From contig JAKQKE010000114.1 of assembly GCA_029560805.1 (NCBI GenBank), positions 20,667-84,666 on the forward strand: a DNA stretch of 64,000 nucleotides, in the 5' to 3' direction. The stretch's first letter is position 1. Each line of letters begins with the position of its first letter. Source of the DNA: Spirochaetota bacterium (GTDB lineage Bacteria > Spirochaetota > Spirochaetia > Treponematales > UBA12059). The translations under genes were made by a program, and so were the position numbers. The notes below the pieces were generated by a model, which saw only the letters and a list, made by a program, of their open reading frames with translations, searched no databases and had not been told where the DNA came from. Positions 1 through 64,000 of this stretch are shown in pieces.

Positions 1-240
1 CGCCAGGTCGCGGCCCTCGAACATCGCCGAGCCCGAGTCGACCCAGCCGTTCCGGTCGAGCATGCCGATGAGCGACTTGGTCAGCACCGACTTGCCGGAC
101 CCAGACTCCCCGACGATCGCGAGCGTTTCGCCCTCGTACAGCTCGAGGCCCGCGCCCCGGATGGCGGTCAGGGTGCGGCCGCGCAGGTTGAACTTGATGA
201 CGAGGCCCTTGGCCTCGAGTATCGCCGGTCCGTTCGCCAT
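1..240 (-). CDS. oppD: Oligopeptide ABC transporter ATP-binding protein, N-terminal part (OppD-like), runs off the left edge
   Basis: The minus strand reads from an ATG at 238-240 to the window edge, giving 80 residues of an ABC ATPase. It begins MANGPAILEAKGL and carries a Walker A box GESGSGKS, followed by VLTKSLIGML, which is typical of OppD/DppD subunits that energise peptide import from the cytoplasmic face. The gene starts 11 bases after the stop of the permease gene, so it is the third gene of a minus-strand opp operon. The Q-loop, signature and Walker B parts lie outside the window. OppD is chosen over OppF only from position in the operon and the N-terminal sequence style. Confidence 0.9.
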   Translation of the reverse strand, partial: MANGPAILEAKGLVIKFNLRGRTLTAIRGAGLELYEGETLAIVGESGSGKSVLTKSLIGMLDRNGWVDSGSAMFEGRDLA

Positions 241-251
241 GTCCGCCGTCC

Positions 252-1250
252 TTACACGTGGTTACGCGGGTCGGACGCGTCGGAGAACGCGTTGCCGAGC
301 ACGTAGAACGAGATGGTTATCATCGACAGCACGACCGTCGGGAACAGCAGCTGGTAGCGCAGCTCCGGGGACATCATGATCTGCCGCCCCTCGTTGACCA
401 GGTTGCCGAGCGACGGGATGCTGACCGGCAGGCCCAGGCCTATGTAGGTCAGGAATACCTCCCAGCCTATGGTACCCGGTATCGACAGGGCGGTCTGCAG
501 CATGATCACCGATACCAGGTAGGGTAGCAGGTTCTTGAAGATGATACGCCGCGTCGGCGTGCCGAGACAGCGCGACGCGAGGTTGTACTCCCGGTCTCTG
601 ATAATGACGATCTGGTTGCGCACGAACCTGGCGAGCCCCAGCCAGCCGGTCGCGCACATCGCTATGACCATGGTCCTGAAGCTCGGCCGGAGGATATACG
701 ACAGCAGCATCAGCACGATGGTCGTCGGTATGTTGTTGAGCACGTTGTAGAGCTCGGTGATCACGCCGTCGAGCCTGCGCACGTAGCCCCAGACGGCCCC
801 GAAGGCGATGCCGACTACCATCTCGACGGCGCCGACGATCAGGCCGATCAGGAGCGAGGTGCGCGTGCCGCTCCAGATCCTCGACCAGAGGTCCTGCCCT
901 ATCGTGTTCGTGCCGAACCAGAACTCGGCGCCCGGCTCGACATTCCTGTACTGCATGCCGGTGGCCGGGTCTATATGAATCTTGGTCGGGCTCTTCTGCC
1001 CGGGCAAGAGCGGCTGCACGAAGGTGAAGACGAGCAGCGTGACGAGCAGCGCGAGGAAGACCAAGGCCACCCTATTCTTGATGAAACCGCGCGCCGTCGA
1101 GCGCCAGTACGAGTAGTTGGAGTAGCCGCCGCGCTCGCCCGAGCTCGCGTCGAACTCGGCGGGCTCGAACAGGGAGGCGTCGAGGCCGTCCGCGGCAGCG
1201 CGGATCGCCTCGGGGCTCATCGGCCCGGCGCTCATCCTGTCCCGCATCAT
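252..1250 (-). CDS. oppC: Oligopeptide ABC transporter permease, OppC type
   Basis: 332 residues. This is one of two inner-membrane channel subunits of a peptide importer. The N-terminal cytoplasmic stretch (about 1-60) leads into a first membrane helix (VALVFLALLVTLLVFTF), then a periplasmic loop and five further hydrophobic segments. The coupling (EAA-like) loop reads near LGTPTRRIIFKNLLPYL. The start was set at the ATG at 1250 because it overlaps the oppB stop in an ATGA junction; the open frame runs further upstream but there is only shadow of oppB. A second ATG follows at once. Peptide specificity cannot be read from the sequence. Confidence 0.93.
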   Translation of the reverse strand: MMRDRMSAGPMSPEAIRAAADGLDASLFEPAEFDASSGERGGYSNYSYWRSTARGFIKNRVALVFLALLVTLLVFTFVQPLLPGQKSPTKIHIDPATGMQYRNVEPGAEFWFGTNTIGQDLWSRIWSGTRTSLLIGLIVGAVEMVVGIAFGAVWGYVRRLDGVITELYNVLNNIPTTIVLMLLSYILRPSFRTMVIAMCATGWLGLARFVRNQIVIIRDREYNLASRCLGTPTRRIIFKNLLPYLVSVIMLQTALSIPGTIGWEVFLTYIGLGLPVSIPSLGNLVNEGRQIMMSPELRYQLLFPTVVLSMITISFYVLGNAFSDASDPRNHV

Positions 1251-2191
1251 CGCGAGGCCTCGCTCTTGGCCAGCTTGATGCGCGGGTCGAAGAGCGCCAT
1301 CAGGAGGTCCCCGAGGAACAGCCCGACGATGCCTATCGACGAGAAGATGAGCACGAGGCCCTGGACCATCGGGTTGTCCTGGCGCTGGATCACATCGACG
1401 AGGAGCCCTCCCATGCCCGGTATCGAGTACAGCGACTCGATATAGATGGAGCCGGATATGGTCATCAGGATCGACGCGGGCAGGTACTGGGCCATCGGCA
1501 CGTAGGCGTTGCGCATCACGTGCCTGACCATGATCGCGGAGCGCGGCAGCCCCTTGGCCATCGCCAGGCGGATGTAGTCCTTGTTGAGCTCGTCGACCAT
1601 GTAACGTCGCATCCACATGGCGTAGCCGGCGATGCTGCCGAGCGACATCGACAAGGCGGGCAGTATCCAGCTTGACGGCCGGTACTTGTCGAACAGCAAC
1701 GGCAGGCCGAAGAGCTCGGTTACGTACAGCTGGATGAACAGCAGGTACACGGCGAGCGGCACGGCGCTGACGAACACGACGTAGCCGGTCCAGAGCTTGT
1801 CCAGCGCGCGGCCCTTGTGCTTGGCCATCGACACGCCCATCGCCAGGCCGGCGACGAGGGCGATCGCTATGGCGACGAGGCCGAAGCGCATGGAGTACGG
1901 TATCCTCGGCGCGACGACCTCGAGGACCGGCACGTCCTGACGGTATATCGTCGACACGCCGAGATCCCCGCGCAGGAGGCCGGCGTAGAACGAGCCGAGC
2001 TGGACATACCAGGGATCCAGGAGCCCCATCTTCTGGAGCACGGCCTCGCGCTGGCTCTCGCTGAGCTTATCGTAGCCGTCGCCGAAGTAGCCCTCGACGG
2101 GCAGGAGGCGCATCAGCAGGAACACCGCCGAGACGACGATGAGCAGGGTGACGAGCGACTGCAGGAGCCGCCGGACGGTATACTTGAGCAT
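1247..2191 (-). CDS. oppB: Oligopeptide ABC transporter permease, OppB type
   Basis: 314 residues, partner of OppC in the membrane channel. It starts MLKYTVRRLLQSL, the usual OppB opening with the first membrane helix directly after a short basic N-terminus. The coupling loop is visible as RLAMAKGLPRSAIMVRHVMR. The ATG at 2191 fits the family; an open frame reaches 2269 but adds a hydrophilic, unalignable tail. The Shine-Dalgarno is weak (ACAGGGTC). First gene of the minus-strand opp operon, divergent from the binding protein at 2429, so the two transcripts share the 2192-2428 control region. Confidence 0.92.
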   Translation of the reverse strand: MLKYTVRRLLQSLVTLLIVVSAVFLLMRLLPVEGYFGDGYDKLSESQREAVLQKMGLLDPWYVQLGSFYAGLLRGDLGVSTIYRQDVPVLEVVAPRIPYSMRFGLVAIAIALVAGLAMGVSMAKHKGRALDKLWTGYVVFVSAVPLAVYLLFIQLYVTELFGLPLLFDKYRPSSWILPALSMSLGSIAGYAMWMRRYMVDELNKDYIRLAMAKGLPRSAIMVRHVMRNAYVPMAQYLPASILMTISGSIYIESLYSIPGMGGLLVDVIQRQDNPMVQGLVLIFSSIGIVGLFLGDLLMALFDPRIKLAKSEASR

Positions 2192-2291
2192 CTGACCCTG
2201 TCCGCCGCTGGCCCGGCCATCGCGGCGGCACTCCTCCTTGTAGAAGCGGTCGAAGCGACATCCTAACACGGTTTGGCCGAGGGGAAGCCGG

Positions 2292-2372
2292 GAAATTTCA
2301 TGGCGGGATCATGGCATCGTTCCTACGGGAGGAAACGTTTCGTTTGACGAGCGTTACTATCGATGGAATACT
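2292..2372 (+). promoter_or_regulatory. Control region of the opp cluster: promoter plus two palindromic operator candidates
   Basis: A sigma-70-like promoter for the rightward gene reads TTGACG (2344-2349), 17 bases, AATACT (2367-2372). Just upstream of the -35 box is the perfect palindrome GAAACGTTTC (2332-2341), which has the shape of a LacI/GalR-family operator with a central CG. A second, shorter palindrome GAAATTTC lies at 2292-2299, centred about 41 bases away, close to four helical turns. No regulator gene of that family is in the window, so the regulator is unknown. The spacing suits looped repression of both divergent transcripts, which is inference. Confidence 0.5.
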
Positions 2373-2428
2373 TCTAGCGACGACGGTGTTACCGCCCTAC
2401 GATTTCTGATCGGATAAGGAAACGACGC

Positions 2429-4249
2429 ATGAAGAAGAAACAGGCTCTGGCGATAGCCGTATTCGCGCTGTTCGCGATCGGCCAGGCATGGTCCCAGCGG
2501 AAGTCCGCCGATTATTACGAGATGTACGCGGGCGAGGTAACGACCCTCAACTACCTGATCTCGGGCTCGGAAAACGAGCATATCATGTTCGCCAACGTCA
2601 TCGACAACCTGATCGAGTACGACCGGTACGGCGTCGTGCAGCCGGGCCTCGCCGAATCGTGGACGACCTCGCCCGACGGACTCGTCTGGACCTTCAAGCT
2701 CAGGAAGAACCTACGCTGGTACACCTGGCAGGGCAAGGAATACGGCGACGTGACGGCCCAGGACTGGGTCGACGCGGCCAAATACATCCTGACCAAGGCG
2801 AACGCCTCGCGCATCGTCGAGCCGCTATCCTCAGTCGTCAAGAACGCCGACGCCTACTACGAGGGCAAGCTATCGGACTTCGCGCAGGTCGGCGTACGGG
2901 CGCTCGACAAGGGCACGCTCGAGTATACCCTCGAGAAGCCGGTACCGTACTTCCTGTCGATGCTCAGCTACGTCACCTACCTACCGGTCAGCGGCAAGTT
3001 CCTGGCAGAGGCTGGCGCCGCCTTCGGCAGGGACCAGACGAGGATCCTATACAACGGCGCCTACATCATGACCGAGTTCGAGCCCCAGGTGACGAGGGTG
3101 CTGACCAAGAACAAGAAGTACTGGGACCAGAAGAACGTCCATATCGGGCGCCTGATCTATCGCTACAATAAGGAATACGCGACTCTGGCCCCCGAGCTGT
3201 TCCTGCGCGGGCAGACCTCGTACGCGGCCATCCCGTCGACCATCCTGGACACCTGGATGAAGGACCCGGCGAAGAAGGCCCAGATACACCCGGCTCGGAC
3301 CAGCTCCTACACCTACTTCTACGGCTTCAACTTCAAGCCGACCTTCGCCGCCGAGTACGAGCCGGACAACTGGAAGGTCGCCGTCAACAACAAGAATTTC
3401 CGCAAGGCGGTCTTTCACGCGTTCGACCGCAAGGCCGCGATGCTAACCGCCGAGCCGTACGCGCCGAGCCGCAGGCTCCAGTCGACCGTGACGCCGCGCG
3501 GCTTCGTGAGCGCCGGCGGGCTCGACTACGTCGCCACCGGATCCCTGCTGGCCATCGCCAACGGCGACTCGTTCGACAAGGCCAAGGCGCTCCAGTACAA
3601 GGCCGCCGCGATGGCTGAGCTGGCCGGCAAGGCCACGTTCCCGGTCAAGGTGATGATGCCGTACAACTCCAGCGGCTCCGAGTGGACGAACCGCGTCCAG
3701 GTCGTCGAGCAGCAGCTCGAGGCCCTGCTCGGTAAGGACTTCATCGACGTGATACCGGTGTCATTCCCGCCGACGGGCTTCCTCAACGCGACTAGGCGCT
3801 CCGGCAACTACGCGATGCAGGAGCTCAACTGGGGCCCGGACTACGCCGATCCGCAGACCTACACCGACCCCTTCGTCTCCGGCGCCAACTACATCTTCAT
3901 CGATAGCTCGCCCGTCTACGCCAAGGGCGACGGCTCGACCGCCTACGACGAACTCGTGCGGGCCGCGATGGCCGAGACTGGCGACCTCAAGAAGCGCTAC
4001 GAGCTATTCGCCAAGGCCGAGGCCTTCCTGATCGAGGAAGCGATGATCATACCGTACGCAATGGGCGGCGGCGGCTTCGAAGCGTCCAAGCTCGAGCCCT
4101 TCACCTGCCCCTACGCGCCGTTCGGCATGTCCAACCTGAAGTTCAAGGGACAGATCGTGCTGGACAAGGCTCTCGACACCGAGGCCTATGAGCGGCTCGA
4201 GGCCCAGTGGAAGAAGGAGCGCGAGGCGGCGCTCAAAAAAGCGCGATAG
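2429..4249 (+). CDS. oppA: Peptide ABC transporter substrate-binding protein (SBP family 5)
   Basis: 606 residues. Extracytoplasmic binding protein that delivers peptides to the OppBC channel. A signal peptide is plain: MKKK, a hydrophobic core, and AWSQ before the mature start near residue 23; no lipobox cysteine is seen. The body is SBP_bac_5: N-terminal LNYLISGSENEHIMFANVID, GLAESWTTSPDGLVWTFKLR near 75-95, and the C-terminal lobe with YADPQTY. A good ribosome site (AAGGA) precedes the ATG by a suitable distance. It is transcribed divergently from oppBCD. The stop codon TAG lies at the first base of a 113-bp tandem hairpin repeat. Ligand unknown. Confidence 0.93.
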   Translation: MKKKQALAIAVFALFAIGQAWSQRKSADYYEMYAGEVTTLNYLISGSENEHIMFANVIDNLIEYDRYGVVQPGLAESWTTSPDGLVWTFKLRKNLRWYTWQGKEYGDVTAQDWVDAAKYILTKANASRIVEPLSSVVKNADAYYEGKLSDFAQVGVRALDKGTLEYTLEKPVPYFLSMLSYVTYLPVSGKFLAEAGAAFGRDQTRILYNGAYIMTEFEPQVTRVLTKNKKYWDQKNVHIGRLIYRYNKEYATLAPELFLRGQTSYAAIPSTILDTWMKDPAKKAQIHPARTSSYTYFYGFNFKPTFAAEYEPDNWKVAVNNKNFRKAVFHAFDRKAAMLTAEPYAPSRRLQSTVTPRGFVSAGGLDYVATGSLLAIANGDSFDKAKALQYKAAAMAELAGKATFPVKVMMPYNSSGSEWTNRVQVVEQQLEALLGKDFIDVIPVSFPPTGFLNATRRSGNYAMQELNWGPDYADPQTYTDPFVSGANYIFIDSSPVYAKGDGSTAYDELVRAAMAETGDLKKRYELFAKAEAFLIEEAMIIPYAMGGGGFEASKLEPFTCPYAPFGMSNLKFKGQIVLDKALDTEAYERLEAQWKKEREAALKKAR

Positions 4250-4538
4250 CGGACCTTCGGCCGCTATCGCGTAGGGTAAGACCGTATCGCCGACGTAGCG
4301 CGGCGATACGGCAGCCGTTGTTCAAGCGGTCGAGCTAGCGCTCGCCGCTTAACAGCATGGAGCGGACCTTCGGCCGCTATCGCGTAGGGTAAGACCGTAT
4401 CGCCGACGTAGCGCGGCGATACGGCAGCCGTTGTTCAAGCGGTCGAGCTAGCGCTCGCCGCTTAACGGCATGGAGCGGACCTTCGGCCGCTATCGCGTAG
4501 GGTAAGACCGTATCGCCGACGTAGCGCGGCGATACGGG
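4248..4538. repeat. Tandem 113-bp hairpin repeat, 2.6 copies, between convergent gene ends
   Basis: Copies begin at 4248, 4361 and 4474, each starting AGCGGACCTTCGG; the third stops after about 65 bases. Full copies are nearly identical (one A/G change seen, in AACAGCATGG versus AACGGCATGG). Each unit folds into three stem-loops: AGCGG/CCGCT, a 10-bp stem CCGTATCGCC/GGCGATACGG, and AAGCGG/CCGCTT with an inner CGAG/CTCG. The array fills the gap between the end of the binding-protein gene and the end of the acetyltransferase gene, so it may end transcription from both sides or protect mRNA ends. No T-tracts follow the stems. Confidence 0.95.
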
Positions 4539-4560
4539 TACTGCGACGCGGCGGCGGCCG

Positions 4561-5058
4561 TTAGAGCCGCTTGACCATCCGAATCTCTTCCCTGCCCCAT
4601 TTTTCGATGAGCTTGCGCTTGCCGTCGGCGATGAAGCCGTGCTTCTCGTAGAAGCCGAGCCCTTTGGCGTTGCCGTCCAGGACCCACACGATCAGCTCTC
4701 CATAGCCCCGCGCCCTGGCGTAGTCAGCCACGAAGCCGAGCATGGAGCCGCCTATCCCGCCGCGGCAGAATTCCGGCTGCACGTAGATCGCGTTGATCTC
4801 GTACGAGTCGGCCGCGTCGTCGTCGCGACAGCGACCGTGCCATGCGAAGCCCTTGACGACGCCGTCCGCCGGGTCGTCGAAGACGACGAATTCGCAGCCC
4901 GCCTCGAGGCGCGCCGCCGTCGCCTTGACGGCCCGGACGACCAGGCGCTCGGAGAACAGCTCGTGGTCGGATAGCAGGCCTCGGTACGCGTAGCGCCAGC
5001 CGCCTATCTGGATCTCGGCTATCCTGGGTATGTCGTCCGTAGTCGCGGTCCGTATCAT
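4561..5058 (-). CDS. GNAT-family N-acetyltransferase
   Basis: 165 residues. GNAT fold enzymes move an acetyl group from acetyl-CoA to an amine. Motif A is clear: EINAIYVQPEFCRGGIGGSM, with the R-G-G-I-G-G pyrophosphate loop, followed by LIVWVLDGNAKGLGFYEKHG, the motif B region with the usual NxxxxxFYEKxGF pattern. The N-terminus MIRTATTDDIPRIAEI is typical. Start ATG at 5058 has AGGAAG at good distance. The substrate cannot be predicted; small GNATs of this type act on antibiotics, polyamines, peptides or protein N-termini. It is co-oriented with the membrane protein gene upstream, 12 bases apart. Confidence 0.9.
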   Translation of the reverse strand: MIRTATTDDIPRIAEIQIGGWRYAYRGLLSDHELFSERLVVRAVKATAARLEAGCEFVVFDDPADGVVKGFAWHGRCRDDDAADSYEINAIYVQPEFCRGGIGGSMLGFVADYARARGYGELIVWVLDGNAKGLGFYEKHGFIADGKRKLIEKWGREEIRMVKRL

Positions 5059-5070
5059 GGGTGCTTCCTA

Positions 5071-5586
5071 CTATTGAAAGAAGCTGGCGCCGAGCCCGGT
5101 CGCGGCGTACAGAACGGCCGACGCGGCGCCCAGCTCGAAGGCGGCCCAGACGCAAGCGCCCCGGACGCTGAGACGACGGCCGGCGGGAGCGGCGACCGGG
5201 GCCCGGGGTACGAGGCCACTGGAACGGGGAACGAACAGGACGGAGTACGGCGCGGCCGAGCCTGCGGCACCACCGTCCAAGTCGAGGCCGCCGACGGCTA
5301 CGGGTTCGGCCGACCACGGTTCCGACTCGGCCCCGGTGGCGGGCGCGCCGGACGCGCCGGACGGCCGCCCCGAGGCGGGCGGCCTCCTGGCCAGTCCATC
5401 GTCCCGAAGGTACATGAACCAGGCCAGGGCGAGGAGGCAGATCATGATGAGCGGCATGAAAACTGAGGCGTAGTACGGACGGCCGAGGCCGATGAACGCG
5501 AACAGGAAGGACAAAGCCGACGAGGCGGCCGCGATGGCGGTGCCGAGGCCGACCGTGCTCGGGCTGAAGAAACGCCGAAGCTCCAT
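5071..5586 (-). CDS. Small membrane protein of unknown function
   Basis: 171 residues, not recognised. Two hydrophobic segments lie near the N-terminus (about 12-33 and 40-60, ending MYLRDDG), followed by a Gly/Ala/Pro-rich hydrophilic linker (about 65-130) and a last hydrophobic stretch (ACVWAAFELGAASAVLYAATGL). The middle looks disordered. The gene seems to be transcribed from TTGACA-17-CATACT placed 8 bases before the ATG and has no Shine-Dalgarno, so its mRNA may be nearly leaderless. The acetyltransferase gene follows and could be in the same unit. Codon use is like that of neighbours (strong GC at third positions), which supports it being real. Confidence 0.65.
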   Translation of the reverse strand: MELRRFFSPSTVGLGTAIAAASSALSFLFAFIGLGRPYYASVFMPLIMICLLALAWFMYLRDDGLARRPPASGRPSGASGAPATGAESEPWSAEPVAVGGLDLDGGAAGSAAPYSVLFVPRSSGLVPRAPVAAPAGRRLSVRGACVWAAFELGAASAVLYAATGLGASFFQ

Positions 5587-5594
5587 GGAGCGGC

Positions 5595-5623
5595 AGTATG
5601 GTGGCGCGGCGAGCGCTTGTCAA
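5595..5623 (-). promoter_or_regulatory. Sigma-70-like promoter, near-leaderless start
   Basis: On the minus strand: TTGACA (5618-5623), 17-base spacer, CATACT (5595-5600), then 8 bases to the ATG at 5584-5586. Transcription would start within about a base or two of the start codon. There is no Shine-Dalgarno in between. Confidence 0.6.
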
Positions 5624-5628
5624 TAAAA

Positions 5629-5650
5629 ACGGGCGCCAGGAGGCGCCCGT
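5629..5650 (-). terminator. Rho-independent terminator for the outer-membrane-like protein gene
   Basis: A 9-bp perfect stem ACGGGCGCC/GGCGCCCGT with a 4-base loop, followed on the minus strand by TTTTTATTG. It lies 23 bases past the stop codon of the 5673-6170 gene and just upstream of the next promoter, so it separates the two transcripts. Confidence 0.88.
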
Positions 5651-5672
5651 TCAGTCTACCGTGACGCCTGGA

Positions 5673-6170
5673 TCAGAACTTGTAGAGCACGCCGAGGTAC
5701 GAGGCGCGCAGGCCGCCCTCAACGTTGATGGCGAAGTGCTCGTTGATGAAGTAGCTCGAGCCGCCTATCGAGGCGATATAGAGGCCGGGGAGGATCTGCA
5801 GGCCGAGGCCGATGTAGCTGTCGACGTTGGCCAGCCAGGCCAGCTCGTCGGGCCACTCGATGGCGCCCCAGCAGAAGTGCACCGTGCCGAGGGCGGCGAG
5901 CGACAAGGGGAAGGTATCGCCGATGCCGAGGCCGGCCCGGGCAGCGACGCCATAGCTGAAGGGCAGGCTCTCGCCTATCATGAACTTGCCGATGGCGAAC
6001 TCCGCCCCGCCGCCTATGTCGAGGCCCCAGACATAGCCGTAGCCGATGCCCACGTTCACGTCGAGCGTGCCGGGAGCTATGATCATGCCGTCCTTGGCGA
6101 CTGGCTCGGCGAACGCGAGAGCGGCCAGGATGACGAGCGCCGCGACCAGGAGAACTCTTCTTTTAGCCAT
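5673..6170 (-). CDS. Exported protein, probable small outer-membrane beta-barrel
   Basis: 165 residues, not matched to a named family. A signal peptide MAKRRVLLVAALVILAALAFA is followed by EPVAKDG. The mature part is rich in Gly and aromatic residues and alternates polar and apolar residues (VGIGYGYVWGLDIGGGAEF), and the chain ends SYLGVLYKF with a terminal Phe, as outer-membrane barrels often do. The ribosome site GGAGGT is 5 bases from the ATG. It is a single-gene unit: a terminator follows at 5629-5650. Similar small Gly-rich exported proteins are common in treponemes; that comparison is from general knowledge, not a search. Confidence 0.7.
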   Translation of the reverse strand: MAKRRVLLVAALVILAALAFAEPVAKDGMIIAPGTLDVNVGIGYGYVWGLDIGGGAEFAIGKFMIGESLPFSYGVAARAGLGIGDTFPLSLAALGTVHFCWGAIEWPDELAWLANVDSYIGLGLQILPGLYIASIGGSSYFINEHFAINVEGGLRASYLGVLYKF

Positions 6171-6206
6171 ACGTACCTCCGAAGGGATGAAGTGAATGTA
6201 CCATCA

Positions 6207-7418
6207 CTATAGAGCCATCCCGTCGATCCCGGCAAGCCGTCGGCCGATGGTCGAGGCGAAGAGGCGCGAGCGGTCATCCGGGCCGGCGGCCGACGGGAAG
6301 ATGACGTACGCCGCTCCGCCCGAGGCCGCCAGCCATCGCGATTCTAGCTCGCGCCGGTCGTAGACGCGGCGGACGCTATCGTTCGACGGCGAGGCCGGCT
6401 CGTGCATCACGGCGTCGCCGCGGGCGGTAAAGCCGACCAGCGTGGTCAGGTGACCGGAGGATCTGGGCACCGGCGCGGCCGTGATGGGGCGGCCCGCGCC
6501 GGTATCCCAGGCGACCGACAGCACCAACGGCACGCCGGCCGACAGCCAGGGCTCGAGGCGGTCGAGGCCCTCGAAGCGGGCCACATAGGCCTCCATGCCC
6601 GGCGCCGAGCCGGCGTACGCGACGTTGAACGACCAGTTGCCGTGCCCGCCGTAGACATGGTCGTAGACGCCGGCGACCGCGGCCCGGACGCGGGCCTCCC
6701 GGGCGGCCCCGTCGGGACTGCGGTCGCCGGCCCAGTAGCCGAGCACCATCGATACGGAGGTCGGGCTGCACCAGACCTTGCCGCCGTCCGGATAGACCAT
6801 CTGCGAGCTGCGCGGCACGCCCTCGATGACGACGGCGTCGCCCGAAACCGCGGCGGAGGGCTCGACGTCGACCGGCTTGGGATCTGAGTACGCGAGCGAG
6901 AACGAGCGGAGCCCGGGCATGGCGGCCGAGACGGGGCGGCCGTCGGCGCCGACCGCCGCGTAGAGGCGGAAGCGCGTCTGGAAGGCGTCGGCGGGGCTCG
7001 TGGGCTCGACGGTGTCGGTCGCGACGCGGGCCTCGTCGTCGTCCTGCCCCGCGATTGAATGGCGCCTGACGGTCGAGTCGTTCGGAGCCCAGGGCCCGAG
7101 CGACTTCCAGCCGCTCCAACGCCCGCCGGAGCGGGTACGCAGCGATAGCTCGAGCCACGAGCCGTCGGGCACGTCGGCGTTCCAGGACGGCACACAGGAG
7201 CGGAACGGGAAATCGGGCGCCAGAACGGGGCTCGTCGCCTCGCCGACGACGAACGCGGCCGGGAGGCCGTCGCCGCCCGACCCGGACTCGCCCGAGACGG
7301 GCGGCGCGGACGGATCGAGCGTCAGGCGGCCGTTCCGCCTCGAGCATCCGGACAGGTACCACGAGTCGAACGCCCCATCGGCGGCCCGATGGAGCGAGAA
7401 ACCGGTACGGTACGCCAC
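6207..7418 (-). CDS. C39-like cysteine peptidase family protein
   Basis: 403 residues. The C-terminal half is a papain-fold peptidase_C39_2 domain: catalytic Cys near 217 in KVWCSPTSVSM, and the catalytic His in SSGHLTTLVGF about 110 residues later, followed by MHEPASPSND, which supplies the usual Asp/Asn region. The N-terminal half (about 1-190) is a beta-rich, weakly conserved segment with Trp/Gly patches (WSGWKSLGPW) that may bind a surface or polymer. No signal peptide is evident. GTG start at 7418 lies 3 bases after the upstream M20 gene's stop, so the two are probably co-transcribed. The substrate is unknown. Confidence 0.8.
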   Translation of the reverse strand: MAYRTGFSLHRAADGAFDSWYLSGCSRRNGRLTLDPSAPPVSGESGSGGDGLPAAFVVGEATSPVLAPDFPFRSCVPSWNADVPDGSWLELSLRTRSGGRWSGWKSLGPWAPNDSTVRRHSIAGQDDDEARVATDTVEPTSPADAFQTRFRLYAAVGADGRPVSAAMPGLRSFSLAYSDPKPVDVEPSAAVSGDAVVIEGVPRSSQMVYPDGGKVWCSPTSVSMVLGYWAGDRSPDGAAREARVRAAVAGVYDHVYGGHGNWSFNVAYAGSAPGMEAYVARFEGLDRLEPWLSAGVPLVLSVAWDTGAGRPITAAPVPRSSGHLTTLVGFTARGDAVMHEPASPSNDSVRRVYDRRELESRWLAASGGAAYVIFPSAAGPDDRSRLFASTIGRRLAGIDGMAL

Positions 7419-7421
7419 GGC

Positions 7422-8606
7422 CTACGCCTTTTCCCGGCCCGCTTCCATGCAGGCGCGCATCGCGTCCCGGAGGCCCGGGTCCAGGAAGGTCCTGAGCGCG
7501 GCGCGGGCCAGGATCTTGGCCCCGGTGGCGATCGCGTCATGCGCCATCGGCGCGGTCGTGGCGGCGGCGAATTCCCGGGTATGCAGGGCGAAGGGCCTAT
7601 CGACGATCGACAACGTCGGCTGGAGCGTCGGGCAACGCATACTGACGTTCCCGACGTCCGACGAGCCTTCCGGGCCCGAGACCGGACCGTAGGGCACGCC
7701 CAGCTCGTCGTAGACGCCTTCCATCATCGCCTCGGCGGCCTCGTTCGGCACGAGTTCGTCGAAGGACAGCTCGAACTGGCGCCACTCCACCTCGGTCTCC
7801 GTGGCCATCGCGGCTCCCTTCGCCGCGGCGTAGGCCTTCCGCAGGATGTCGTTCAGCTGGGCGCGACGAGAGGAGCGGAAATAGAAGCGCACGACGGCGG
7901 TCTCCGGCACGATGTTGCACGCCTCGCCGCCGTCGACGTAGATGCCGTGCATACGGACGTCGGGCCGGACGTGCTGCCTGAGCATGTCGATGGCGTGAAA
8001 GAACAGCTGCGCCCCGTTGAGCGCGTTGCGACCCTCCCAGGGCGAGGCGGCCGCGTGCGAGGCCTTGCCACGGAACGTGAACTCGATGCCGTCCATCGCC
8101 AGGCAGCGGTAGCGCACCCGGCAGTCGTCATTGTCCGAATGGATCATCAGCGCAAGGTCCAGCCCGTCGAAGGCGCCGCCCGCGGCCATGGTGATCTTGG
8201 CGCCGTTCGTCTCCTCGGCCGGGGTGCCGACGACCCGGAGCTCGCCGCCGAGTTCTTCCAGGACGGACGCCAGGCCAGCGCCGGCCAAGAGGCTCATCGC
8301 GCCGTGCACATTATGCCCGCAGGCGTGGCCTATGCCCGGTAGGGCGTCGTACTCGGCCAGGAGCGCCACGCGCCCGCCGGAGCCGCGGGACACCTTGCCG
8401 TTATAGGCCGTCGGGATGCCGAAGAAGGGGTACTCCACCTCGAAGCCGCAGCCCCGGAGGAACGCGACGTGAGCCTCGCTGCTCCGGAACTCCCGCTCCG
8501 ATATCTCCGGATCCGCCGCCATCGCATCGCTCAGGGCGATCGCCTCGGCGGCTTTCAGCGCTATAGCCTCGTCGACGATCCCGGCCAGCCTCAGATACTC
8601 GCTCAC
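7422..8606 (-). CDS. M20 amidohydrolase, AbgB / aminoacylase-like
   Basis: 394 residues. Two-metal M20D hydrolase that splits an amide bond, freeing an amino acid from an acyl or aryl group. Metal ligands are visible: GIGHACGHNVH (about 100-110), PAEETNGAK, and a C-terminal His in AAATTAPMAHDA. The dimerisation domain holds GKASHAAASPWEGRNAL. The C-terminal SSDVGNVSMRCPTLQP is the hallmark of the AbgB (p-aminobenzoyl-glutamate hydrolase) branch. GTG start with AAAGGAG 5 bases before. It sits downstream of a YfcC-type carrier, so the carrier may import the substrate, possibly a dipeptide or N-acyl amino acid; that link is inference. Confidence 0.87.
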   Translation of the reverse strand: MSEYLRLAGIVDEAIALKAAEAIALSDAMAADPEISEREFRSSEAHVAFLRGCGFEVEYPFFGIPTAYNGKVSRGSGGRVALLAEYDALPGIGHACGHNVHGAMSLLAGAGLASVLEELGGELRVVGTPAEETNGAKITMAAGGAFDGLDLALMIHSDNDDCRVRYRCLAMDGIEFTFRGKASHAAASPWEGRNALNGAQLFFHAIDMLRQHVRPDVRMHGIYVDGGEACNIVPETAVVRFYFRSSRRAQLNDILRKAYAAAKGAAMATETEVEWRQFELSFDELVPNEAAEAMMEGVYDELGVPYGPVSGPEGSSDVGNVSMRCPTLQPTLSIVDRPFALHTREFAAATTAPMAHDAIATGAKILARAALRTFLDPGLRDAMRACMEAGREKA

Positions 8607-8679
8607 GTCGTCTCCTTTCCGCCGCGGCGCCCCTCCGTCCGTGAAGGGCGCCGTCGTCAGTGTAGAACGGTTCTGGCCG

Positions 8680-10110
8680 TCAGGCCAGCCCTATCATGAC
8701 CGAGACCGCGATGAAGATGACCTGGGCGACCAAGAGGAGGCCGAAGAACGGGACGAAGAAGCGCCACCACTTCTGGATCGGGATCTTGGCGATGGAGCAG
8801 ACGACCGGCAATAGCGTCGTCGGCCACAGCAGGTTGGAGAAGCCGTCGCCATACTGGAACGCCAGCACCGCGGTCTGCCTCGAGATGCCCAGGAGGTCGG
8901 ACAGCGGGGCCATGATCGGCATGGTCGTGGCGGCCTGGCCCGAGCCGGACGGGATGAAGAAGTTGATCAGGGTCTGCACGACGAGCATGCCCTCGGCGGC
9001 TATCCATCGCGGCAGCGCGGCGAGCGGTTGCGACATGGCGTAGACGACCGTGTCGATGATCTGCGCCTCGCGCATGACGACGAGGATACCGCGCGACAAG
9101 CCGACGACCAGCGCGCCGAAGACGATGTCCTTGCAGCCCTCGAGGAAGGTGGCGGCGATCTTGCTGGGGCCCCAGCCGGCGATCAGGCCCGTGGCTATGC
9201 CCATGATGACGAACAGGCCGGCCAGCTCGTCGAAGTACCAGCCCTTGGCGATGACGCCCCAGATGAGTACGCCTATGGTGCCGACGACCCAGGCCAGGAT
9301 CAGCCGGTCGCGTCCGGTAGCCTTCTTATCCACCAGCTCATCGTGGTTCAGCGCCAGCTTGCCCATATCGACGCCGGCGAGGAGGCTCTTGCTCGGGTCC
9401 TTCTTGATCCTGAGCGCGTAGCGGACGGTCCAGATCACGGCCATCGTCACGAACACGAACCAACTGACGATGCGGAAGCCCATGCCCGAGAACAGCGGCA
9501 GTTCGGCCACTTTCTGCGCGACGCCGATGGTGAACGGGTTCATGAAGGCCGCCGCGAAGCCCATGCCCACGGCCAGGAACACCATGCACATGCCGACGAT
9601 GGCGTCGTAGCCCATCGCGATGGCCAGGCCCACGAACAGCGGGATGAAGCCGAAGGTCTCCTCGAACATACCGAAGACCGAGCCGCCGAGCGCGAAGATA
9701 TACATGAAGACGGGGATCAGCACGACTTCCTTGCCCCGTAGCGCCCTCAGGAGCCCTCCGATGAACGAGTGCAGCGCCCCGGTCTGCAACACGATATAGA
9801 ACGAGGCGTAGACGAAGAACACGAAGAACACGACGTCCGCCGCGTCGATCGAGCCCTTCTGCAGGGCTATGAAGGTCTTGAAGGGATGCTGGGGATTCTG
9901 CTCGACGCGATGGAACGTGCCGGGGACGACGACCGTACGCCCGGAATTTGGATCCGTGGCTCGATCGAATTCACCGGCCGGGATGATGTACGAACCGATG
10001 ACGGCGACGATGATCAAGGCGAACAAAAGCACGAAGGTATGCGGCACTTTGAACGGTTTTTGCTCATGCGCGAGCCTCCCGTAGCGGATGTGTATGGCGC
10101 CAAGCGCCAT
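8680..10110 (-). CDS. yfcC: YfcC-family membrane carrier (possible frame error at the start)
   Basis: 476 residues in the open frame. Integral membrane carrier of the YfcC/C4-dicarboxylate type, about 11-12 hydrophobic segments, with FKVPHTFVLLFALIIVAVIG as first helix and IIPAGEFDR just after. A helical pair GGSVFGMFEETFGFIPLF and FAAAFMNPFTIGVAQ matches the family. The in-frame ATG at 10110 has GAGGAA only 2 bases away. A much better site, GGGAGG with a 7-base gap to ATG at 10065-10067, is one base out of frame; an extra A in the A5 run at 10057-10061 would give MSKKPFKVPH, the usual family start. Substrate unknown; the neighbouring M20 hydrolase suggests an amino acid conjugate or dipeptide. 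Confidence 0.83.
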   Translation of the reverse strand: MALGAIHIRYGRLAHEQKPFKVPHTFVLLFALIIVAVIGSYIIPAGEFDRATDPNSGRTVVVPGTFHRVEQNPQHPFKTFIALQKGSIDAADVVFFVFFVYASFYIVLQTGALHSFIGGLLRALRGKEVVLIPVFMYIFALGGSVFGMFEETFGFIPLFVGLAIAMGYDAIVGMCMVFLAVGMGFAAAFMNPFTIGVAQKVAELPLFSGMGFRIVSWFVFVTMAVIWTVRYALRIKKDPSKSLLAGVDMGKLALNHDELVDKKATGRDRLILAWVVGTIGVLIWGVIAKGWYFDELAGLFVIMGIATGLIAGWGPSKIAATFLEGCKDIVFGALVVGLSRGILVVMREAQIIDTVVYAMSQPLAALPRWIAAEGMLVVQTLINFFIPSGSGQAATTMPIMAPLSDLLGISRQTAVLAFQYGDGFSNLLWPTTLLPVVCSIAKIPIQKWWRFFVPFFGLLLVAQVIFIAVSVMIGLA

Positions 10111-10223
10111 GTTTCCTCGCACAGTAACACCGGCTACAATCCGGGTCAATCATTTTCTGCATATCCATGCGCGCAAGGCCCCTTCTTTGCATATCTGAAG
10201 CATATTTGCAGCGCCACCCTTCG

Positions 10224-10253
10224 TTGCCTATGGGAGGCCTGCCGCGCTATACT
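10224..10253 (+). promoter_or_regulatory. Promoter of the PHP phosphatase gene, leaderless
   Basis: TTGCCT (10224-10229), 18 bases, TATACT (10248-10253), then six bases to the ATG at 10260. The expected transcription start falls on the start codon. Confidence 0.65.
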
Positions 10254-10259
10254 CCGCCC

Positions 10260-11144
10260 ATGCTGACCAATTTCCATACCCACTGCGAATTCTGCGACGG
10301 CAAGGCCACCGCCGCCGCTATGGCGGACGCCGCGCGCCGGGCGGGCTTCTCGATACTCGGATTCTCGTCCCACGCTCCGCTGCCGTTCGTAACGAGGTGG
10401 ACGATGAAGCAGGCCAGCCTCGGCGACTACGTCGACGCGATACGCGGGCTGGGGCGGACGCACGGCCCCGATATGAGGATCCTCGTCGGGCTGGAGGTCG
10501 ATTCTATCGAAGGGCTATGCGGCCCGGCCGACGGCCGCTTCGACGGCGCGGGCCTTGACTACCGCATCGGCTCGGTCCATTTCGTCCTGCCGGACGGAGC
10601 GCCGGCCCCGACCCCGGAGGCCCTCGACGAAACCGGCGAGCCGACCTTCGGCTTCACCGTGGACGAGTCGGAGGAAAAGTTCGACGACCACCTCTCGCGC
10701 TTCTACGACGGCGACGCCGAAGCCATGGTCGACGACTACTACGCGGCCGTGGCCGCCTGCGCGCGCGCTGGCGGCTTCGACATACTCGGGCATTTCGACC
10801 TGGTCCGCAAGAACAACCGCGGCCAGAGGCGCTTCAGCGAGGAGGGGCGCCGCTACAGGGACGCGGCGATGGCGGCGGTGGAGGCGGTCGCCGAGAGCGG
10901 GGCGATCGTGGAGATCAATACCGGCGGCATGGCGCGGGGCAAGACCGACTCGCCCTACCCCGCAGCCTGGATACTGAGAGAATTGAAGGCGCGCGGCGTA
11001 GGCGTATGCCTGAACGCCGATGCCCATGAGACCCGCCACCTGAGCGCGCATCGCGAAGACGGGCTTCGGGCGGCGGCGGCCGCGGGCTATGACAGACTGA
11101 CCGTCATAGGCCCAGACGGCCGCTTCCAGGTCGAGCTCGGTTAA
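10260..11144 (+). CDS. PHP-family phosphatase, histidinol-phosphatase-like
   Basis: 294 residues. PHP-domain metal phosphoesterase of the HisJ/HisK type. Metal-binding motifs in order: NFHTHCEFCDGKA at the N-terminus, FSSHAPLPF near 40, GLEVDS near 80, GSVHFVLP near 107, ILGHFDLVRK near 180 and LNADAHETRH near 255. Length suits histidinol-phosphate phosphatase, the penultimate histidine step, though related PHP enzymes act on other phosphates and no his genes are nearby. The start was chosen at 10260 because the motif begins at once and a -10 box lies 6 bases before; a longer frame to 10167 would cross the promoter. No Shine-Dalgarno. The stop overlaps the first unit of a 17-bp repeat. Confidence 0.83.
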   Translation: MLTNFHTHCEFCDGKATAAAMADAARRAGFSILGFSSHAPLPFVTRWTMKQASLGDYVDAIRGLGRTHGPDMRILVGLEVDSIEGLCGPADGRFDGAGLDYRIGSVHFVLPDGAPAPTPEALDETGEPTFGFTVDESEEKFDDHLSRFYDGDAEAMVDDYYAAVAACARAGGFDILGHFDLVRKNNRGQRRFSEEGRRYRDAAMAAVEAVAESGAIVEINTGGMARGKTDSPYPAAWILRELKARGVGVCLNADAHETRHLSAHREDGLRAAAAAGYDRLTVIGPDGRFQVELG

Positions 11145-11194
11145 ACCTAGCGCTTGTCGCAACCTAGCGCTTGTCGCAACCTAGCGGTTGCGGC
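11144..11194. repeat. 17-bp direct repeat, three units, spanning the dksA-like stop codon
   Basis: AACCTAGCGCTTGTCGC at 11144-11160 and 11161-11177 are identical; a diverged third unit AACCTAGCGGTTGCGGC fills 11178-11194. The third unit holds the stop codon (CTA on the plus strand, 11181-11183) and last codons of the dksA-like gene, and the other two look like duplicates of that gene end. The first unit begins on the last base of the PHP gene's TAA. Confidence 0.9.
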
Positions 11195-11537
11195 GTTCCT
11201 CGCTCTTCTGGCACTCGATGCAAAGCACGGCGTATGGCAGGGCCACGAGCCGTTCCTGGGGAATGCGCTTCGAACACTTCATGCACGAACCATAGCGGCC
11301 CTGCTGGATACGGACCAGGGCGGCCTCGATCGAGCGTAGCCGCTTCAGGTCCTGGGAGCCGAGCGCCTCTATCATCTTCCTGTCGACATCGTCGGAGGCT
11401 ACATCGGCGAAATCCTTAGGATCCATCTCCTCGACGATCGCCCGGAAATCGGCGTTCGTCGCGACAAGCTTATCGAGGATATCCTGTTTCATCTCGGTCA
11501 GCGATTCGCGCATCTTCTCGGTGAAATCCTTGTCCAT
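11181..11537 (-). CDS. dksA: DksA/TraR-family RNA polymerase-binding regulator
   Basis: 118 residues, shorter than E. coli DksA (151). DksA-type proteins enter the RNA polymerase secondary channel and tune initiation, often with ppGpp. The coiled coil has the tip motif DFADVA (residues 42-47), matching the DxxDxA rule for active DksA. The zinc finger is complete: CMKC at 85-88 and CIEC at 106-109. The start at 11537 (MDKDFTEK) has GAGGAGGG at a good distance; the frame opens 7 codons earlier without such a site. It is divergent from infA, and a TTGACA-17-AATAGT promoter is seen upstream. It could also be called TraR/DksA C4 zinc-finger protein. Confidence 0.88.
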   Translation of the reverse strand: MDKDFTEKMRESLTEMKQDILDKLVATNADFRAIVEEMDPKDFADVASDDVDRKMIEALGSQDLKRLRSIEAALVRIQQGRYGSCMKCSKRIPQERLVALPYAVLCIECQKSEERRNR

Positions 11538-11609
11538 CGGACCCTCCTCGATACTCAAGCGTCAGCGTGGGCGCCGTCGGCGCCGGATCGTCATAGAAAC
11601 GAGCGAGTT

Positions 11610-11638
11610 ACTATTCATGGATTGCGTGTCTCTGTCAA
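11610..11638 (-). promoter_or_regulatory. Promoter candidate for the dksA-like gene
   Basis: Minus strand TTGACA (11633-11638), 17 bases, AATAGT (11610-11615). The -35 box is perfect, the -10 box weak. A leader of about 65 bases precedes the start codon. Confidence 0.5.
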
Positions 11639-11655
11639 CCATCCGGACGGGCAGG

Positions 11656-11684
11656 TTGACACGCCAACGCGCGGCCCGTACTAT
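11656..11684 (+). promoter_or_regulatory. Promoter of infA
   Basis: TTGACA (11656-11661), 17 bases, TACTAT (11679-11684), about 60 bases before the infA start. Divergent from the dksA-like promoter 18 bases away. Confidence 0.7.
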
Positions 11685-11743
11685 TATAGCGCTTCGGACG
11701 CCGCGCTCAAGCGAGAGCGTCCCATTTCTCCGTAGGAGGCATC

Positions 11744-11965
11744 GTGGCCAAGGAAGAAGCTATCGAGGTAGAGGGTATCGTCAGGGAAGCCCTGCCGAAC
11801 ACCATGTTCAGGGTCGAATTAAAGAATGGCGGACACCTCATTCTAGCCCACCTTTCCGGCAAGATGCGCAAGCACTACATCCGTATCGTCCCCGGAGACA
11901 CGGTCCGGGTAGCCTTGTCGCCGTACGACCTATCCCGAGGGCGCATCATCTATCGCGAGCGCTAA
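11744..11965 (+). CDS. infA: Translation initiation factor IF-1
   Basis: 73 residues, full family length. IF-1 is an OB-fold protein that binds the ribosomal A site during initiation. The sequence [20 protein letters not shown], then [20 protein letters not shown] and [19 protein letters not shown], is unmistakable, ending RGRIIYRER. The start is GTG with AGGAGG five bases before. Here infA is a single-gene unit with its own promoter rather than part of a ribosomal operon. Its TAA stop overlaps the tail of the convergent smr gene by two bases. Confidence 0.97.
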
Positions 11966-12364
11966 TCCTCCCGTTCCTTCAATAGAACCCAGGTAGCTCC
12001 AGTCCCTCCATTGGCCGAGTCCGGGTGGCCGGATTTGCCGGCCGAGGGCCTGCGTTCCAGCCAACGGCGTACGACGCCCGCCAACACGGGCTCCGACGCC
12101 GAATGCAGGCCCTTGCCGTGGACTATCATCAGCTTGCGACAGCCTCCGCGCTCCGCCGCCGCGAAGAAGGACGCCCGCGTCCTCCGCCTCCGCGGCGGTC
12201 AGTCCGTGGAGGTCGAGCCTCGCGTCCACGGGCAAGGCGTCTAGCTCCTTCTTAGTCAGGCGGCGCTCCTTCGGCCCGTCCTTACCGTCACCGCGTCCGG
12301 CTTCGGCTAACGCGGCGGCCCCGGTCTTCGCGTCCCACAACTTGAGTATCTCGCCGAAGTCCAC
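11962..12364 (-). pseudogene. Smr-domain protein, reading frame broken by a one-base shift
   Basis: The Smr (MutS2 C-terminal-like) domain is split over two frames. From the GTG at 12364 the first frame reads MDFGEILKLWD and later ARLDLHGLTAAEAEDA. The other frame then continues SFFAAAERGGCRKLMIVHGK and ends WVLLKERED with a TAG at 11962. LDLHG and VHGKG are the two catalytic/nucleic-acid-binding signatures of Smr nucleases. Removing one G from the GGG run (CCC at 12174-12176 on the plus strand) restores a 133-residue protein. The gene is last in the bat operon, 21 bases after batD. Either a recent frameshift mutation or an assembly error. Confidence 0.8.
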
Positions 12365-12385
12365 CTCGCGCCCCTTCCCGCCGGC

Positions 12386-14221
12386 CTAATATACCACGGC
12401 GTCGTCGGCCGCCAGCCACCCGGCCGAACCGCCGGCCGGCTCGACGAACAGCCAGCCGCCGGCCGACTCGAGCACGCGCCCGCCGCGGCCCGCTGCCATA
12501 GCCGAGCCACCGGCCTCGGCCGACGGCACGGTCCTCGCTACGCCGCCGAGGCAGACGAAGCGGGGTCGAGCCTCTTCCGCCGCAGCCAGGGCGGCGAAGG
12601 CAGCCAGCGCGGCTCCCGCGACGGCCAGGCCGAGCGGCAATGAGAGCCGACGACGCGAGCCGTGACCAGAGGCGCGGCGGTCCGAGGCGCGACGCCGGAG
12701 TATCGCGGCGATGGCGGCCGCCGACAGGACGACAGCGCCCGCCGCCGGATACCCGAACGGCGGTAAAACATCCGCGCCGTCGTCGAGGTTACCGAACGAC
12801 TCGTCGAGCGCCGCCAGGGCCGCGGGAAGCCCCGGTAGGATACAGGCCGCTCTCCCCAACCGTTTCAGCTCGGCGTAGGCGGCGGCGCGATCGCGCTCGG
12901 AGCCCGTATCGGCCAGCAGGCTTAGCGCGGCTAGCGCCGCGCGCTCGCGCGGCGTTCCGCCGTCGGACGCCGCGGCGCGAGTTGCCTCATCGAGGGCCGC
13001 GCCCCAGTCGGGACTTCCTGCCGCCGAGACGGCGGCCGCAACCCCGACCCAGGCGTCGTCGCGACGGGCCAGCCGCGACGCGGCGGACCTCGCCAGCTCG
13101 GCGACCGCGGCCGGCGGCGACCACGGCGGCGAGACGCGCTCCGTCACGACCACCCTGACAGCCGACGCGGCGGCGTATCGTACGGCTTGGGCGACGGGGT
13201 CGAACCAGGCGTACGGCTCCGGCTCGATCACGTAGACGCCGGGCTCGGCTGCCGCGAAGGCGCCACGCGCGCCGGCCACGTAGTCGAGGCGCCCCTTCCC
13301 GCGTTCGACGTACCGTACCGCCTCCGCGACGCGACGCTCTCCGATCCCCTCCGCCCGTATCGTCAGCCTCGGCCAGCCGGCGAGGCCGGGCCAGCCCGAG
13401 CCTACGGCGCGTAGCTCCCAGGACAGCGTATCTCCCGAGCCTAGGCTCGTCGAGCTGAAGCTCGTCGAGCTGAAGCTCAGCTTGTCGGCCGAGCCGGCCT
13501 GCCCCGGGAACGAAAGCTCCAGCCGCCACGGCCCGCCGACGGCCATGACGCCCTCGGCCTCGGCCGGCAACGAACGCATCCTCACGGGACGCTCACCGAG
13601 CTCGAAGGGGCCGTAGCCGTCATCGAGCCTGAGCGAAGGCAACCGAGCGGCCCCGGCTGCCGGAGCGACCGCGTAGTAGGCGCCCGTCCGGCCGGGTATC
13701 GGATCGAGCAGCAGTCCCTCCACGGCCAGCGCCGGACAGGCTACCGGAGAGCCGTCGGGGCCCCTGGCCTCGATCACGAACACCTCTCGCTCGTAGACGG
13801 AAGCGGGGGCTGACCACGAACCGATTCGGGCGACCGGCCCCCGATCGAGGCTCTCGGTCTCGATCGACCAAGACCCGAGGCTCAGGGTACGGGTCCCCGA
13901 TACCGCGATCAGGCCCAGCACGTCGATCCGGCCTGCGCCTTCGACCACGAAGCGATACGTAATAGTCGCGGCCGGCCCGCCGCCGGACGTCTGCGCCGGC
14001 CGTACGTCCGCCCCGGAGAACCTGGCCGGCCCCAGAATATCCGGTTCGATCGCCTCGAGCGCCTCGGCGCGCTCGCCCGGCAGAAACGCCTCGATGACGA
14101 AGGACGAGCCGACGGCCGGCCGATCCGGCGATATGGCCACACGACGCTCGTCCTGGGCCCACCCGGCCGCGCCGGCGAGCAGGCACAGCAAAGCCGCCGC
14201 GGCCCGCATCGAAGCGCGCAT
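12386..14221 (-). CDS. batD: BatD-like membrane protein of the Bat complex
   Basis: 611 residues. A signal peptide (MRASMRAAAALLCLLAGAAG, ending GWAQ) leads into long beta-rich periplasmic domains opening VAISPDRPAVGSSFVIEA, which is the BatD (oxygen tolerance) pattern. A helical repeat-like region follows at about 370-470 and a membrane helix near 490 (AAGAVVLSAAAIAAILRRR), with another hydrophobic segment near 525. The C-terminal GRVLESAGGWLFVEPAGGSAGW resembles an SH3-like module. The ATG overlaps the batC stop by one base (TGATG). BatD acts with BatA/B at the cell envelope; the exact role of Bat proteins is still debated. Confidence 0.82.
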   Translation of the reverse strand: MRASMRAAAALLCLLAGAAGWAQDERRVAISPDRPAVGSSFVIEAFLPGERAEALEAIEPDILGPARFSGADVRPAQTSGGGPAATITYRFVVEGAGRIDVLGLIAVSGTRTLSLGSWSIETESLDRGPVARIGSWSAPASVYEREVFVIEARGPDGSPVACPALAVEGLLLDPIPGRTGAYYAVAPAAGAARLPSLRLDDGYGPFELGERPVRMRSLPAEAEGVMAVGGPWRLELSFPGQAGSADKLSFSSTSFSSTSLGSGDTLSWELRAVGSGWPGLAGWPRLTIRAEGIGERRVAEAVRYVERGKGRLDYVAGARGAFAAAEPGVYVIEPEPYAWFDPVAQAVRYAAASAVRVVVTERVSPPWSPPAAVAELARSAASRLARRDDAWVGVAAAVSAAGSPDWGAALDEATRAAASDGGTPRERAALAALSLLADTGSERDRAAAYAELKRLGRAACILPGLPAALAALDESFGNLDDGADVLPPFGYPAAGAVVLSAAAIAAILRRRASDRRASGHGSRRRLSLPLGLAVAGAALAAFAALAAAEEARPRFVCLGGVARTVPSAEAGGSAMAAGRGGRVLESAGGWLFVEPAGGSAGWLAADDAVVY

Positions 14222-14880
14222 CAATGGTCCTCCCCGCCGGCGGACTCGGAGGAGCCCGGGGCGAACAGAGTACGCTCGTCGATCCTGGACAGGGACAGAG
14301 GCCGCGATTCGCCCGGTACCTGCGCCGCCTCGTAGGCGCCGCGCTCGGATGCGCTCGACTCGCGCTTGTCGGCCAGGGCCGCGAGGGCCAGTTCGTAGGC
14401 CCGCGATAGTTCGAGCCGCGCGACCGGCCCGAGGCCGAAGGCGCCGACAGAGGCTCCGACGGAGGACGCCTCGGCCAGCGCCTTCCTGAAAGCCGCCGCC
14501 GCCTCGTCATAGGCGCCAGCGGCGTAGGCGTCGACGCCCTCGTTGAACCAGGCGCTGGCCTGTAGCCCGGAGTAACCGTCGGCCTCGCCGAGCGCAACCG
14601 CCCGCGCCCGCATCGACGAGGCCGCCTCGCCCTCGCCGAGGGCCGAGAATACGTTGGCCAGGTCGTACGAGGCCGTCGGATCGCTGCCTGCCCCGGCCTC
14701 CAGGTACAGGGCCGCGGCCTCATGGTAGAAGCCCTCGGCGAATAGCCTATTGCCCCGCGCCACCTTGATCGACGCTGCCAGAGACGGCCGCGTCGCGGGG
14801 GCCGGGCCTCGACCGCAGGACGACGACGAGGCTACCACGGCGACGACGGCCGCTAGCGCGACACTGACGCCGCGCCTCAT
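14221..14880 (-). CDS. batC: BatC-like TPR lipoprotein
   Basis: 219 residues. The N-terminus has a hydrophobic signal ending VVASSSSCGRG, a likely lipoprotein cysteine by the loose spirochaete rule. TPR-like helical repeats follow: IKVARGNRLFAEGFYHEAAA, SYDLANVFSALGEGEAASSM and AWFNEGVDAYAAGAYDEAAA, the last being a clear TPR with the G-x-Y-D-E-A pattern. BatC proteins carry TPRs and sit beside the von Willebrand factor proteins BatA and BatB. The ATG overlaps batB's stop in an ATGA junction, so the start is well fixed. The C-terminal 60 residues are polar and probably unstructured. Confidence 0.82.
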   Translation of the reverse strand: MRRGVSVALAAVVAVVASSSSCGRGPAPATRPSLAASIKVARGNRLFAEGFYHEAAALYLEAGAGSDPTASYDLANVFSALGEGEAASSMRARAVALGEADGYSGLQASAWFNEGVDAYAAGAYDEAAAAFRKALAEASSVGASVGAFGLGPVARLELSRAYELALAALADKRESSASERGAYEAAQVPGESRPLSLSRIDERTLFAPGSSESAGGEDH

Positions 14881-15890
14881 GGACGACCGTCCTTTCGGCG
14901 GAGCGGCGGTCGTCGCGGCTCGAGCGCCGGCCAGGACGCCAGGGCGGCCAGGGCCAGAGCCGCGAGCGCGGCTAGGGCCAGGGCCGACGACGCGTCGACC
15001 TCGACGCGCACGGTCCTCCTCGACCCGCTCGACGAGGAGGTGGACGCGCAGATGGCGGCCGCGCGGCCGAGCGAAGCCGGATCCGACGCCCGCAGGTATT
15101 CGCCGCGTCCCGCGACGGCCCAGTCGCGCATCGCGGCCTCGTCTATGGCTTTTTTGACGGGCGTTCCGCCGTCGCCGACCACGGGCTTGCCATCCGGGTC
15201 GACGACGATGGCCGGCTCGTCGCCGCCGAAGCCGACGACGAGGAGGGCCGCCCCGGAAGCCGCGGCTTCGGCGGCCGCGGCCTTGGCGCGTCCGCCGGTA
15301 TCGTTCCCGTCGCTGAGGACGATCACGAGCCTGGCAGCGCCGGGAGGGAAGGCGGGCCTGAGCGCCTCGTCTATCGCGGCGCCGACGTCCGAACCGGCCG
15401 CGCTCGTCACCGCGGGGCCGGCCCAAAGGAGGGCGTCGGCGAAGGCCTTGCGATCGCGGGTGGACGGGCAGAGGGTGACCGGACGGCCCCTGAACGCTAT
15501 CACCGACAGGCCGGCGCCGTCGGCGGCGGCCGCCAGTCTCGAGACGAAATCGCTGGCCCGCTCAAGCCGGCTCACTCCCTCGTCGGCGCTCAGCATCGAG
15601 TTGGACGCGTCGAGGACGAAGGCCAGCTCGGCCCCGGTCACCGTCTGGGTGGCGTAGCGCGGCACGCGTACCGCCCCGGAGGCGGCCAAGGCGCATAGCA
15701 CCCAGAAGACCGCCCCGAAAGCCGCGCCGACGGCCCGTCGCGCCACGTAGCGACGCCAGCGGGCGCGACCGTTCGCCTCCATGGTACCGCCTAGGGCCTC
15801 CGGGACCGTGGCGAGCCGCCTCAGGTACGCGGCCTGCAGGGCCGCGTACGGAACCAGCGCGGCGACTGCCCAGGGCGCGAGGCCGCTCAC
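14877..15890 (-). CDS. batB: BatB-like von Willebrand factor A domain protein
   Basis: 337 residues. Inner-membrane protein with a periplasm- or cytoplasm-facing VWA domain. The metal-ion-dependent adhesion site is intact: DASNS at 94-98 after FVL, a conserved Thr/Ser region near GSDVGAAIDEA, and LSDGND later. Membrane segments lie at about 3-20, 50-75 (AFGAVFWVLCALAASGA) and near 305-325 (Ala/Leu-rich). GTG start overlapping the batA stop by four bases (GTGA). BatA and BatB are paralogues that probably act as a pair in MoxR-dependent assembly or chaperoning at the envelope. Confidence 0.88.
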   Translation of the reverse strand: MSGLAPWAVAALVPYAALQAAYLRRLATVPEALGGTMEANGRARWRRYVARRAVGAAFGAVFWVLCALAASGAVRVPRYATQTVTGAELAFVLDASNSMLSADEGVSRLERASDFVSRLAAAADGAGLSVIAFRGRPVTLCPSTRDRKAFADALLWAGPAVTSAAGSDVGAAIDEALRPAFPPGAARLVIVLSDGNDTGGRAKAAAAEAAASGAALLVVGFGGDEPAIVVDPDGKPVVGDGGTPVKKAIDEAAMRDWAVAGRGEYLRASDPASLGRAAAICASTSSSSGSRRTVRVEVDASSALALAALAALALAALASWPALEPRRPPLRRKDGRP

Positions 15891-16933
15891 GCGAGCCCCC
15901 CGAGCGCCAGGGCGCGTAGCGCCCAGCCGACGGCGGCCAAGGCCATCGCGGCCAGTACCAGGGCGCGGCCCAGCGGCCGGCGCGACGAGTCGGCCGGTCC
16001 CGGCGCGGAGACCCGGCCGCCGTCCTCGGAGCGCTCGCTCGGCGCGAGCCCGGACACGGAATCGCCGAGCGTCGCCGCCAAGGCCTCGAGGCTTTTCGCG
16101 TCTCCAGCCGAGCGGTACTCGCCGCCGCCGGCGGCGGCGACGGCCGCCAGCGCCGCGTCGTCGAAGCCGGAGCGATAGGCGCCGCTCATGCGTTGGCCGC
16201 TGTCCGGATCGACGTAGTCGATCGGCACGTCGCCGCGGGAGCCTAGGCCGACCACGAGCAGCGCGGCCCCGGAGGCGGCGACGGCCCGCGCCGCGTCGGC
16301 CGGATGCACGAGGCCGACGTTGTCCTCCCCGTCGCTCAGGAGCACCACGAGGGCGCGCGCGGCACCCGAGGCTTTTACCTGGCGGTACGCGCTCGCCAGC
16401 CCCTGGCCGATGGCGGTGCCGTCGCCGAGGATGCCTGGCCGTATCAGGGCGAGCCGCTCGGCCACGACCGCGTAGTCGACGGTCGGCGGGCAGGCGAGCG
16501 CGGCCTCGGCCCCGAACGCCACCAGGCCGACCGCGGCCCCCGACGCGCCCTCAGGCGAACCGAGCCAGGACAGCACGAAAGCCTTGGCGGCCTCCAGCCT
16601 GGTCGGCTCGAGGTCTCGGGCGGCCATGCTCGGCGAAGCGTCGAGCACGAACACCACGTCGGCTCCGGCGTTGGCGCGGCCGGCCGATTCCGCGACGGAG
16701 GCCGGGCCGGCGGCGGCTACCGACAGCGCCATCCAGGCCAGGGCGAACAGCAGCGCCGAGGCCGCGCGCGCGGCCCGCCAAGGCGCAGGCGCTTCGGCGC
16801 TGATGGCGCCGCCCCAGACGTCGAGCGGCAAGACTACGAGACGGCTCCGGTTCCGCCCTCGGGCCCCCGCCACGGCGGCGGCCACCGGGGCCAGGCACAG
16901 CGCAAGCGCGAGCGGATGGTCGAAGGCTATCAC
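15887..16933 (-). CDS. batA: BatA-like von Willebrand factor A domain protein
   Basis: 348 residues. The N-terminal membrane segment is followed by a second at about 55-75 (ASALLFALAWMALSVAAAG), then a VWA domain with DASPS at 98-102, GDGTAIGQGLASAYRQ and LSDGEDN, so all metal-site loops are present. A C-terminal helix LGRALVLAAMALAAVGWALR returns to the membrane. This is the usual BatA layout. The start is GTG, overlapping the upstream stop by four bases. Tight overlaps along the operon imply translational coupling and fixed subunit ratios. Confidence 0.88.
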   Translation of the reverse strand: MIAFDHPLALALCLAPVAAAVAGARGRNRSRLVVLPLDVWGGAISAEAPAPWRAARAASALLFALAWMALSVAAAGPASVAESAGRANAGADVVFVLDASPSMAARDLEPTRLEAAKAFVLSWLGSPEGASGAAVGLVAFGAEAALACPPTVDYAVVAERLALIRPGILGDGTAIGQGLASAYRQVKASGAARALVVLLSDGEDNVGLVHPADAARAVAASGAALLVVGLGSRGDVPIDYVDPDSGQRMSGAYRSGFDDAALAAVAAAGGGEYRSAGDAKSLEALAATLGDSVSGLAPSERSEDGGRVSAPGPADSSRRPLGRALVLAAMALAAVGWALRALALGGLA

Positions 16934-17862
16934 GGCGCCCGCTCCGCCTCGTCGAGGCTGTCCGCGACCGCGCGGGCCGCTGCGACGGCGTCAGCCAGGC
17001 CGGCTTCGACCGAGCCCGCGAAACGGGCGGCGTCCCCGGACGAAAGGATCGCGGCCGCGGCGTCGCGGGTAGGACCCGGCACGGGGCCCTCCGGGGAGAG
17101 CGCTATCTCGGACGCCGTCATGGCGCTCCAGTCGACGCCGGTCCTGGTCCCGACGAAACGCCTGACGGCGGCGCAGAGCGCGGCCCAGGCGGCCGTCTCC
17201 GGCTCGATCTCGACGACCGCTTCCAGTAGAGCGTCGAATTCCTTCCGGCTCCTCGCGGCGGCCCATCGCGCCTTGATGGCGCCGAACCAGGGCGCGGCGC
17301 GGAAGGCCGCGGTCAGGCCGGCGAGCAGCGCGACCAGGGCGACGCCTCCGGCGAGGTAGAGCCGCGAGCGGAGCCCCGGAGGCTCGAGCTGGGGCAGCAA
17401 GACGGGAGGCCGCAGGCTGGTCAGGGCGCTGGCGCAGTCGAAGCGTAGGCCCGTCACGGCGAGGCCGCCAAGCTCCATGCCCGGGATGAGGCCCCGGCCC
17501 GCCGTCCACGGGACGAAGCGGACGATCAGTATCGGCTGGCCGCCTCGACGCTCGAGCCGGGCCGACAGGATCTCGACCTCGGGAGCCCCGGTCTCGGGAG
17601 CCCCGGCCTCGTCGGGCCGCTCGGAGACGACGGCCAGGACGGCCTCGCTCCAGGAAGCCGTTCCAGGATCGAGGGTCGCGTAGGCCAGCGTCGCCTGCCC
17701 GGGGTAGAAGGTAGGAGGGTCGAACTCGACTCTCAGGATAGAAGCCTCCGCCGCCTCGGCGCGAGCGCCCGTCGGCGCGGCGGCCAGGAGGGCTACGGCG
17801 AGCGCCGCGCCCACGAGCGGGCCGCCGACGCGGCGGCGGGGGCGCCGCCCGATGACGCCCAT
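16930..17862 (-). CDS. Bat-operon membrane protein of unknown family (DUF4381-like position)
   Basis: 310 residues. A signal peptide (GAALAVALLAAAPTGARAEA) is followed by an extracytoplasmic beta-rich part opening ILRVEFDPPTFYPGQATLAY, which resembles the first domain of BatD. One membrane helix follows near 175 (LYLAGGVALVALLAGLTAAF), then a helical cytoplasmic tail with KEFDALLEAVVEIEPETAAW. In other bacteria the gene between DUF58 and batA codes for a DUF4381-type protein with a comparable helix and tail; here it has an added exported domain. Start ATG overlaps the DUF58 stop by one base (TGATG). Function is inferred only from the operon. Confidence 0.7.
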   Translation of the reverse strand: MGVIGRRPRRRVGGPLVGAALAVALLAAAPTGARAEAAEASILRVEFDPPTFYPGQATLAYATLDPGTASWSEAVLAVVSERPDEAGAPETGAPEVEILSARLERRGGQPILIVRFVPWTAGRGLIPGMELGGLAVTGLRFDCASALTSLRPPVLLPQLEPPGLRSRLYLAGGVALVALLAGLTAAFRAAPWFGAIKARWAAARSRKEFDALLEAVVEIEPETAAWAALCAAVRRFVGTRTGVDWSAMTASEIALSPEGPVPGPTRDAAAAILSSGDAARFAGSVEAGLADAVAAARAVADSLDEAERAP

Positions 17863-18769
17863 CAGGCGCTCCTCCTCCGGCCGAAAAAGGCGATGAGCTC
17901 CTCGACCGGGTCGGTGGACGAGTCCATCTCGAGATACGGCACCTTGGCCGCGGACAGCGCCACGAGCCACTCGAGCCGGGCGGCCTTGGCCCATCGCTCC
18001 CGCTCGCGGCGGTACGCGGCCGAGCGGGGCGTCACGAGGCGCCGCTCGCCCGACTCGGCGTCGGCCGATCGCAGCGTCAGGCCGAGGGCGGGCGGGGCCG
18101 AGTCCAGGCGGTCGTGCACGCGCAGGGCCGCGACGTCGTTGCGCCTGGCCAGCAGGGCCAGGGGCAGGGCGTAGCCCGAGCACATGAAGTCCGAGACGAC
18201 GAGGACGAGGCTACGGCGTTTCAGGATGGACGAGGCGGCGGTCAGGGCCGCGCCGAGTTCTGACCCGAACCGCGCCGGCCCCGCGGCGCTCGCCGGCGCA
18301 GCGGCGCTCGCCGGCCCCGCGGCGAGACGTTCCATGAGCGCCCGGGCGGCTCCCTGGCCCGAGGCCGGCGCGCGGCCGTCCATCGCGGTGGCGCCGCCGA
18401 AGAATAGCGCGCCCACCCTGATGCCGTTGAGCGAGCAGGCGTAGGCCAGGAGCGAGGCGGCCAGGGCGGCGGTCTCGCGCTTGGCCCGGCCGGCGCCGAA
18501 GTCCATCGAGCGGGACTCGTCGACGATCAGGTAGAGCGTCAGGTCGCGGTCGTCCTTATAGGTCTTGACGAAGGGCCGACCGAAGCGCGCGGTCGCGTTC
18601 CAGTCCATGCGCAGCGCGTCATCGGTAGCCTCGTACTCGCGGAGCGCCTCGAAGTCCATGCCGCGCCCCTTGAACACCGACCTGAAGCCGCCCGAGGCGA
18701 GCGCCTCGGACAGGGCCGGCGCGGCGAACACGAGGGCGCGTATCCGCTCGCGCAGCGAAGCGTCGTCCA

Positions 18770-18770
<1 letters not shown>
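17862..18770 (-). CDS. DUF58 protein (VWA-like MoxR partner)
   Basis: 302 residues. The DUF58 signature is complete at about 36-75: GRGMDFEALREYEATDDALR followed by MDWNATARFGRPFVKTYKDD. A VWA-like metal site follows at DESRSMD (84-90) and LVLVVSDFMCSGY near 195. DUF58 proteins are adaptors or targets of MoxR ATPases. The ATG overlaps the moxR stop by one base. In the centre are low-complexity Ala/Gly/Pro stretches, probably a loop. It is the second gene of the bat operon. Confidence 0.92.
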
Positions 18771-19783
<1,013 letters not shown>

Positions 19784-19828
19784 GCTGCCTGCTCCATTTC
19801 CCGCTCTATAGGCGTCGTCACCGTCCAT

Positions 19829-19856
19829 AGTATACGGCCCCGGCCCCTCCGGACAA
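19829..19856 (-). promoter_or_regulatory. Promoter of the bat operon
   Basis: Minus strand TTGTCC (19851-19856), 16 bases, TATACT (19829-19834). It lies about 45 bases before the chosen moxR start and rules out the longer N-terminus. Confidence 0.65.
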
Positions 19857-20432
19857 GTCTGGGCGAGATCGACGCGCCCGCGAGGCCGATGCTAGGAACG
19901 TCTCGCGCGGAGGAACTGGGGAGGAGGGCTTGTACGACGGAATACGGAACATGATGGACAGGATAAGGACAAGATGAACAAGATGGGAAGAGCTTCGGCC
20001 TTAGTCCTCATCCTTTCCATCCTTCTTCCAACCTGTCATCCTGTTCTCGTTTTCGCGTATACTGTTTCCTCCGCGCCATAGCGCCTTCGTGGCTTGGTGT
20101 GAGATCTTCTTAGGCAAGGCCTCACACCAAGACACCAAGACACCAAGACACCAAGACACCAAGGCACGAAGGAATAGTAAAAAACAGAACAGGATGATCA
20201 GGATGAAGGCAAGATGGACAAGATGAAGACCTAAGCTATAGCTTTTATTATCTTGTCCATCCTGTCCAAATCTTGATCATCTTGTTCCGCTTTATCCCTA
20301 TCCCCTCCGCGCCATAGCGCCTTCGTGGTTTGGCGCGAAACTCCCTATCCATTCCCGCTCATCGGGCCATCCTTCTTGCATCCGGTCATCCTGTTCTCGT
20401 TTTCGCGGATACCGCTTCTTCCGAACCGCGGC
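19857..20432. repeat. Gene-free repeat island with direct and inverted repeats
   Basis: No credible gene. Five direct 9-base units ACACCAAG(A/G) lie at about 20124-20165. Their flank CTCACACCAAG (from 20121) is inverted relative to CTTGGTGTGAG (20093-20103), giving a possible long hairpin with GCCTTCGTGG/GGCACGAAGG arms. A second motif family built from GGATGA, ACAAGATG and AAGATGGACAAGATG (about 19955-19990 and 20185-20228) is inverted relative to TTATCTTGTCCATCCTGTCC (about 20247-20266). The segments CATCCTGTTCTCGTTTTCGC and GCGCCATAGCGCCTTCGTGG each occur twice (near 20037/20388 and 20074/20309). The whole looks like a partly duplicated intergenic element. Confidence 0.8.
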
Positions 20433-21725
20433 TCAGGCGGGCCCGAGGGAGGCGTAGCGCTCCGCGGTGGCCCACAGCCCGAGCGCCGGATTGCGCACGA
20501 AGAAAATCTCCTCGCCGCCCACCTCGTTCCAGCCGTCGGCCAGCGACGCCGGGTCGTAGCGGCGCAACGCCTCGCGCCAATCGGCCCAGGCGTAGCCGAC
20601 GCCGGCCAGGTCGGCCGCGGACAGGCCGCCGGCCGCGTAGGTCACCGCGAAGCGCCCATCGGGCGAGCCATGGGCCAGGTGGGCGGCGCCGGCCAGGTCG
20701 CCGGACAGCTCGCCTGACTCGACCAGAGCGCGCACGGCCTCGGAACCGCGGTAGCCGTAGTCGCGGATGGTCTCGTCGATGCTCTTGTCCTCGCCGAAGC
20801 TATCGACGCCGGGGGCTATCACCAGGAGCTCGCCGGAGTCGGCAATCGCCAGCCTGGTACGATAGACGGCCTTGTTGCCGAGCCAGGTGGACTTGAACGA
20901 GCCGGGGTCCAGGTAGACGACGACCTTGTCAGCCGGCCGCTCCAGATACTCGATATTGACCTCGGCTGACAGGGCCGCCGCCCTCGAGAAGGCCTCCCGG
21001 CCGCCGCCTACGAACAGGCCCCTCGTCGCCTCGCCGCCGCGCCCGTCCGGCCCGACGACCGTCATCGCGTAGAGCGCCGGGATGGGGCCCAGGAAGCGCT
21101 CCTGGGCGTAGTCGAGCACCGCCCGGACCGGCGTATCGACCCGGCCGAGGGTCCGCTCGATGCCGTAGGCGGCGCCGAGCCAGTGCGAGCGGTCGATGCC
21201 GTCCTTGCCTCCCAGGCCGACGAACAGGTTCTTCGAGTAGTTGGCCATGCCGACGACCTCGTGCGGCACCACCTGGCCGAGCGACAGCACCAGGTCGAAG
21301 CCGCCGTCGGCGACGAGGCGGTTGACCTGGGCCGGCCAGTCGAAGCCGCACAGGCCCTCGGAAGCCTCGCGGACGAAGGCCGCCGGGACGCGCCCCAGCT
21401 CGACCACGTCTCGGCGCCAGTCGTGCGGCCTGAACAGCTCGGGAGGCACGCCGGGGAACACCGCCTCGACGGCCGCGTCGGTCATCGGGCGATGCGTGCC
21501 GAGGGCCGGCATCACCGCCGCGAGCGCGTCGCCGTAGTAGTCGTAGGCGGCCTTGAGCAGGATCCCGGCCCGGGCGTGGCTCCGCGTACCGTCGGGCGGC
21601 ACCGCGAGGACCCGGTGGCGCGGCCCCGCGGCGGCGAGCGCCTCGATCAGGGCAGCGGCCAGCTCCTCGTCGCCTATGGAGTCGGTCGCCCCTCCGCGCG
21701 CGTATACGCATTCGTCGATTCGCAT
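20433..21725 (-). CDS. LarA-like (DUF2088) nickel-pincer racemase family protein
   Basis: 430 residues. LarA proteins are lactate racemases that use a nickel pincer nucleotide; the wider family racemises or epimerises other 2-hydroxyacids. Seen here: VLAVPPDGTRSHARAGILL (LarA has a P-D-x-T-R-x loop), MPALGTHRPMTDA (the GTHRxM motif) and VVPHEVVGMANYSKNLFVGL in place of the HxxxGYSGG segment. The C-terminal part ends in a region with ALGLWATAERYASL. No larB, larC or larE cofactor genes are nearby. The ATG at 21725 has AAAGGA six bases before; two codons upstream another ATG abuts that site. Substrate cannot be named. Confidence 0.8.
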   Translation of the reverse strand: MRIDECVYARGGATDSIGDEELAAALIEALAAAGPRHRVLAVPPDGTRSHARAGILLKAAYDYYGDALAAVMPALGTHRPMTDAAVEAVFPGVPPELFRPHDWRRDVVELGRVPAAFVREASEGLCGFDWPAQVNRLVADGGFDLVLSLGQVVPHEVVGMANYSKNLFVGLGGKDGIDRSHWLGAAYGIERTLGRVDTPVRAVLDYAQERFLGPIPALYAMTVVGPDGRGGEATRGLFVGGGREAFSRAAALSAEVNIEYLERPADKVVVYLDPGSFKSTWLGNKAVYRTRLAIADSGELLVIAPGVDSFGEDKSIDETIRDYGYRGSEAVRALVESGELSGDLAGAAHLAHGSPDGRFAVTYAAGGLSAADLAGVGYAWADWREALRRYDPASLADGWNEVGGEEIFFVRNPALGLWATAERYASLGPA

Positions 21726-21809
21726 CGTCATTCCTTTAAGCCGCTATCCCCGAGGCGACGATAGGGCGGGCGTATGATACCACGGAAGCGCCCGCGGTTT
21801 TAAGCCCGC

Positions 21810-21838
21810 TTGCGCTACGGGCCGGCTGGCCGCATACT
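21810..21838 (+). promoter_or_regulatory. Promoter of the 6-phosphogluconolactonase gene, leaderless
   Basis: TTGCGC (21810-21815), 17 bases, CATACT (21833-21838), then seven bases to the ATG at 21846. No Shine-Dalgarno between. Confidence 0.6.
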
Positions 21839-21845
21839 GCTGGCC

Positions 21846-22583
21846 ATGATCGAGACGAGACGCTTCGACGACGAGGCGGCCTGGATAGGCGCCGTCCTGG
21901 CCGACGCGGCCGGGGCCGTACAGGAGGCCGAGGCCGAGGGGCGGCGGGCCGTCCTATGCCTGGCCGGCGGCCGGACGCCGGAGCCGGCCTATCGCGCCGT
22001 CGCCGCGTGGCTGGCCGCCAGGGCGCGCGGCCCCGGCCGTCCCGCGCGGCCCGTCCTGCTCGTGCCCGGAGACGAGCGGCTCGAGCCACGCGGGCCCTCC
22101 GACCTGAACGACACGATGCTCAGGCGCGCCTTCGCCCCGGCCCTGGACTTAGGCGCGGCCGAGCTGGCCGCCTGGAACGTCTCCGCCGGGGAGCGCGCCG
22201 CCGTCGCGGCGATGGCCGCCCTCGTCGCGTCCATCGCCTCCGGCATGCCGTCGGCCGCGCCGCTCTTCGACCGCTGCTACCTGGGCCTCGGCGCCGACGG
22301 CCACGTCGCCGGCGTCTTCCCCGGCAGCCCGGCCGCCCGTCGGGCCGGTTCCCGTTCCGCGCCCATAGCCGTCGCCGGTACGGCGCCCGAGGAGCCGCGC
22401 GCCCGCGTCAGCCTGTCCCTCCCGACCCTCGCCTCGACCCGAGGCACGCGCTTCATCGTCCGCGCCGCCGGCAAGGAGGACGCGCTCCGCCGCCTGGCCT
22501 CCGGCGACCCGGCCTGCCCGGCGGTCGCCGCCGCGGCCGAAGGCGCTCTGGCGTTCGTGCTCGCCCGACAGGCGCGGCCATAA
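21846..22583 (+). CDS. pgl: 6-phosphogluconolactonase
   Basis: 245 residues. Hydrolyses 6-phosphoglucono-lactone in the oxidative pentose phosphate path. Typical family blocks: VLCLAGGRTPEPAYRAVAA (SGG-T-P motif), PVLLVPGDERLEPRGPSDLN (the W-x-x-x-D-E-R block), DRCYLGLGADGHVAGVFPGS (GxGxDGHxASLFPG), and RARVSLSLPTLASTRGTRF followed by GKEDALRR. Length is normal. The ATG at 21846 was preferred to one 12 codons upstream because the promoter lies between them. The gene stands alone; no zwf or gnd is in the window. Confidence 0.9.
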   Translation: MIETRRFDDEAAWIGAVLADAAGAVQEAEAEGRRAVLCLAGGRTPEPAYRAVAAWLAARARGPGRPARPVLLVPGDERLEPRGPSDLNDTMLRRAFAPALDLGAAELAAWNVSAGERAAVAAMAALVASIASGMPSAAPLFDRCYLGLGADGHVAGVFPGSPAARRAGSRSAPIAVAGTAPEEPRARVSLSLPTLASTRGTRFIVRAAGKEDALRRLASGDPACPAVAAAAEGALAFVLARQARP

Positions 22584-22617
22584 TCGGCTTCACGCCACTC
22601 CCTATCAGAACTTTCCC

Positions 22618-22645
22618 TTGACGAATCCCTGATCCGGCCTACACT
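22618..22645 (+). promoter_or_regulatory. Promoter candidate upstream of the 21-bp array
   Basis: TTGACG (22618-22623), 16 bases, TACACT (22640-22645), with an ATG six bases later at 22652. The frame from that ATG runs through the repeats and then overlaps the next gene out of frame, so it is probably not coding in full. The promoter may serve the gene at 23097 through a leader of about 450 bases. Confidence 0.45.
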
Positions 22646-22791
22646 GAGCCCATGGCTTCCAGCCGCCACGGGCGAACGGAAGCATCCACATCGGGAGCCT
22701 GCAGCAATTCGCCGTGTCGAACCCGCGCTGACCGGAGGCTCCTAATCATAGCAAGCGACGCCTGCCCCCTGATTCCATCCGACCATGACGG

Positions 22792-23001
22792 ATCGATCAT
22801 GGAACATCGCCCATCGATCCCGGAACATCGCCCATCGATCGCCGAATATCACTCTTCGATCGCCGAATATCGCTCATCGATCGCCGAATATCGCTCATCG
22901 ATCCCTGAACATGGCTCATCGATCCCGGAAGATCGCCCATCGATCTCGGAAGATCGCCCATTGATCGCCGAATATCGCTCATCGATCGCCGAATATCGCT
23001 C
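22792..23001. repeat. Ten tandem 21-bp repeats, iteron-like
   Basis: Ten consecutive 21-bp units, 22792 to 23001, consensus ATCGATCGCCGAATATCGCTC with two variant classes (CGCCGAATATCGCTC and CCCGGAACATCGCCC-like). Exactly 21 bp is two helical turns, so each unit faces the same side of the DNA. All frames stay largely open because the unit is a multiple of three; the plus frame reads heptads such as SIAEYRS. Unit-to-unit changes are not concentrated at third positions of any one frame, which argues against selection on a peptide. It sits 95 bases upstream of the 23097 gene. Confidence 0.9.
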
Positions 23002-23096
23002 CCCGGCCAGGCAAGGCCGCTTCCATGTCCGGCTACACGGCTCCCGAGTACAAAAAGCCGTCATTGGCGGCACCAATACACGTTTGGAGGTGGGCG

Positions 23097-23789
23097 ATGG
23101 CCACATCGATTCATGCCAGGTTCCTTCAGGACGCCAGGACTCTCCTGGAACAGGCATCGGGGCTACCGGAGCTGGCCTCGGAGCTGAAGGAGTACGGCTA
23201 CACGCCGGGCAAGTTCCAGGAAGGGTTCAAGCTGCTCGAAGAAGCCGAGGTTCTGTCCAGGCGCAAGGCGGTCGAGTACGGCGAGAAGTACGAGAGCAGC
23301 GCCAAGCTCGTCAAGGCCTGGAAGGGCGCCAACGTCCTGTACCAGAAGGCCCTGAAGGTGGCCCGCGTGGCCCTGCGCGACGCCCCCAAGAGCACCGAGG
23401 CTCTCGGTCTGGGCGGCCCGCGCAACCTGAGCGTCTCCGGGTGGTACGAGCAGGCCGGCGACTTCTACGCGAACCTGTTGGCCAACGACGGCTACGTACG
23501 AGCCCTGGGCGCCTTCGGCTATTCCCGCGAGCGCCTCGTCGAGGAACGGCGGGTTATCGAGGCCGTCATGGATACGAGGGACGAGACGGCTATCGAGGCC
23601 GCCCAAGCCAAGGCGGTTACCGCCGCCCGCGACCGGAAGCTCAAGGAACTGGACGACTGGGTCTCCGACCTCCGCGCGATCTGCGAGGTGGCCTTCTACG
23701 AGAAGCGCGACGAGCTACCGAAGCTCGGCCCCCTCGCGCCGACCGTACGCAGGCATAGCGGCGGCAAGAAGAAGGTCAAGGCGGCGTAG
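23097..23789 (+). CDS. Conserved-looking helical protein of unknown function
   Basis: 230 residues, not recognised. No signal peptide or membrane helix. Nearly all helical by eye: LLEQASGLPELASELKEYGY, KFQEGFKLLEEAEVLSRRKA, KALKVARVALRDAPKSTEAL, then a long charged helix (about 165-210) ending LDDWVSDLRAICEVAFYEKR, and a basic tail GGKKKVKAA that could touch nucleic acid. The ATG at 23097 has GGAGGTG at ideal distance; the frame opens at 23025 with no such site. A 21-bp repeat array lies directly upstream and a large hairpin cluster directly downstream. GC hairpin at 23801-23828 may end the transcript. Confidence 0.75.
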   Translation: MATSIHARFLQDARTLLEQASGLPELASELKEYGYTPGKFQEGFKLLEEAEVLSRRKAVEYGEKYESSAKLVKAWKGANVLYQKALKVARVALRDAPKSTEALGLGGPRNLSVSGWYEQAGDFYANLLANDGYVRALGAFGYSRERLVEERRVIEAVMDTRDETAIEAAQAKAVTAARDRKLKELDDWVSDLRAICEVAFYEKRDELPKLGPLAPTVRRHSGGKKKVKAA

Positions 23790-23800
23790 GGACGAGCAGC

Positions 23801-24152
23801 GCCCCGATCCGGTTCAACGGATCGGGGCTTCCCTTCGGGGGCGACGAAGGAGACGCCCCGCGCTTACCCGTAACGGGTTTTCGTCCATACCGGGGATGGA
23901 CGCGAGAAACGAGGCCCCCGGGCCACGACGGCGTGCTCTCTGCACGTCGAGGGGCCCGGGTGGTTCCCTTCGGGGGCGACGAAGTAGACGCCCCGGTATG
24001 TCTCACTCTACTCGGGTTTTCGCGCGTAGCGAGGATGTATACGAGAAGCGCCCCGATCCGGGCCTCGACGGCGTGCTCCTTGCACGTCGAGAGGAACGGA
24101 TCGGGGCTTCCCTTCGGGGGCGACGAAGTAGACGCCTCGCTACGCGCGAAAA
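23801..24152. repeat. Three hairpin modules with a constant tail, between convergent gene ends
   Basis: A constant block TTCCCTTCGGGGGCGACGAA recurs at 23829, 23964 and 24108. Each is preceded by a different GC hairpin: 23801-23828 (11-bp stem GCCCCGATCCG, 6-base loop); GGCCCCCGGGCC-type stem around 23920-23962; and again GCCCCGATCCG with a 40-base insert (24050-24107). Inserts contain an inner hairpin CGACGGCGTGC/GCACGTCG in modules two and three. A perfect 18-bp inverted repeat (24017-24034 and 24135-24152) brackets module three and ends exactly at the stop codon of the RecA-like gene. A further hairpin GTCCAT/ATGGAC lies near 23883-23901. Confidence 0.9.
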
Positions 24153-24857
24153 CTAGGCTTCGGCGATCAGGAGAGTCTTCGAGTCAAGCTTTATGTTCAG
24201 GTCCTCGGGGTTCATGCGCCCGTGGTCCTTAACGACGATGAAGTGGATGTACTCGGCCTTGGGCTCGAGGATGATCAGCACGGTGATGCTGTCGAGGAAG
24301 GGCCTGAGGATCACCGGTACGTTCTTCTTGTCCAGGAGCGGCTCCTCGCCGGACATGGTGCAGGAGTACCAGAACTCGAGCTTCATCTCCTCGGCGAAGG
24401 CGCGGACCTTGGAGAAGTGCTCGGCGTCGGCGCGGGCGAAGTCGAAGCCGTCGGCGATGATGGCGTCGGCGTCGAAGCCGCCGTCGACGATCATCGCGCG
24501 GAGCGACTTGAGGATCTGGTCGGTGGTCACGCCCTCCTGGTTGAAGTTCATGATCACGCGGTTCTTCATCAGGTCGTCGTGGACGCTCGAGTGGTCCTCG
24601 AGGTTGCGCTTCTTGGCGAGCTCGGTGAAGATATTCTCGTACCACGAGATGACGTAGCTCGTGTGGGTGGTGAAGGAGACGTGGATGACTTTCTTGCCCT
24701 GCATGAGCTTGTCGAGGGCCAGCTGGACCAGCACGCTCGTCTTGCCTATGCCCTTGCGGCTCGCGATGACGCCGATATTACCAGCCTTGAGGCCGCCCTC
24801 GATGCCCCGCTCGAGGACGCGAACGGGACTCTTCTTGATCAGCTCCTCTTTCAGCAT
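24153..24857 (-). CDS. RecA/KaiC-like P-loop ATPase of unknown role
   Basis: 234 residues. Single RecA-fold domain: a lead-in ERGIEGGLKAGNIGVIASRK, Walker A SRKGIGKTS (33-41), then LVQLALDKLMQGKKVIHVSF as in KaiC/RadA-type proteins, and a Walker B-like ADAIIADGFDF near 130. The C-terminal part is beta-rich (DSITVLIILEPKAEYIHFIV). No zinc finger or Lon-like domain, so it is not RadA, and no second domain as in KaiC. AAGGAG lies five bases before the ATG. It follows EF-G on the same strand but a terminator separates them. Partner unknown. Confidence 0.8.
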   Translation of the reverse strand: MLKEELIKKSPVRVLERGIEGGLKAGNIGVIASRKGIGKTSVLVQLALDKLMQGKKVIHVSFTTHTSYVISWYENIFTELAKKRNLEDHSSVHDDLMKNRVIMNFNQEGVTTDQILKSLRAMIVDGGFDADAIIADGFDFARADAEHFSKVRAFAEEMKLEFWYSCTMSGEEPLLDKKNVPVILRPFLDSITVLIILEPKAEYIHFIVVKDHGRMNPEDLNIKLDSKTLLIAEA

Positions 24858-24980
24858 GGGAACTCCTTACGATGTCGGTTAGGTGTCGTGTAGTATATTG
24901 ATCGGTTCAACGCGGCCCCGGCGGGCCGCTCTCGGTGTACCACGTATACGAGTATACGGCCGTTCCGTACAAAACGCAAA

Positions 24981-25002
24981 CGGGCCGGAGAATTCCGGCC
25001 CG
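24981..25002 (-). terminator. Rho-independent terminator of fusA
   Basis: Nine-bp stem CGGGCCGGA/TCCGGCCCG with a four-base loop, followed on the minus strand by TTTGCGTTTTGT. It lies 25 bases past the EF-G stop codon. Confidence 0.85.
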
Positions 25003-25026
25003 CCCGCTACGGGCGCCGCCTCGCGG

Positions 25027-27117
25027 CTAGCGGCCCTGCTCCTTCTTGCGCTTCTCCTCGTAGTCCTTGCGGAGCTGCTCGGAGACGCTCTGGGGCACCT
25101 TGCCGTACTTAAGGAATTCCATCGAGAACTCGGCCTTGCCCTGGGTCATCGAGCGCAGCACCGTCGAGTAGCCGAACATCTCGGACAGCGGCACCTCGGC
25201 CTCGACGCGGCAGAACGAGGCCTCCTCGGTGCTCGCCGTGATCACGCCGCGCCTCTGGTTGACCGACGCGAAGATGTTGCCCTGGAACTCGGCGGGGCCC
25301 TCGGCGACCACCTTCATGATAGGCTCGAGGATCACCGGCTTGGCCTTCTCGTAGGCCTCGCGGAAACAGCCGATCGCGGCCAGCTGGAACGCGATGTCGG
25401 AGGAGTCGACCGGGTGGCTCGCGCCGTCGTTGATCACGCAGCGGATATTGACCACCGGGAAGCCGATCAGCGAGCCCTTCTTAGCCGCCTCCTTGAAGCC
25501 CTTGTCGCAGGACGGTATGTACTCGTTCGGTATGGCCCCGCCCTTGACGGAGTCGACGAACTCGTAGACCGCGCCCTCTATAGGCTCCATGTAGCCCGCG
25601 ACGCGGCCGTACTGGCCCGAGCCGCCGGTCTGCTTCTTGTGCGTGTAGTTGAACTCGGCCCGCTGGCTGATCGCCTCGCGGTAGGCCACCTGCGGCATGC
25701 CGGTCGTCACCTCGCACTTGTACTCGCGGCGCATGCGCTCGATGTACACGTCCAGGTGCAGCTCGCCCATGCCCTTGATGATGGTCTGGTTCGACTCCGG
25801 GTCGACGTAGGTCTGGAAGGTCGGGTCTTCCTTGGTGAAGCGGTTGAGCGCCTTGGACATCTGGTCGGCGCTCTTCTTGTCGGCCGGCTCGATGGCCAGC
25901 GAGATCACCGGGTCCGGCACGAACATGCTGGTCATCGCGTAGTTGAGCGACGGGTCGCAGAAGGTGTCGCCGGAGGCGCACTCGATGCCGAACAGCGCCA
26001 CGATGTCGCCGGGGCCGCCCTCGACGATGTCCTCCATCGTCGCCGAATGCATGCGCACGAGGCGTCCGACCTTGAACTTCTTGCGGGCGCGCGTATTGAA
26101 CAGCTCGGAGCCCTTCTTGATCTCGCCCTGGTAGATGCGCACGTAGGTCAGCTGGCCGTACTGGCCGTCCTCGAGCTTGAACGCCAGGGCCACCGTCGGC
26201 AGCTTGGCGTCCGGCTGGACCACGACCTCTTTCTCGCCCTGGTCCAGGTCGAGCGCTATGTTCTTGACCTCGGTCGGGTTCGGTAGGTAGTCGACCACGC
26301 CGTCGAGTAGCAGCTGCACGCCCTTGTTCTTATAGGCGGAGCCGACGAAGACCGGCACGAACTGCTCGGCCACCGTGCCCTTGCGGATCGCGGCCTTGAT
26401 CATCTCCGGCGTCTCGGCGCCCTCGAGGTAGGCCTCGGCCAGCTCGTCGGAGAACATCGACGCGCAGTCGAGCAGCTCCTCGCGGTACTTGGCCGCGTCG
26501 GCCTGCAGGTGGGCCGGGATCTCGGCGTAGCGCAGGTTCACGCCGCCCTCGCCGTCGAAGTAGACGGCCTTCATCTGCACCAGGTCGACGAGGCCCTCGA
26601 GCTTGTCCTCGAGGCCGATCGGCAGGGTGATGAAGGCGGCGTTCAGGCCGAGCTTCTCCACGATCTGGTTCTTGACGCGGTAGGGGTTGGCGCCCGTGCG
26701 GTCGGCCTTGTTGATGAAGGCCAGGCGGGGCACGTGGTAGCGCTTGAGCTGGCGGTCGACCGTCAGGGTCTGGGACTGCACGCCGCCGACCGAGCACAGC
26801 ACGAGCACCGCGCCGTCGAGCACGCGCAGCGAGCGCTCCACCTCGATGGTGAAGTCGACGTGGCCGGGGGTGTCGATCAGGTTGATCGGCGAGTCCTTCC
26901 ACTGCACGTTCGTCGCGGCCGAGGCGATCGTGATGCCGCGCTCGCGCTCGAGCTCCATCGAGTCCATCGTCGCGCCGACGCCGTCCTTGCCGCGCACCTC
27001 GTGGATCGCGTGGATCTTGTTGCAATAGAACAGGATGCGCTCCGAGAGCGTCGTCTTGCCGGAGTCGATGTGGGCGCTGATGCCGATATTACGCATCTTC
27101 GAAATTTCGAAAGCCAT
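25027..27117 (-). CDS. fusA: Elongation factor G, mitochondrial-EFG1-like (spd) type
   Basis: 696 residues. GTPase that drives ribosomal translocation. G motifs: AHIDSGKTT (15-23), DTPGH (82-86), NKAD (136-139). The switch region reads [20 protein letters not shown], close to mitochondrial EFG1 ([16 protein letters not shown]) and unlike the HDGAATMDWMEQE of ordinary bacterial EF-G; this marks the spd group known from spirochaetes, planctomycetes and some deltaproteobacteria. Domains II-V follow at normal length, with [18 protein letters not shown] and a C-terminal basic tail. It is a single-gene unit with promoter at 27312-27340 and a leader of about 190 bases. A second EF-G paralogue would be expected elsewhere. 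Confidence 0.96.
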
Positions 27118-27311
27118 GCTCTTGCCTCTACCTTCGCACAGGGTATGGTCCGCGCCGGACCGGCGCCGTCCTCGAGTTACGTCGTTCTGTAGTTGGATCG
27201 CGAGCCCGCTCCCACAGGCCCCGTGGCTTCCGCGTTTTTCGCGGTCGCTTCGCTTAGCCCTCAGTATTGCGCGGAAAGCGCGGTTGATTGAAAGAAACGT
27301 ACTCGCGTTGC

Positions 27312-27340
27312 AGTATAGTGATAGTCGCTTGACGAATCAA
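27312..27340 (-). promoter_or_regulatory. Promoter of fusA
   Basis: Minus strand TTGATT (27335-27340), 17 bases, TATACT (27312-27317). It gives a 5' leader of about 190 bases in which I see no clear riboswitch or attenuator. Confidence 0.7.
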
Positions 27341-27378
27341 GGGGTGCCGTTGTTGTCAAGTAAATAAAAGAAAGGCCC

Positions 27379-27428
27379 GGGGAGCGCCACGCCGAGCGTC
27401 CCGGCCGCCGCGGCCAGACGCGCTCCCC
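27379..27428 (-). terminator. Terminator of the cadherin-like lipoprotein gene
   Basis: Outer 9-bp stem GGGGAGCGC/GCGCTCCCC closing an inner GC-rich hairpin (GGCCGCCGCGGCC), followed on the minus strand by GGGCCTTTCTTTTATTTA. A second GC-rich palindromic patch lies between it and the stop codon at 27500. Confidence 0.75.
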
Positions 27429-27499
27429 GCCGCGGGCCCTCCGGGGTCCCGCGGCCCCCTGAGGGCCGGACGGGATCGCGGGGGCCGTTATCGTGGTTT

Positions 27500-29425
27500 T
27501 TACATCTCCATGAGATAGACGGTACCGAGCGCCAGGTCGGCCCCGTCGATCACTATCGTATCGTTGCTTTGATACCCATACGATAGCGAGCCGCCCGACT
27601 CAAGGTATGGCTCGTCGGTCACCATGATCATCAAGTCATAGCTGCCGGAAGCGACGCCCTCGAAGCCATAGGCGTAAGGGAACGTTATCGTCGAGCAAGG
27701 GATATCCAGCGTCATCGCCCCGGGCGCCTCCATGCCCGGATCGATCAGGACGATGGACAGGTACCCCGCCTCGAGGCTGGCGAGCCCCGGCGGCAAGGCT
27801 ATCGAGAACGACAGGTCGTAGCCCTCGGCCCCGCCCGTCACCGTTATGGACGAGGTGGCTAACGCTATCGGAGTGTCGCCACCATAGTATCCGTCATTGG
27901 TAGCGAAGACCAAGATATTTTTGGTACCGTTCGTCATCCCGCTCAGGTCCGCGCTAGCGCTGTACGTGGCTCCCTCAACGGTCGCCTCCACCTGGTTCGA
28001 CCCGATGAGTACGGTAACGCCTTGGACCTCGCCGTTCGGGTCATCGAAGGCGCCAGAGACGGTCAGGATCGTCGAGGCCTCCAGGTCGACGACGGCGCCA
28101 GCCGTCGGAGCCGTTATGGATAGGGTCGGTGGAGCGAGCCTCGTCACATTGATCGTGTATACCGCCGTAGTTATCCCGTCGGCGGCGGTCACCGTGAGCT
28201 GCAACTCGTTGGCTCCCAGCTCTAGGGCGCGGTCGCCGTCGCCGGCGACGGAGCCGCCGTCGCTGGCTACCGCGTCCACCGTCACTTCGGAGACGAAGCT
28301 CGGCACGGTGGCGGAATACGTCAGGGTGTCGGGATGCTGCGTTGCGATAGGATCGGCATGGTATCTAAGGTACAAGGTTTCCAGGGCGGCCACATTCGAG
28401 GCTGACTCCGCGGCTCGGGTTATATCGAAACTGTAATACCCGGTCGCACCCGAATACTCGGCGGTCACCTCGAACTCGAAGGATACGGTCTCGCCGGGCT
28501 CTCCGAGCGTAATGGCAGTCACGCCGCTAACGAAGTCGCTCTCATAGGTTCCATCTTGATCCGTGTCCAGCCGTATCGTGGAGCCGGGATACTCGGCCGC
28601 CGCCGTGATGACGGTGCTGGTAAGGGCGTACGGGGCCGTCAACTCATACTGATCGTCCACAGGATCGAAACTCAGCGTCGAGATGCCGCTCAGGGACACC
28701 GAGGCCAGGTTCGTGCTCTCCCGGCCGTAGCGGGTCACGTCGAGGGTATAGGTCCGGACGGTGGCGCCGTCCTCCGCGGTCACGACGATCGCTATCTCGT
28801 TGGCGCCGACGCTCAGCGGCACGTCTCCGCCGCCGGCCACCGCCGCGCCATCGTCCGTCGCGGTTGCCGAGACGGTCAGGACCGAGATCTCAAACGGCAT
28901 CTCGGGCAGGCTATAGCTGTCGATCGCGGCGTCGAAGCCTGGATCCAACGGAACGCTATCCCCCATGATGCTGACGGACAAGGCGCTCAGGGACGCGTCG
29001 GTCGACGCGTCGGCCGAGGCGCGATGGACGGTCACCGTGTAGGTCTTCTTCGTCGTACCGTCGGCCGCGGTCACCACCACGCCGCAGGCCGTGTCGGTAC
29101 CGGCGGCGCCCAGGGCCACGGTACCGGTACCGACCACGGTCGCGCCAGCGTCGGCGGCTGTGGCCGCGATCAAGACGCTCGCTACCGTGGTCTGGACGTT
29201 GACCGAGTAGGTGTAGGTCGAGGCCTGGAAACCGATAGGCAGGGCCGCCCCACCGACCGTGACGCTCAAGGCGGACAGGCTCGCCTCGCTCGAGGGCGTC
29301 GGCGTATCCACGGTCGGGTTGTCCGTGCCGTCGTCGGCGCCGGGCTGAACGGGGCTCGGGCAGGCTACGAGCGCCATCGCCAGGACGGCGATGGCCAATA
29401 GCTGTAACCACGAATTTTTCTTCAT
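27500..29425 (-). CDS. Lipoprotein with repeated cadherin-like beta-sandwich domains
   Basis: 641 residues. The N-terminus MKKNSWLQLLAIAVLAMALV followed by ACPSPVQPG is a lipoprotein signal. Then come at least three repeats of the PF12733-type cadherin-like fold, each opening LSALSV or a variant and closing ADGTTKKTYTVTVHR, EDGATVRTYTLDVTR or ADGITTAVYTINVTR, at about 50-135, 140-225 and 335-420; a more diverged copy lies between. A bacterial Ig-like segment (PTLSITAPTAGAVVDLEAST) and a final beta domain follow. Such proteins are surface adhesins or polysaccharide binders. GGAGG lies close before two adjacent ATGs; the second was chosen. The frame extends to 29533 without support. Confidence 0.85.
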   Translation of the reverse strand: MKKNSWLQLLAIAVLAMALVACPSPVQPGADDGTDNPTVDTPTPSSEASLSALSVTVGGAALPIGFQASTYTYSVNVQTTVASVLIAATAADAGATVVGTGTVALGAAGTDTACGVVVTAADGTTKKTYTVTVHRASADASTDASLSALSVSIMGDSVPLDPGFDAAIDSYSLPEMPFEISVLTVSATATDDGAAVAGGGDVPLSVGANEIAIVVTAEDGATVRTYTLDVTRYGRESTNLASVSLSGISTLSFDPVDDQYELTAPYALTSTVITAAAEYPGSTIRLDTDQDGTYESDFVSGVTAITLGEPGETVSFEFEVTAEYSGATGYYSFDITRAAESASNVAALETLYLRYHADPIATQHPDTLTYSATVPSFVSEVTVDAVASDGGSVAGDGDRALELGANELQLTVTAADGITTAVYTINVTRLAPPTLSITAPTAGAVVDLEASTILTVSGAFDDPNGEVQGVTVLIGSNQVEATVEGATYSASADLSGMTNGTKNILVFATNDGYYGGDTPIALATSSITVTGGAEGYDLSFSIALPPGLASLEAGYLSIVLIDPGMEAPGAMTLDIPCSTITFPYAYGFEGVASGSYDLMIMVTDEPYLESGGSLSYGYQSNDTIVIDGADLALGTVYLMEM

Positions 29426-29640
29426 CATGCCTCCATCGAAATAGTGCGGATTGCTCTTTGACGACAACCCTACTGAGCTTGAAACATCATAGATTCCTAA
29501 CATACGCTCGTCCAGCAAATTCCTCATCATCAAACACCGAACGGATCGAAAACGAGGAGCGCCAATCCCGGAGTTGCCGACCCCGCTCCATGGCGTTTCT
29601 ATAAATAACTACAATACAATGAATTATTCGGTTTTGCCCT

Positions 29641-29670
29641 TTGACTAATCCTCGAGGGCGGGAGTAGAAT
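29641..29670 (+). promoter_or_regulatory. Promoter of tnaA
   Basis: TTGACT (29641-29646), 18 bases, TAGAAT (29665-29670), 36 bases before the start. A GAGGAG ribosome site lies in the short leader; no tnaC-like leader peptide with Trp codons is visible. Confidence 0.7.
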
Positions 29671-29706
29671 ACCGCGTCCCGCAACCAGCGGGCGCGAGGA
29701 GCCACC

Positions 29707-31101
29707 ATGAACCTGCCCTGGGCCGAGCCCTACCGGATCAAGACCATCGAGCCGATACGCCGATCGACGCGCGCCGAGCGCGAGTCGTGGATAGGAAGCG
29801 CCAAGTACAACCTGTTCAACCTGCGGAGCGAGCAGGTCTACGTCGACCTCATCACCGATTCCGGTACCGGCGCCATGTCGAGCGCCCAGTGGGCCGAGAT
29901 GATGCTCGGCGACGAGAGCTACGCGGGCGCGACCTCCTACTACAAGCTGAAGGAGACCATCGAGACCGTCTTCGGCTTCCCCTACTTCCTGCCGACCCAC
30001 CAGGGACGCGCCGCCGAGAACGTGCTCTTCTCCGCGATGATCGGTTCGGGCCCCGAGTCGGGCAAGGGCCTGATCATCCCCGGCAACAGCCATTTCGACA
30101 CGACCAAGGGCCACATCGAGTTCCGCGGCGCCCACGCCGTGGACTGCACCATCGACGAGGCCTTCGATACGCAGGTGGAGCACCCGTTCAAGGGAAACGT
30201 CGACCTCAAGAAGCTCGACGCCGCCCTGTCGCGCAAGGACGTGAAGGCGCCGCTCTGCCTCGTCACCATAACCTGCAACAGCTCGGGCGGCCAGCCCGTC
30301 AGCATGGCCAACCTCCGCGAGGTCTCCGCGCTCTGCCGCCAGTATAAGGTGCCGGTCTTCTTCGACTCGGCCCGCTTCGCCGAGAACGCGTACTTCATCA
30401 AGACGCGCGAGTCAGGCTACGCCGACAAGAGCATCCCCGCGATCGTCAAGGAGATGTTCTCCTACGCCGACGGTTGCACCATGTCGAGCAAGAAGGACGG
30501 CATCGTCAACATCGGCGGCTTCATCGGCTTCCGCAGCCAGGAGGCGTGGCGCAAGGCGAGTACCTTCAACATCATGTTCGAGGGCTTCAACACCTACGGC
30601 GGCATGGCCGGCCGCGATATGGGAGCCCTCTCCGTCGGCCTCCGCGAGGCCTGCGAACTCGACTACCTCGAGTCGCGCGTCGGCCAGGTCGCCTACCTGG
30701 GCCAGCGGCTCACCGACTACGGCATCGCCGTCCAGCGCCCCTACGGCGGGCACGCCATCTTCGTCGACGCGAAGAAGTTCCTGCCCAAGGTGCCCAAGGA
30801 GGAGTTCCAGGCCCAGACGCTCGGCGTCGAGCTGTACCTCGAGGCCGGCGTGCGCGGCGTCGAGATAGGCGCGCTGCTCGCCGACCGCGACCCGGACACC
30901 CACGAGAACCGATACCCGGCCCTCGAGCTCCTGCGCCTCGCGATACCGCGCCGCGTCTACACGAACGCGCACATGGACTACGTGGCGGCCGCCCTCGCCA
31001 ACGTGAAGGAACGCGCCGACGGCATCAGGCGCGGGTACCGCGTCGCCTGGGAAGCCCCCATCATGCGCCACTTCACCGTAGAGCTAACGCCAGCAAAATA
31101 G
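29707..31101 (+). CDS. tnaA: Tryptophanase (PLP-dependent beta-eliminating lyase)
   Basis: 464 residues. Splits L-tryptophan into indole, pyruvate and ammonia. Family blocks: RIKTIEPIRRSTRAERE, DLITDSGTGAMS, PTHQGRAAENVLFSAMIG, FDTTKGHIEFRGA, SGGQPVSMANL, FFDSARFAENAYFIKTRE, and the PLP lysine in CTMSSKKDGIVNIGG. Tyrosine phenol-lyase is the alternative. The C-terminal MRHFTVEL keeps the His that tryptophanases have where tyrosine phenol-lyases have Phe, and DSARFAENAYF and AGVRGVEIG also follow TnaA, so tryptophanase is preferred. No tnaB permease adjoins it. GAGGAG precedes the ATG. Confidence 0.88.
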   Translation: MNLPWAEPYRIKTIEPIRRSTRAERESWIGSAKYNLFNLRSEQVYVDLITDSGTGAMSSAQWAEMMLGDESYAGATSYYKLKETIETVFGFPYFLPTHQGRAAENVLFSAMIGSGPESGKGLIIPGNSHFDTTKGHIEFRGAHAVDCTIDEAFDTQVEHPFKGNVDLKKLDAALSRKDVKAPLCLVTITCNSSGGQPVSMANLREVSALCRQYKVPVFFDSARFAENAYFIKTRESGYADKSIPAIVKEMFSYADGCTMSSKKDGIVNIGGFIGFRSQEAWRKASTFNIMFEGFNTYGGMAGRDMGALSVGLREACELDYLESRVGQVAYLGQRLTDYGIAVQRPYGGHAIFVDAKKFLPKVPKEEFQAQTLGVELYLEAGVRGVEIGALLADRDPDTHENRYPALELLRLAIPRRVYTNAHMDYVAAALANVKERADGIRRGYRVAWEAPIMRHFTVELTPAK

Positions 31102-31112
31102 CCTATCCGGCC

Positions 31113-31356
31113 GCCGCCACGCACCGAACGTGAAGTGGCGGCGCGCCAGGGATGGCGCGGGCCGCTTTCAGCGGCCACGACCATCATTTCCTATCGGAAT
31201 CCGGGCATGCACCGCATGCCCGGATGGCGCGCCCAAGGGCGGCCCGTCCGCAGGACGGGAACGTCACGGATGACGACGCGCCAGGGTTGGCGCGCCCAAG
31301 GGCGGCCCGTCCGCAGGACGGGAACGTCATGGATGACGATACGTCATGGATGACGA
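31113..31356. repeat. Composite hairpin repeat cluster, family shared with 58.7 kb
   Basis: Stem-loops in order: GCCGCCAC/GTGGCGGC (31113-31142), GCGCC/GGCGC, GGCCGCT/AGCGGCC (about 31160-31176), CGGGCATGC/GCATGCCCG (31203-31223), then two 63-bp units whose core is GGCCCGTCCGCAGGACGGGA followed by ACGTCAYGGATGACGA. Core CCCGTCCGCAGGACGGG begins at 31243 and 31306. The first unit has CACGG, the second CATGG, and an extra ACGTCATGGATGACGA follows. The same order recurs at 58.7 kb. The cluster lies between tnaA and the adenosine deaminase gene, both on the plus strand. No T-tract, so its role in termination is uncertain. Confidence 0.92.
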
Positions 31357-31420
31357 CGCTCCTCGACTCGCGAGGCCGAGACGGCTACACTAGGAGGTAG
31401 CGCCAACCGAGGAGACACCA

Positions 31421-32644
31421 GTGAGCCGATACCCCGACGCCTTCATCCGCGAGATCCCCAAGACCGACCTGCACCTCCACCTCGACGGGTCGCTGCGCCT
31501 ATCCACCCTGATAGAGATGGCCCGTAAAGGCGGCGTCGAGCTGCCCTCGTACGCCGAGGACGGCATGCGCGAGCTCGTCTTCAAGGACCGCTACGCCGAC
31601 CTGGGCGAGTACCTGGCCGGTTTCTCGTATACCTGCGCGGTGCTGCGCGACCCGGAGAACCTCGAGAGGGCGGCCTACGAGCTCGCCGTCGACTGCATCG
31701 ACGAGGGCGTGCGCTACATCGAGCCGCGCTTCGCTCCGCAGCTGCTGATGGACAACCGCGACCTGACGATGGACCGCATACTCGCGGCCGTCGACAAGGG
31801 ACTGGCCCGCGCCAAGGCCGAGTTCAACGCCCGGCCCGAGGTGGCCGACGAAGGGCTGCCGCCGTTCGACTACGGCATCATCGTCTGCGCGATGCGGGCG
31901 TTCGGCGAGCGCGGCTTCTCCCCGTACTACGACGCGTTCTACGGGATCCACCGCTACGCCGACCGGGCCGAGGTGATACGGATGGCCGCGGTCGAGGCGG
32001 CCCGCGGCGCGGTCAGGATACGCGACGAGCTCGGGATCCCCATCGTCGGCTTCGACATCGCCGGGCAGGAAGCCGGCCACCCGGCCGGCCAGTTCCGCGA
32101 GGCCTTCGACTTCGTCCACCAGAACTTCATGCACAAGACCGTGCACGCCGGCGAGGCCTACGGCGCGGAGAGCATCTTCCAGGCCATCACCGACCTGCAC
32201 GCCGACAGGCTCGGGCACGGCTACTATCTCTTCGACCCGGACAAGGTCGCCGCGACGAGCGTCCGGGACAAGCGCCGTTACATCGAGAGGCTGGCCGGCT
32301 TCGTCGCCGATCAGCGCGTGACCATCGAGGTCTGCCTGACGAGCAACCTGCAGACGAACCCCTCGCTCGAGCGCGTGGCCGATCACTCCTTCGGCGAGAT
32401 GCTCGAGCGCCGGTTGTCGGCCACCCTGTGCACCGACAACCGGCTGGTATCCAACACGACCGTCTCCAAGGAGATCCGACTGGCGGTCGACAACTTCGAC
32501 ATCGGCCCGTCGGCCCTCAAGAACCTGATCGTCTACGGCTTCAAGCGCAGCTTCTACCCCGGCCCCTACGCGGCCAAGCGCGAGTACGTACGGCGCGCGA
32601 TCACCCGCTACGAAGCGGTCGCCAGGAAATACGGCGTCGAGTGA
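31421..32644 (+). CDS. add: Adenosine deaminase family protein
   Basis: 407 residues. Zn-dependent deaminase converting adenosine to inosine in purine salvage. Motifs: DLHLHLDGS near 16-24 (metal His pair), PIVGFDIAGQEAG, HAGEAYGAESI (metal His and catalytic Glu), DRLGHGYYL, VCLTSNLQTN, and TLCTDNRLVSNT, where most family members have S/C-T-D-D-P; here the residue after TD is Asn and the loop is NRLVSN. That variant and the length (about 70 longer than E. coli Add) leave room for a related activity. GTG start with GAGGAG seven bases upstream. A TACACT -10 box lies just before. Confidence 0.85.
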   Translation: MSRYPDAFIREIPKTDLHLHLDGSLRLSTLIEMARKGGVELPSYAEDGMRELVFKDRYADLGEYLAGFSYTCAVLRDPENLERAAYELAVDCIDEGVRYIEPRFAPQLLMDNRDLTMDRILAAVDKGLARAKAEFNARPEVADEGLPPFDYGIIVCAMRAFGERGFSPYYDAFYGIHRYADRAEVIRMAAVEAARGAVRIRDELGIPIVGFDIAGQEAGHPAGQFREAFDFVHQNFMHKTVHAGEAYGAESIFQAITDLHADRLGHGYYLFDPDKVAATSVRDKRRYIERLAGFVADQRVTIEVCLTSNLQTNPSLERVADHSFGEMLERRLSATLCTDNRLVSNTTVSKEIRLAVDNFDIGPSALKNLIVYGFKRSFYPGPYAAKREYVRRAITRYEAVARKYGVE

Positions 32645-32687
32645 GCGTGGACGGCCCGAGGCGGGCGACACCGGCCCGCTCTGAGCG

Positions 32688-32716
32688 TTGACAGAACCGC
32701 GCTACGGCTACAGACT
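32688..32716 (+). promoter_or_regulatory. Promoter of the two-component pair, short leader
   Basis: TTGACA (32688-32693), 17 bases, CAGACT (32711-32716), 11 bases before the ATG at 32728. No Shine-Dalgarno. Confidence 0.55.
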
Positions 32717-32727
32717 ATCGTCCACCG

Positions 32728-33963
32728 ATGGAGCGCACGTCAGCACGATCGCCGCAGGCCCCCGCCCTGCTCCTCATCTCGGGCCTCGGACACGGCTTGG
32801 CCCTCGCCTACGCGAGCCTGATGCCGAGGGCGGCGGAGCCGCACGCCGGACCGGCGTATTTCATAATCTTAATCGCCGCGAGCGCGGTCCTGGTGGTGCC
32901 GCTCGCCCGCTGGGCGGGCGATCCCGCGGCCGCGGCCCTGGCGCTCGCCGCCAAGCTCGGCCTGGCGATACTCGCGCTGATCCCGATCGTCGCCCCGAGC
33001 CCGCTCAAGGCGCTCATCCTGTCGGTCCTGGTCGCGGAGGCGGTCCTCGTCCTGCCGCGGCCCTGGGACCTGGCCGGCGCGGCCATCGCCATAGCCTCCG
33101 CCCTCGGCACGCAGGCCGGCCGCAAGGTCTGGGAGACCATCGTCGAGCCCGCGTCGATCGACGAGCTGGCCTTCCTCGCCGCCCTGCCGGCCCTCGTCGG
33201 GCTGGTCGCCGGCGGCTACAAGGACGCCCTGCTCGGCTTCGTCCGCAGCGCCCGCGAGGTCGAGCGCCTGCGCGACGGTAGCGAGGCCATCATCATGGCC
33301 AACGTGCGCTTCCAGGAGCAGGCCAGGGAGCTCGAGGACGAGAGCTCCGACCGCGAGCGCAAACGCATCAGCCGCGAGATCCACGACATCGTCGGCTACG
33401 CGATCACCAACCAGGCCATGGCGATGGAAGCGGCCCTCGTGCTGCTCGACAAGGGCGACCGCGAGGATGAGCTCCGGACCCTGCTCGAGGAGTCGCGGGA
33501 CCAGTCGCGCGAGGGCCTCGCCGAGGTTCGCGCCGCGCTGTACAGGCTCCGCGAGCAACGCGCCCCCTACCCCGACTTCCAGAACCGCATGATCCATATC
33601 TGCCGCACCTTCGGCAAGGCTACCGGCGTCGAGGTCTCCTGCGAGGTGCTCGGCGAGGACGCGCGGATCCCGGCGGGCCTCGACGCGGCGCTCTACCGCA
33701 TCGTCCAGGCCGGGCTGACCAACTCGTTCCTGCACGGCAAGGCCAGGAAGGTACGCGTACTCATCCAGAGCCAGGACGGAACGCTCCACCTGTCGATCCA
33801 GGACGACGGGGTCGGCGCGGAGCAGGTCTACGAAGGCATAGGGCTGGCCGGCATGCGCGAACGGCTGGCCCCGTATGGCGGGACGCTCGCCTACGAGAAC
33901 ACCGGCTACGGCTTCCTGGTCAGAGCCTCGGCGCCGCTCGACGGTACCCGGGAGGGCTCATGA
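32728..33963 (+). CDS. Sensor histidine kinase, NarL-partner type (HisKA_3)
   Basis: 411 residues. Five or six membrane helices fill the first 170 residues with almost no loop, so the sensed signal is probably in the membrane or inside the cell. A coiled linker follows, then the H-box RKRISREIHDIVGYAITNQA with phospho-acceptor His219. The ATPase domain has ALYRIVQAGLTNSFLHG, DDGVG and GIGLAGMRERL. In the N-box the usual Glu of QEALTN is Ala/Gly here (QAGLTN), an unusual change. The response regulator gene overlaps the stop by four bases. No Shine-Dalgarno; the promoter gives a leader of only a few bases. Confidence 0.9.
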   Translation: MERTSARSPQAPALLLISGLGHGLALAYASLMPRAAEPHAGPAYFIILIAASAVLVVPLARWAGDPAAAALALAAKLGLAILALIPIVAPSPLKALILSVLVAEAVLVLPRPWDLAGAAIAIASALGTQAGRKVWETIVEPASIDELAFLAALPALVGLVAGGYKDALLGFVRSAREVERLRDGSEAIIMANVRFQEQARELEDESSDRERKRISREIHDIVGYAITNQAMAMEAALVLLDKGDREDELRTLLEESRDQSREGLAEVRAALYRLREQRAPYPDFQNRMIHICRTFGKATGVEVSCEVLGEDARIPAGLDAALYRIVQAGLTNSFLHGKARKVRVLIQSQDGTLHLSIQDDGVGAEQVYEGIGLAGMRERLAPYGGTLAYENTGYGFLVRASAPLDGTREGS

Positions 33964-34613
33964 CCAGGATCCTGATCGTGGACGACCAGCGGCTGTTCGC
34001 CGAGAGCCTCAGGACCGTGCTCGAGGGCACGCAGGATGATTTCAGGGTCTGCGCGTTGGCGGGCGACGGCGCTCAAGCCGTGGCCGCCGTCGCCGAGCAC
34101 CAGCCGGACATAGTGCTTATGGACGTCAGCATGCCGGCGATGGATGGCGTCGAGGCGGCCAGGATCATCCACAACCGCTACCCCGAGCTTCCCATCCTGA
34201 TGCTGACCACCTTCGAGGACGACGGCTACGTGCGCGAGGCGATAGCCTACGGCGCCCGCGGCTACCTGCTTAAGAACATCCCGAGCCGTGAGCTCGTGGC
34301 GAGCATCCGGGCCGTGCTGAGCGGCGCCATGCTGCTCGACCCGCGCGTCGTCGGCGCCCTCGTCGGGAAAGGGCGCGATGGACCGGCGTCGGGGGCTCGC
34401 GCCGCTAGCCCGGAGTGGTTCGACTCGCTGTCGCGCCGCGAGCGCCAGATACTCGGCCTCATAGTGGACGGCCTCCAGAACGACGAGATAGCCCAGCGGC
34501 TCTGCGTCGCGCCGCAGACCGTCCGGAACTACGTCAGCCGCCTCTACGACAAGACGGCCACCGGGGACCGCCTCAGGCTCATACGGCTGGCCCGCGCCAG
34601 CGGCCTGTTCTAG
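33960..34613 (+). CDS. NarL/FixJ-family response regulator
   Basis: 217 residues. Receiver domain with acidic pair VDDQ (8-9), phospho-acceptor Asp55 in IVLMDVSMPAMDG, Thr in LMLTTFEDDG and Lys in GYLLKNIPS. The LuxR-type helix-turn-helix is LSRRERQILGLIVDGLQNDE followed by IAQRLCVAPQTVRNYVSRLY. It is the cognate partner of the kinase (ATGA overlap). Targets are unknown; the convergent sugar transporter operon next door is not obviously controlled by it. Confidence 0.95.
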   Translation: MTRILIVDDQRLFAESLRTVLEGTQDDFRVCALAGDGAQAVAAVAEHQPDIVLMDVSMPAMDGVEAARIIHNRYPELPILMLTTFEDDGYVREAIAYGARGYLLKNIPSRELVASIRAVLSGAMLLDPRVVGALVGKGRDGPASGARAASPEWFDSLSRRERQILGLIVDGLQNDEIAQRLCVAPQTVRNYVSRLYDKTATGDRLRLIRLARASGLF

Positions 34614-34625
34614 CTAGCGTCCCGC

Positions 34626-35483
34626 CTATTCCTTGATCGCGCCGGCTGTCAGGCCCTCGATGAACTGCCTGGACAGGAGCAGGTAGAGCGCCAAGATCGG
34701 CGCCGTCGCCAGAGTCAGCGTCGCGAGCACGCTCGTCCAGTCGGTCTGGAACTGCCCGAACAGCCTGGTCACGCCGAGCATCAGGGTGCGCTGGCCCTCG
34801 CTCCGTATCAGGATGAGGGGGAACCACAGGTCGTTCCAGATCGTCACCAGGTTGAAGATCGCCACCGTCGCCATCGCCGGGCGAGCGAGCGGCAGCATCA
34901 CGCTCCTGAAGATGCGGAACGAGCCGGCGCCGTCGATGTAGGCGGCCTGGACGAGCTCCCTGGGTATGGTCCGGAAGTACTCGGTCAGTATCATCACGCC
35001 CATGGGCATGCCCATCGCCAGGTAGATCGGCAGGAGCCCGAGCAGCTTGTCGAGCAGGCCCATCCCCTTGAGCATGATGATCAGGTTGATGCTCGCTATG
35101 CGCATCGGGATCATCAGCCCGAGCAGGAAGAACAGCGATACGGCCCTGGCGAGCCGCACGTCCCAGTATACCAGCGCGTAGCTCGCGAGCGCCGCGAGGA
35201 GCATCACGCCGACGATGGCCAGCACCGTGATGAGCACCGAGTTGAACAGGTACAGGAGGAAATGCCCCTCCTCGAAGACCATGCGGAAGCCGTCGAAGAC
35301 CGGGTTCTTCGGGAAGCTGAAGGGAGACATGAAGATGTCCGAAGTCGACTTGAACGAGTTGACTATCATCAGGTAGAGCGGCACGAGCACGACGACCGCC
35401 CACGCGCAGAGTACCAGGTAGGAGCCCATCCTCGAGGCGCGGAGCCGCCTCCGGGCGCTCCCGCCATCGTTCACTCTCGGCAT
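34626..35483 (-). CDS. Sugar ABC transporter permease, MalG/AraQ type
   Basis: 285 residues. Second channel subunit of a CUT1 importer. First membrane helix SYLVLCAWAVVVLVPLYLMI after a basic N-terminus, then five more; the MalG-type opening FKSTSDIFMSPFSFPKNPVF is typical, and the coupling loop reads AAYIDGAGSFRIFRSVMLPL with the EAA-like D-G-A. The chain ends with GLTAGAIKE, the usual ending for this subunit. ATG at 35483 with a GGGGGCGA site. It is 10 bases after the other permease gene. Confidence 0.93.
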   Translation of the reverse strand: MPRVNDGGSARRRLRASRMGSYLVLCAWAVVVLVPLYLMIVNSFKSTSDIFMSPFSFPKNPVFDGFRMVFEEGHFLLYLFNSVLITVLAIVGVMLLAALASYALVYWDVRLARAVSLFFLLGLMIPMRIASINLIIMLKGMGLLDKLLGLLPIYLAMGMPMGVMILTEYFRTIPRELVQAAYIDGAGSFRIFRSVMLPLARPAMATVAIFNLVTIWNDLWFPLILIRSEGQRTLMLGVTRLFGQFQTDWTSVLATLTLATAPILALYLLLSRQFIEGLTAGAIKE

Positions 35484-35493
35484 CGTCGCCCCC

Positions 35494-36450
35494 TTACTTC
35501 CTGCCCATGGTCAGGCGCCGTATGACCATCACGCCGGCGAGCAGCGTGACGAAGGTGACCGTCGCGATCGCGGCCCCGAGGCCCATGTCAGGGATACCGA
35601 CGGGATGCTTCCCGGCGATACCGGTCCGGTAGAAGTACGTGCCGAGTATGTCGGCCGCGTAGTTCGGCGCCCCGTTCGCACCGGCCATCGAGTAGACCAC
35701 GTCGAACGCGTTGAAGTTCCCCGTAAAGGTAAGCACGCCGACCACGCCCATCATCGGTACGATGATCGGCAGCTTGATGAGCCTCGTCACCTGCCAGCCG
35801 GAGGCGCCGTCGATCTGGGCCGCCTCGAAATAGTCCTCCGGGATGCTCTGGAGCGCGGCGGTAAAGATCATCGTCGGGATGCCGACCCATTGCCAGCTCG
35901 ACACGAGCGAGATGATCGGCAGGGTCGTCTCCTCGAGCCCGAGCCACGGCAGGGCCAGGGCGCCGAGGCCCACCCTATCGAGCAGGAGGTTGATCGGGCC
36001 GAAGTTGGGATCGAGCATCAGCTTCCAGAGGAAGCCGGTGACGACGATGGCGAGGGTCGTCGGAATGAAGATGACAGTCCTGAAGAAGCCAGCGCCCCTG
36101 AGCCGCTTGTCGCTCAGAATCAACGCGAACATGAGCCCGAGCGTGTTCTGTACGAGCATATGCACGAAGAAGAATACCCAGGTATTGCCGAAAGCGCCCC
36201 AGAACCGGGGAGCCACGTCGGCGTCGGCGAACAGTCTGACGTAGTTATCGAAGCCGACGAAGGTATCGAGCGTGAAGCCGCTACCGCTGTAGAAGCTCAG
36301 CTTGAGCGACGACAGGAGCGGGAAGGCCATGAAGGCCACGTAGACGGCCAGCGCCGGCAGGATATAGAGGAACCAGCTCGGCCTACGGTAGATCCCCACG
36401 CCCCAGGGCGATCGGCGGCCGGATCTGGCCATACCGGGAGTCTGCGTCAT
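35494..36450 (-). CDS. Sugar ABC transporter permease, MalF/UgpA type
   Basis: 318 residues. First channel subunit of the same importer. Membrane helices start at PSWFLYILPALAVYVAFMAF; the loop LSFYSGSGFTLDTFVGFDNY is the standard MalF-type periplasmic stretch; the coupling loop reads AAQIDGASGWQVTRLIKLPI. The ATG at 36450 sits eight bases after AGGA; an ATG three codons earlier abuts that site. A hairpin (36476-36499) stands between this gene and the binding-protein gene and probably lowers permease expression relative to the binding protein. Confidence 0.92.
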   Translation of the reverse strand: MTQTPGMARSGRRSPWGVGIYRRPSWFLYILPALAVYVAFMAFPLLSSLKLSFYSGSGFTLDTFVGFDNYVRLFADADVAPRFWGAFGNTWVFFFVHMLVQNTLGLMFALILSDKRLRGAGFFRTVIFIPTTLAIVVTGFLWKLMLDPNFGPINLLLDRVGLGALALPWLGLEETTLPIISLVSSWQWVGIPTMIFTAALQSIPEDYFEAAQIDGASGWQVTRLIKLPIIVPMMGVVGVLTFTGNFNAFDVVYSMAGANGAPNYAADILGTYFYRTGIAGKHPVGIPDMGLGAAIATVTFVTLLAGVMVIRRLTMGRK

Positions 36451-36475
36451 CGGGTCCATCCTCAGTAAGGAATAC

Positions 36476-36499
36476 GCCCCGGCCGGCTGCGACCGGGGC
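36476..36499 (-). terminator. Intra-operon hairpin, partial terminator or mRNA stabiliser
   Basis: Seven-bp stem GCCCCGG/CCGGGGC with a ten-base loop between the binding-protein gene and the first permease gene. No T-tract, so a leaky terminator or 3'-end protector is likelier than full termination. Confidence 0.6.
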
Positions 36500-36529
36500 T
36501 ACTTGAACACTAGAGCCAGGTGCGCCGGA

Positions 36530-37765
36530 TCAGTAGACGTACCACTTGGCCAGGTCGGCCGCGAAATCGTCCGCGGCCTGCTTCGGGGTCTTCTTGCCGC
36601 CGAGCACCGCTATGGTGTTCGCGGTGATCAGGTCGTAGCCGGAGGGATTGCCGGTGTTCAGGCGGGTCCAGCTGAACCGTACGTCGGTCTCGACGCCATC
36701 GTTCATGGCCAGGAAGGACTTGACGACCGGGTTCGAGAACGGGATCGCCTTCGAGGCCTTGGCCATCGGGAAGAAGCCGGTGAAGTTCTCGGCCACCGAC
36801 GCGATACCCGCGTCGCTGACAAGCCAGGCGACGAAGGTCTTGGCCGCGGCCACGTTCTTGGACTTCGGGTTGATCGCGATGCCGGTGTCGGCGTGGAAGA
36901 CCTGGGCCCGTTTCATGCCCTTGGGCGCCGGGGCGGCGAAGACGCCGTACTCGAGGCCGGCGGCCTTCATGTGCTCGGGAATGGTCCAGGAGCCGTCGAA
37001 CATCATCGCGGCCTTGCCCAGCTGGAACATCACCTTGGACGAGTTATAGTCGACCGCCGCGTAGCCGCGCGGCAGGTAGGGGGACAGGTCCTTGACCGCG
37101 GAGAAGACGGCCGCGACCGACGCGTCGTTCCACTTCTTGGCGCCCGACTCGAGAGCCTTGCGGCCGGCCGCTCCGCCGACGTAGGTCGGGGCCAGGGTCT
37201 GGAACAGCACCTCGTTGATGTCCCACTCGTCCTTCGTGCCATTGGCGAAGGGGATGACGCCCTTGGACTTGAGCGTCTTGGCCGCTGCGAGCAGCTCCTC
37301 CCAGGTCTGGGGGATGGCTATCTTGTAGTCGCGGAATAGCTTGACGTTGTAGTAGATGCCCTGGCTGATCGCGAACAGCGGCATGCCGAAGGAGCGGCCG
37401 TCGTCGGACTGCCAGAAGAACTTGGAGGCGGCGTCGAATTTGGACATGAAGGGCTCGGCGCTCAGATCGAACATGAAGCCGTCCTTGAACAGGGTCTTGC
37501 CCACGTCGCCGGAGCGGGCGTAGAACACGTCCGGGCCGGTGCCGCTCTCGAGCTGGAGCCGTAGCGTAGCGTTGTAGTCGGGCGGGTTGGTCGGGTCGAA
37601 CCTGACTTCGATGCCAGGGTACGACTTATTGAAGTCGGCGATGAGCCCCTTCCACTGGGCGACGTCGTCGGTCCTCCACGATCCGACCGTGATGGTCTGC
37701 GCCGCGGCTCCGGCGACCAGGACCAGCGCCATGGCGACGGACAGGATAAGCCTTGCTCGTTTCAT
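36530..37765 (-). CDS. Sugar ABC transporter substrate-binding protein (SBP family 1)
   Basis: 411 residues. Periplasmic binding protein of a CUT1 importer. Signal peptide MKRARLILSVAMALVLVAGA, ending AAAQ. Mature opening TITVGSWRTDDVAQWKGLIA with FNKSYPGIEVRFDP fits SBP_bac_1; later TWEELLAAAKTLKSKGVIPF and GKAAMMFDGSWTIPEHMKAA are the classic hinge and lobe signatures. AAGGAG lies seven bases before the ATG. First gene of the operon SBP-permease-permease; no ATPase gene follows, so a shared MsiK-like ATPase is probable. The sugar is unknown. Confidence 0.93.
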   Translation of the reverse strand: MKRARLILSVAMALVLVAGAAAQTITVGSWRTDDVAQWKGLIADFNKSYPGIEVRFDPTNPPDYNATLRLQLESGTGPDVFYARSGDVGKTLFKDGFMFDLSAEPFMSKFDAASKFFWQSDDGRSFGMPLFAISQGIYYNVKLFRDYKIAIPQTWEELLAAAKTLKSKGVIPFANGTKDEWDINEVLFQTLAPTYVGGAAGRKALESGAKKWNDASVAAVFSAVKDLSPYLPRGYAAVDYNSSKVMFQLGKAAMMFDGSWTIPEHMKAAGLEYGVFAAPAPKGMKRAQVFHADTGIAINPKSKNVAAAKTFVAWLVSDAGIASVAENFTGFFPMAKASKAIPFSNPVVKSFLAMNDGVETDVRFSWTRLNTGNPSGYDLITANTIAVLGGKKTPKQAADDFAADLAKWYVY

Positions 37766-37816
37766 CGGTAGCTCCTTTACTTAGGTTTCGCTATCCGAAG
37801 TGTAGGGGAGTATCGT

Positions 37817-37845
37817 ATATCGCGATATGGTTGCCGAGTACTCGG
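37817..37845. promoter_or_regulatory. Two 12-bp palindromes upstream of the sugar transporter operon
   Basis: ATATCGCGATAT (37817-37828) and CCGAGTACTCGG (37834-37845) are perfect 12-bp palindromes, centred 17 bases apart and about 55-75 bases before the binding-protein start. A TACACT box for the minus strand is at 37799-37804 with no clear -35, as expected for an activated promoter. Operator function is inference. Confidence 0.45.
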
Positions 37846-37892
37846 ATTGTACTCGATTTGTACCGGGGTCGACGGCCGCTCCGGAAAGAAAA

Positions 37893-37922
37893 GGCCGCGC
37901 CTTCCGTACGGAAGGCGCGGCC
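37893..37922 (-). terminator. Terminator of the tRNA-Thr gene
   Basis: Perfect 13-bp stem GGCCGCGCCTTCC/GGAAGGCGCGGCC with loop GTAC, followed on the minus strand by TTTTCTTT. It begins five bases after the tRNA end. Confidence 0.92.
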
Positions 37923-37926
37923 TCAA

Positions 37927-37998
37927 GCCGAGACCGAGAATCGAACTCGGTACCTGCGCATTACGAGTGCGCCGCTCTGCCAAGTGAGCTATCTCGGC
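37927..37998 (-). tRNA. tRNA-Thr, anticodon CGT
   Basis: 72 bases that fold fully: acceptor GCCGAGA/TCTCGGC, D-arm GCTC/GAGC, anticodon arm GCGCA-CTCGTAA-TGCGC with anticodon CGT (reads ACG), five-base variable loop AGGTA, T-arm CCGAG-TTCGATT-CTCGG. CCA is not encoded (TTGA follows), so it is added after transcription. Terminator follows at 37893-37922. Confidence 0.96.
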
Positions 37999-38073
37999 GA
38001 TACGCGCGAGACTATACCTGAAACGGGCCCTGCGATGCAAGGGGAAAGGGAACGCCGGGAAAGGGAGCGCCGC

Positions 38074-38718
38074 CTACTTCTTGCGCTTCGAGTTGACGAA
38101 GCGGATGAAGTCGTTGATGTTCTTGACGACGATATGGTCCGAGTACAATTCGATGCGGCGCTGGTTCGAAAAGTGACTGAGCAGAGTCTGCACCTCGGCG
38201 GGGTTCATGCCGGCCCAGTGGGCGACATCGTCGACCGTCACCCTGAAGTCGCGCTTGTCGCCGAGCTCCTCGCCCTGGTTCAGCGCCCCCTGGGTCTCGT
38301 CGAGCATCAGGAATACGTCGGCTATCTTGGCCTGCGGATCGTCGAGCGTCAGGATCATGAACCGACGCTTCTGGTCGTAGATGCGCTTCGTGAACACCTT
38401 GAGTAGCCGGAGCGCGATCTGGGGGTTGCCCATCATCAGGATCTCGAAGTTGGCCCGGTTGAACTCGAGCACTTTGACCGTCTCGACGGCTATGGCGGTA
38501 GCCGAACGGGGCGCGCCCTCGAGTATGGCCATCTCTCCGAATATCTCCGGAGCCGAGAGTATGTCTATGTTCTTCTCGATGTCGCCGACGATCTTGGTGA
38601 TGCGTACCCGCCCGGCCTGGATCAGGTAGAAACTGTCGCCAGGCTCGTACTCGGAGAAGATGATCTCTCCCGCCTGATAGGTGCGCGCGAAACGGCTAAA
38701 AGCGGCAAGATCGGCCAT
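38074..38718 (-). CDS. Crp/Fnr-type cyclic-nucleotide-domain regulator
   Basis: 214 residues. The N-terminal cNMP-binding roll is clear: YQAGEIIFSEYEPGDSFYLI, GRVRITKI, PEIFGEMAILEGAPRSATAI (the phosphate-binding cassette with the R-S-A-T ending of true cAMP binders). The C-terminal half (about 130-214) has a winged-helix feel: RVTVDDVAHWAGMNPAEVQT and RRIELYSDHIVVKNINDFIR, so DNA binding is likely though the recognition helix is not classical. GGAG lies six bases before the ATG at 38718. The gene follows another cNMP protein gene by one base, so the two are co-expressed. Confidence 0.85.
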   Translation of the reverse strand: MADLAAFSRFARTYQAGEIIFSEYEPGDSFYLIQAGRVRITKIVGDIEKNIDILSAPEIFGEMAILEGAPRSATAIAVETVKVLEFNRANFEILMMGNPQIALRLLKVFTKRIYDQKRRFMILTLDDPQAKIADVFLMLDETQGALNQGEELGDKRDFRVTVDDVAHWAGMNPAEVQTLLSHFSNQRRIELYSDHIVVKNINDFIRFVNSKRKK

Positions 38719-38719
38719 C

Positions 38720-39775
38720 TCAGGCTCCTCCAAGCGCGCCGAGCGCCTTCTTGGCCTTGATGCGGGCGCTCGAGTCGTCGTCGCCCGGCATGGACAGTAC
38801 CTTGGAGAAGAAGGCCTTGGCGCGAGCCTTGTCGCCCTTCTTCTCCCACGACTGACCCATGATGTAGAGGATATCCGCCATGTCGGGATGCTTTGGAGCG
38901 CTCTGGACGATGCCGGTGAAGTGCTTGATGGCGAGGTCCCACTGGCCGAGGGCGAATAGGCAGCGCCCCATGTCGAACTGGGCCTTGCCGACGTACTCCG
39001 ACTCGCTTCCCGTCTCTAAGATGGCCTTGAGGATTTTCATCGCCTCCTGGAATTTCTCCTGCGAGAACAGACTGACGGCGTTGTAATAGTCCTTGGCGAC
39101 GTCGGAGAGGCCGGCGCCCTCCTGCGGCTTGGGCGCTGCCATCGGCGGCGGGGCTGACGGCGCGGCGTCCTCCTGGCCGACGTAGGGCGAGGCTACCTGC
39201 GCGACGGCCAGGGGCGCGGGCCCCTTGCCGTCGCCGTAGCGGGCCAGGGCGGCCTCGGCCGTCTCCAGGTAGCGCCCGGCCTGCTCGGCCATGCGTCCGG
39301 CCGGGTAATAGGTCAGGTAGCGTCCGAACACGTAGCGCGCCTGGGAGTACATGCGGCTACGAAGATAGTACTCGCCGGTCTTATAGAGGCCGGTCTCGGC
39401 GTTGACTGCCGACGGATTCTCCATCAGGTTCTCGACCTGCTTATGGATGTGCCTGAGCTGGTTCGAGAACACCTTGAGCATCTTGATGATGATCCTGGTA
39501 TTCGACATCGAGAAGGCTTCGAACTCCGGTACCGTGAAGGCCAGGACGTTGGCGTCCTCGAGCACGACGGCGTTCTCCTCGCGCGGATAGCGGCCGAGGG
39601 CGCTCTTGACGCCGAAGAACTCGCCAGTCTGGATGATCTCGCGGATGAGCTTGCCGGTCTCGATATCGTTGTAGTTGAGGGTAACCCTGCCGCGCTGAAG
39701 AACGAAGATCTTGTCCCCCAGGTCTCCCTGGAAGTATATGACCGAATTGGCGCGGTACGTACCTACCTTGGGCAT
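38720..39775 (-). CDS. cNMP-domain protein fused to TPR repeats
   Basis: 351 residues. N-terminal cyclic-nucleotide-binding fold (about 1-110): ANSVIYFQGDLGDKIFVLQR, GEFFGVKSALGRYPREENAV; the cassette lacks the R-S-A-T residues, so it may not bind cAMP. A Pro/Ala-rich linker near 190-220 joins C-terminal tetratricopeptide repeats: YYNAVSLFSQEKFQEAMKIL and FDMGRCLFALGQWDLAIKHF and DILYIMGQSWEKKGDKARAK. No membrane helix, so a cytoplasmic scaffold is likely. ATG at 39775 just after overlapping TATACT boxes near 39835. Co-transcribed with the Crp-like gene. Confidence 0.85.
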   Translation of the reverse strand: MPKVGTYRANSVIYFQGDLGDKIFVLQRGRVTLNYNDIETGKLIREIIQTGEFFGVKSALGRYPREENAVVLEDANVLAFTVPEFEAFSMSNTRIIIKMLKVFSNQLRHIHKQVENLMENPSAVNAETGLYKTGEYYLRSRMYSQARYVFGRYLTYYPAGRMAEQAGRYLETAEAALARYGDGKGPAPLAVAQVASPYVGQEDAAPSAPPPMAAPKPQEGAGLSDVAKDYYNAVSLFSQEKFQEAMKILKAILETGSESEYVGKAQFDMGRCLFALGQWDLAIKHFTGIVQSAPKHPDMADILYIMGQSWEKKGDKARAKAFFSKVLSMPGDDDSSARIKAKKALGALGGA

Positions 39776-39864
39776 CGTTTCCTCGTTATTCCCGTGTTGC
39801 TATCCGGCGCGGAACTCCCGCGACCGCCCGGCAAGTATAGTATATATCGCCGGTTCGGGCCATG

Positions 39865-39892
39865 TCGATCGTCAACAATCGATCGTCAACAA
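39865..39892. repeat. 14-bp direct repeat spanning the amidohydrolase stop codon
   Basis: TCGATCGTCAACAA occurs at 39865-39878 and 39879-39892. The second copy contains the stop codon (TCA on the plus strand at 39886-39888) and last codons of the amidohydrolase; the first copy looks like a duplicate lying past the gene end. Confidence 0.85.
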
Positions 39893-41103
39893 TCGAACGG
39901 CAGGTAATCGAGCCGCTTCTTGAAACCGACGGCCTCGCGGACCGACCTATAGAGGGTAGCGGGCTCGCCCTTGACGTAGACGGCGCGGCCGCCGACGCTC
40001 AGCTCCTCGTAGCCCGAGTCGGGCAACAGCTCCTCGAAACGCTTCTCGGCGAGGACCGGCACGCCGCCGACCGACAGGAACTCGATATCCTCCATCGCCG
40101 CCGCGGCCAGGTTCTCGTAGGGCTCGTCCTTCCTGGCCTTGAGCACGAGGACGTCGGCGTCCATGCCCGGCTCGAGCGCGCCGACGCGGTCAGCCATGCG
40201 GAACGCCTTGGCCGGGTTGGTCGTGACCATCTTGAACAGGATAGACGCCGGCAGATCCTCGCCGTACATCTCCCGGTAGGTCTCGCGGGCGAATTTCATC
40301 TCGGCCAGCAGGTTGACCGATCCGGTCGCGGTCGAATCCGTGCCGATGGCCACGTTAATCCCGGCGCGCAGCATCTTGCGTATCTTGCAGGTCGCGTTGA
40401 ACATGAACATGTTCGAAGCCGGGCACCACGACACGGACGCGCCGGCCTTGGCCGTCTTGGCTATGTCGTCGTCGGAGAAGCCGATGCAGTGGATGAACAC
40501 GCAATGGTCGTCGAGGCAACCGAGCTTCTCGAGTATCGGTATGCCGTCTTGGGACTCCGGGTCGAAGCCCTCCTCGAGGTGCGTTATATGAGGCCAGCCC
40601 CGCTCCTTGGCGCGCGCGTGCTCGATCTCGATGCCCTCTCCCCAATGGAGGTCGAAGGACGAGCACTCATGCGACAGCGTATACTCCTCGATGACTCGGA
40701 TGGGGAGCCTCGGAAGGTACGCGCCGTTGATCTCATGGGGGAAATGGTCGTTGGCGGTGGCCACGCCGGAAAAGAGATTCTTATACGCCGAAAGGAAGTA
40801 CATCTGCTCGACGCTTATGTTCGAACGCTCGTCGAACACGGGCGATGACTTGAGGTCGGCGTCCCACGGGGCCCAGTTGATGTAGTACTTGTCTTCCTTC
40901 GGGCCGACGCGAGGCAGGTAATTTCCCCTGAAGTGATCGTGGACATTGATCAGGGCAGGATAGACGAACGAGGAGCCTCCCAGGTCGAAGGAGGGGCCGG
41001 TCGCCCCTGCGGCGAGCCTGGAACCGCGTACCGATACGGAGCCGCGGGCGCGGACGACGTCGCCGCTCGCTATGTCGGCGTTATATAAAGTATATTCCGT
41101 CAC
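39886..41103 (-). CDS. Amidohydrolase-superfamily deaminase/hydrolase (MtaD/TrzN-like)
   Basis: 405 residues. TIM-barrel metal enzyme: first metal motif ALINVHDHFRGNYLP (an HDH in place of the usual HxH), later His in HWGEG and HCIGFSDDDIAK, and the Asp in VAIGTDSTATGSVNLLAEMK. The GTDS-x-x-x-G-S-x-N-L block and the C-terminal AFRMADRVGALEPGMDADVL, a beta-sandwich return, match the cytosine/adenosine deaminase branch (ATZ/TRZ). The substrate is unknown; S-adenosylhomocysteine-type, guanine-type and chlorohydrolase-type activities are all possible. GTG start with AAGGA about nine bases before. Confidence 0.85.
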   Translation of the reverse strand: MTEYTLYNADIASGDVVRARGSVSVRGSRLAAGATGPSFDLGGSSFVYPALINVHDHFRGNYLPRVGPKEDKYYINWAPWDADLKSSPVFDERSNISVEQMYFLSAYKNLFSGVATANDHFPHEINGAYLPRLPIRVIEEYTLSHECSSFDLHWGEGIEIEHARAKERGWPHITHLEEGFDPESQDGIPILEKLGCLDDHCVFIHCIGFSDDDIAKTAKAGASVSWCPASNMFMFNATCKIRKMLRAGINVAIGTDSTATGSVNLLAEMKFARETYREMYGEDLPASILFKMVTTNPAKAFRMADRVGALEPGMDADVLVLKARKDEPYENLAAAAMEDIEFLSVGGVPVLAEKRFEELLPDSGYEELSVGGRAVYVKGEPATLYRSVREAVGFKKRLDYLPFDC

Positions 41104-41370
41104 TGCATTCCATCCTTGCCTCGGCCGCCTACGGATCCGTCACGGCGGATACGGCGGGCACCGACACTTCGTTTTCTGCTCTTATTATATTTCGGCCCGA
41201 TACCCTAAAACATTGACCGATAATGTCCATCGCGAGCGCGCGACGAATGGTATACGTATAATATGCCGATATTGTATACAATCAAGGCTTTATAGATTAA
41301 AATCGCCTGGTATGGTTCGTGTCGCAGTATAAAAACGCCGTCATCGGCGAATCGCTCGGAGAAGAAGTGA
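41104..41370. other. Gene-free divergent intergenic region
   Basis: About 270 bases between the amidohydrolase start and the acetyltransferase start. AT-rich compared with its surroundings, especially 41170-41340, with many TATA-like boxes. No convincing gene, hairpin cluster or repeat; it probably holds both promoters. Confidence 0.6.
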
Positions 41371-41847
41371 ATGATAAACATTCGTGAATACGAACTGCTA
41401 TCGCTCGAGACCGGGGCCTACCGGGACATCGAGCTCGATATACTCAAGGAAACGCTTGCCACCTGGAAAGAGAGGCCCGGCAACCCGTTCGAGCTCATAG
41501 AGCTGCGCGACGGAGCGACGCTGGCCGGCTTCTGCCTGTACTACCGCGCGCCGAACACCGACTATACCTTCGACGTGCACACCTTCGTCGTCGGGCGCGA
41601 CTACAGGAACAAGGCCGTCGGCCCTCGCCTCGTTGAACTGCTCGAGGAACGGCTGCTCGAGTCAAGGAGCTACGCGGTCATACGCACCGAGACGAGCAAG
41701 CTCAAGGAAGACTCCATCGGCGACGGGTTCTTCCAGAGCATCGGCTTCCAGACCATCGGCCATATACCGGCGTTCTACGATGCGGACAACGACTACTACA
41801 TCTACGTCAAGTCGGTCCAGGCCGATACGAAGCGCGATGGCGCCTAA
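41371..41847 (+). CDS. GNAT-family acetyltransferase
   Basis: 158 residues. The fold is visible from motif A: YTFDVHTFVVGRDYRNKAVG followed by PRLVELLEERL, where R-N-K-A-V-G stands for the usual Q/RxxGxG/A acetyl-CoA loop, and from GFFQSIGFQTIGHIP, which fits motif B. Purine-rich GGAGAAGAAG precedes the ATG. The substrate is unknown. It is 21 bases upstream of the ROK kinase gene on the same strand and probably co-transcribed. Confidence 0.75.
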   Translation: MINIREYELLSLETGAYRDIELDILKETLATWKERPGNPFELIELRDGATLAGFCLYYRAPNTDYTFDVHTFVVGRDYRNKAVGPRLVELLEERLLESRSYAVIRTETSKLKEDSIGDGFFQSIGFQTIGHIPAFYDADNDYYIYVKSVQADTKRDGA

Positions 41848-41868
41848 GGCGACGGGGACGATGGGACG

Positions 41869-42768
41869 ATGCGCATAGCCGCTATCGAGGCCGGCGGCAC
41901 CAAATTCGTGCTTGGCCTGCTCGAGGTAGCCTCGGCCGACGTCGCGCCCAGGATCCTGACCAAGCGCCGGATCCCGACCGGCCGCCCCGAAGAGACGATA
42001 GCCGAGGCGGAGCGCTGGTTCTCCTCGGTCTTCGGAGAATTCGGGCCGGCGGACGCGCTCGGCGTCGCTTCGTTCGGGCCGCTCGCCGGCAGGTTCGGCG
42101 AATCGGGCTGGGGGCGCATAGGCCCGACGCCGAAGCCGGGCTGGGCGGGCTTCGACCTGCCCGGCGCCCTCGGCGCGGCCTTGGGGCTCGAGCCGGCCGT
42201 GGACACCGACGTGAACGCCGCGGCCTTGGCCGAGGGCCTCTGGGGCGCCTCGCACGGCCTGCGCGACCACGTCTACGTGACGGTCGGCACCGGCGTCGGC
42301 GGCGGCGTCGTATCGAACGGCGCCCTGCTCCACGGCGCGGGCCACCCGGAAACCGGGCACGTGCCCGTGCCGCGCGAACCCGACGACGACTATTTCGGCC
42401 GCTGCCCCTTCCACGGCGCCTGCCTCGAGGGCATGGCCTCGGGACCGGCGGTCGCCGAGCGCTGGGGCGCGCCGGCCGAGTCGCTGCCGGCGGATCACCC
42501 GGCCTGGGACCTCGAGGCGCGTTACCTGGCTTCCGGCTTCCTACCCCTCGTGCACGTACTCGCAACCGAGCGTATCGTACTGGGCGGCGGCCTCGGCTCC
42601 GCACCGGGGCTGGCCGAGCGGGTGCGCTCGAGGCTATCCGAGCGCCTGGCCGGCTACACGCCGCGCCTGGACGAGCCGGGAGCGATGGAAGCGTTCATCG
42701 TGAGGCCCGGCCTCGGCGGCGACGCCGGCCTGCTCGGCGCCGCCGCGTTGACCATCGCCGCCGGATAG
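41869..42768 (+). CDS. ROK-family fructokinase
   Basis: 299 residues. ATP-dependent sugar kinase. ATP loop IEAGGTKFVLGLL at the N-terminus, ALGVASFGPLAG near 65, DTDVNAAALAEGLWGA with the catalytic Asp, VYVTVGTGVGGGVV, and the zinc site HPETGHVPVPREPDDDYFG then CPFHGACLEGMASGPA, which is the pattern of the ScrK/YdhR fructokinase group rather than glucokinase or NagC. A second phosphate loop is IVLGGGLGSAPG. It would make fructose-6-phosphate in the cytosol; hexose specificity is not certain. The adjacent sugar transporter is too far away to link firmly. Confidence 0.88.
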   Translation: MRIAAIEAGGTKFVLGLLEVASADVAPRILTKRRIPTGRPEETIAEAERWFSSVFGEFGPADALGVASFGPLAGRFGESGWGRIGPTPKPGWAGFDLPGALGAALGLEPAVDTDVNAAALAEGLWGASHGLRDHVYVTVGTGVGGGVVSNGALLHGAGHPETGHVPVPREPDDDYFGRCPFHGACLEGMASGPAVAERWGAPAESLPADHPAWDLEARYLASGFLPLVHVLATERIVLGGGLGSAPGLAERVRSRLSERLAGYTPRLDEPGAMEAFIVRPGLGGDAGLLGAAALTIAAG

Positions 42769-42807
42769 ACGCCGAAAGCGGGGCCGGACGCTGGCCGGCC
42801 CTTTCCC

Positions 42808-44448
42808 CTACCCCAGGAACGGATAGCGCCAGTCGACCGATGGCGCGAAATTCTCCTTTATCGTGCGCGGGCTCGTCCACCGGACCAGGTTCAGGAACGA
42901 GCCGGCCTTGTCGTTCGTTCCGGAGCCACGGGCGCCTCCGAAGGGCTGCCTACCGACGACCGCGCCCGTGGGCTTGTCGTTGATGTAGAAGTTGCCGGCG
43001 GCGTGCCTGAGCGCGCGCGTCGCTTCCATGATGGCGTGCCTATCCGAGGCGAACACCGCGCCGGTCAGCGCGTAGGGCGAGGTCGTATCGACTAGCTCGT
43101 ACGCGGCGGCCATGTCGGAGTCGTCGTAGGCGTACGCGGTCAGCACCGGCCCGAATACCTCGTTGGCCATCGTCTCGGAGCGCGGGTCGTCGCTGACGAT
43201 CAGAGTCGGATCGATGAAGAAGCCCTGGCTCTTGTCGTAGCCGCCGCCCGCGGCTATACGGCAGGCGGGATTGGCCTTGGCGCGGTCGATGAAACCGGCG
43301 ATCGTATCGAAGGCCGCCTCGTCGATCACGGCGTTGACGAAGTTCGCGTGGTCGGTCGGCGGGCCGACGCGTAGCGAGGCGATCTCCGCCGCCAGCCGTT
43401 CGATAAAGCGCCCGGCTATCGAGCGGGGCAGGTAGAGCCGCGAGGCCGCTGAGCACTTCTGGCCCTGGTACTCGAAGGCTCCCCGAACGCAGGCCGTGAC
43501 GGCCGCGTCGAGGTCGGCGTCGGGATGAACGAAGATGAAATCCTTGCCGCCGGTCTCGCCGACCAGGCGCGGGTACGAGGCGTAGATGGATAGGTTGTCG
43601 GCGATGCCTTTCCAGAGGCTGTTGAACACGGCCGTGGAGCCGGTAAAGTGAAGCCCCGCCAGGCCCGGCCTTGACAGCACCCCGGCGCTGATCGCCCTGG
43701 CCGAGCCCGGCAGAAAGTTGATCACGCCGTCGGGCAGCCCGGCCGCCTTGTACAGGCGCAGGAGTTGCCAATTGGACAGCACCGAGCTCGAGGCCGGCTT
43801 CCAGACCACGGTATTGCCCATCAGGGCCGGCGCCGACGGGAGGTTCGCGGCGATGGCCGTGAAGTTGAACGGCGTGACGGCGTAGACGAAGCCGTCCAGC
43901 GGCCGGTAGTCGCTCAGGTTGCGTTCGCCCGGACCGGAGCGCGGCTGCTCGGCGTAGAGCCGCTCGGCCAGGGCCGGGTTGATACGGAAGAAGTCGGCGG
44001 TCTCGCAGGTCGAGTCAATCTCAGCTTGGTAGGCGTTCTTGGACTGGCCAAGCATCGTCGACGCGTTGAGCGCCTTCCACCAGCCGGCGGAGATCAGGTC
44101 GGCAGCCTTGCGGAATACCGCCGCCCGCTCCTGGAACGGCGTCTCGGACCACTCCCGGTAGGCCACGGCGGCGGCCTCGGCCGCCGCGATCGCCTCGGCC
44201 TCGCCGGCCTCGTGGTAGCGGCCGAGTACGAGCGAGCGGTCGTGCGGCGCCCGGATCTCCTTGATCCGCCCCGTGCGGACTTCCTTGCCGCCGATGACGA
44301 GGGGAATCTCGATAGGATTCGCGGCCATGGCCTTGAGCTCGGTGTCGATGGCCGAGCGCTCGAGGGAACCGGGAGCGTACGAACGCACCGGCTCGTTGGG
44401 AGGCAAGCCCGGGGAGGGCTCGCTTCCGTACATAAGAGAATCGTACAT
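42808..44448 (-). CDS. pruA: 1-pyrroline-5-carboxylate dehydrogenase
   Basis: 546 residues. NAD-dependent aldehyde dehydrogenase that oxidises glutamate semialdehyde to glutamate, second step of proline (and ornithine) breakdown. Blocks: IEIPLVIGGKEVRTGRIKEI, YAVTPFNFTAIAANLPSAPA, RLVGETGGKDFIFVHPDADL (catalytic Glu), FEYQGQKCSAASRLYLPRSI (catalytic Cys), and the C-terminal GAVVGRQPFGGARGSGTNDK. Length matches the stand-alone P5CDH type (about 540) found in eukaryotes and some bacteria. The ATG at 44448 is six bases after AAGGAG. No proline dehydrogenase gene lies nearby. Confidence 0.93.
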   Translation of the reverse strand: MYDSLMYGSEPSPGLPPNEPVRSYAPGSLERSAIDTELKAMAANPIEIPLVIGGKEVRTGRIKEIRAPHDRSLVLGRYHEAGEAEAIAAAEAAAVAYREWSETPFQERAAVFRKAADLISAGWWKALNASTMLGQSKNAYQAEIDSTCETADFFRINPALAERLYAEQPRSGPGERNLSDYRPLDGFVYAVTPFNFTAIAANLPSAPALMGNTVVWKPASSSVLSNWQLLRLYKAAGLPDGVINFLPGSARAISAGVLSRPGLAGLHFTGSTAVFNSLWKGIADNLSIYASYPRLVGETGGKDFIFVHPDADLDAAVTACVRGAFEYQGQKCSAASRLYLPRSIAGRFIERLAAEIASLRVGPPTDHANFVNAVIDEAAFDTIAGFIDRAKANPACRIAAGGGYDKSQGFFIDPTLIVSDDPRSETMANEVFGPVLTAYAYDDSDMAAAYELVDTTSPYALTGAVFASDRHAIMEATRALRHAAGNFYINDKPTGAVVGRQPFGGARGSGTNDKAGSFLNLVRWTSPRTIKENFAPSVDWRYPFLG

Positions 44449-44784
44449 GCCATACTCCTTTCCAAATAGCGGGAGGTCGATCCCTTTCGGACTCGGCCCG
44501 TCGGCTCCGGGCCGTGGCGCGGGCGGCTTGCCCGGCTGTAGGCTATCGGAGCTCGAAGCATGGTTCTGTAAAAGACCTTCAGCGCTCGCCGTGGCGATAA
44601 TCGCCATCGGGCTGCCATGTCTGGCCGCGGCGCCCCCGCCGACGGCGGGGCGGTTCGATGCGGTACGTCGGCCATACCGACGAGCCAGCTTCGTATACCG
44701 ACTGATATATCAATATACTGCTTATTGATCAGAGCGCCTAGCGGAGCCGTACGAACCGGCAAGCGCCGCAACTCCCGGCGAGCG
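44449..44784. other. Gene-free region upstream of pruA
   Basis: About 335 bases with no credible gene. It holds an AT-rich patch at 44690-44735 with the palindrome TGATATATCA and overlapping TATATTGATATATC on the minus strand, plausible as a regulated promoter, but no clean -35/-10 pair at 17 bases is seen. The part nearest pruA is GC-rich. Confidence 0.5.
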
Positions 44785-46758
44785 CTACCTGGCGGCGGCC
44801 AGTTCCCGTTCGGCCGCCGCGATCAACGGCTCCGCCGACAGCTCGGAGCCGGTAGCCTCTCGCAGCCACTGATTCGGCGCCAGACGGCCGAGCCTGCACA
44901 TGCGGCTCATCTCCGGGCCTATCGGCTTGCCGGCCATTGCGGCCTCGATCTGGAAGGCGACGAGATGACCGAGCGGGTAATCGGGCAGGTACATCGACAG
45001 CTCGACCATGTGCGAGTACGTGCCGAGGATCAGCGCGTCCTTAAGGCCGTAGGCCGGGGCGAAGTAGCGGTTCCAGACCGAACGCGCAATCGCCATCGTC
45101 GCCTCGCGGAGGTCGCGGGCCGTGCAGTCGGGATGGGCGTACATCCAGCGCCAGACCTCCATGTCGACGAGACCGACGCCCGCTATCTCGCAGGTACTCC
45201 AGTAGTCGCCAAGGGCCGAGGGCGACGATGGAGCCCCCTCGAGGCCGAGCAACATGCGGTCGCGGGCCTGGAACACGAACGCGAAGGCCTCGGTGAACGC
45301 GTTATTGGGCACCCCGGCCAGGAAATACTCGTCGACGCCGTGCAGGGACAGCACCTGCTCCACGTTGTGGCCGAGCTCGTGGCACGCGATGTTGTAGCCC
45401 TTGTAGTCCATGCCGGTGGCCGGCACCCGGGTGCGCAGGCGGACGGAGTCGGAGCGCTTGGCCGCCGGCATGGCGTGTCCCGAGCCGCGCGACTGGTCGA
45501 CCTCGATGCGCTCGGACAGCCAGCGGGCCAGGTCGGCGTCGAAACCGAGCGCGCCGAGGATGCGCGGGATATCCGCCTTGAAGGCCTTCGCGTCGGGATA
45601 ACGCGCCCGCGTGATAGCGTCGAGGGCGGCCTCGTCGGGCGATGAGTCGTCGCCGAAGCCCTTGTACCAGGCGTCGAAGGCCTCGAGGGGGCGGCCGAGG
45701 CGACGACGGAGCTCGTCCGCCGCCCTGCCGAACAGCGGCGCCGACAGCGCGTCGACGAATAAGCGCTCGACCTGGCGCTCGGGTATCTCGCGCTCGACAC
45801 CAAACTTGCGGGCGATGAGGGTCGGCGTCTCGGGGCACCACTGGTCGACGCCGCGCTCGGCCCGGAAGATGGCGAGCAGGCGATCGTAGCGCCCATCGCC
45901 CTCGCGCTCGGGATTGGCCCTGGAACCGTCGGCGGTATGTGCCTCGCCGGAGAACGGGTCCCAGGTCAGCTCGCGCGAGTCGACGAAGGCCCGCGGGATC
46001 GCGCCTTCGACGACGCGCTCCATCGCCTTGTACAGGAGCCGCTGGCCGGGCAGGCCCGCCGGATCGGCGTACAGCGCCTTGATCTCATCGCGCACGTTCC
46101 AGTGCATCAGGAGGCGCTTATCCGCCGGGAAGCTATATGCCGGGGAGCCGGCGGCTCCGGACGCGTCCCTGAGCCTCGACGGGTACAGGTAGTAGCCGGC
46201 GATATAGGTCTCGGCCTCGGCCGCAGTGGCGGCGAGCCGCTGCGAAGCCTCCGACGGCACGCGGTCCAAGAACTGGTCTCCGAGCCTGGCCTCGGCCCAT
46301 TGATGCCGGGTCCACGAAGGTCCATCGCGCAGCTTACGGTCGAGATCCTTGTACGGGAAGTTCAGGTGAATGACGAAGGCGAGCTTGTTGCCGTAGAAGT
46401 CGTCGCTGAAATGGGCGTAGGGCGACCATTCCGCAAGGATCGCGTCCACCGGCAGGACCGGCCCCCGGTCGACGTGGACGCCCCAGGAGAAGGTCCTGGA
46501 CAGGGCGAGGGCCGAGCCGTACAGCTCCTCGAGGACCGACTCGAGCCTCAGGAACAACGCGTCGCGCTCGGCGTCCGTAGCGCAGAACTGCCGCAGGCAG
46601 AACGCCTCGAGGTCGGTCTGCGTGCCGTCCTCATCGCGCCAGAGGGGCGCCGCGCAGCGTACGCCCTCGAGCGCCCGCTCCCTGCAACCATCGCCTCGTT
46701 CGGCCGCAATCCTGTCCGCTATACGCTCAATGACCGCGTCGCTCATCGCCATACTCAT
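44785..46758 (-). CDS. M3-like zinc metallopeptidase
   Basis: 657 residues. The zinc site is NIACHELGHNVEQV (H460, E461, H464) with a likely third ligand Glu near 490 in NNAFTEAFAFVFQ, the gluzincin layout of M3/oligoendopeptidase enzymes. The rest of the protein is long and helical with little matching sequence; SPAYSFPADKRLLMHW and YLPDYPLGHLVAFQIEAAMA (the latter like the substrate-binding helix of M3/M32 enzymes) are notable. No signal peptide, so it is a cytoplasmic peptidase, consistent with peptide import by Opp. GGAGG lies six bases before the ATG. A distinct branch of the family rather than PepF or Dcp. Confidence 0.78.
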   Translation of the reverse strand: MSMAMSDAVIERIADRIAAERGDGCRERALEGVRCAAPLWRDEDGTQTDLEAFCLRQFCATDAERDALFLRLESVLEELYGSALALSRTFSWGVHVDRGPVLPVDAILAEWSPYAHFSDDFYGNKLAFVIHLNFPYKDLDRKLRDGPSWTRHQWAEARLGDQFLDRVPSEASQRLAATAAEAETYIAGYYLYPSRLRDASGAAGSPAYSFPADKRLLMHWNVRDEIKALYADPAGLPGQRLLYKAMERVVEGAIPRAFVDSRELTWDPFSGEAHTADGSRANPEREGDGRYDRLLAIFRAERGVDQWCPETPTLIARKFGVEREIPERQVERLFVDALSAPLFGRAADELRRRLGRPLEAFDAWYKGFGDDSSPDEAALDAITRARYPDAKAFKADIPRILGALGFDADLARWLSERIEVDQSRGSGHAMPAAKRSDSVRLRTRVPATGMDYKGYNIACHELGHNVEQVLSLHGVDEYFLAGVPNNAFTEAFAFVFQARDRMLLGLEGAPSSPSALGDYWSTCEIAGVGLVDMEVWRWMYAHPDCTARDLREATMAIARSVWNRYFAPAYGLKDALILGTYSHMVELSMYLPDYPLGHLVAFQIEAAMAGKPIGPEMSRMCRLGRLAPNQWLREATGSELSAEPLIAAAERELAAAR

Positions 46759-46891
46759 CGTCGACCTCCTGGCACCGGCCCTATCCTATACCGGAGGCGG
46801 CCAGCGGGCAAGCGACGGCCCGCTGGATACTTCGGGTCCGGTACGGTATTCTTTTCTTAATTAATGATCGATAGCACGGAGGAACGCCAGC

Positions 46892-48883
46892 ATGCCCCGC
46901 ACTGAGAAAACGCGCATCTACCTACTAGCCTGCGTCATCGCCTCGATGACGCTTTTAGGCGCCACACCCGAGCCGCCGTTCGAACCGCTCGAGCACATCC
47001 CCGCGGGGGCCGTCGCGGTGGCCAGCGTCGGCGACCTGACGTCGCTCCTGAGCAACTCGATAGGCTTCATGCGGAACGCCGGTCTCGGGAGCGAAGCCGC
47101 CGAGCTATCGACGCTCATAGACGGCGCGCTGCATCCAGAAGGCGCCGATTCCACGGACGCGGCCGCCCTGTTCAAGGCGATCGACCCCGGCAGGCGCGTC
47201 GTGGCGGCCGTCTATCTATCCGAAGGCGATAGCGGGGCCGCGGTGCTACTCTTCCTGCCGCTACGATCGTCCCTAAACGACGAGGTTCGCCTCGCGATCG
47301 AACGGGCCGCGAGGGCCCTGAGCGGAGAAGACCAGCCTCCGAGCATCGCCGTCGACTACCCGGGCTATGCCGCGATCCGCTTCGACGGCGTCGCTATTCC
47401 CGCCTATGGCTCCGGATCGACGATGAGGCTCGGGTCGCTCAAGGCGCAGGCGCCGTCCAGCCTGGCCGTCTGGGTCGACCCGTCGGCCATAGCCACTCTG
47501 CTCGAGTCGATGCCCGGCGGGCTCGGCGCCATGTTCGGGGGATCGTCCGATTACGACGATTATGACGATTACGACGATTACGACGACTACGATTACGACG
47601 ACGACGGCATCGACAACGCAGGCATCGACAACGCAGGCATCGACAACACGGGAATCGACAACACGGGCATCGACAACACGGGCATCGACAACGCAGGCGA
47701 CGGGGCCGAGGACTACGCCGAGGACTACGCGTGGGACGAGCCGGGCCAGGTCGACACTCTAGGAGCGTACGACGACCTGGCGGCGCTCGGCGCTAACGGC
47801 CCGCTCGACGACGTGCCGGGGGCGATAGGCGAGGCGCTGAAGGCGGGCCTGGAAGAGCTGACCGGACTCTCGCTTGCGTTGACCGTCCAGCCCGACCGGG
47901 CCTGGCTCCGCTTCGGCGTGGAGCTGGCCGCCGGCGGAACGCTGGCCGAGCTAGCCGAGGCCGCGTCCTCGGGCGACCGCTCCCTACCCTACCTGAGCTA
48001 CTGCGACGCCGATGCGCTCATATCCTTCGCGTGGTCGGCCCCGTACGATTGGAGCCTGCCGCTGCTCGAGGGGCTCTACGCGCTGATCCTGCCCGACGGC
48101 TCGTTCGCCGACGACGCGATCGCGGCGGCCAAGGCCTACGCCGCGGCGAGCGGCCTGAATGGCGGGATGTCGATATCCCTGGCACCGTCGGCCGAACTGG
48201 TTCGGGCTGTCCGGACGAACGCCGACCTGGACGACGCCGAGGCGCTCGAGCTGGTGTCGCGCGGCCTCGGGCTGTCGGTCTCCGGGGCGATGGAGCTACG
48301 CGACAGGCAGGCTTTCCGCGACGCCGCGGCCGAGGCCTTCGGCGCCATAGCCGCGCCCGAGTACGCGGAACTGATGGAAGCGTCCGGGCTTTCGATGTCG
48401 GTGGACCGCGGCGTCGGCGTGGCCTCGGGCATGCCCTACGACGCCTACCGCTACGAGTTCACCCCGACGGAGGCCGAGGAGGCCGATTCGGGCGAGGCCA
48501 TGGCGATGAGGCTGATCGGGAGGCTGATGGCCCCGGTCATGGTCTATCGCGATGACAAGGCCTTCATCGGCCTGGGGGATCCCAAGGCCGTGGCCTCCGG
48601 GATAGCCAAAGACGGCGCCGCGAGCCCGCTACGCGCGGACAAGGCGTTCAAGGCGCTCAGGGCGGGAGCCTCGGCCGAGGCGCGGGCCCTGACCTACGTA
48701 TCGACGAGGAATCTGGCTAGGCTGATACTGCGCCTGATGCCGGACGACCAGGAGCCGCTCGGCTTCAACGCGGCCAACCTATCCGGCCTGCTCATGTGGT
48801 TGGACGCGACGCCCGCCACGCTCGGCTTCGGCCTGGGACTCGGCGCCGAGGACGTCAAGGCCGCCGTCGCGATAGCGAACTGA
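46892..48883 (+). CDS. Exported protein of unknown function with an acidic repeat linker
   Basis: 663 residues, not recognised. A signal peptide (IYLLACVIASMTLLGATPEP) leads to EPLEHIPAGAVAVASVGDLT, resembling DUF3352-type exported proteins that begin with an 'IPADT' segment. Residues about 220-238 are Asp/Tyr repeats (DDY units), 239-268 are six GIDN(A/T) pentapeptides, then Asp/Glu-rich. The C-terminal half repeats the N-terminal style (GMSISLAPSAELVRAVRTNA, SGLSMSVDRGVGVASGMPYD), suggesting two similar globular halves joined by the acidic linker. AGGAGG-like GGAGGAA site before the ATG. The linker may bind calcium. Convergent with potD. Confidence 0.75.
   Translation: MPRTEKTRIYLLACVIASMTLLGATPEPPFEPLEHIPAGAVAVASVGDLTSLLSNSIGFMRNAGLGSEAAELSTLIDGALHPEGADSTDAAALFKAIDPGRRVVAAVYLSEGDSGAAVLLFLPLRSSLNDEVRLAIERAARALSGEDQPPSIAVDYPGYAAIRFDGVAIPAYGSGSTMRLGSLKAQAPSSLAVWVDPSAIATLLESMPGGLGAMFGGSSDYDDYDDYDDYDDYDYDDDGIDNAGIDNAGIDNTGIDNTGIDNTGIDNAGDGAEDYAEDYAWDEPGQVDTLGAYDDLAALGANGPLDDVPGAIGEALKAGLEELTGLSLALTVQPDRAWLRFGVELAAGGTLAELAEAASSGDRSLPYLSYCDADALISFAWSAPYDWSLPLLEGLYALILPDGSFADDAIAAAKAYAAASGLNGGMSISLAPSAELVRAVRTNADLDDAEALELVSRGLGLSVSGAMELRDRQAFRDAAAEAFGAIAAPEYAELMEASGLSMSVDRGVGVASGMPYDAYRYEFTPTEAEEADSGEAMAMRLIGRLMAPVMVYRDDKAFIGLGDPKAVASGIAKDGAASPLRADKAFKALRAGASAEARALTYVSTRNLARLILRLMPDDQEPLGFNAANLSGLLMWLDATPATLGFGLGLGAEDVKAAVAIAN
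47549..47695 (+). repeat. In-frame coding microsatellites (Asp/Tyr and GIDN repeats)
   Basis: 47549-47605 codes DYDDYDDYDDYDDYDYDDD from 9-base units close to GATTACGAC. 47606-47695 is six 15-base units (GGC ATC GAC AAC plus GCA or ACG) coding GIDNA/GIDNT. All units are multiples of three, so copy-number changes would alter linker length without breaking the frame. Confidence 0.95.
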
Positions 48884-48902
48884 GTCCGCGAAGATGGACG
48901 AA

Positions 48903-48992
48903 GAGGATACGAGTCCAAGAGTCGGGCAAGAGGAGGAGAGAGAGTAGATCAGCGAATCCCCCTCTCTCTCCTCTCGCGTATCTCGTATCCTC
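48903..48992. terminator. Long inverted repeat between convergent genes, possible bidirectional terminator
   Basis: Outer arms GAGGATACGAG (48903-48913) and CTCGTATCCTC (48982-48992), inner arms GAGGAGAGAGAG (48933-48944) and CTCTCTCTCCTC (48962-48973), all perfect, with a 17-base loop. It lies between the ends of the repeat-protein gene and potD. No T-tract on either side. Confidence 0.75.
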
Positions 48993-49021
48993 CAGTTCTC
49001 TATGCCTGGCTTGAACGACGA

Positions 49022-50053
49022 TCAGTTGCCTACGCGGATACGGCGCCAGGCGTCGTTGTATAGCTTGAGCGCCTCGCGGCCGAGGTCTTCCTTGAACTCG
49101 CCGCGGGCCAGGTCGTCGAAGTCGTAGTTCGGCTCGACTTTCATCAGGGCGCGGGCCGGCACGTTCGGCGAGGGCAGCATCAGGTAGTCGGCGACGCGCG
49201 CGGCGACGTCGGGCCTGAGCATGTAGTCGATGAACGCGTAGGCCCGCTCGACGTTCTTGGCGCCCCTAAGCACGCAGAAGCTGTCCATGTACATCGGCAT
49301 GCCCTCCTTCGGGAAGAAGAAGTCGACCTCGGCGCGCCTGGCCTCCGGGTACTCGATGAACACGTTCTCGGCGTAGCCCTGCACTACCCAGAACTCGCCG
49401 GAGGCGAAGCTCTTGGCGAAGGACTCGGCGTCGAACTTGACCAGGTTCGGCTTCCAGCGCTCGACGACGCGGCGGGCCTCCTCGATATGGGCCGGGTCGG
49501 GGTCGTTGACCGAGTAGCCCAGGGACTTGAGCGCCGCTCCGAGCACCTCGCGCATGTCGTCGAGCATGGTCATGCGGCCGCCAAGGTCCGATCGGTCGAA
49601 GACGCTCCAGCTATGCTCGTAGCCGGAAACCTTGGTCCGGTTCACCGAGACGCCAGCCGCGGCCATCATGAAAGGCACGCTGTACCGGTTGCCCGGGTCG
49701 AAGCCGATGCGCGCAACCGCCGCGGGGTCCAGGTTGCCGTAGTTGGCCAGCCTGGAGGTATCGATGGGCTCGAGCAGCCCCTCGGCTATCATGATCGACA
49801 CGTAGTCGCCGGAGGGCACGACGATGTCGTAGCCGTCGCCGCCGCCGACTATCTTGTTGTACATCTCCTCGTTCGAGGCGTACGAGTCGACTATAACCTG
49901 TATACCCGTCTCCTTCGAGAAGTCCTCGATGACGTCCTCGGGTATATAGTAGATCCAGTTGAACAGGTACAGCTTCTCGGAGGAGCCGCCGCAGGCGGAC
50001 GCTACCAGGCCTATCGTCGCGGCGAACGCCGCGATCATCAATCGCTTCATCAT
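49022..50053 (-). CDS. potD: Spermidine/putrescine-binding lipoprotein
   Basis: 343 residues. Polyamine-binding protein. Lipoprotein signal MMKRLMIAAFAATIGLVASA then Cys. The mature part opens KLYLFNWIYYIPEDVIEDFS, and EEMYNKIVGGGDGYDIVVPS is the PotD/PotF signature; WVVQGYAENVFIEYPEARR lies in the binding cleft region. The start was set at 50053 (MMKR) because GGAGG is eight bases away; an earlier ATG is only two bases from it. Last gene of potABCD, with the operon running right to left. Whether it prefers spermidine or putrescine is not clear. Confidence 0.93.
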   Translation of the reverse strand: MMKRLMIAAFAATIGLVASACGGSSEKLYLFNWIYYIPEDVIEDFSKETGIQVIVDSYASNEEMYNKIVGGGDGYDIVVPSGDYVSIMIAEGLLEPIDTSRLANYGNLDPAAVARIGFDPGNRYSVPFMMAAAGVSVNRTKVSGYEHSWSVFDRSDLGGRMTMLDDMREVLGAALKSLGYSVNDPDPAHIEEARRVVERWKPNLVKFDAESFAKSFASGEFWVVQGYAENVFIEYPEARRAEVDFFFPKEGMPMYMDSFCVLRGAKNVERAYAFIDYMLRPDVAARVADYLMLPSPNVPARALMKVEPNYDFDDLARGEFKEDLGREALKLYNDAWRRIRVGN

Positions 50054-50084
50054 CGTCATTGCCTCCAATCGACGGACGGACGGC

Positions 50085-50879
50085 CTACTTGGCCGCGATG
50101 TACTTGAGGAAATTGCGCGTGGACCAGGTCAGGAGCACGGTGCCGAGGATCATCACGACCGACAGCGCGTTGATCACCGGTGACACGCCGAAGCGTATCG
50201 CCGAGTACACGTAGAGGGGTAGCGTTGTCGCTCCTGGGCCGGTTACGAAGAACGTGATAACGAAGTCCTCGAGCGATAGAGTGACCGCGGTCAGGAAGCC
50301 TGAAATGATGCCCGGCGCCGAGATCGGTAGGATCACGCGGAGCAAGGTCTGGCCGTCGCTCGCGCCCAGGTCGCGCGCCGCCTCGATGATCGAGAAGTCG
50401 AACTCCTCGAGCCTGGCGAGCACGAGCAGGAACACGAAGGGCAGGTTGAACGACACGTGCGCCACGAAGACCGTGAACAGGGAAAGGCGCAGGCCGATGC
50501 CCGAGAAAAAGACCAGGAGCGACACGCCGATGATGATCTCCGGCAGGATCATCGGCATGAAGGTCAGCGTCCGCAGGTACTTCCGCAGGCGGAAACGGTA
50601 CCAGTTGACCGCCACCGCGCCGAGCGTGCCTATGACGGTGGCGACGAAGGCCGAGGCCAGCGCCACGACCGCGCTATTGCCGAAGGCGCGCCACAGCTGC
50701 GGCGAGTCGGTGAACAGCTTGACGTACCACTTGACCGAGAAGCCGGTCCAGGCGCCGGACTTGGACTCATTGAACGAGTACAGCACCAGCACGAGGAGGG
50801 GCAGGCTCAGGAACACGATCGTACCGACGAACACGCTCCGCGAGAAGCTCGAGCGCTTCCGCGCCGCGGGGCGGCTCAT
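50085..50879 (-). CDS. potC: Spermidine/putrescine ABC transporter permease
   Basis: 264 residues. Second channel subunit of the polyamine importer. Six membrane helices, first FVGTIVFLSLPLLVLVLYSF, then the family stretch YSFNESKSGAWTGFSVKWYV. Coupling loop [20 protein letters not shown] with the E-A-A-x-D-L-G motif. The ATG overlaps the potB stop by four bases. 31 bases separate it from potD, where the potD ribosome site lies. Confidence 0.95.
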   Translation of the reverse strand: MSRPAARKRSSFSRSVFVGTIVFLSLPLLVLVLYSFNESKSGAWTGFSVKWYVKLFTDSPQLWRAFGNSAVVALASAFVATVIGTLGAVAVNWYRFRLRKYLRTLTFMPMILPEIIIGVSLLVFFSGIGLRLSLFTVFVAHVSFNLPFVFLLVLARLEEFDFSIIEAARDLGASDGQTLLRVILPISAPGIISGFLTAVTLSLEDFVITFFVTGPGATTLPLYVYSAIRFGVSPVINALSVVMILGTVLLTWSTRNFLKYIAAK

Positions 50880-51760
50880 CGGGCGCCCCCGAACGCCGGC
50901 TCCGGCTCGGCTTTCGCCTCCCGGGCGCCGCCGAGCGTGGAGGCGCCGTTGGCCCGCAGGAGCAGGAGCACGCCTATCGTCGTCACCAGCGTGATGACGA
51001 GGGAGATCGCCGAGGCGAGCGGCCAGTCCCGGCTCTTGGTCAGCTCGTCGGCTATCAGGTTACCGAGCATGTACGACTCGGTGCCGCCGACGAGGAGCGG
51101 CACCGCGTAAGCGCCGAAGATGGGGATGAAGGTGAATAGGAAGGCCGTGAGTATCCCGCCCTTGACGTTCGGCAGTAGCACCCTGGTGATCGCGCCTAGC
51201 TTGGACGCCCCCAGGTCTCGGGCCGCCTCGAGCAGCGAGAAGTCGAACTTGTCTATCGTCGAGTACAGGGGCAGGATCGCATACGGCAGGTAGGTATAGA
51301 CGAGCACCAGCATCACGGCGCCGCGGTTGTACAGGAACTGCACGCTCTCGTCCACGAGGCCGAGCGCGAGGAGGATGTCGTTCAAGAAGCCCTCGTTGCC
51401 GAGTATCGCTATCCAGGCGTAGATGCGGATCAGGAAGTTGGTCCAGAACGGTATCATCACGAGCATCAGGAGCAAGGTCTGGCGCTCGCTCCTGGCCATG
51501 TAGTAGCCGCAGGGCAGGGCGATGAGCAGCGTTATGGCCGTGGCGCCGATCGCGACGAGTATCGTGTTCAGCGTGACCTTGGCGAAGGTCGGGTTGGCTA
51601 TCGCGCGGTACGCGTCCAGGGTCGGCTTCCACTCGACGCCGCCGCGGACGCCTGGAGTCAGGAAGCTGTAGGCGACGATGATGGCGAGCGGCGCGAGGAA
51701 GAACACGGTCAGCCAGATCGTCGACGGGGCCGCGTACAGGCCGCCGGGCTCGCGCCTCAT
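50876..51760 (-). CDS. potB: Spermidine/putrescine ABC transporter permease
   Basis: 294 residues. First channel subunit. [20 protein letters not shown] is the first helix; the coupling loop reads [20 protein letters not shown]. The C-terminal tail after the last helix is long, Ala/Glu-rich and probably loose. The ATG at 51760 overlaps the potA stop in an ATGA junction, which rules out the longer frame to 51808. Translation should therefore depend partly on ribosomes finishing potA, which matters because potA carries an early amber codon. Confidence 0.95.
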
Positions 51761-52893
51761 CGCTTGACCTCGACGATATAGGCGTCCTCGGCGCTGAACG
51801 ATAGCCAAACGGCGTCCTTCCAGGCAATCTCCGGCCCCTCGTCGGACCAGTCGGCGTGCTGCTTGATCACCTTGAGCACGAGACCGCTCGGCGCGCGCAC
51901 GTAGAACTTGCTCTGGAAGCCGGAGTAGATCGGCTCGTCGACGACGCCGGCCACGGCGTTGATGCCGTTCCTGGCCGACCTGGGCTCCTCGAGGCCGATG
52001 CGTATCTTCTCCGGGCGTATCGTCCAGCTGACGCGGGAGCCGACCGGGGGCGGCTCGGTCGCCGTCACCTTGACCGGGCCGAAGCCGTCGGTCCGGAGCT
52101 CGACCATCTCTCCCGACACCGACGCGACGTCGGCCTCGAAGAGGTTGGTCTCGCCTATGAACTTGGCGACGAAGTCGGTGGCGGGCGCCTCGTAGATCTC
52201 CTGGGGCGTGCCGACCTGCAGCACCTCGCCCGCGTTCATCACGGCGATGCGGTCGGAGACGGACAGGGCCTCCTGCTGGTCGTGCGTAACGTAGATGAAG
52301 GTGATGCCTATCTTGTCGTGGATGGAGTCGAGCTCGATCAGCATGTGCTGGCGCAGCTTGGCGTCGAGGGCCGACAGGGGCTCGTCGAGCAGCAGCACCG
52401 ATGGCTCGTTGATGAGAGCCCTGGCTATCGCCACGCGCTGTTTCTGGCCCCCGGACAGCTGGGCCGGTTTCTTGGAGGCGTGGGCCTGGAGCTAGACGAG
52501 CCGCAGGTACTCCTCGACCCTGGCCTTGACCTCCGACTCCGGCGTCCTACGGAGGCGCAGCGAGAAGGCCACGTTCTCGAACACGGATAAGTGCGGGAAC
52601 AGGGCGTAGTTCTGGAAGACGGTGTTCACGTGCCGGGCGTCCGGCGCTTGGCCTACCACGTCCTCGCCGTCGAGCAGCACCGCTCCGCCCTCGGGGCTCT
52701 CGAAGCCCGCGATGATGCGCAGCAAGGTCGTCTTGCCGCAGCCGGATGGACCCAAGAGCGAGAAGAACTCGCCCTTCCTGATGTCGATGCTGACATCGTC
52801 CAGCGCCTTGAATTCGCCGAACGACTTGCGTACGTGCTCGATGACTACGTCGCTCCCTTTCACCGTCTTTTGCTTTACCCCTCCGCGTTCCAT
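51757..52893 (-). pseudogene. potA: Polyamine ABC transporter ATPase PotA, split by an in-frame amber codon
   Basis: 378 codons, the normal PotA length, in one continuous frame except for a TAG at codon 134 (52492-52494). Before it: Walker A LLGPSGCGKTTLLRI (about 46-60) and Q-loop VFQNYALFPH. After it: signature [15 protein letters not shown] (145 on), Walker [14 protein letters not shown]-loop YVTHDQQEA, and the C-terminal TOBE-like domain. The codon sits where E. coli PotA has Gln (MVQLE), so a single CAG-to-TAG change explains it. All else is intact, with no decay seen. Either a fresh nonsense mutation, a sequencing error, or suppressed amber. A GTG at 52434 could restart only a Walker-A-less fragment. 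Confidence 0.9.
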
Positions 52894-53139
52894 GATGCCG
52901 CCTGAGTGGCGGCCGTTTCCGGAGACCGATACCGGCCCGGGGCGGAATACGATCCGCCTGAATCGATCATAGACGAGCGCACAATGCGGCATTCGGGGCC
53001 GGCGTGTCAATCGGTTGGCGACCATGTATACCCGCTATATGCCTCCATTATTCACGGTTTGTCGCGGTGAAGCTCATTTTATACATATTTCATGCACGCG
53101 GCATCCAGCCCCTGGCCGCCCCGAACGATCGCCCGGCCC

Positions 53140-53168
53140 TTGCGCAAGCCGGCCGGCCTCGCCACAAT
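53140..53168 (+). promoter_or_regulatory. Promoter of mazG, leaderless
   Basis: TTGCGC (53140-53145), 17 bases, CACAAT (53163-53168), then six bases to the ATG at 53175. The -35 box and spacing match the pgl promoter at 21810. Confidence 0.6.
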
Positions 53169-53174
53169 GCCGGC

Positions 53175-54011
53175 ATGGAAACGATGACGAGAACCGCTAC
53201 CCCCGAAGGCGCCTTCAAGCGTCTCTACGATATATTCACGCGCCTACGCGCCCCTGATGGGTGCCCCTGGGACCGGGAACAGACTCCCGAGAGCATCCGG
53301 GGCAACCTCATCGAGGAAGCCTACGAGTGCGTCGAAGCCATCAACGACGGAGAGCCGAACCACGTCAAGGAGGAGCTCGGCGACGTGATGCTCGTCGCGA
53401 CGATGATGGCGGTAATCCACGAGGAGCGGGGCGACTTTACCGTCGCCGAGGCCCTCGAAAACGTTTCGGACAAGCTGGTCCGCCGCCACCCACACGTGTT
53501 CGCCGACGCCGAGGCCGAGACCCCGGACGCCGTGCTCAGGCAGTGGAACGACATCAAAGAGAACGTCGAGGGACGCCGGAAGAAGGACTCGGTCCTCGAC
53601 TCGGTGTCCAAGGCCCTGCCCCCGCTTGAGCGGGCCTACAAGCTGCAGAAGGCGGCAGCCAAGGTCGGCTTCGACTGGCCGGACCCGACGGGCCCCTGGG
53701 ACAAGCTCGAGGAGGAGCTGCGCGAGTCGCGCGAGGCCTGCGCCGCGATCGAGGCCAAGGCCGCTTCCGGCGGAGACGACTCCCTTGAGCGGGCCGCGCT
53801 CGAGGACGAGCTCGGCGACCTGTTCTTCTCGCTGGTCAACGTCGCGCGCAAGCACCGCGTCGACCCCGCGATAGCGATGCACCGGGCCCTGGAGAAATTC
53901 TCGAGACGTTTCCGCCACGTGGAGAAGGCGATGGCGGCGGCCGGCGAGACGATGGAGCCGGGCAAGTTGGCGCTCATGGACCGCTACTGGGATGAGGCGA
54001 AGCGGGCCTGA
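53175..54011 (+). CDS. mazG: Nucleoside triphosphate pyrophosphohydrolase MazG
   Basis: 278 residues. Cuts NTPs to NMP and pyrophosphate, a house-cleaning enzyme. Two MazG domains: first GCPWDREQTPESIRGNLIEE with EEAYECVEAI and EELGDVMLVATMMA (the ExxE-12-ExxD metal site), second EELRESREACAAIEAK and EDELGDLFFSLVNVARKHRV. KVGFDWPDPTGPWDKLEEEL links them, and the C-terminal FSRRFRHVEKAM is typical. The start at 53175 is set by the promoter six bases upstream; the open frame to 53004 would cross it. No Shine-Dalgarno. Confidence 0.93.
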   Translation: METMTRTATPEGAFKRLYDIFTRLRAPDGCPWDREQTPESIRGNLIEEAYECVEAINDGEPNHVKEELGDVMLVATMMAVIHEERGDFTVAEALENVSDKLVRRHPHVFADAEAETPDAVLRQWNDIKENVEGRRKKDSVLDSVSKALPPLERAYKLQKAAAKVGFDWPDPTGPWDKLEEELRESREACAAIEAKAASGGDDSLERAALEDELGDLFFSLVNVARKHRVDPAIAMHRALEKFSRRFRHVEKAMAAAGETMEPGKLALMDRYWDEAKRA

Positions 54012-54017
54012 TAGCGG

Positions 54018-54806
54018 CTACATCACGCGACGGCGGTGATAGCGCCTGAGCATGACGCTCCAGGCGGCGATCGCGCCGGCGGCCTCGGCCAGGCGTCCCT
54101 GGTCGCCCGCCGTCGAGCTGAGCACGACGTAGCGCGCCATGTCCGGGCTGCCGCACTGCTCGTCGTACGAGTCGAGGTACTGGTACCATTCCTCCGACAG
54201 CGCGTCGGCCGAGCCGCCCTCGGGCAGGAGATCCTCGCCGCGGACGACGATGAGGCCGATTCGTCCGGATAGCGGCCTAAACTCCTCCATCGCCTCGTCG
54301 AAGCCGCCGCGGGACGCGGGCTCCCAGGCCAGCTTGACGAAGGGATGGTCGGTTCCGGCCAGGACCCTCGTCGCCTCGTCGTACGAGGCGAGTACCGATC
54401 GCCTCGATATACCGAAGCATAGGGTAATCCCGTGCTTACCCGCCTCGTCGCCCAGGTACCTCGACTCGTCAAGGAAGGCGCGCGCGGCGAGCCCGCGGCC
54501 GTAGCCGCGGGGACCCGACCAGAGGCGCAGCATGGGGGCGTTGAAATCGCGGGCGACGCCAAGTGCGGAGCGGAAGGCCGAGCGATCATGGGCGACGGCG
54601 CGGTACAGGGTGGCGTACGATACCGTACAGAGGCCGGCCCGCAACGTGGCCATCATCGCGGCGCGCACCGACGACGGGTCGCGCGGGTCGAAAAAGCCGT
54701 CGTCGGACCATTCGACGCCCCGTACGCCCGCCATGGAGGCCGTCTCGAGTACGGTGGCTATATCGGCCCCGATCATCGCCGAGGAAGAGAGCGCCGCATG
54801 GATCAT
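54018..54806 (-). CDS. Xylose-isomerase-like TIM-barrel protein
   Basis: 262 residues. The layout fits the AP_endonuc_2 superfamily of sugar isomerases/epimerases: an N-terminal strand-helix pair ATVLETASMAGVRGVEWSDD, then ALGVARDFNAPMLRLWSGPR, and a fourth strand GITLCFGIS. The canonical metal Glu/Asp/His set is hard to place: EWSDD and KLAWEPASRGG are candidates only, so activity may differ or be lost. ATG at 54806 lies 11 bases after the -10 box; the frame further upstream runs into the divergent gene. Divergent from the GH31 gene, so a joint sugar pathway is possible. Confidence 0.65.
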   Translation of the reverse strand: MIHAALSSSAMIGADIATVLETASMAGVRGVEWSDDGFFDPRDPSSVRAAMMATLRAGLCTVSYATLYRAVAHDRSAFRSALGVARDFNAPMLRLWSGPRGYGRGLAARAFLDESRYLGDEAGKHGITLCFGISRRSVLASYDEATRVLAGTDHPFVKLAWEPASRGGFDEAMEEFRPLSGRIGLIVVRGEDLLPEGGSADALSEEWYQYLDSYDEQCGSPDMARYVVLSSTAGDQGRLAEAAGAIAAWSVMLRRYHRRRVM

Positions 54807-54817
54807 CCTAAGTCCGG

Positions 54818-54846
54818 ATTCTACCTGAAGCCATGGCTGATGGCAA
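54818..54846 (-). promoter_or_regulatory. Promoter of the TIM-barrel gene, short leader
   Basis: Minus strand TTGCCA (54841-54846), 17 bases, TAGAAT (54818-54823), 11 bases before the ATG at 54806. No Shine-Dalgarno apart from an AGG abutting the start. Confidence 0.6.
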
Positions 54847-54943
54847 CCTTGCGCCGCCAGAATCGGTCTTGCGGGCCCGATCGACCCGGTATATGGTACC
54901 GTATACGGTCGGCCGAGCCGGCCGTCTGGCGGGAGGTCTTCCA

Positions 54944-56944
54944 TTGATACAGCTCGACGCCGTCGACGACGGGTTCGTCATAAGCCTGAACGGCCGCCGC
55001 GCCCTGCTCCACTCGGCCCGGGTGCCCCTACTCGAACTCGGCACGGCGGAGACCTCGGCCAGGCAACGCGGCGGCGCCTATAAGCTCGGCGAGCGCCGCC
55101 TATCCGTCGTCAAGGCCAAGGCATGGAAGCTCGCCACCGCCCGCGACGACTTCATAGACGTCGAATTCGATGGCCTCGCGCGTATGGCCATCCGTGAGGC
55201 CGGGGGCGCGCTCAGGATAAGCCTCTCCCGTTACGACCGCGCCTTTAACCGCTTCATGATGCGCCTCCCGGCGACGCCGGGCGAGAGCGTCTTCGGCTGC
55301 GGAGAGCGATCCTCGCGGCTGGACCTCAAAGGCTCGATCGCGCCGCTATGGTCCCAGGAACGCGGCGTGGCCAAGGGACGAGGCCTCGCGCCGCTCCTGT
55401 CGAAGGCCCGGGCCGGCGGCGCCTGGCACGCCACGAGCCTCGGCCAGCCGTCCTTCGTCACCAGCGAGCGCTCCTATGTCCACGTCGGCACGAACGCCCG
55501 CTGCGTCTTCGATTTCAGGCGGCCGAGGCTCACCGCGCTACGTTGCTGGGCAATCCCCGACGAGCTGGTCATAGGCTTCGCCGACGATATGCCGGCCGCC
55601 GTCGGCGCCCTATCGGCGATCACGGGCCGCCAGCCAGCGCTCCCGCCGTGGACCTGGGACGGCGTCTGGCTCGGAGTCGAGGGCGGGATGGCCGAGTTGC
55701 GGCGAAAGCTCGATGCGACGCGACGCGCCGGTATTCCGGTCGGCGCCGTCTGGGTCCGAGACTGGAGCGGCCGGGTCCGCGCCGGCTCCAGCTCGCGGCC
55801 CCGCTGGGACTGGCGCTACGATCGCGAGCTGTATCCCGACCTGCCGGCCGAGATAGCCGCACTGGCCAGCGACGGGATCCGTTTCATCGGGTACGCGAAC
55901 CCATACCTGGACGTCGACGGCGAGCTGTACGCCGAGGCGTCCAGGAAAGGCTTCTGCGTCAAGCGCGACGACGGCTCGGACTACCAGCTCGCCGCCCAGG
56001 CTCGCCCGGCCGCGATGGTCGACCTATTCAACCCGGGGGCCTTCTCGTGGATCAAGTCGGTACTGATCCGGGAGCTGCTCGGCATCGGCATGGCCGGTTG
56101 GATGGCCGACGCGGGCGAGCATCTGCCGGTGGACGCGGCGCTCCACGGCGACCGCGACCCCCTGCTCGCCCATAACGAATACCCGGCCCTCTGGGCCAGA
56201 GCCTGCGCCGAGGCGATAGTCGAGGCGGGCAAGGGGGCAGAGGCCACCTTCTTCTGCCGCTCAGGATGGGCCGGATCATCGCGCCACGCCGGCGCCTTCT
56301 GGGCCGGCGACCGGACCGCCGGCTGGAGCCGCCGCGGCGGCCTGCCGAGCGTCGTGCCGGCGTCGCTATCGCTCGGCTTCTCCGGTGCCGGCATCTGGCA
56401 CTCCGACATAGGCGGCGACGCGACGACGGCCTGGGCGAGGCGCTCGGACGAATGCCTCATGCGATGGGCGGAGACGGCCGCGTTCACGCCGATCATGCGG
56501 ACGCACGAGGGCGACCGACCCGAAACGAACGCCCAGCCTTGGTCGAACCCCGCCACGCTCGCACATTTCGCGCGCCTTTCCTCGGTCTGGTCCGCGCTGG
56601 CCCCCTACCACGCAGAGACGCTGGCCGAATACGCCTCGTCGGGCTTGCCGCCCATCCGCCACAGCTGGCTGCACTACGAGGATCAGCCGGAGCTGCGCGT
56701 CCTGGCCAACCAGTACCTCTACGGCCGCGACCTGCTCGTCGCGCCGGTACTGGAACCGGGCGCCGAGTTATCCAAGGCCGTCTTGCCGTCCGACCATTGG
56801 GTGCATCTCTGGACGTCCAGGGAATTCATGGGCGGCGAGGTGACGATAGAGGCGCCGCTCGGCTATCCGCCGGTGTTCTACCGGGCGGCGTCGCCCTGGG
56901 CCAGTCTATTCGAGAGCCTGCGAAGAACCGCGCGGAAACTGTAG
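54944..56944 (+). CDS. GH31 glycosidase, sulfoquinovosidase (YihQ)-like
   Basis: 666 residues from a TTG with GGGAGG seven bases before; the ATG at 54833 lacks a site. Cytoplasmic alpha-glycosidase. The catalytic pair is intact: nucleophile Asp389 in GWMADAGEHLP and acid/base Asp456 in WAGDRTAGW, matching E. coli YihQ Asp405 and Asp472 with a constant offset of 16. The C-terminal half follows YihQ closely (SVVPASLSLGFSGAGIWHSD, AAFTPIMRTHEGDRP, YPPVFYRA). Of the four YihQ sulfonate-pocket residues, Arg301 and Trp304 are kept (Arg285, Trp288), but Gln288 is Arg272 and Tyr508 is Asp492. So the substrate may be a different anionic glycoside. YihQ numbers are from memory. Confidence 0.85.
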   Translation: MIQLDAVDDGFVISLNGRRALLHSARVPLLELGTAETSARQRGGAYKLGERRLSVVKAKAWKLATARDDFIDVEFDGLARMAIREAGGALRISLSRYDRAFNRFMMRLPATPGESVFGCGERSSRLDLKGSIAPLWSQERGVAKGRGLAPLLSKARAGGAWHATSLGQPSFVTSERSYVHVGTNARCVFDFRRPRLTALRCWAIPDELVIGFADDMPAAVGALSAITGRQPALPPWTWDGVWLGVEGGMAELRRKLDATRRAGIPVGAVWVRDWSGRVRAGSSSRPRWDWRYDRELYPDLPAEIAALASDGIRFIGYANPYLDVDGELYAEASRKGFCVKRDDGSDYQLAAQARPAAMVDLFNPGAFSWIKSVLIRELLGIGMAGWMADAGEHLPVDAALHGDRDPLLAHNEYPALWARACAEAIVEAGKGAEATFFCRSGWAGSSRHAGAFWAGDRTAGWSRRGGLPSVVPASLSLGFSGAGIWHSDIGGDATTAWARRSDECLMRWAETAAFTPIMRTHEGDRPETNAQPWSNPATLAHFARLSSVWSALAPYHAETLAEYASSGLPPIRHSWLHYEDQPELRVLANQYLYGRDLLVAPVLEPGAELSKAVLPSDHWVHLWTSREFMGGEVTIEAPLGYPPVFYRAASPWASLFESLRRTARKL

Positions 56945-57430
56945 CTAGGGTTCCAGCCGCTCGACCAGGACGATGGCCTGGGCCTCGATAGCCTCGGAGC
57001 GGCCGACGTCGCCGAGCCCCTCGCGGGTCTTGGCCTTGACCGACACGGCCCCGACCGACAGGCCGAGCGCGTCGGCCACGGAGGCACGTATATCGTCGGC
57101 CAGGGGAGCGAGCCGCGGCCGCTCGAGCACCACCGTCGCGTCGACGTTGACGACGCGCCAGCCGGAGCCGGCGAGGATCTCGGCCGCCCTCTCCACGAAC
57201 AGGCGGGAGGGCGCGTCCTTCCAGCGAGGGTCCGACGGTGGGAAATGCCGGCCGATGTCGCCGGCGGCTACGGCGCCGAGCATCGCGTCGACGATGGCGT
57301 GGAACAGCGCGTCGCCGTCGGAATGCCCGAGCTCGCCTAGCTCCGACGGAACCTCGACGCCGCCGAGCATCAGCGGCCTGCCCGAGCCGAGCCGGTGCAG
57401 GTCCCAGCCCTGCCCCACCCGCAGGCTCAC
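56945..57430 (-). CDS. ispF: 2-C-methyl-D-erythritol 2,4-cyclodiphosphate synthase
   Basis: 161 residues. MEP-pathway enzyme forming the cyclic diphosphate with CMP release. Zn site GQGWDLHRL near the N-terminus (Asp and His), LMLGGVEVP, GHSDGDALFHAIVDAMLGAV, GDIGRHFPPSDPRWKDA and VSVKAKTREGLGDVGRSEAI are all standard. GTG start overlaps the ispD stop by four bases (GTGA); the frame upstream is only ispD shadow. Last gene of carD-ispD-ispF, adjacent to the convergent GH31 gene with no gap. Confidence 0.95.
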   Translation of the reverse strand: MSLRVGQGWDLHRLGSGRPLMLGGVEVPSELGELGHSDGDALFHAIVDAMLGAVAAGDIGRHFPPSDPRWKDAPSRLFVERAAEILAGSGWRVVNVDATVVLERPRLAPLADDIRASVADALGLSVGAVSVKAKTREGLGDVGRSEAIEAQAIVLVERLEP

Positions 57431-58092
57431 CGGAGGTCCTCCGGGAAGGTGATCTTCACGTTCGCTCGATCGCCATCGACGACCGAGACGGAGCCGCCGG
57501 CCATGGCCCAGATCTCCGCGTCGTCGGTGGCCGCCCGCGAGGAGGCCCCGACCGACAGGTAGGCGCCCAGGAGGCCGCGGTAGAGGAAGCCTTGCGGCGT
57601 CTGGACGGCACGGAGGGCCGCACGCTCGAGGTGTTCGGCGATCGTGCCGTCGGCGGCCACGCGCTTGATGGTATCGGTCACCGGCACCCCCGGAGCGCAG
57701 GCGCCCGAGCGCGCCGCTCCGGCGAGCACGCGGCGAACGAGCTCGGCGCTCGCCCATGGCCTCGCGGCGTCGTGGATCAGCACGTACTCCGGATCGGCGC
57801 CGCGCAGGGCCAGAAGCCCGGCGCGCACGCTATCGGCGCGTTCAGCGCCGCCTTCGACGAACAGCAGCCGCGGCCCGGCGCGCGTGATCAGCGCCGGCCC
57901 CAGGGCCGCCCTCGCCTCGGCCTCCCCGCCCGGGGGTACCACGACGGCCGCGGCGGCGCAGTCGGGCATCTCGATGAATAACCGTACGGAGTGGGCCAGC
58001 ACCGGGAGACCGTCGAGGAGCTCGTACTCCTTCTTGGCGCCGCCGAAGCGGACGCTCCTCCCGGCGGCCGCGATGACCGCCGCGAACCGCAC
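57427..58092 (-). CDS. ispD: 2-C-methyl-D-erythritol 4-phosphate cytidylyltransferase
   Basis: 221 residues. MEP-pathway enzyme joining CTP and MEP. The nucleotide-binding loop reads FAAVIAAAGRSVRFGGAKKE, followed by YELLDGLPVLAHSVRLF; VLIHDAARPWASAELVRRVL and ALRAVQTPQGFLYRGLLGAY and TDDAEIWAMAGG are family blocks, as is VKITFPEDL at the end. GTG start one base after the carD stop. Together with ispF it gives two consecutive-but-one steps of isoprenoid supply. Confidence 0.95.
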   Translation of the reverse strand: MRFAAVIAAAGRSVRFGGAKKEYELLDGLPVLAHSVRLFIEMPDCAAAAVVVPPGGEAEARAALGPALITRAGPRLLFVEGGAERADSVRAGLLALRGADPEYVLIHDAARPWASAELVRRVLAGAARSGACAPGVPVTDTIKRVAADGTIAEHLERAALRAVQTPQGFLYRGLLGAYLSVGASSRAATDDAEIWAMAGGSVSVVDGDRANVKITFPEDLR

Positions 58093-58093
58093 G

Positions 58094-58594
58094 CTAACCT
58101 TCGAGCTTGGCGCGGATCATCTCCGCGACGTCGTCTTTCGGCTTGCCGAGCGAGAACGAGACCTCATCCTGCAGGAGGTTGAGGGCGCTATCGTAGAGCT
58201 TACGCTCGAGGATGGGTAGCTCCTTTATCTTGGAGCGATGGAAGAGCGAACGCACCACGCTGGCGATGTCCATCACGGAGCCCTTCTTGAGCAGGTCCAG
58301 GTTCATCTGGTACCGGAGCTTCCAGTCGGACGGTATGGGCGCATACTCCTCGGCGATGAACTCGAGCGCTCGCTCCGCCTCGGCGGTCGGCACGATGGGA
58401 CGGATGCCCAAGTCGCGCGCTTTGTCCACCGGTACCATGACGGTCATGTCGGAGAACTCGAGATAGATGATATAGTAGAGGACGCTCGTTTCCTTGAAGC
58501 GCTTTTCCTGGATCTCCACGATCCTGCCGACGCCCTGGCTAGGATAGACGATACGCTGATCTACGCCGAATTCAGTCGTTTTGGACACACTCAT
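58094..58594 (-). CDS. carD: CarD-family RNA polymerase-binding regulator
   Basis: 166 residues. CarD binds the beta subunit of RNA polymerase and stabilises open complexes at sigma-70 promoters. The N-terminal Tudor-like domain is evident: FGVDQRIVYPSQGVGRIVEI, LYYIIYLEFSDMTVMVPVDK. The C-terminal helical domain starts near 80 and has SDWKLRYQMNLDLLKKGSVM. GGAG lies five bases before the ATG at 58594, and the promoter overlaps the longer reading frame, confirming the start. CarD next to ispD recurs in many bacteria (known association). Confidence 0.93.
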   Translation of the reverse strand: MSVSKTTEFGVDQRIVYPSQGVGRIVEIQEKRFKETSVLYYIIYLEFSDMTVMVPVDKARDLGIRPIVPTAEAERALEFIAEEYAPIPSDWKLRYQMNLDLLKKGSVMDIASVVRSLFHRSKIKELPILERKLYDSALNLLQDEVSFSLGKPKDDVAEMIRAKLEG

Positions 58595-58604
58595 ACAGAC
58601 TCCG

Positions 58605-58633
58605 ATTCTACTCCTCCGCCGCCTAAAAGTCAA
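58605..58633 (-). promoter_or_regulatory. Promoter of carD-ispD-ispF
   Basis: Minus strand TTGACT (58628-58633), 17 bases, TAGAAT (58605-58610); start codon 10 bases after the -10 box, with GGAG in between, so the leader is very short but has a ribosome site. Confidence 0.72.
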
Positions 58634-58672
58634 ACACGCCCATACGCGCTCCCATACGCGCTCCTATACGCG

Positions 58673-58817
58673 CGCCAGGGATGGCGCGCCACAACCCGGC
58701 CCGTCCGCAGGACGGGAACGTCACGGATGACGATGCCGCGCACGGATGCGCGGCCACAACCCGGCCCGTCCGCAGGACGGGAACGTCATGGATGACGAAA
58801 CGTCATGGATGACGAAA
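58673..58817. repeat. Composite hairpin repeat cluster, second locus of the 31.2 kb family
   Basis: GCGCC-AGGGAT-GGCGC, then two 65-bp units with core CCCGTCCGCAGGACGGG at 58700 and 58765, each followed by ACGTCAYGGATGACGA. As at 31.2 kb, the first unit has CACGG, the second CATGG, and an extra ACGTCATGGATGACGA closes the array. The spacer differs (CACAAC here, CAAGGG there). The final hairpin supplies the last codons and stop of the methyltransferase gene (58803-58805). Confidence 0.92.
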
Positions 58818-59600
58818 TAGCTCCCACATGAGGATCGCGCCGGCCGCGCCGACGTTGAGCGAATCGACACCCCCCGCCATCGGCACGATGACGCGTTCGT
58901 CACAGGCCGCCGTTACCTCCGAGGGCAACCCCCAGCCCTCGTTTCCGAGGATCAGCGTCACGGGGCGACCGGCGGCCGCCGCCCTCGCCCCATCCGGCGT
59001 CAGCGCCCCGGGTACCAGGGCCGCCGCGACGAGCAGGTTCCCGCCCACGGCCCCTCCAACAGCTCCGCGAGCGGACGGCCCCCTGGCCAGCTCGAGCTCC
59101 GAGGCGTCGGCTAGCGGCAGTACCGGCAGCCCGAGCGCGCAGGCCATCGAGGCCCGGAGCGCCTTACGGCTATACGGGTCGGCGCAGCCGGGTCCGAGGT
59201 AGACGCGGGCCGCTCCGAGCGCCGCCGCGCTCCGTATCAACGCTCCCAGGTTGTCGGGGTCTGTCACGTTCCAGAGCGCGAGGGCCGGCCCGCCAGGCGC
59301 GGCGGCAGGCTCGGGCGACGTCGGCCTGTCGGCTAGCGCGAGCAAGCCGCGGTGAAACTGGAAGCCGAGCAAGTCAGCCATGTCGGCACGGCTCAGCGCG
59401 GCCACAGGGAAGCGACCGCCCGACACGCCGAGCCACTCCTCCTCGTCGGCCGGCACGCAGAGCATCGAGCGCAGCCGTACGCCGCAGTCGAGGGCCTTCT
59501 GGACGACGATACGTCCTTCGCAGACCATCAGCCCGGCGCGGGCGTAGTCCCGGTCGCGCAGGCCGGCGAAGGCCGAGGACGGGTCGGTAGGATCGATCAT
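58803..59600 (-). CDS. TrmH/SpoU-family RNA 2'-O-methyltransferase
   Basis: 265 residues. SPOUT knot methyltransferase. N-terminal substrate-binding domain with GLMVCEGRIVVQKALDCGVR and FQFHRGLLALADRP; catalytic domain with LALWNVTDPDNLGALIRSAA (motif 1, N-x-G-x-x-R), PVTLILGNEGWGLPSEVTAA (motif 2) and VIVPMAGGVDSLNVGAAGAI (motif 3, knot). Target (tRNA or rRNA ribose) is not evident. The start at 59600 is six bases after an extended -10 box, with no Shine-Dalgarno. The last codons, FRHP and stop, are encoded by a dispersed palindromic repeat. Confidence 0.92.
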   Translation of the reverse strand: MIDPTDPSSAFAGLRDRDYARAGLMVCEGRIVVQKALDCGVRLRSMLCVPADEEEWLGVSGGRFPVAALSRADMADLLGFQFHRGLLALADRPTSPEPAAAPGGPALALWNVTDPDNLGALIRSAAALGAARVYLGPGCADPYSRKALRASMACALGLPVLPLADASELELARGPSARGAVGGAVGGNLLVAAALVPGALTPDGARAAAAGRPVTLILGNEGWGLPSEVTAACDERVIVPMAGGVDSLNVGAAGAILMWELFRHP

Positions 59601-59606
59601 CGCCGG

Positions 59607-59615
59607 AGTATACCA
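59607..59615 (-). promoter_or_regulatory. Extended -10 promoter of the methyltransferase gene, leaderless
   Basis: Minus strand TGGTATACT (TATACT at 59607-59612 with a TG one base upstream), six bases before the ATG at 59598-59600. The -35 region is poor, as is common with extended -10 promoters. Confidence 0.62.
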
Positions 59616-59760
59616 AAATCGAGACGCTAGGGCGACAGGCCTGCCGCATTGGCCGAAGCCGACCCTTGCCCTCGCCGGGCTATGCAAGTATGGTTAGTAT
59701 CCTACGCCCTTCGCGGGCGCGCCCCCTCGGGGCGTTTCGATCACCTGCCCGGGAGGCCGC

Positions 59761-61152
59761 ATGAGATACGAGAACATAGGGCGCCACGCGTCCAGGTTCA
59801 AGGAATACGTCGAGCTACGCATCCAGGAGAACCGCTCGATAGGCATCAGCCTGCTCAACGGAGACGTCGTAGGAAACGCGCGCGGCGCCCAGACGGGGCT
59901 GTCGGCCCGCGCCTTCAAGAACGGCGTCTGGGGCTTCGCCTCGTCGCCCGAGCTCGACGACGGCGCGATCCGAGCGGCCGTCGACCGGGCGGTCGAGAAC
60001 GCCCGCTTCCTCGGCGCCAGGGAGGCGGCCGGCGCCCTGACGAAGGGCCCGCTACCGTCCAGGCCGGGTCGCGGCGACTACGGCCTCGGCACCGCCGAGC
60101 CCCGCAAGAGCCAGAAGGACCTGATCGAGTTCGTCCGCTCCATCGACGCGTACTGCCAGAAGTACTATCCCGGGCTATCGTCGCGCTCGGTCAGCCTGTC
60201 CTGTCTCGACATGGAGAAGACCATCCTGACCGCCGACGGCGCCGAGGCCTATTCGATGACGCCCCGGACGATCATCGCGGTATCGCTGACCGTCGAGGAG
60301 GGAGGCGAGCCGATCGACCTATACGAGGTCTACGGCGGCCGCGGCCAGTTCGAGGACGTGTTCGAGGATCCGCGCGACCTGTACCCGAACATCGACGCGC
60401 TGGCCGACAACCTGGCCCGCAAGTCCAAGGGCGTCTACGCCCGACCCGGCGTCCACGACGTAGTGCTCGACTCCGACCTAGCCGGCATCCTGGCCCACGA
60501 GGCCGTGGGGCACACGGTCGAGGCCGACGGCGTGCTCGGCGGGTCGGTCGCCGCCGACGCCATGGGCCGCCGGGTCGCCAGCCCCCTCGTCACCCTGGTC
60601 GACTTCGCCAACACGGCGCTCGGCGAGACCTGTCCCGTGCCGATCTGGGTCGACGACGAGGGCGTCGAGGCGCGCGACGCCGTGCTGATCGAGGAAGGCG
60701 TCCTGCGCTCCTACATGCACAACAAAGAGTCGGCCGCCCACTTCGGCGCCGAGCCGACCGGCAACGCCCGCGCCTACGGCTTCTACGACGAACCCCTGAT
60801 CCGGATGCGCAATACCGCGATCCTGCCAGGCGAGTCCAAGCTCCAGGACATGATAGCCTCGGTCGACGACGGCTACTATTTCCTGCGCTCGTCCAACGGC
60901 CAGGCGGACTCGACGAGCGAGTTCATGTTCGGCGTCGTGCTGGGCTTCGAGATCATGGGCGGCAAGCTCGGCGAGGCCGTCCGCGACACGACGATCTCGG
61001 GCGTCGCCTTCGACATGCTCAAGACCGTAGCGGCCGTGTCCGACGACATGAGCTGGTCCTGCGGCGGCATGTGCGGCAAGAAGCAATCGATACCCGTAGG
61101 CATGGGCGGCCCGGCCGTCCGATGCCGCGTCAACGTGGGAGGGCGGGCGTAA
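59761..61152 (+). CDS. tldD: Metalloprotease TldD
   Basis: 463 residues. TldD forms a heterodimer with TldE and degrades unfolded peptides or trims modified peptides such as microcin B17. The active subunit's HExxxH is present: AGILAHEAVGHTVEADGVLG (H246, E247, H251), with the distal Cys/His region in WSCGGMCGKKQSIPVG matching the usual C-terminal ligand area. RSYMHNKESAAHFG and GNARAYGFYDEPLIRMRNT are family blocks. GGGAGG precedes the ATG by five bases, so unlike its neighbours it has a proper leader. The stop overlaps tldE's ATG by one base. Confidence 0.95.
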   Translation: MRYENIGRHASRFKEYVELRIQENRSIGISLLNGDVVGNARGAQTGLSARAFKNGVWGFASSPELDDGAIRAAVDRAVENARFLGAREAAGALTKGPLPSRPGRGDYGLGTAEPRKSQKDLIEFVRSIDAYCQKYYPGLSSRSVSLSCLDMEKTILTADGAEAYSMTPRTIIAVSLTVEEGGEPIDLYEVYGGRGQFEDVFEDPRDLYPNIDALADNLARKSKGVYARPGVHDVVLDSDLAGILAHEAVGHTVEADGVLGGSVAADAMGRRVASPLVTLVDFANTALGETCPVPIWVDDEGVEARDAVLIEEGVLRSYMHNKESAAHFGAEPTGNARAYGFYDEPLIRMRNTAILPGESKLQDMIASVDDGYYFLRSSNGQADSTSEFMFGVVLGFEIMGGKLGEAVRDTTISGVAFDMLKTVAAVSDDMSWSCGGMCGKKQSIPVGMGGPAVRCRVNVGGRA

Positions 61153-62456
61153 TGGCAGAATTCAACGGCATGGAACTCGTCAGGAAGGCCGTCCAGGCCA
61201 TGAGGGACGAGGGGGCCGACAAGGCCCAGGCGTCGCTGTCGCGCGGCGAGCAGAGCGAGCTGAACGTCGACGCGGGCCGCATGAGCCTGTACCGCACCAC
61301 CGTGAACGTGTCCATACGGCTCAACGCCCACGTCGGCGGCCGTAAGGGCACGGTATCGCTCAACCGCTACGACGACGAGGCGATACGCACCGCCGCCTCC
61401 GAGGCGATCGCGATGGCCCGTTCGAGCGAGCCCGACCCAGCCAACGACGTATCGCCGGCCCGCGCCCTCGAAAGCTTCTCCGCGGGCGACGAGGAGCCGG
61501 ACAGCGAGGCCATGTACGAGCGCCTCCGCGAGTTCGTCGACTACGCGGCCTCCGCCTACCCCAAGACGAGGCTCGAGCAGTGCATCCTCGATTTCAGCCG
61601 CGGCCAGTCCTTCTACTCGAACTCGAACGGGGCCGAATTCGAGGAGCGCTCCGGGCTCTACGGCTTCTTCGCGATGTTCACCAGCAAGGACGGCGAGGCC
61701 GCCTCGAGCTTCAACTACTCCGGCGCCTCGCACCGCGGCCTCCGCAAGCCGCTCAAGGCCTGGGGCAGTATCGACGAGCTGATGCGGCAGTCGGCCGAGC
61801 AGACCCGCGTCGAGCCGCTGTCCGGGGCCTTTTCCGGGGACCTCGTCCTGACGCCGGACTGCCTCGGCGACTTCATCGGCTACCTCGACGGCGTCTACCT
61901 CGGCGACTACCCGCTGATCACCGGCAACTCGCCATGGAAGGACAGGCTCGGCGAGCAAGTCGTCTCGCCGCTCGTGACCATACGCTCCGAGCCGAGCGGC
62001 CCGCGCGTCGAGATCGGCTACGGCTACACCGGCGACGGCTTCCGCGCCGAGAACTGCCCCATCATCGAGGGCGGTCGCCTGGCCAACTACACGATAGGCT
62101 TCTACGCGTCGAACAAGACCGGCAAGGCCCGCTGCCCCTCGGGCGGAGGCGCCGTCGTCGTCGAGCCGGGCGAGACAGCCCTCGAGGACATGATACGCGA
62201 CGTCAAGCGCGGCATCCTGCTCGCGCGCTTCTCAGGCGGCAACCCGTCGGACAACGGCGACTTCTCCGGCGTGGCCAAGAACTCCTACCTGATAGAGGAC
62301 GGCCGTATCGTACGCCCGGTCGGCGAGACCATGATAGCCGGCAACGTGGCCAAGCTCTTCGAGTCGGTCCGCGCCGTGTCCGCCGAGACCGTCGACTACG
62401 GCTCCGGCGTCCTGCCGTGGATGCTCGCGGGCGGGGTGAGCGTGTCCGGGAAGTAG
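61152..62456 (+). CDS. tldE: Metalloprotease partner TldE/PmbA
   Basis: 434 residues. Non-catalytic or supporting partner of TldD; it lacks the HExxxH, as expected. Recognised from YRTTVNVSIRLNAHVGGRKG, SFYSNSNGAEFEERSGLYGF, DLVLTPDCLGDFIGYL, NCPIIEGGRLANYTIGFYAS and the C-terminal FSGGNPSDNGDFSGVAKNSY. Start ATG overlaps the tldD stop (TAATG). The open frame from 59649 is only tldD shadow. Its stop is one base from the end of the convergent satD-linked reading frame. Confidence 0.95.
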   Translation: MAEFNGMELVRKAVQAMRDEGADKAQASLSRGEQSELNVDAGRMSLYRTTVNVSIRLNAHVGGRKGTVSLNRYDDEAIRTAASEAIAMARSSEPDPANDVSPARALESFSAGDEEPDSEAMYERLREFVDYAASAYPKTRLEQCILDFSRGQSFYSNSNGAEFEERSGLYGFFAMFTSKDGEAASSFNYSGASHRGLRKPLKAWGSIDELMRQSAEQTRVEPLSGAFSGDLVLTPDCLGDFIGYLDGVYLGDYPLITGNSPWKDRLGEQVVSPLVTIRSEPSGPRVEIGYGYTGDGFRAENCPIIEGGRLANYTIGFYASNKTGKARCPSGGGAVVVEPGETALEDMIRDVKRGILLARFSGGNPSDNGDFSGVAKNSYLIEDGRIVRPVGETMIAGNVAKLFESVRAVSAETVDYGSGVLPWMLAGGVSVSGK

Positions 62457-62457
62457 G

Positions 62458-62712
62458 CTACGCCAAGGCCCGCCGTACGAGCAGCCCCAGCACCAGCGTG
62501 ACGCAGACCGAGGCCATGGTACCTACCAGGAAGTACTCGGTGAAGTTGCCCGAGACGATGAGCACGTACAGGATGGTCCGCTCGAGCGCGCCGATCAGCT
62601 GGCCCATGCCCGGCCTATCGTCCCTGGCTCCGTTTTTGAGAAAGGCTGAGAAGCGTTTGAGCGCCGCCACGACCAGGTAGTTCGCCTCGACGGCGCACAG
62701 CTCCAGGCCCAC
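62458..62712 (-). CDS. Small two-helix membrane protein or detached C-terminal domain
   Basis: 84 residues from a GTG at 62712 without ribosome site. Two hydrophobic stretches: an amphipathic start AVEANYLVVAALKRFSAFLK and the clear helix EYFLVGTMASVCVTLVLGLL. The E-Y-F-L-x-G-T-x-x-S pattern resembles the C-terminal end of membrane proteins that accompany SatD in other bacteria (from memory). Upstream the same frame stays open for over 100 bases inside the satD frame (WPWLSAGALRRGLLVAV reads as membrane helix), so the true protein probably starts earlier or is joined to SatD by a lost frame. Confidence 0.55.
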   Translation of the reverse strand: MGLELCAVEANYLVVAALKRFSAFLKNGARDDRPGMGQLIGALERTILYVLIVSGNFTEYFLVGTMASVCVTLVLGLLVRRALA

Positions 62713-63431
62713 GGCGACGAGCAGGCCGCGCCGTAGCGCCCCGGCCGATAGCCAGGGCCAACCCGGCCAGGCGGCTCCTTCTCCAGGCGCCCGAGGCCGG
62801 CCGCAACCGCCGCGAAGAGCGCGGCCGCGTCGCGGAGCCCCCTCGTCGCCATGGCCTTGTAGACCATGCGCCGCGTCACGCCCGCCTCCTCCGCGACCTC
62901 ATCCAGGGACAGTCCGTTCATGAGACCTGCGAACGCGCAGACGGCGGTAGCGTTCCAGCCCTCCATACCGTGGGCGAAGGAACGGAGCGACGCGTTGACG
63001 AGCGCTACCCACGGCGAGCCCGGCCAGCTCACGTCCAGGATCATACGTTTCTCGGCCTTTAGGCCCTCGAGCGCGTCGCGCGCCGCGTGGAACGCCAGCC
63101 CGTCCATCCCGAGGGCCTCACGAACGTTGCTGTCGGTGCTTATATCGTCATAGGCGGCTGATAGGCGCGCCCGTTGCGGGAAGATGGCCCAGGCGAGCCA
63201 GGCGAAATCGGCGAGCAGGGTGCCGGAATCGCGATACAAAGCCTGGAACTCGTCCCCCAGCGTGATCGTATATGGCGAGAGAAGCCTGGCTCCCCGCCGC
63301 GAGCTCAGGGCCTCGAGACTCGCCTTAAGGCCTCGTTGGAAGCGCCCGCGGTCGGCGATGCCCCTCGAGTCGACTAAATCCGCGATGACACAGAGAGCCT
63401 TCACGGAATCAAGAGTACCACTATGGTTCAT
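62595..63431 (-). CDS. satD: SatD-family protein, C-terminal part probably out of frame
   Basis: 278 residues in the open frame. The SatD family is recognised by KALCVIADLVDSRGIADRGR at the start, SPYTITLGDEFQALYRDSGT near 52-72 and a helix-turn-helix LSLDEVAEEAGVTRRMVYKA near 180. After GRLEKEPPG (about 220) the sequence turns into an Arg/Ser/Pro/Trp-rich string that looks like wrong-frame translation, while another frame there codes membrane helix. A frameshift near 62775-62790 is likely. Start is ATG 63431 or GTG 63404, the latter aligning better; a -10 box TAAAAT lies at 63448-63453. No Shine-Dalgarno. Confidence 0.7.
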   Translation of the reverse strand: MNHSGTLDSVKALCVIADLVDSRGIADRGRFQRGLKASLEALSSRRGARLLSPYTITLGDEFQALYRDSGTLLADFAWLAWAIFPQRARLSAAYDDISTDSNVREALGMDGLAFHAARDALEGLKAEKRMILDVSWPGSPWVALVNASLRSFAHGMEGWNATAVCAFAGLMNGLSLDEVAEEAGVTRRMVYKAMATRGLRDAAALFAAVAAGLGRLEKEPPGRVGPGYRPGRYGAACSSPWAWSCAPSRRTTWSWRRSNASQPFSKTEPGTIGRAWAS

Positions 63432-63534
63432 CAGCTGTCATGTGTTAATTTTAGTTCGTTTTTAAAGAGAGAACTAAATACGCACAGAGATACCCACTCC
63501 TCGCAGGTGAAGCTCGTACGCCTCGTCGCCCGCC

Positions 63535-64000
63535 CTACGCCGTCCTCGGCTGGGACAGTTCCAGGTCCATGCGCTTGAGCTTCTTGCGGAAGTTGGTCGT
63601 GGCGTCGTCGAGGATGCCCTGCAGGTAGGCCATCTGGCGGTCCATCGACTCGGCGTAGAGGTCGCGGTCTATCCCCCAACGCTCGGCGAAATGCCGGCGC
63701 GCCGAGGAGCGGACGCCGCCGTACTTGTCGTCGAGCAGGGCGACGGTCATGTCGTAGAAGCCCATCGTCTTGCGCAGCATATCGAACTCGGTCTCGTAGC
63801 CGGGGAACCCGGCCTCCTTGAACTCGTAGTAGAGGAACAGGAGCTTCTCGAGGTACGCGCGGTCGGACATCTGGCCGACGAGATCGGCGCTCGCGATCAA
63901 CGCGCCGGCCTGCCTCTCGTCGAAGCCGGCCCAGGCCTGCTCCCCGTACTCGCCCTTGGTGCCCGTGGCGTACACGAGCCGGGCGACGCGCTCGGCGCTA
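63535..64000 (-). CDS. Helical protein of unknown function, N-terminus beyond the window
   Basis: At least 154 residues, open to the right edge (frame reads SAERVARLVYATGTKGEYGE). Not recognised. Mostly helical and charged: ISASDLVGQM-like opening, YLEKLLFLYYEFKEAGFPGY, FYDMTVALLDDKYGGVRSSA, and a C-terminal basic helix NFRKKLKRMDLELSQ. No membrane segment or signal in the visible part. The stop TAG at 63535 is followed by about 100 bases before the satD start region. Codon use is normal for the window, so it is likely real. Confidence 0.7.
   Translation of the reverse strand, partial: SAERVARLVYATGTKGEYGEQAWAGFDERQAGALIASADLVGQMSDRAYLEKLLFLYYEFKEAGFPGYETEFDMLRKTMGFYDMTVALLDDKYGGVRSSARRHFAERWGIDRDLYAESMDRQMAYLQGILDDATTNFRKKLKRMDLELSQPRTA

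What the first reader, a model, noticed from the sequence alone, without database searches (positions are those of the whole stretch)
22792..23001. Ten 21-bp repeats in exact helical phase upstream of an unknown gene
21 bp is two DNA turns; ten copies would present identical faces to a bound protein, as in iteron arrays or multi-site operators. Two sequence classes alternate in blocks (CGCCGAATAT and CCCGGAAxAT types). The downstream gene codes for a basic-tailed helical protein, and a promoter with a leaderless-type ATG lies just upstream of the array. The array could be an autoregulatory site, a partition or replication element, or a leader RNA.
Basis: inference. Interest (0 to 1): 0.6.

Follow-up and report, generated by a model that had tools for sequence, protein, structure and literature searches.

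The report
Helically spaced repeats beside PQLLE genes
A row of ten 21-letter DNA repeats in front of an uncharacterised spirochaete gene is one case of an apparently undescribed pairing, found in three bacterial phyla, in which genes of one protein family of unknown function carry their own repeat array whose spacing (about 10.5 letters, one DNA turn, times 2, 4, 6 or 8) is kept while the letters change almost completely.

Summary
The array is real: ten indel-free 21-bp units at 22792-23001. The gene at 23097-23789 belongs to NCBIfam NF052641.1, the "PQLLE family", a duplicated all-helical protein of unknown function.

Relatives turn this into a general finding. Of 40 PQLLE genes with readable upstream DNA in Spirochaetota, Bacteroidota and Cyanobacteria, 29 have a tandem array within 600-700 bp upstream. 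Every one has a period of 21, 41-43, 63 or 83-85 bp. Only 13 of 2,819 background windows do. Three of four newly fetched cyanobacterial genes confirmed the prediction.

Unit sequences of proteins under 50% identical are no more alike than shuffled units, yet array similarity tracks protein similarity (Mantel r 0.44, p 0.0005). Period is conserved and sequence drifts. A second helical family carries the same kind of array downstream.

Coding, RNA-structure, CRISPR, REP/RAYT, type III toxin-antitoxin and origin readings fail tests. A near-identical genome lacks the module at this locus.

Best explanation: a helically phased, multi-site DNA target read by the linked protein or a similar factor (autoregulatory or nucleoprotein). 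Binding is inferred, not shown. I found no literature report; only an open-licence library was searched.

The parts
22618..22645 (+). sigma-70-like promoter TTGACG-16-TACACT upstream of the array; would place the array in a long 5' leader
   Evidence: 1 found, 0.2 expected in shuffles; consensus match only
22792..23001 (.). array of ten 21-bp units, consensus ATCGATCGCCGAATATCGCTC, no indels, two unit types in blocks
23057..23071 (+). leader hairpin GCCGTC-ATT-GGCGGC between array and gene; similar 6-bp-stem, 3-nt-loop dyads with different stem letters occur upstream of L019, L020, L024, L025 and L026
   Evidence: sequence inspection and single-sequence folds; only seen in this genus
23086..23091 (+). 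Shine-Dalgarno-like GGAGGT
   Evidence: sequence
23097..23789 (+). PQLLE-family gene (230 aa): two related halves, each helix / short helix / ~55-residue helix, basic tail
   Evidence: NF052641.1 173 bits, cut-off 80; AF2 pLDDT 82; halves aligned by hhalign, probability 98.7%, E 1.4e-15; no Pfam, PADLOC or PHROGs family

Best explanation
The array and the gene form one heritable module: a PQLLE-family gene plus a private tandem array whose unit length is a whole number of double turns of DNA (21, 42, 63 or 84 bp, give or take one). SHOWN: the linkage, the conserved period, the free drift of the unit sequence, co-inheritance of array and gene, and absence of the module at this locus in a close relative. 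INFERRED: the array works as DNA. Its copies put identical sites on one face of the helix, so copies of a cognate protein bind side by side and cooperatively. The internally duplicated PQLLE protein is the most likely reader. Lying between a promoter-like site and the start codon in the window, the array would let the protein set its own expression, and/or build a nucleoprotein filament that is the functional end in itself. Phase is kept because cooperative binding needs it. Sequence can drift because array and reader change together.
For: (1) Upstream arrays with z >= 7 at 29 of 40 PQLLE genes, all at period 21/41-43/63/83-85: Spirochaetota 10/12, Cyclobacteriaceae genome G419 12/18, other Bacteroidota 3/4, Cyanobacteria 4/6. 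Background 13/2,819. Downstream of the same genes: none with such a period. (2) The cyanobacterial result was a prediction tested on fresh loci: 3 of 4. (3) Units of proteins <50% identical resemble each other no more than shuffled units, but unit similarity rises with protein similarity (Mantel r 0.44, p 0.0005). (4) 41, 43, 62, 83 and 85 bp are not multiples of 3, which fits helix turns, not codons. (5) Bacteroidota 42-bp units often contain palindromes, with excess fold energy on both strands alike, as expected of DNA dyads. (6) Internal duplication of the protein. (7) In near-identical genome G003 (93% DNA identity across the right flank) another gene sits between pgl and the kaiC-like gene, with no array and no PQLLE gene there. 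(8) A second helical family has 10.5n arrays downstream in 8 of 10 measured loci.
Against: No binding has been shown, and no DNA-binding fold is recognised in the model. In the second family the array lies downstream, so a simple operator is not the common denominator. 11 of 40 PQLLE genes have no clear array. Orphan arrays without the gene exist (C304 in this genome; C13:174760 in G419). The shared unit motif (CGGGAA-like) is weak: information 10.05 against 8.65 +/- 0.27 in shuffles, but only about 2 sd above partly reversed units, and with no orientation preference.
Confidence: 0.45

Rival explanations
1. The arrays are phased DNA sites for a third-party factor (a nucleoid protein or regulator) that controls or silences accessory genes; PQLLE and the second family are only frequent clients.
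For: Two families without detectable homology (hhalign 1.6%) carry the same kind of array, upstream in one and downstream in the other; arrays also lie beside an HU-DNA_bdg/DUF4469 gene, upstream of a type III methyltransferase-like gene and upstream of an SNase-like gene.
Against: Different arrays in one genome share no sequence, so one sequence-specific factor cannot read them all; only a phase- or shape-specific one could. Array similarity tracks PQLLE similarity.
Confidence: 0.2
2. Repeat-seeding element, working like REP/RAYT: array units copy themselves to new places, and the protein helps or hitch-hikes.
For: Orphan arrays related to gene-linked ones in the same genome: C304 against the window (74%), C197 and C219 against C262 (76-82%), G419 C13:174760 sharing the unit of second-family loci. 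22 PQLLE matches in G419.
Against: The protein has no transposase or nuclease signature; C197 is cut by its contig end and C219 lies near one, so they may not be true orphans; a pure parasite would not need a fixed helical period.
Confidence: 0.14
3. Transcribed leader or repeat RNA bound by the protein, as in type III toxin-antitoxin systems.
For: Array upstream of the gene behind a promoter-like site; locus-specific units; leader hairpin with differing stems in one genus.
Against: No excess RNA structure in nine of the ten 21-bp PQLLE arrays tested and less than expected in the tenth; no terminator-like site between array and gene; no ToxN-like or other nuclease family; the second family's arrays lie downstream; RNA needs no 10.5-bp phase.
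Confidence: 0.11
4. Neutral minisatellites that gather beside accessory genes.
For: Tandem repeats of 7, 14, 15, 23 and 36 bp also occur in these genomes.
Against: Those other periods are never the best array upstream of the 29 genes; 29/40 against 0.46% background; side of the gene is family-specific.
Confidence: 0.06
5. Coding repeat: a heptapeptide tail or small protein.
For: 21 = 7 codons; several frames are open; single frames in C304, C197 and one second-family array show synonymous excess.
Against: No frame is consistent across arrays; the best window frame (p 0.035 of six tests) is interrupted by TGA inside the array; periods 41, 43, 62, 83 and 85 shift the frame.
Confidence: 0.03

Closest known systems
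NCBIfam NF052641.1 PQLLE family protein
   Same: The window protein and its relatives score far above the family cut-off.
   Different: The family entry names a sequence motif only; no paper in the library mentions it and I found no record of the linked array.
Type III toxin-antitoxin loci (ToxIN, CptIN)
   Same: Tandem array of locus-specific repeats just upstream of a gene (general knowledge; the abstract of PMC8860590, describes the antitoxin as multiple RNA repeats).
   Different: All-helical protein without a toxin family match, no terminator-like site, no RNA structure, strict DNA-turn period.
Iteron arrays and partition sites (Rep/iterons, ParR/parC)
   Same: Direct repeats spaced by whole DNA turns beside the gene of a presumed binder (general knowledge).
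   Different: No Rep, ParR or ParM relative found; up to 22 family matches per genome; no origin signature.
REP elements with RAYT
   Same: Gene plus repeat family with orphan copies.
   Different: No Y1 transposase in PQLLE; contiguous 21/42-bp tandem units, not dispersed palindromes. A RAYT-like gene with its palindromes sits near one PQLLE gene in G419.
Intergenic TAACTGA heptamer repeats (PMC4679880)
   Same: Direct repeats upstream of genes, also in Cyanobacteria and Bacteroidetes.
   Different: 7-bp fixed sequence upstream of functionally unrelated genes, not gene-private 21/42-bp arrays.

Membership tests
PQLLE family (NF052641.1) | score over curated cut-off of 80 bits | tested here: met
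   173.2 bits for the window protein
Iteron-controlled replication origin | Rep initiator gene beside the iterons | tested here: not met
   no Pfam family for the 23097 product, only chance-level matches at E up to 10
Iteron-controlled replication origin | origin signature (skew switch) | tested here: not met
   flat GC skew over the window
Type III toxin-antitoxin | repeat array upstream of the gene | tested here: met
Type III toxin-antitoxin | ToxN-like endoribonuclease | tested here: not met
   no such family in Pfam, NCBIfam or PADLOC scans; all-helical model
Type III toxin-antitoxin | terminator between array and toxin gene | tested here: not met
   0 terminator-like sites in 22300-24160
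Type III toxin-antitoxin | structured repeat RNA | tested here: not met
   window z -0.12 sense, 0.44 antisense against unit-permuted arrays
CRISPR array | repeats separated by unique spacers | tested here: not met
   units are contiguous, lag-21 identity 0.87 over the whole unit
REP/RAYT | Y1 tyrosine transposase | tested here: not met
   no Pfam match
ParR/parC partition site | ParM/ParR genes adjacent | tested here: inconclusive
   Pfam was run on the PQLLE product, pgl, the Lar_N gene, the kaiC-like gene and fusA, none ParM/ParR; other neighbours were not scanned
Coding heptad repeat | one frame with synonymous bias and no stops | tested here: not met
Cognate DNA-binding array (autoregulatory) | protein binds its own array | not testable with these tools
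   needs gel shift or ChIP

The most novel reading that the evidence does not exclude
A so far undescribed class of two-part genetic element in at least three phyla: small helical proteins (the PQLLE family and a second, unrelated-looking family) each paired with a private DNA array kept in register with the double helix but free in sequence, so that each protein-array pair is a self-addressing nucleoprotein system, inherited and moved as a unit.
Probability: 0.4. Interest if true: 0.85.

Novelty: categorically new. Interest (0 to 1): 0.68.

Why it matters
Conserved period with unconserved sequence is a rare footprint: selection appears to act on DNA geometry, not on letters. It gives a functional handle on a protein family known only by a motif name, makes a concrete and cheap test possible (does each protein bind its own array, and does phase matter), and would explain a sizeable share of the non-coding tandem repeats in these genomes. 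In 510 kb sampled from one Bacteroidota genome, 12 of 16 such arrays sit beside the two families (the sampling was chosen partly around them).

Tried and rejected
Coding repeat. RNA element: Rfam has nothing at the array, and unit-permuted controls show no structure in the 21-bp PQLLE arrays. Known defence, phage or plasmid gene: PADLOC, PHROGs, IMG/VR, PLSDB and INPHARED searches empty (a 15-bit Cas12c hit to one distant relative is judged chance). Fold relatives: Foldseek against PDB (both families) and BFVD (PQLLE) gives nothing at E <= 0.001. Direct DNA search of the array in 59 relatives found only the own genome, which misleads because only the period is conserved. Shared unit motif CGGGAA: significant against shuffles but weak against stricter controls, so not claimed. 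TRF alone under-reports diverged arrays (L160, L223-L227), hence the lag-identity statistic. Conserved gene neighbours: none beyond the array in the spirochaete loci listed.

Full report
WHAT IS THERE. The window lies in a 3.3-Mb draft genome (G000, contig C175) whose closest named relatives are uncultured Spirochaetota MAGs such as HGW-Spirochaetae-3. At 22792-23001 there are ten contiguous 21-bp units without a single indel. A promoter-like TTGACG-16-TACACT lies at 22618-22645. A Shine-Dalgarno sequence and an ATG follow the array at 23086-23099. The gene runs to 23789. Upstream lies pgl (PF01182); downstream are a kaiC-like gene and fusA on the other strand ('kaiC-like' is my reading of the sequence, it has no Pfam hit).

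THE PROTEIN. Pfam, PADLOC and PHROGs have no family for it. NCBIfam calls it a PQLLE family protein, NF052641.1, 173 bits against a cut-off of 80. That name describes a motif, not a function, and no paper in the library contains it. The two halves are related to each other (hhalign 98.7%, E 1.4e-15). The AF2 model (pLDDT 82, pTM 0.57) shows each half as a helix, a short helix and one helix of about 55 residues. Foldseek finds no relative at E <= 0.001.

THE KEY COMPARISON. A DNA search with the array finds only this genome. Searching instead for the protein and then looking at its upstream DNA shows arrays again and again, each with different letters. I measured this with a lag-identity z-score in the 600 bp upstream of 36 PQLLE genes. 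26 reach z >= 7, and all 26 have their best lag at 21, 41-43, 63 or 83-85 bp. As a test of prediction I fetched PQLLE genes from the order of a cyanobacterium: 3 of 4 with readable upstream DNA again had 42-bp arrays with 21-bp substructure. In all, 29 of 40. The same statistic on 2,819 background windows of four of these genomes, excluding 1 kb around the two families, gives 13 (0.46%), and the background periods are mixed (9, 12, 14, 15, 23, 24, 36, 61 and so on). The binomial tail is about 4e-59; paralogues and shared ancestry make the true figure less extreme, but unrelated unit sequences and three phyla argue against one inherited accident. One positive (L155) lies beside a long open frame and may be a coding repeat.

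PERIOD KEPT, SEQUENCE FREE. Among the sixteen 21-bp arrays, units of proteins more than 50% identical match at 11.0 of 21 positions after best rotation; below 50% they match at 9.3-9.6, the value for shuffled units (9.58). The correlation of unit and protein similarity is r 0.44, p 0.0005. So array and gene travel together, but the letters are forgotten while the spacing is not. 21, 42, 63 and 84 bp are 2, 4, 6 and 8 turns at 10.5 bp. 41, 43, 62, 83 and 85 bp, also seen, are no codon multiples. In G419 some 42-bp units contain palindromes, visible as excess fold energy on both strands, which suits a two-fold symmetric protein on DNA. The 21-bp PQLLE arrays show none.

A SECOND FAMILY. One array without a PQLLE gene in HGW-Spirochaetae-3 lay beside another helical gene (C8:52242-52706). 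Its relatives (no Pfam or NCBIfam hit) carry 21-, 42- or 62-bp arrays downstream of the gene in 8 of 10 measured loci, and none upstream in those measured (two pairs of loci in G419 are near-duplicates or close relatives). It shows no detectable homology to PQLLE, though its model also has one 55-residue helix. Among 16 helical-period arrays found in 510 kb of G419, eight flank PQLLE genes and four flank this family (stretches were partly chosen around known genes).

MOBILITY AND ORPHANS. The kaiC-like protein is 99% identical in G003 and the right flank 93% identical in DNA. There pgl and the kaiC-like gene enclose a membrane protein with a cyclic-nucleotide-binding-like domain (my reading) instead of the array and PQLLE gene; G002 and G004 have the same protein there. 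Arrays related to gene-linked ones occur without the gene: C304 in this genome, whose first unit supplies the end of an MFS gene, and C13:174760 in G419. Neighbouring genes of the spirochaete loci have nothing else in common that I could see.

ALTERNATIVES. Coding: no frame is consistently synonymous, and the best window frame has an in-array TGA. RNA: no structure beyond composition in the 21-bp PQLLE arrays and no terminator. CRISPR: no spacers. Origin: flat skew, no initiator. Neutral minisatellite: contradicted by period and side specificity.

MECHANISM. What is shown is a conserved, co-inherited pairing of gene and helically phased array. What is inferred is that the array is a row of same-face DNA sites for cooperative binding, most likely by the linked protein, with autoregulation or nucleoprotein assembly as the outcome. 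The chief doubt is the downstream position in the second family, which favours either a structural (filament) role or a third-party reader over a plain operator.

NOVELTY. I found no description in the searched library (open-licence papers only). Each known kind considered fails at least one tested defining feature or could not be tested, hence 'categorically new' as a pairing; if binding turns out to be plain autoregulation, 'new variant of a known kind' would be the fairer label.

Noticed in passing
G000:C304:1297-1541 (L002): Orphan array related to the window's (74%) between convergent MFS and dehydrogenase genes; its first unit encodes the end of the MFS gene.
   Followed up: yes
L141, L144-L148, L150-L153: Second helical family (no Pfam/NCBIfam hit) with 21/42/62-bp arrays immediately downstream of the gene.
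   Followed up: partly
L122 (G419:C7:23100-24415): A 22-bp array lies next to an HU-DNA_bdg/DUF4469 gene, possibly a third array-linked family.
   Followed up: no
L219:383-2807 (G000:C219): 21-bp array about 260 bp upstream of a type III restriction methyltransferase-like gene.
   Followed up: no
L220 (G003:C40): Broken 21-bp array at the contig end next to phospholipase-D-like and McrBC-like genes, a defence-island setting.
   Followed up: no
window 23816-24140: Cluster of GC-rich repeats (46-nt direct copies and 17-19-nt inverted repeats) downstream of the PQLLE gene, also in G003; looks like a REP-type element.
   Followed up: partly
window 44440-44570: Molybdenum/tungsten cofactor (Moco) riboswitch, minus strand, over the Rfam gathering score.
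   Followed up: no
window 4248-4537: 113-bp tandem repeat, 2.6 copies, 99% identical.
   Followed up: no
window 31324-31356 and 58782-58817: The same 17-bp palindromic unit (ACGTCATGGATGACGAT type) in tandem at two distant places.
   Followed up: no
window 31108-31202: ARAGORN tRNA-Phe of 95 nt that Rfam does not confirm; possibly a false call.
   Followed up: no
L052:4752-4779, L053:4753-4884: 7-bp tandem repeats (GTAATCA, ATCAGTA, ATCACAG) just downstream of two PQLLE genes.
   Followed up: no
L132 (G419:C7:232947-233851): REP-associated transposase-like gene with its CTAGCACGCGTTGCAAACGCG palindromes beside a PQLLE gene.
   Followed up: no
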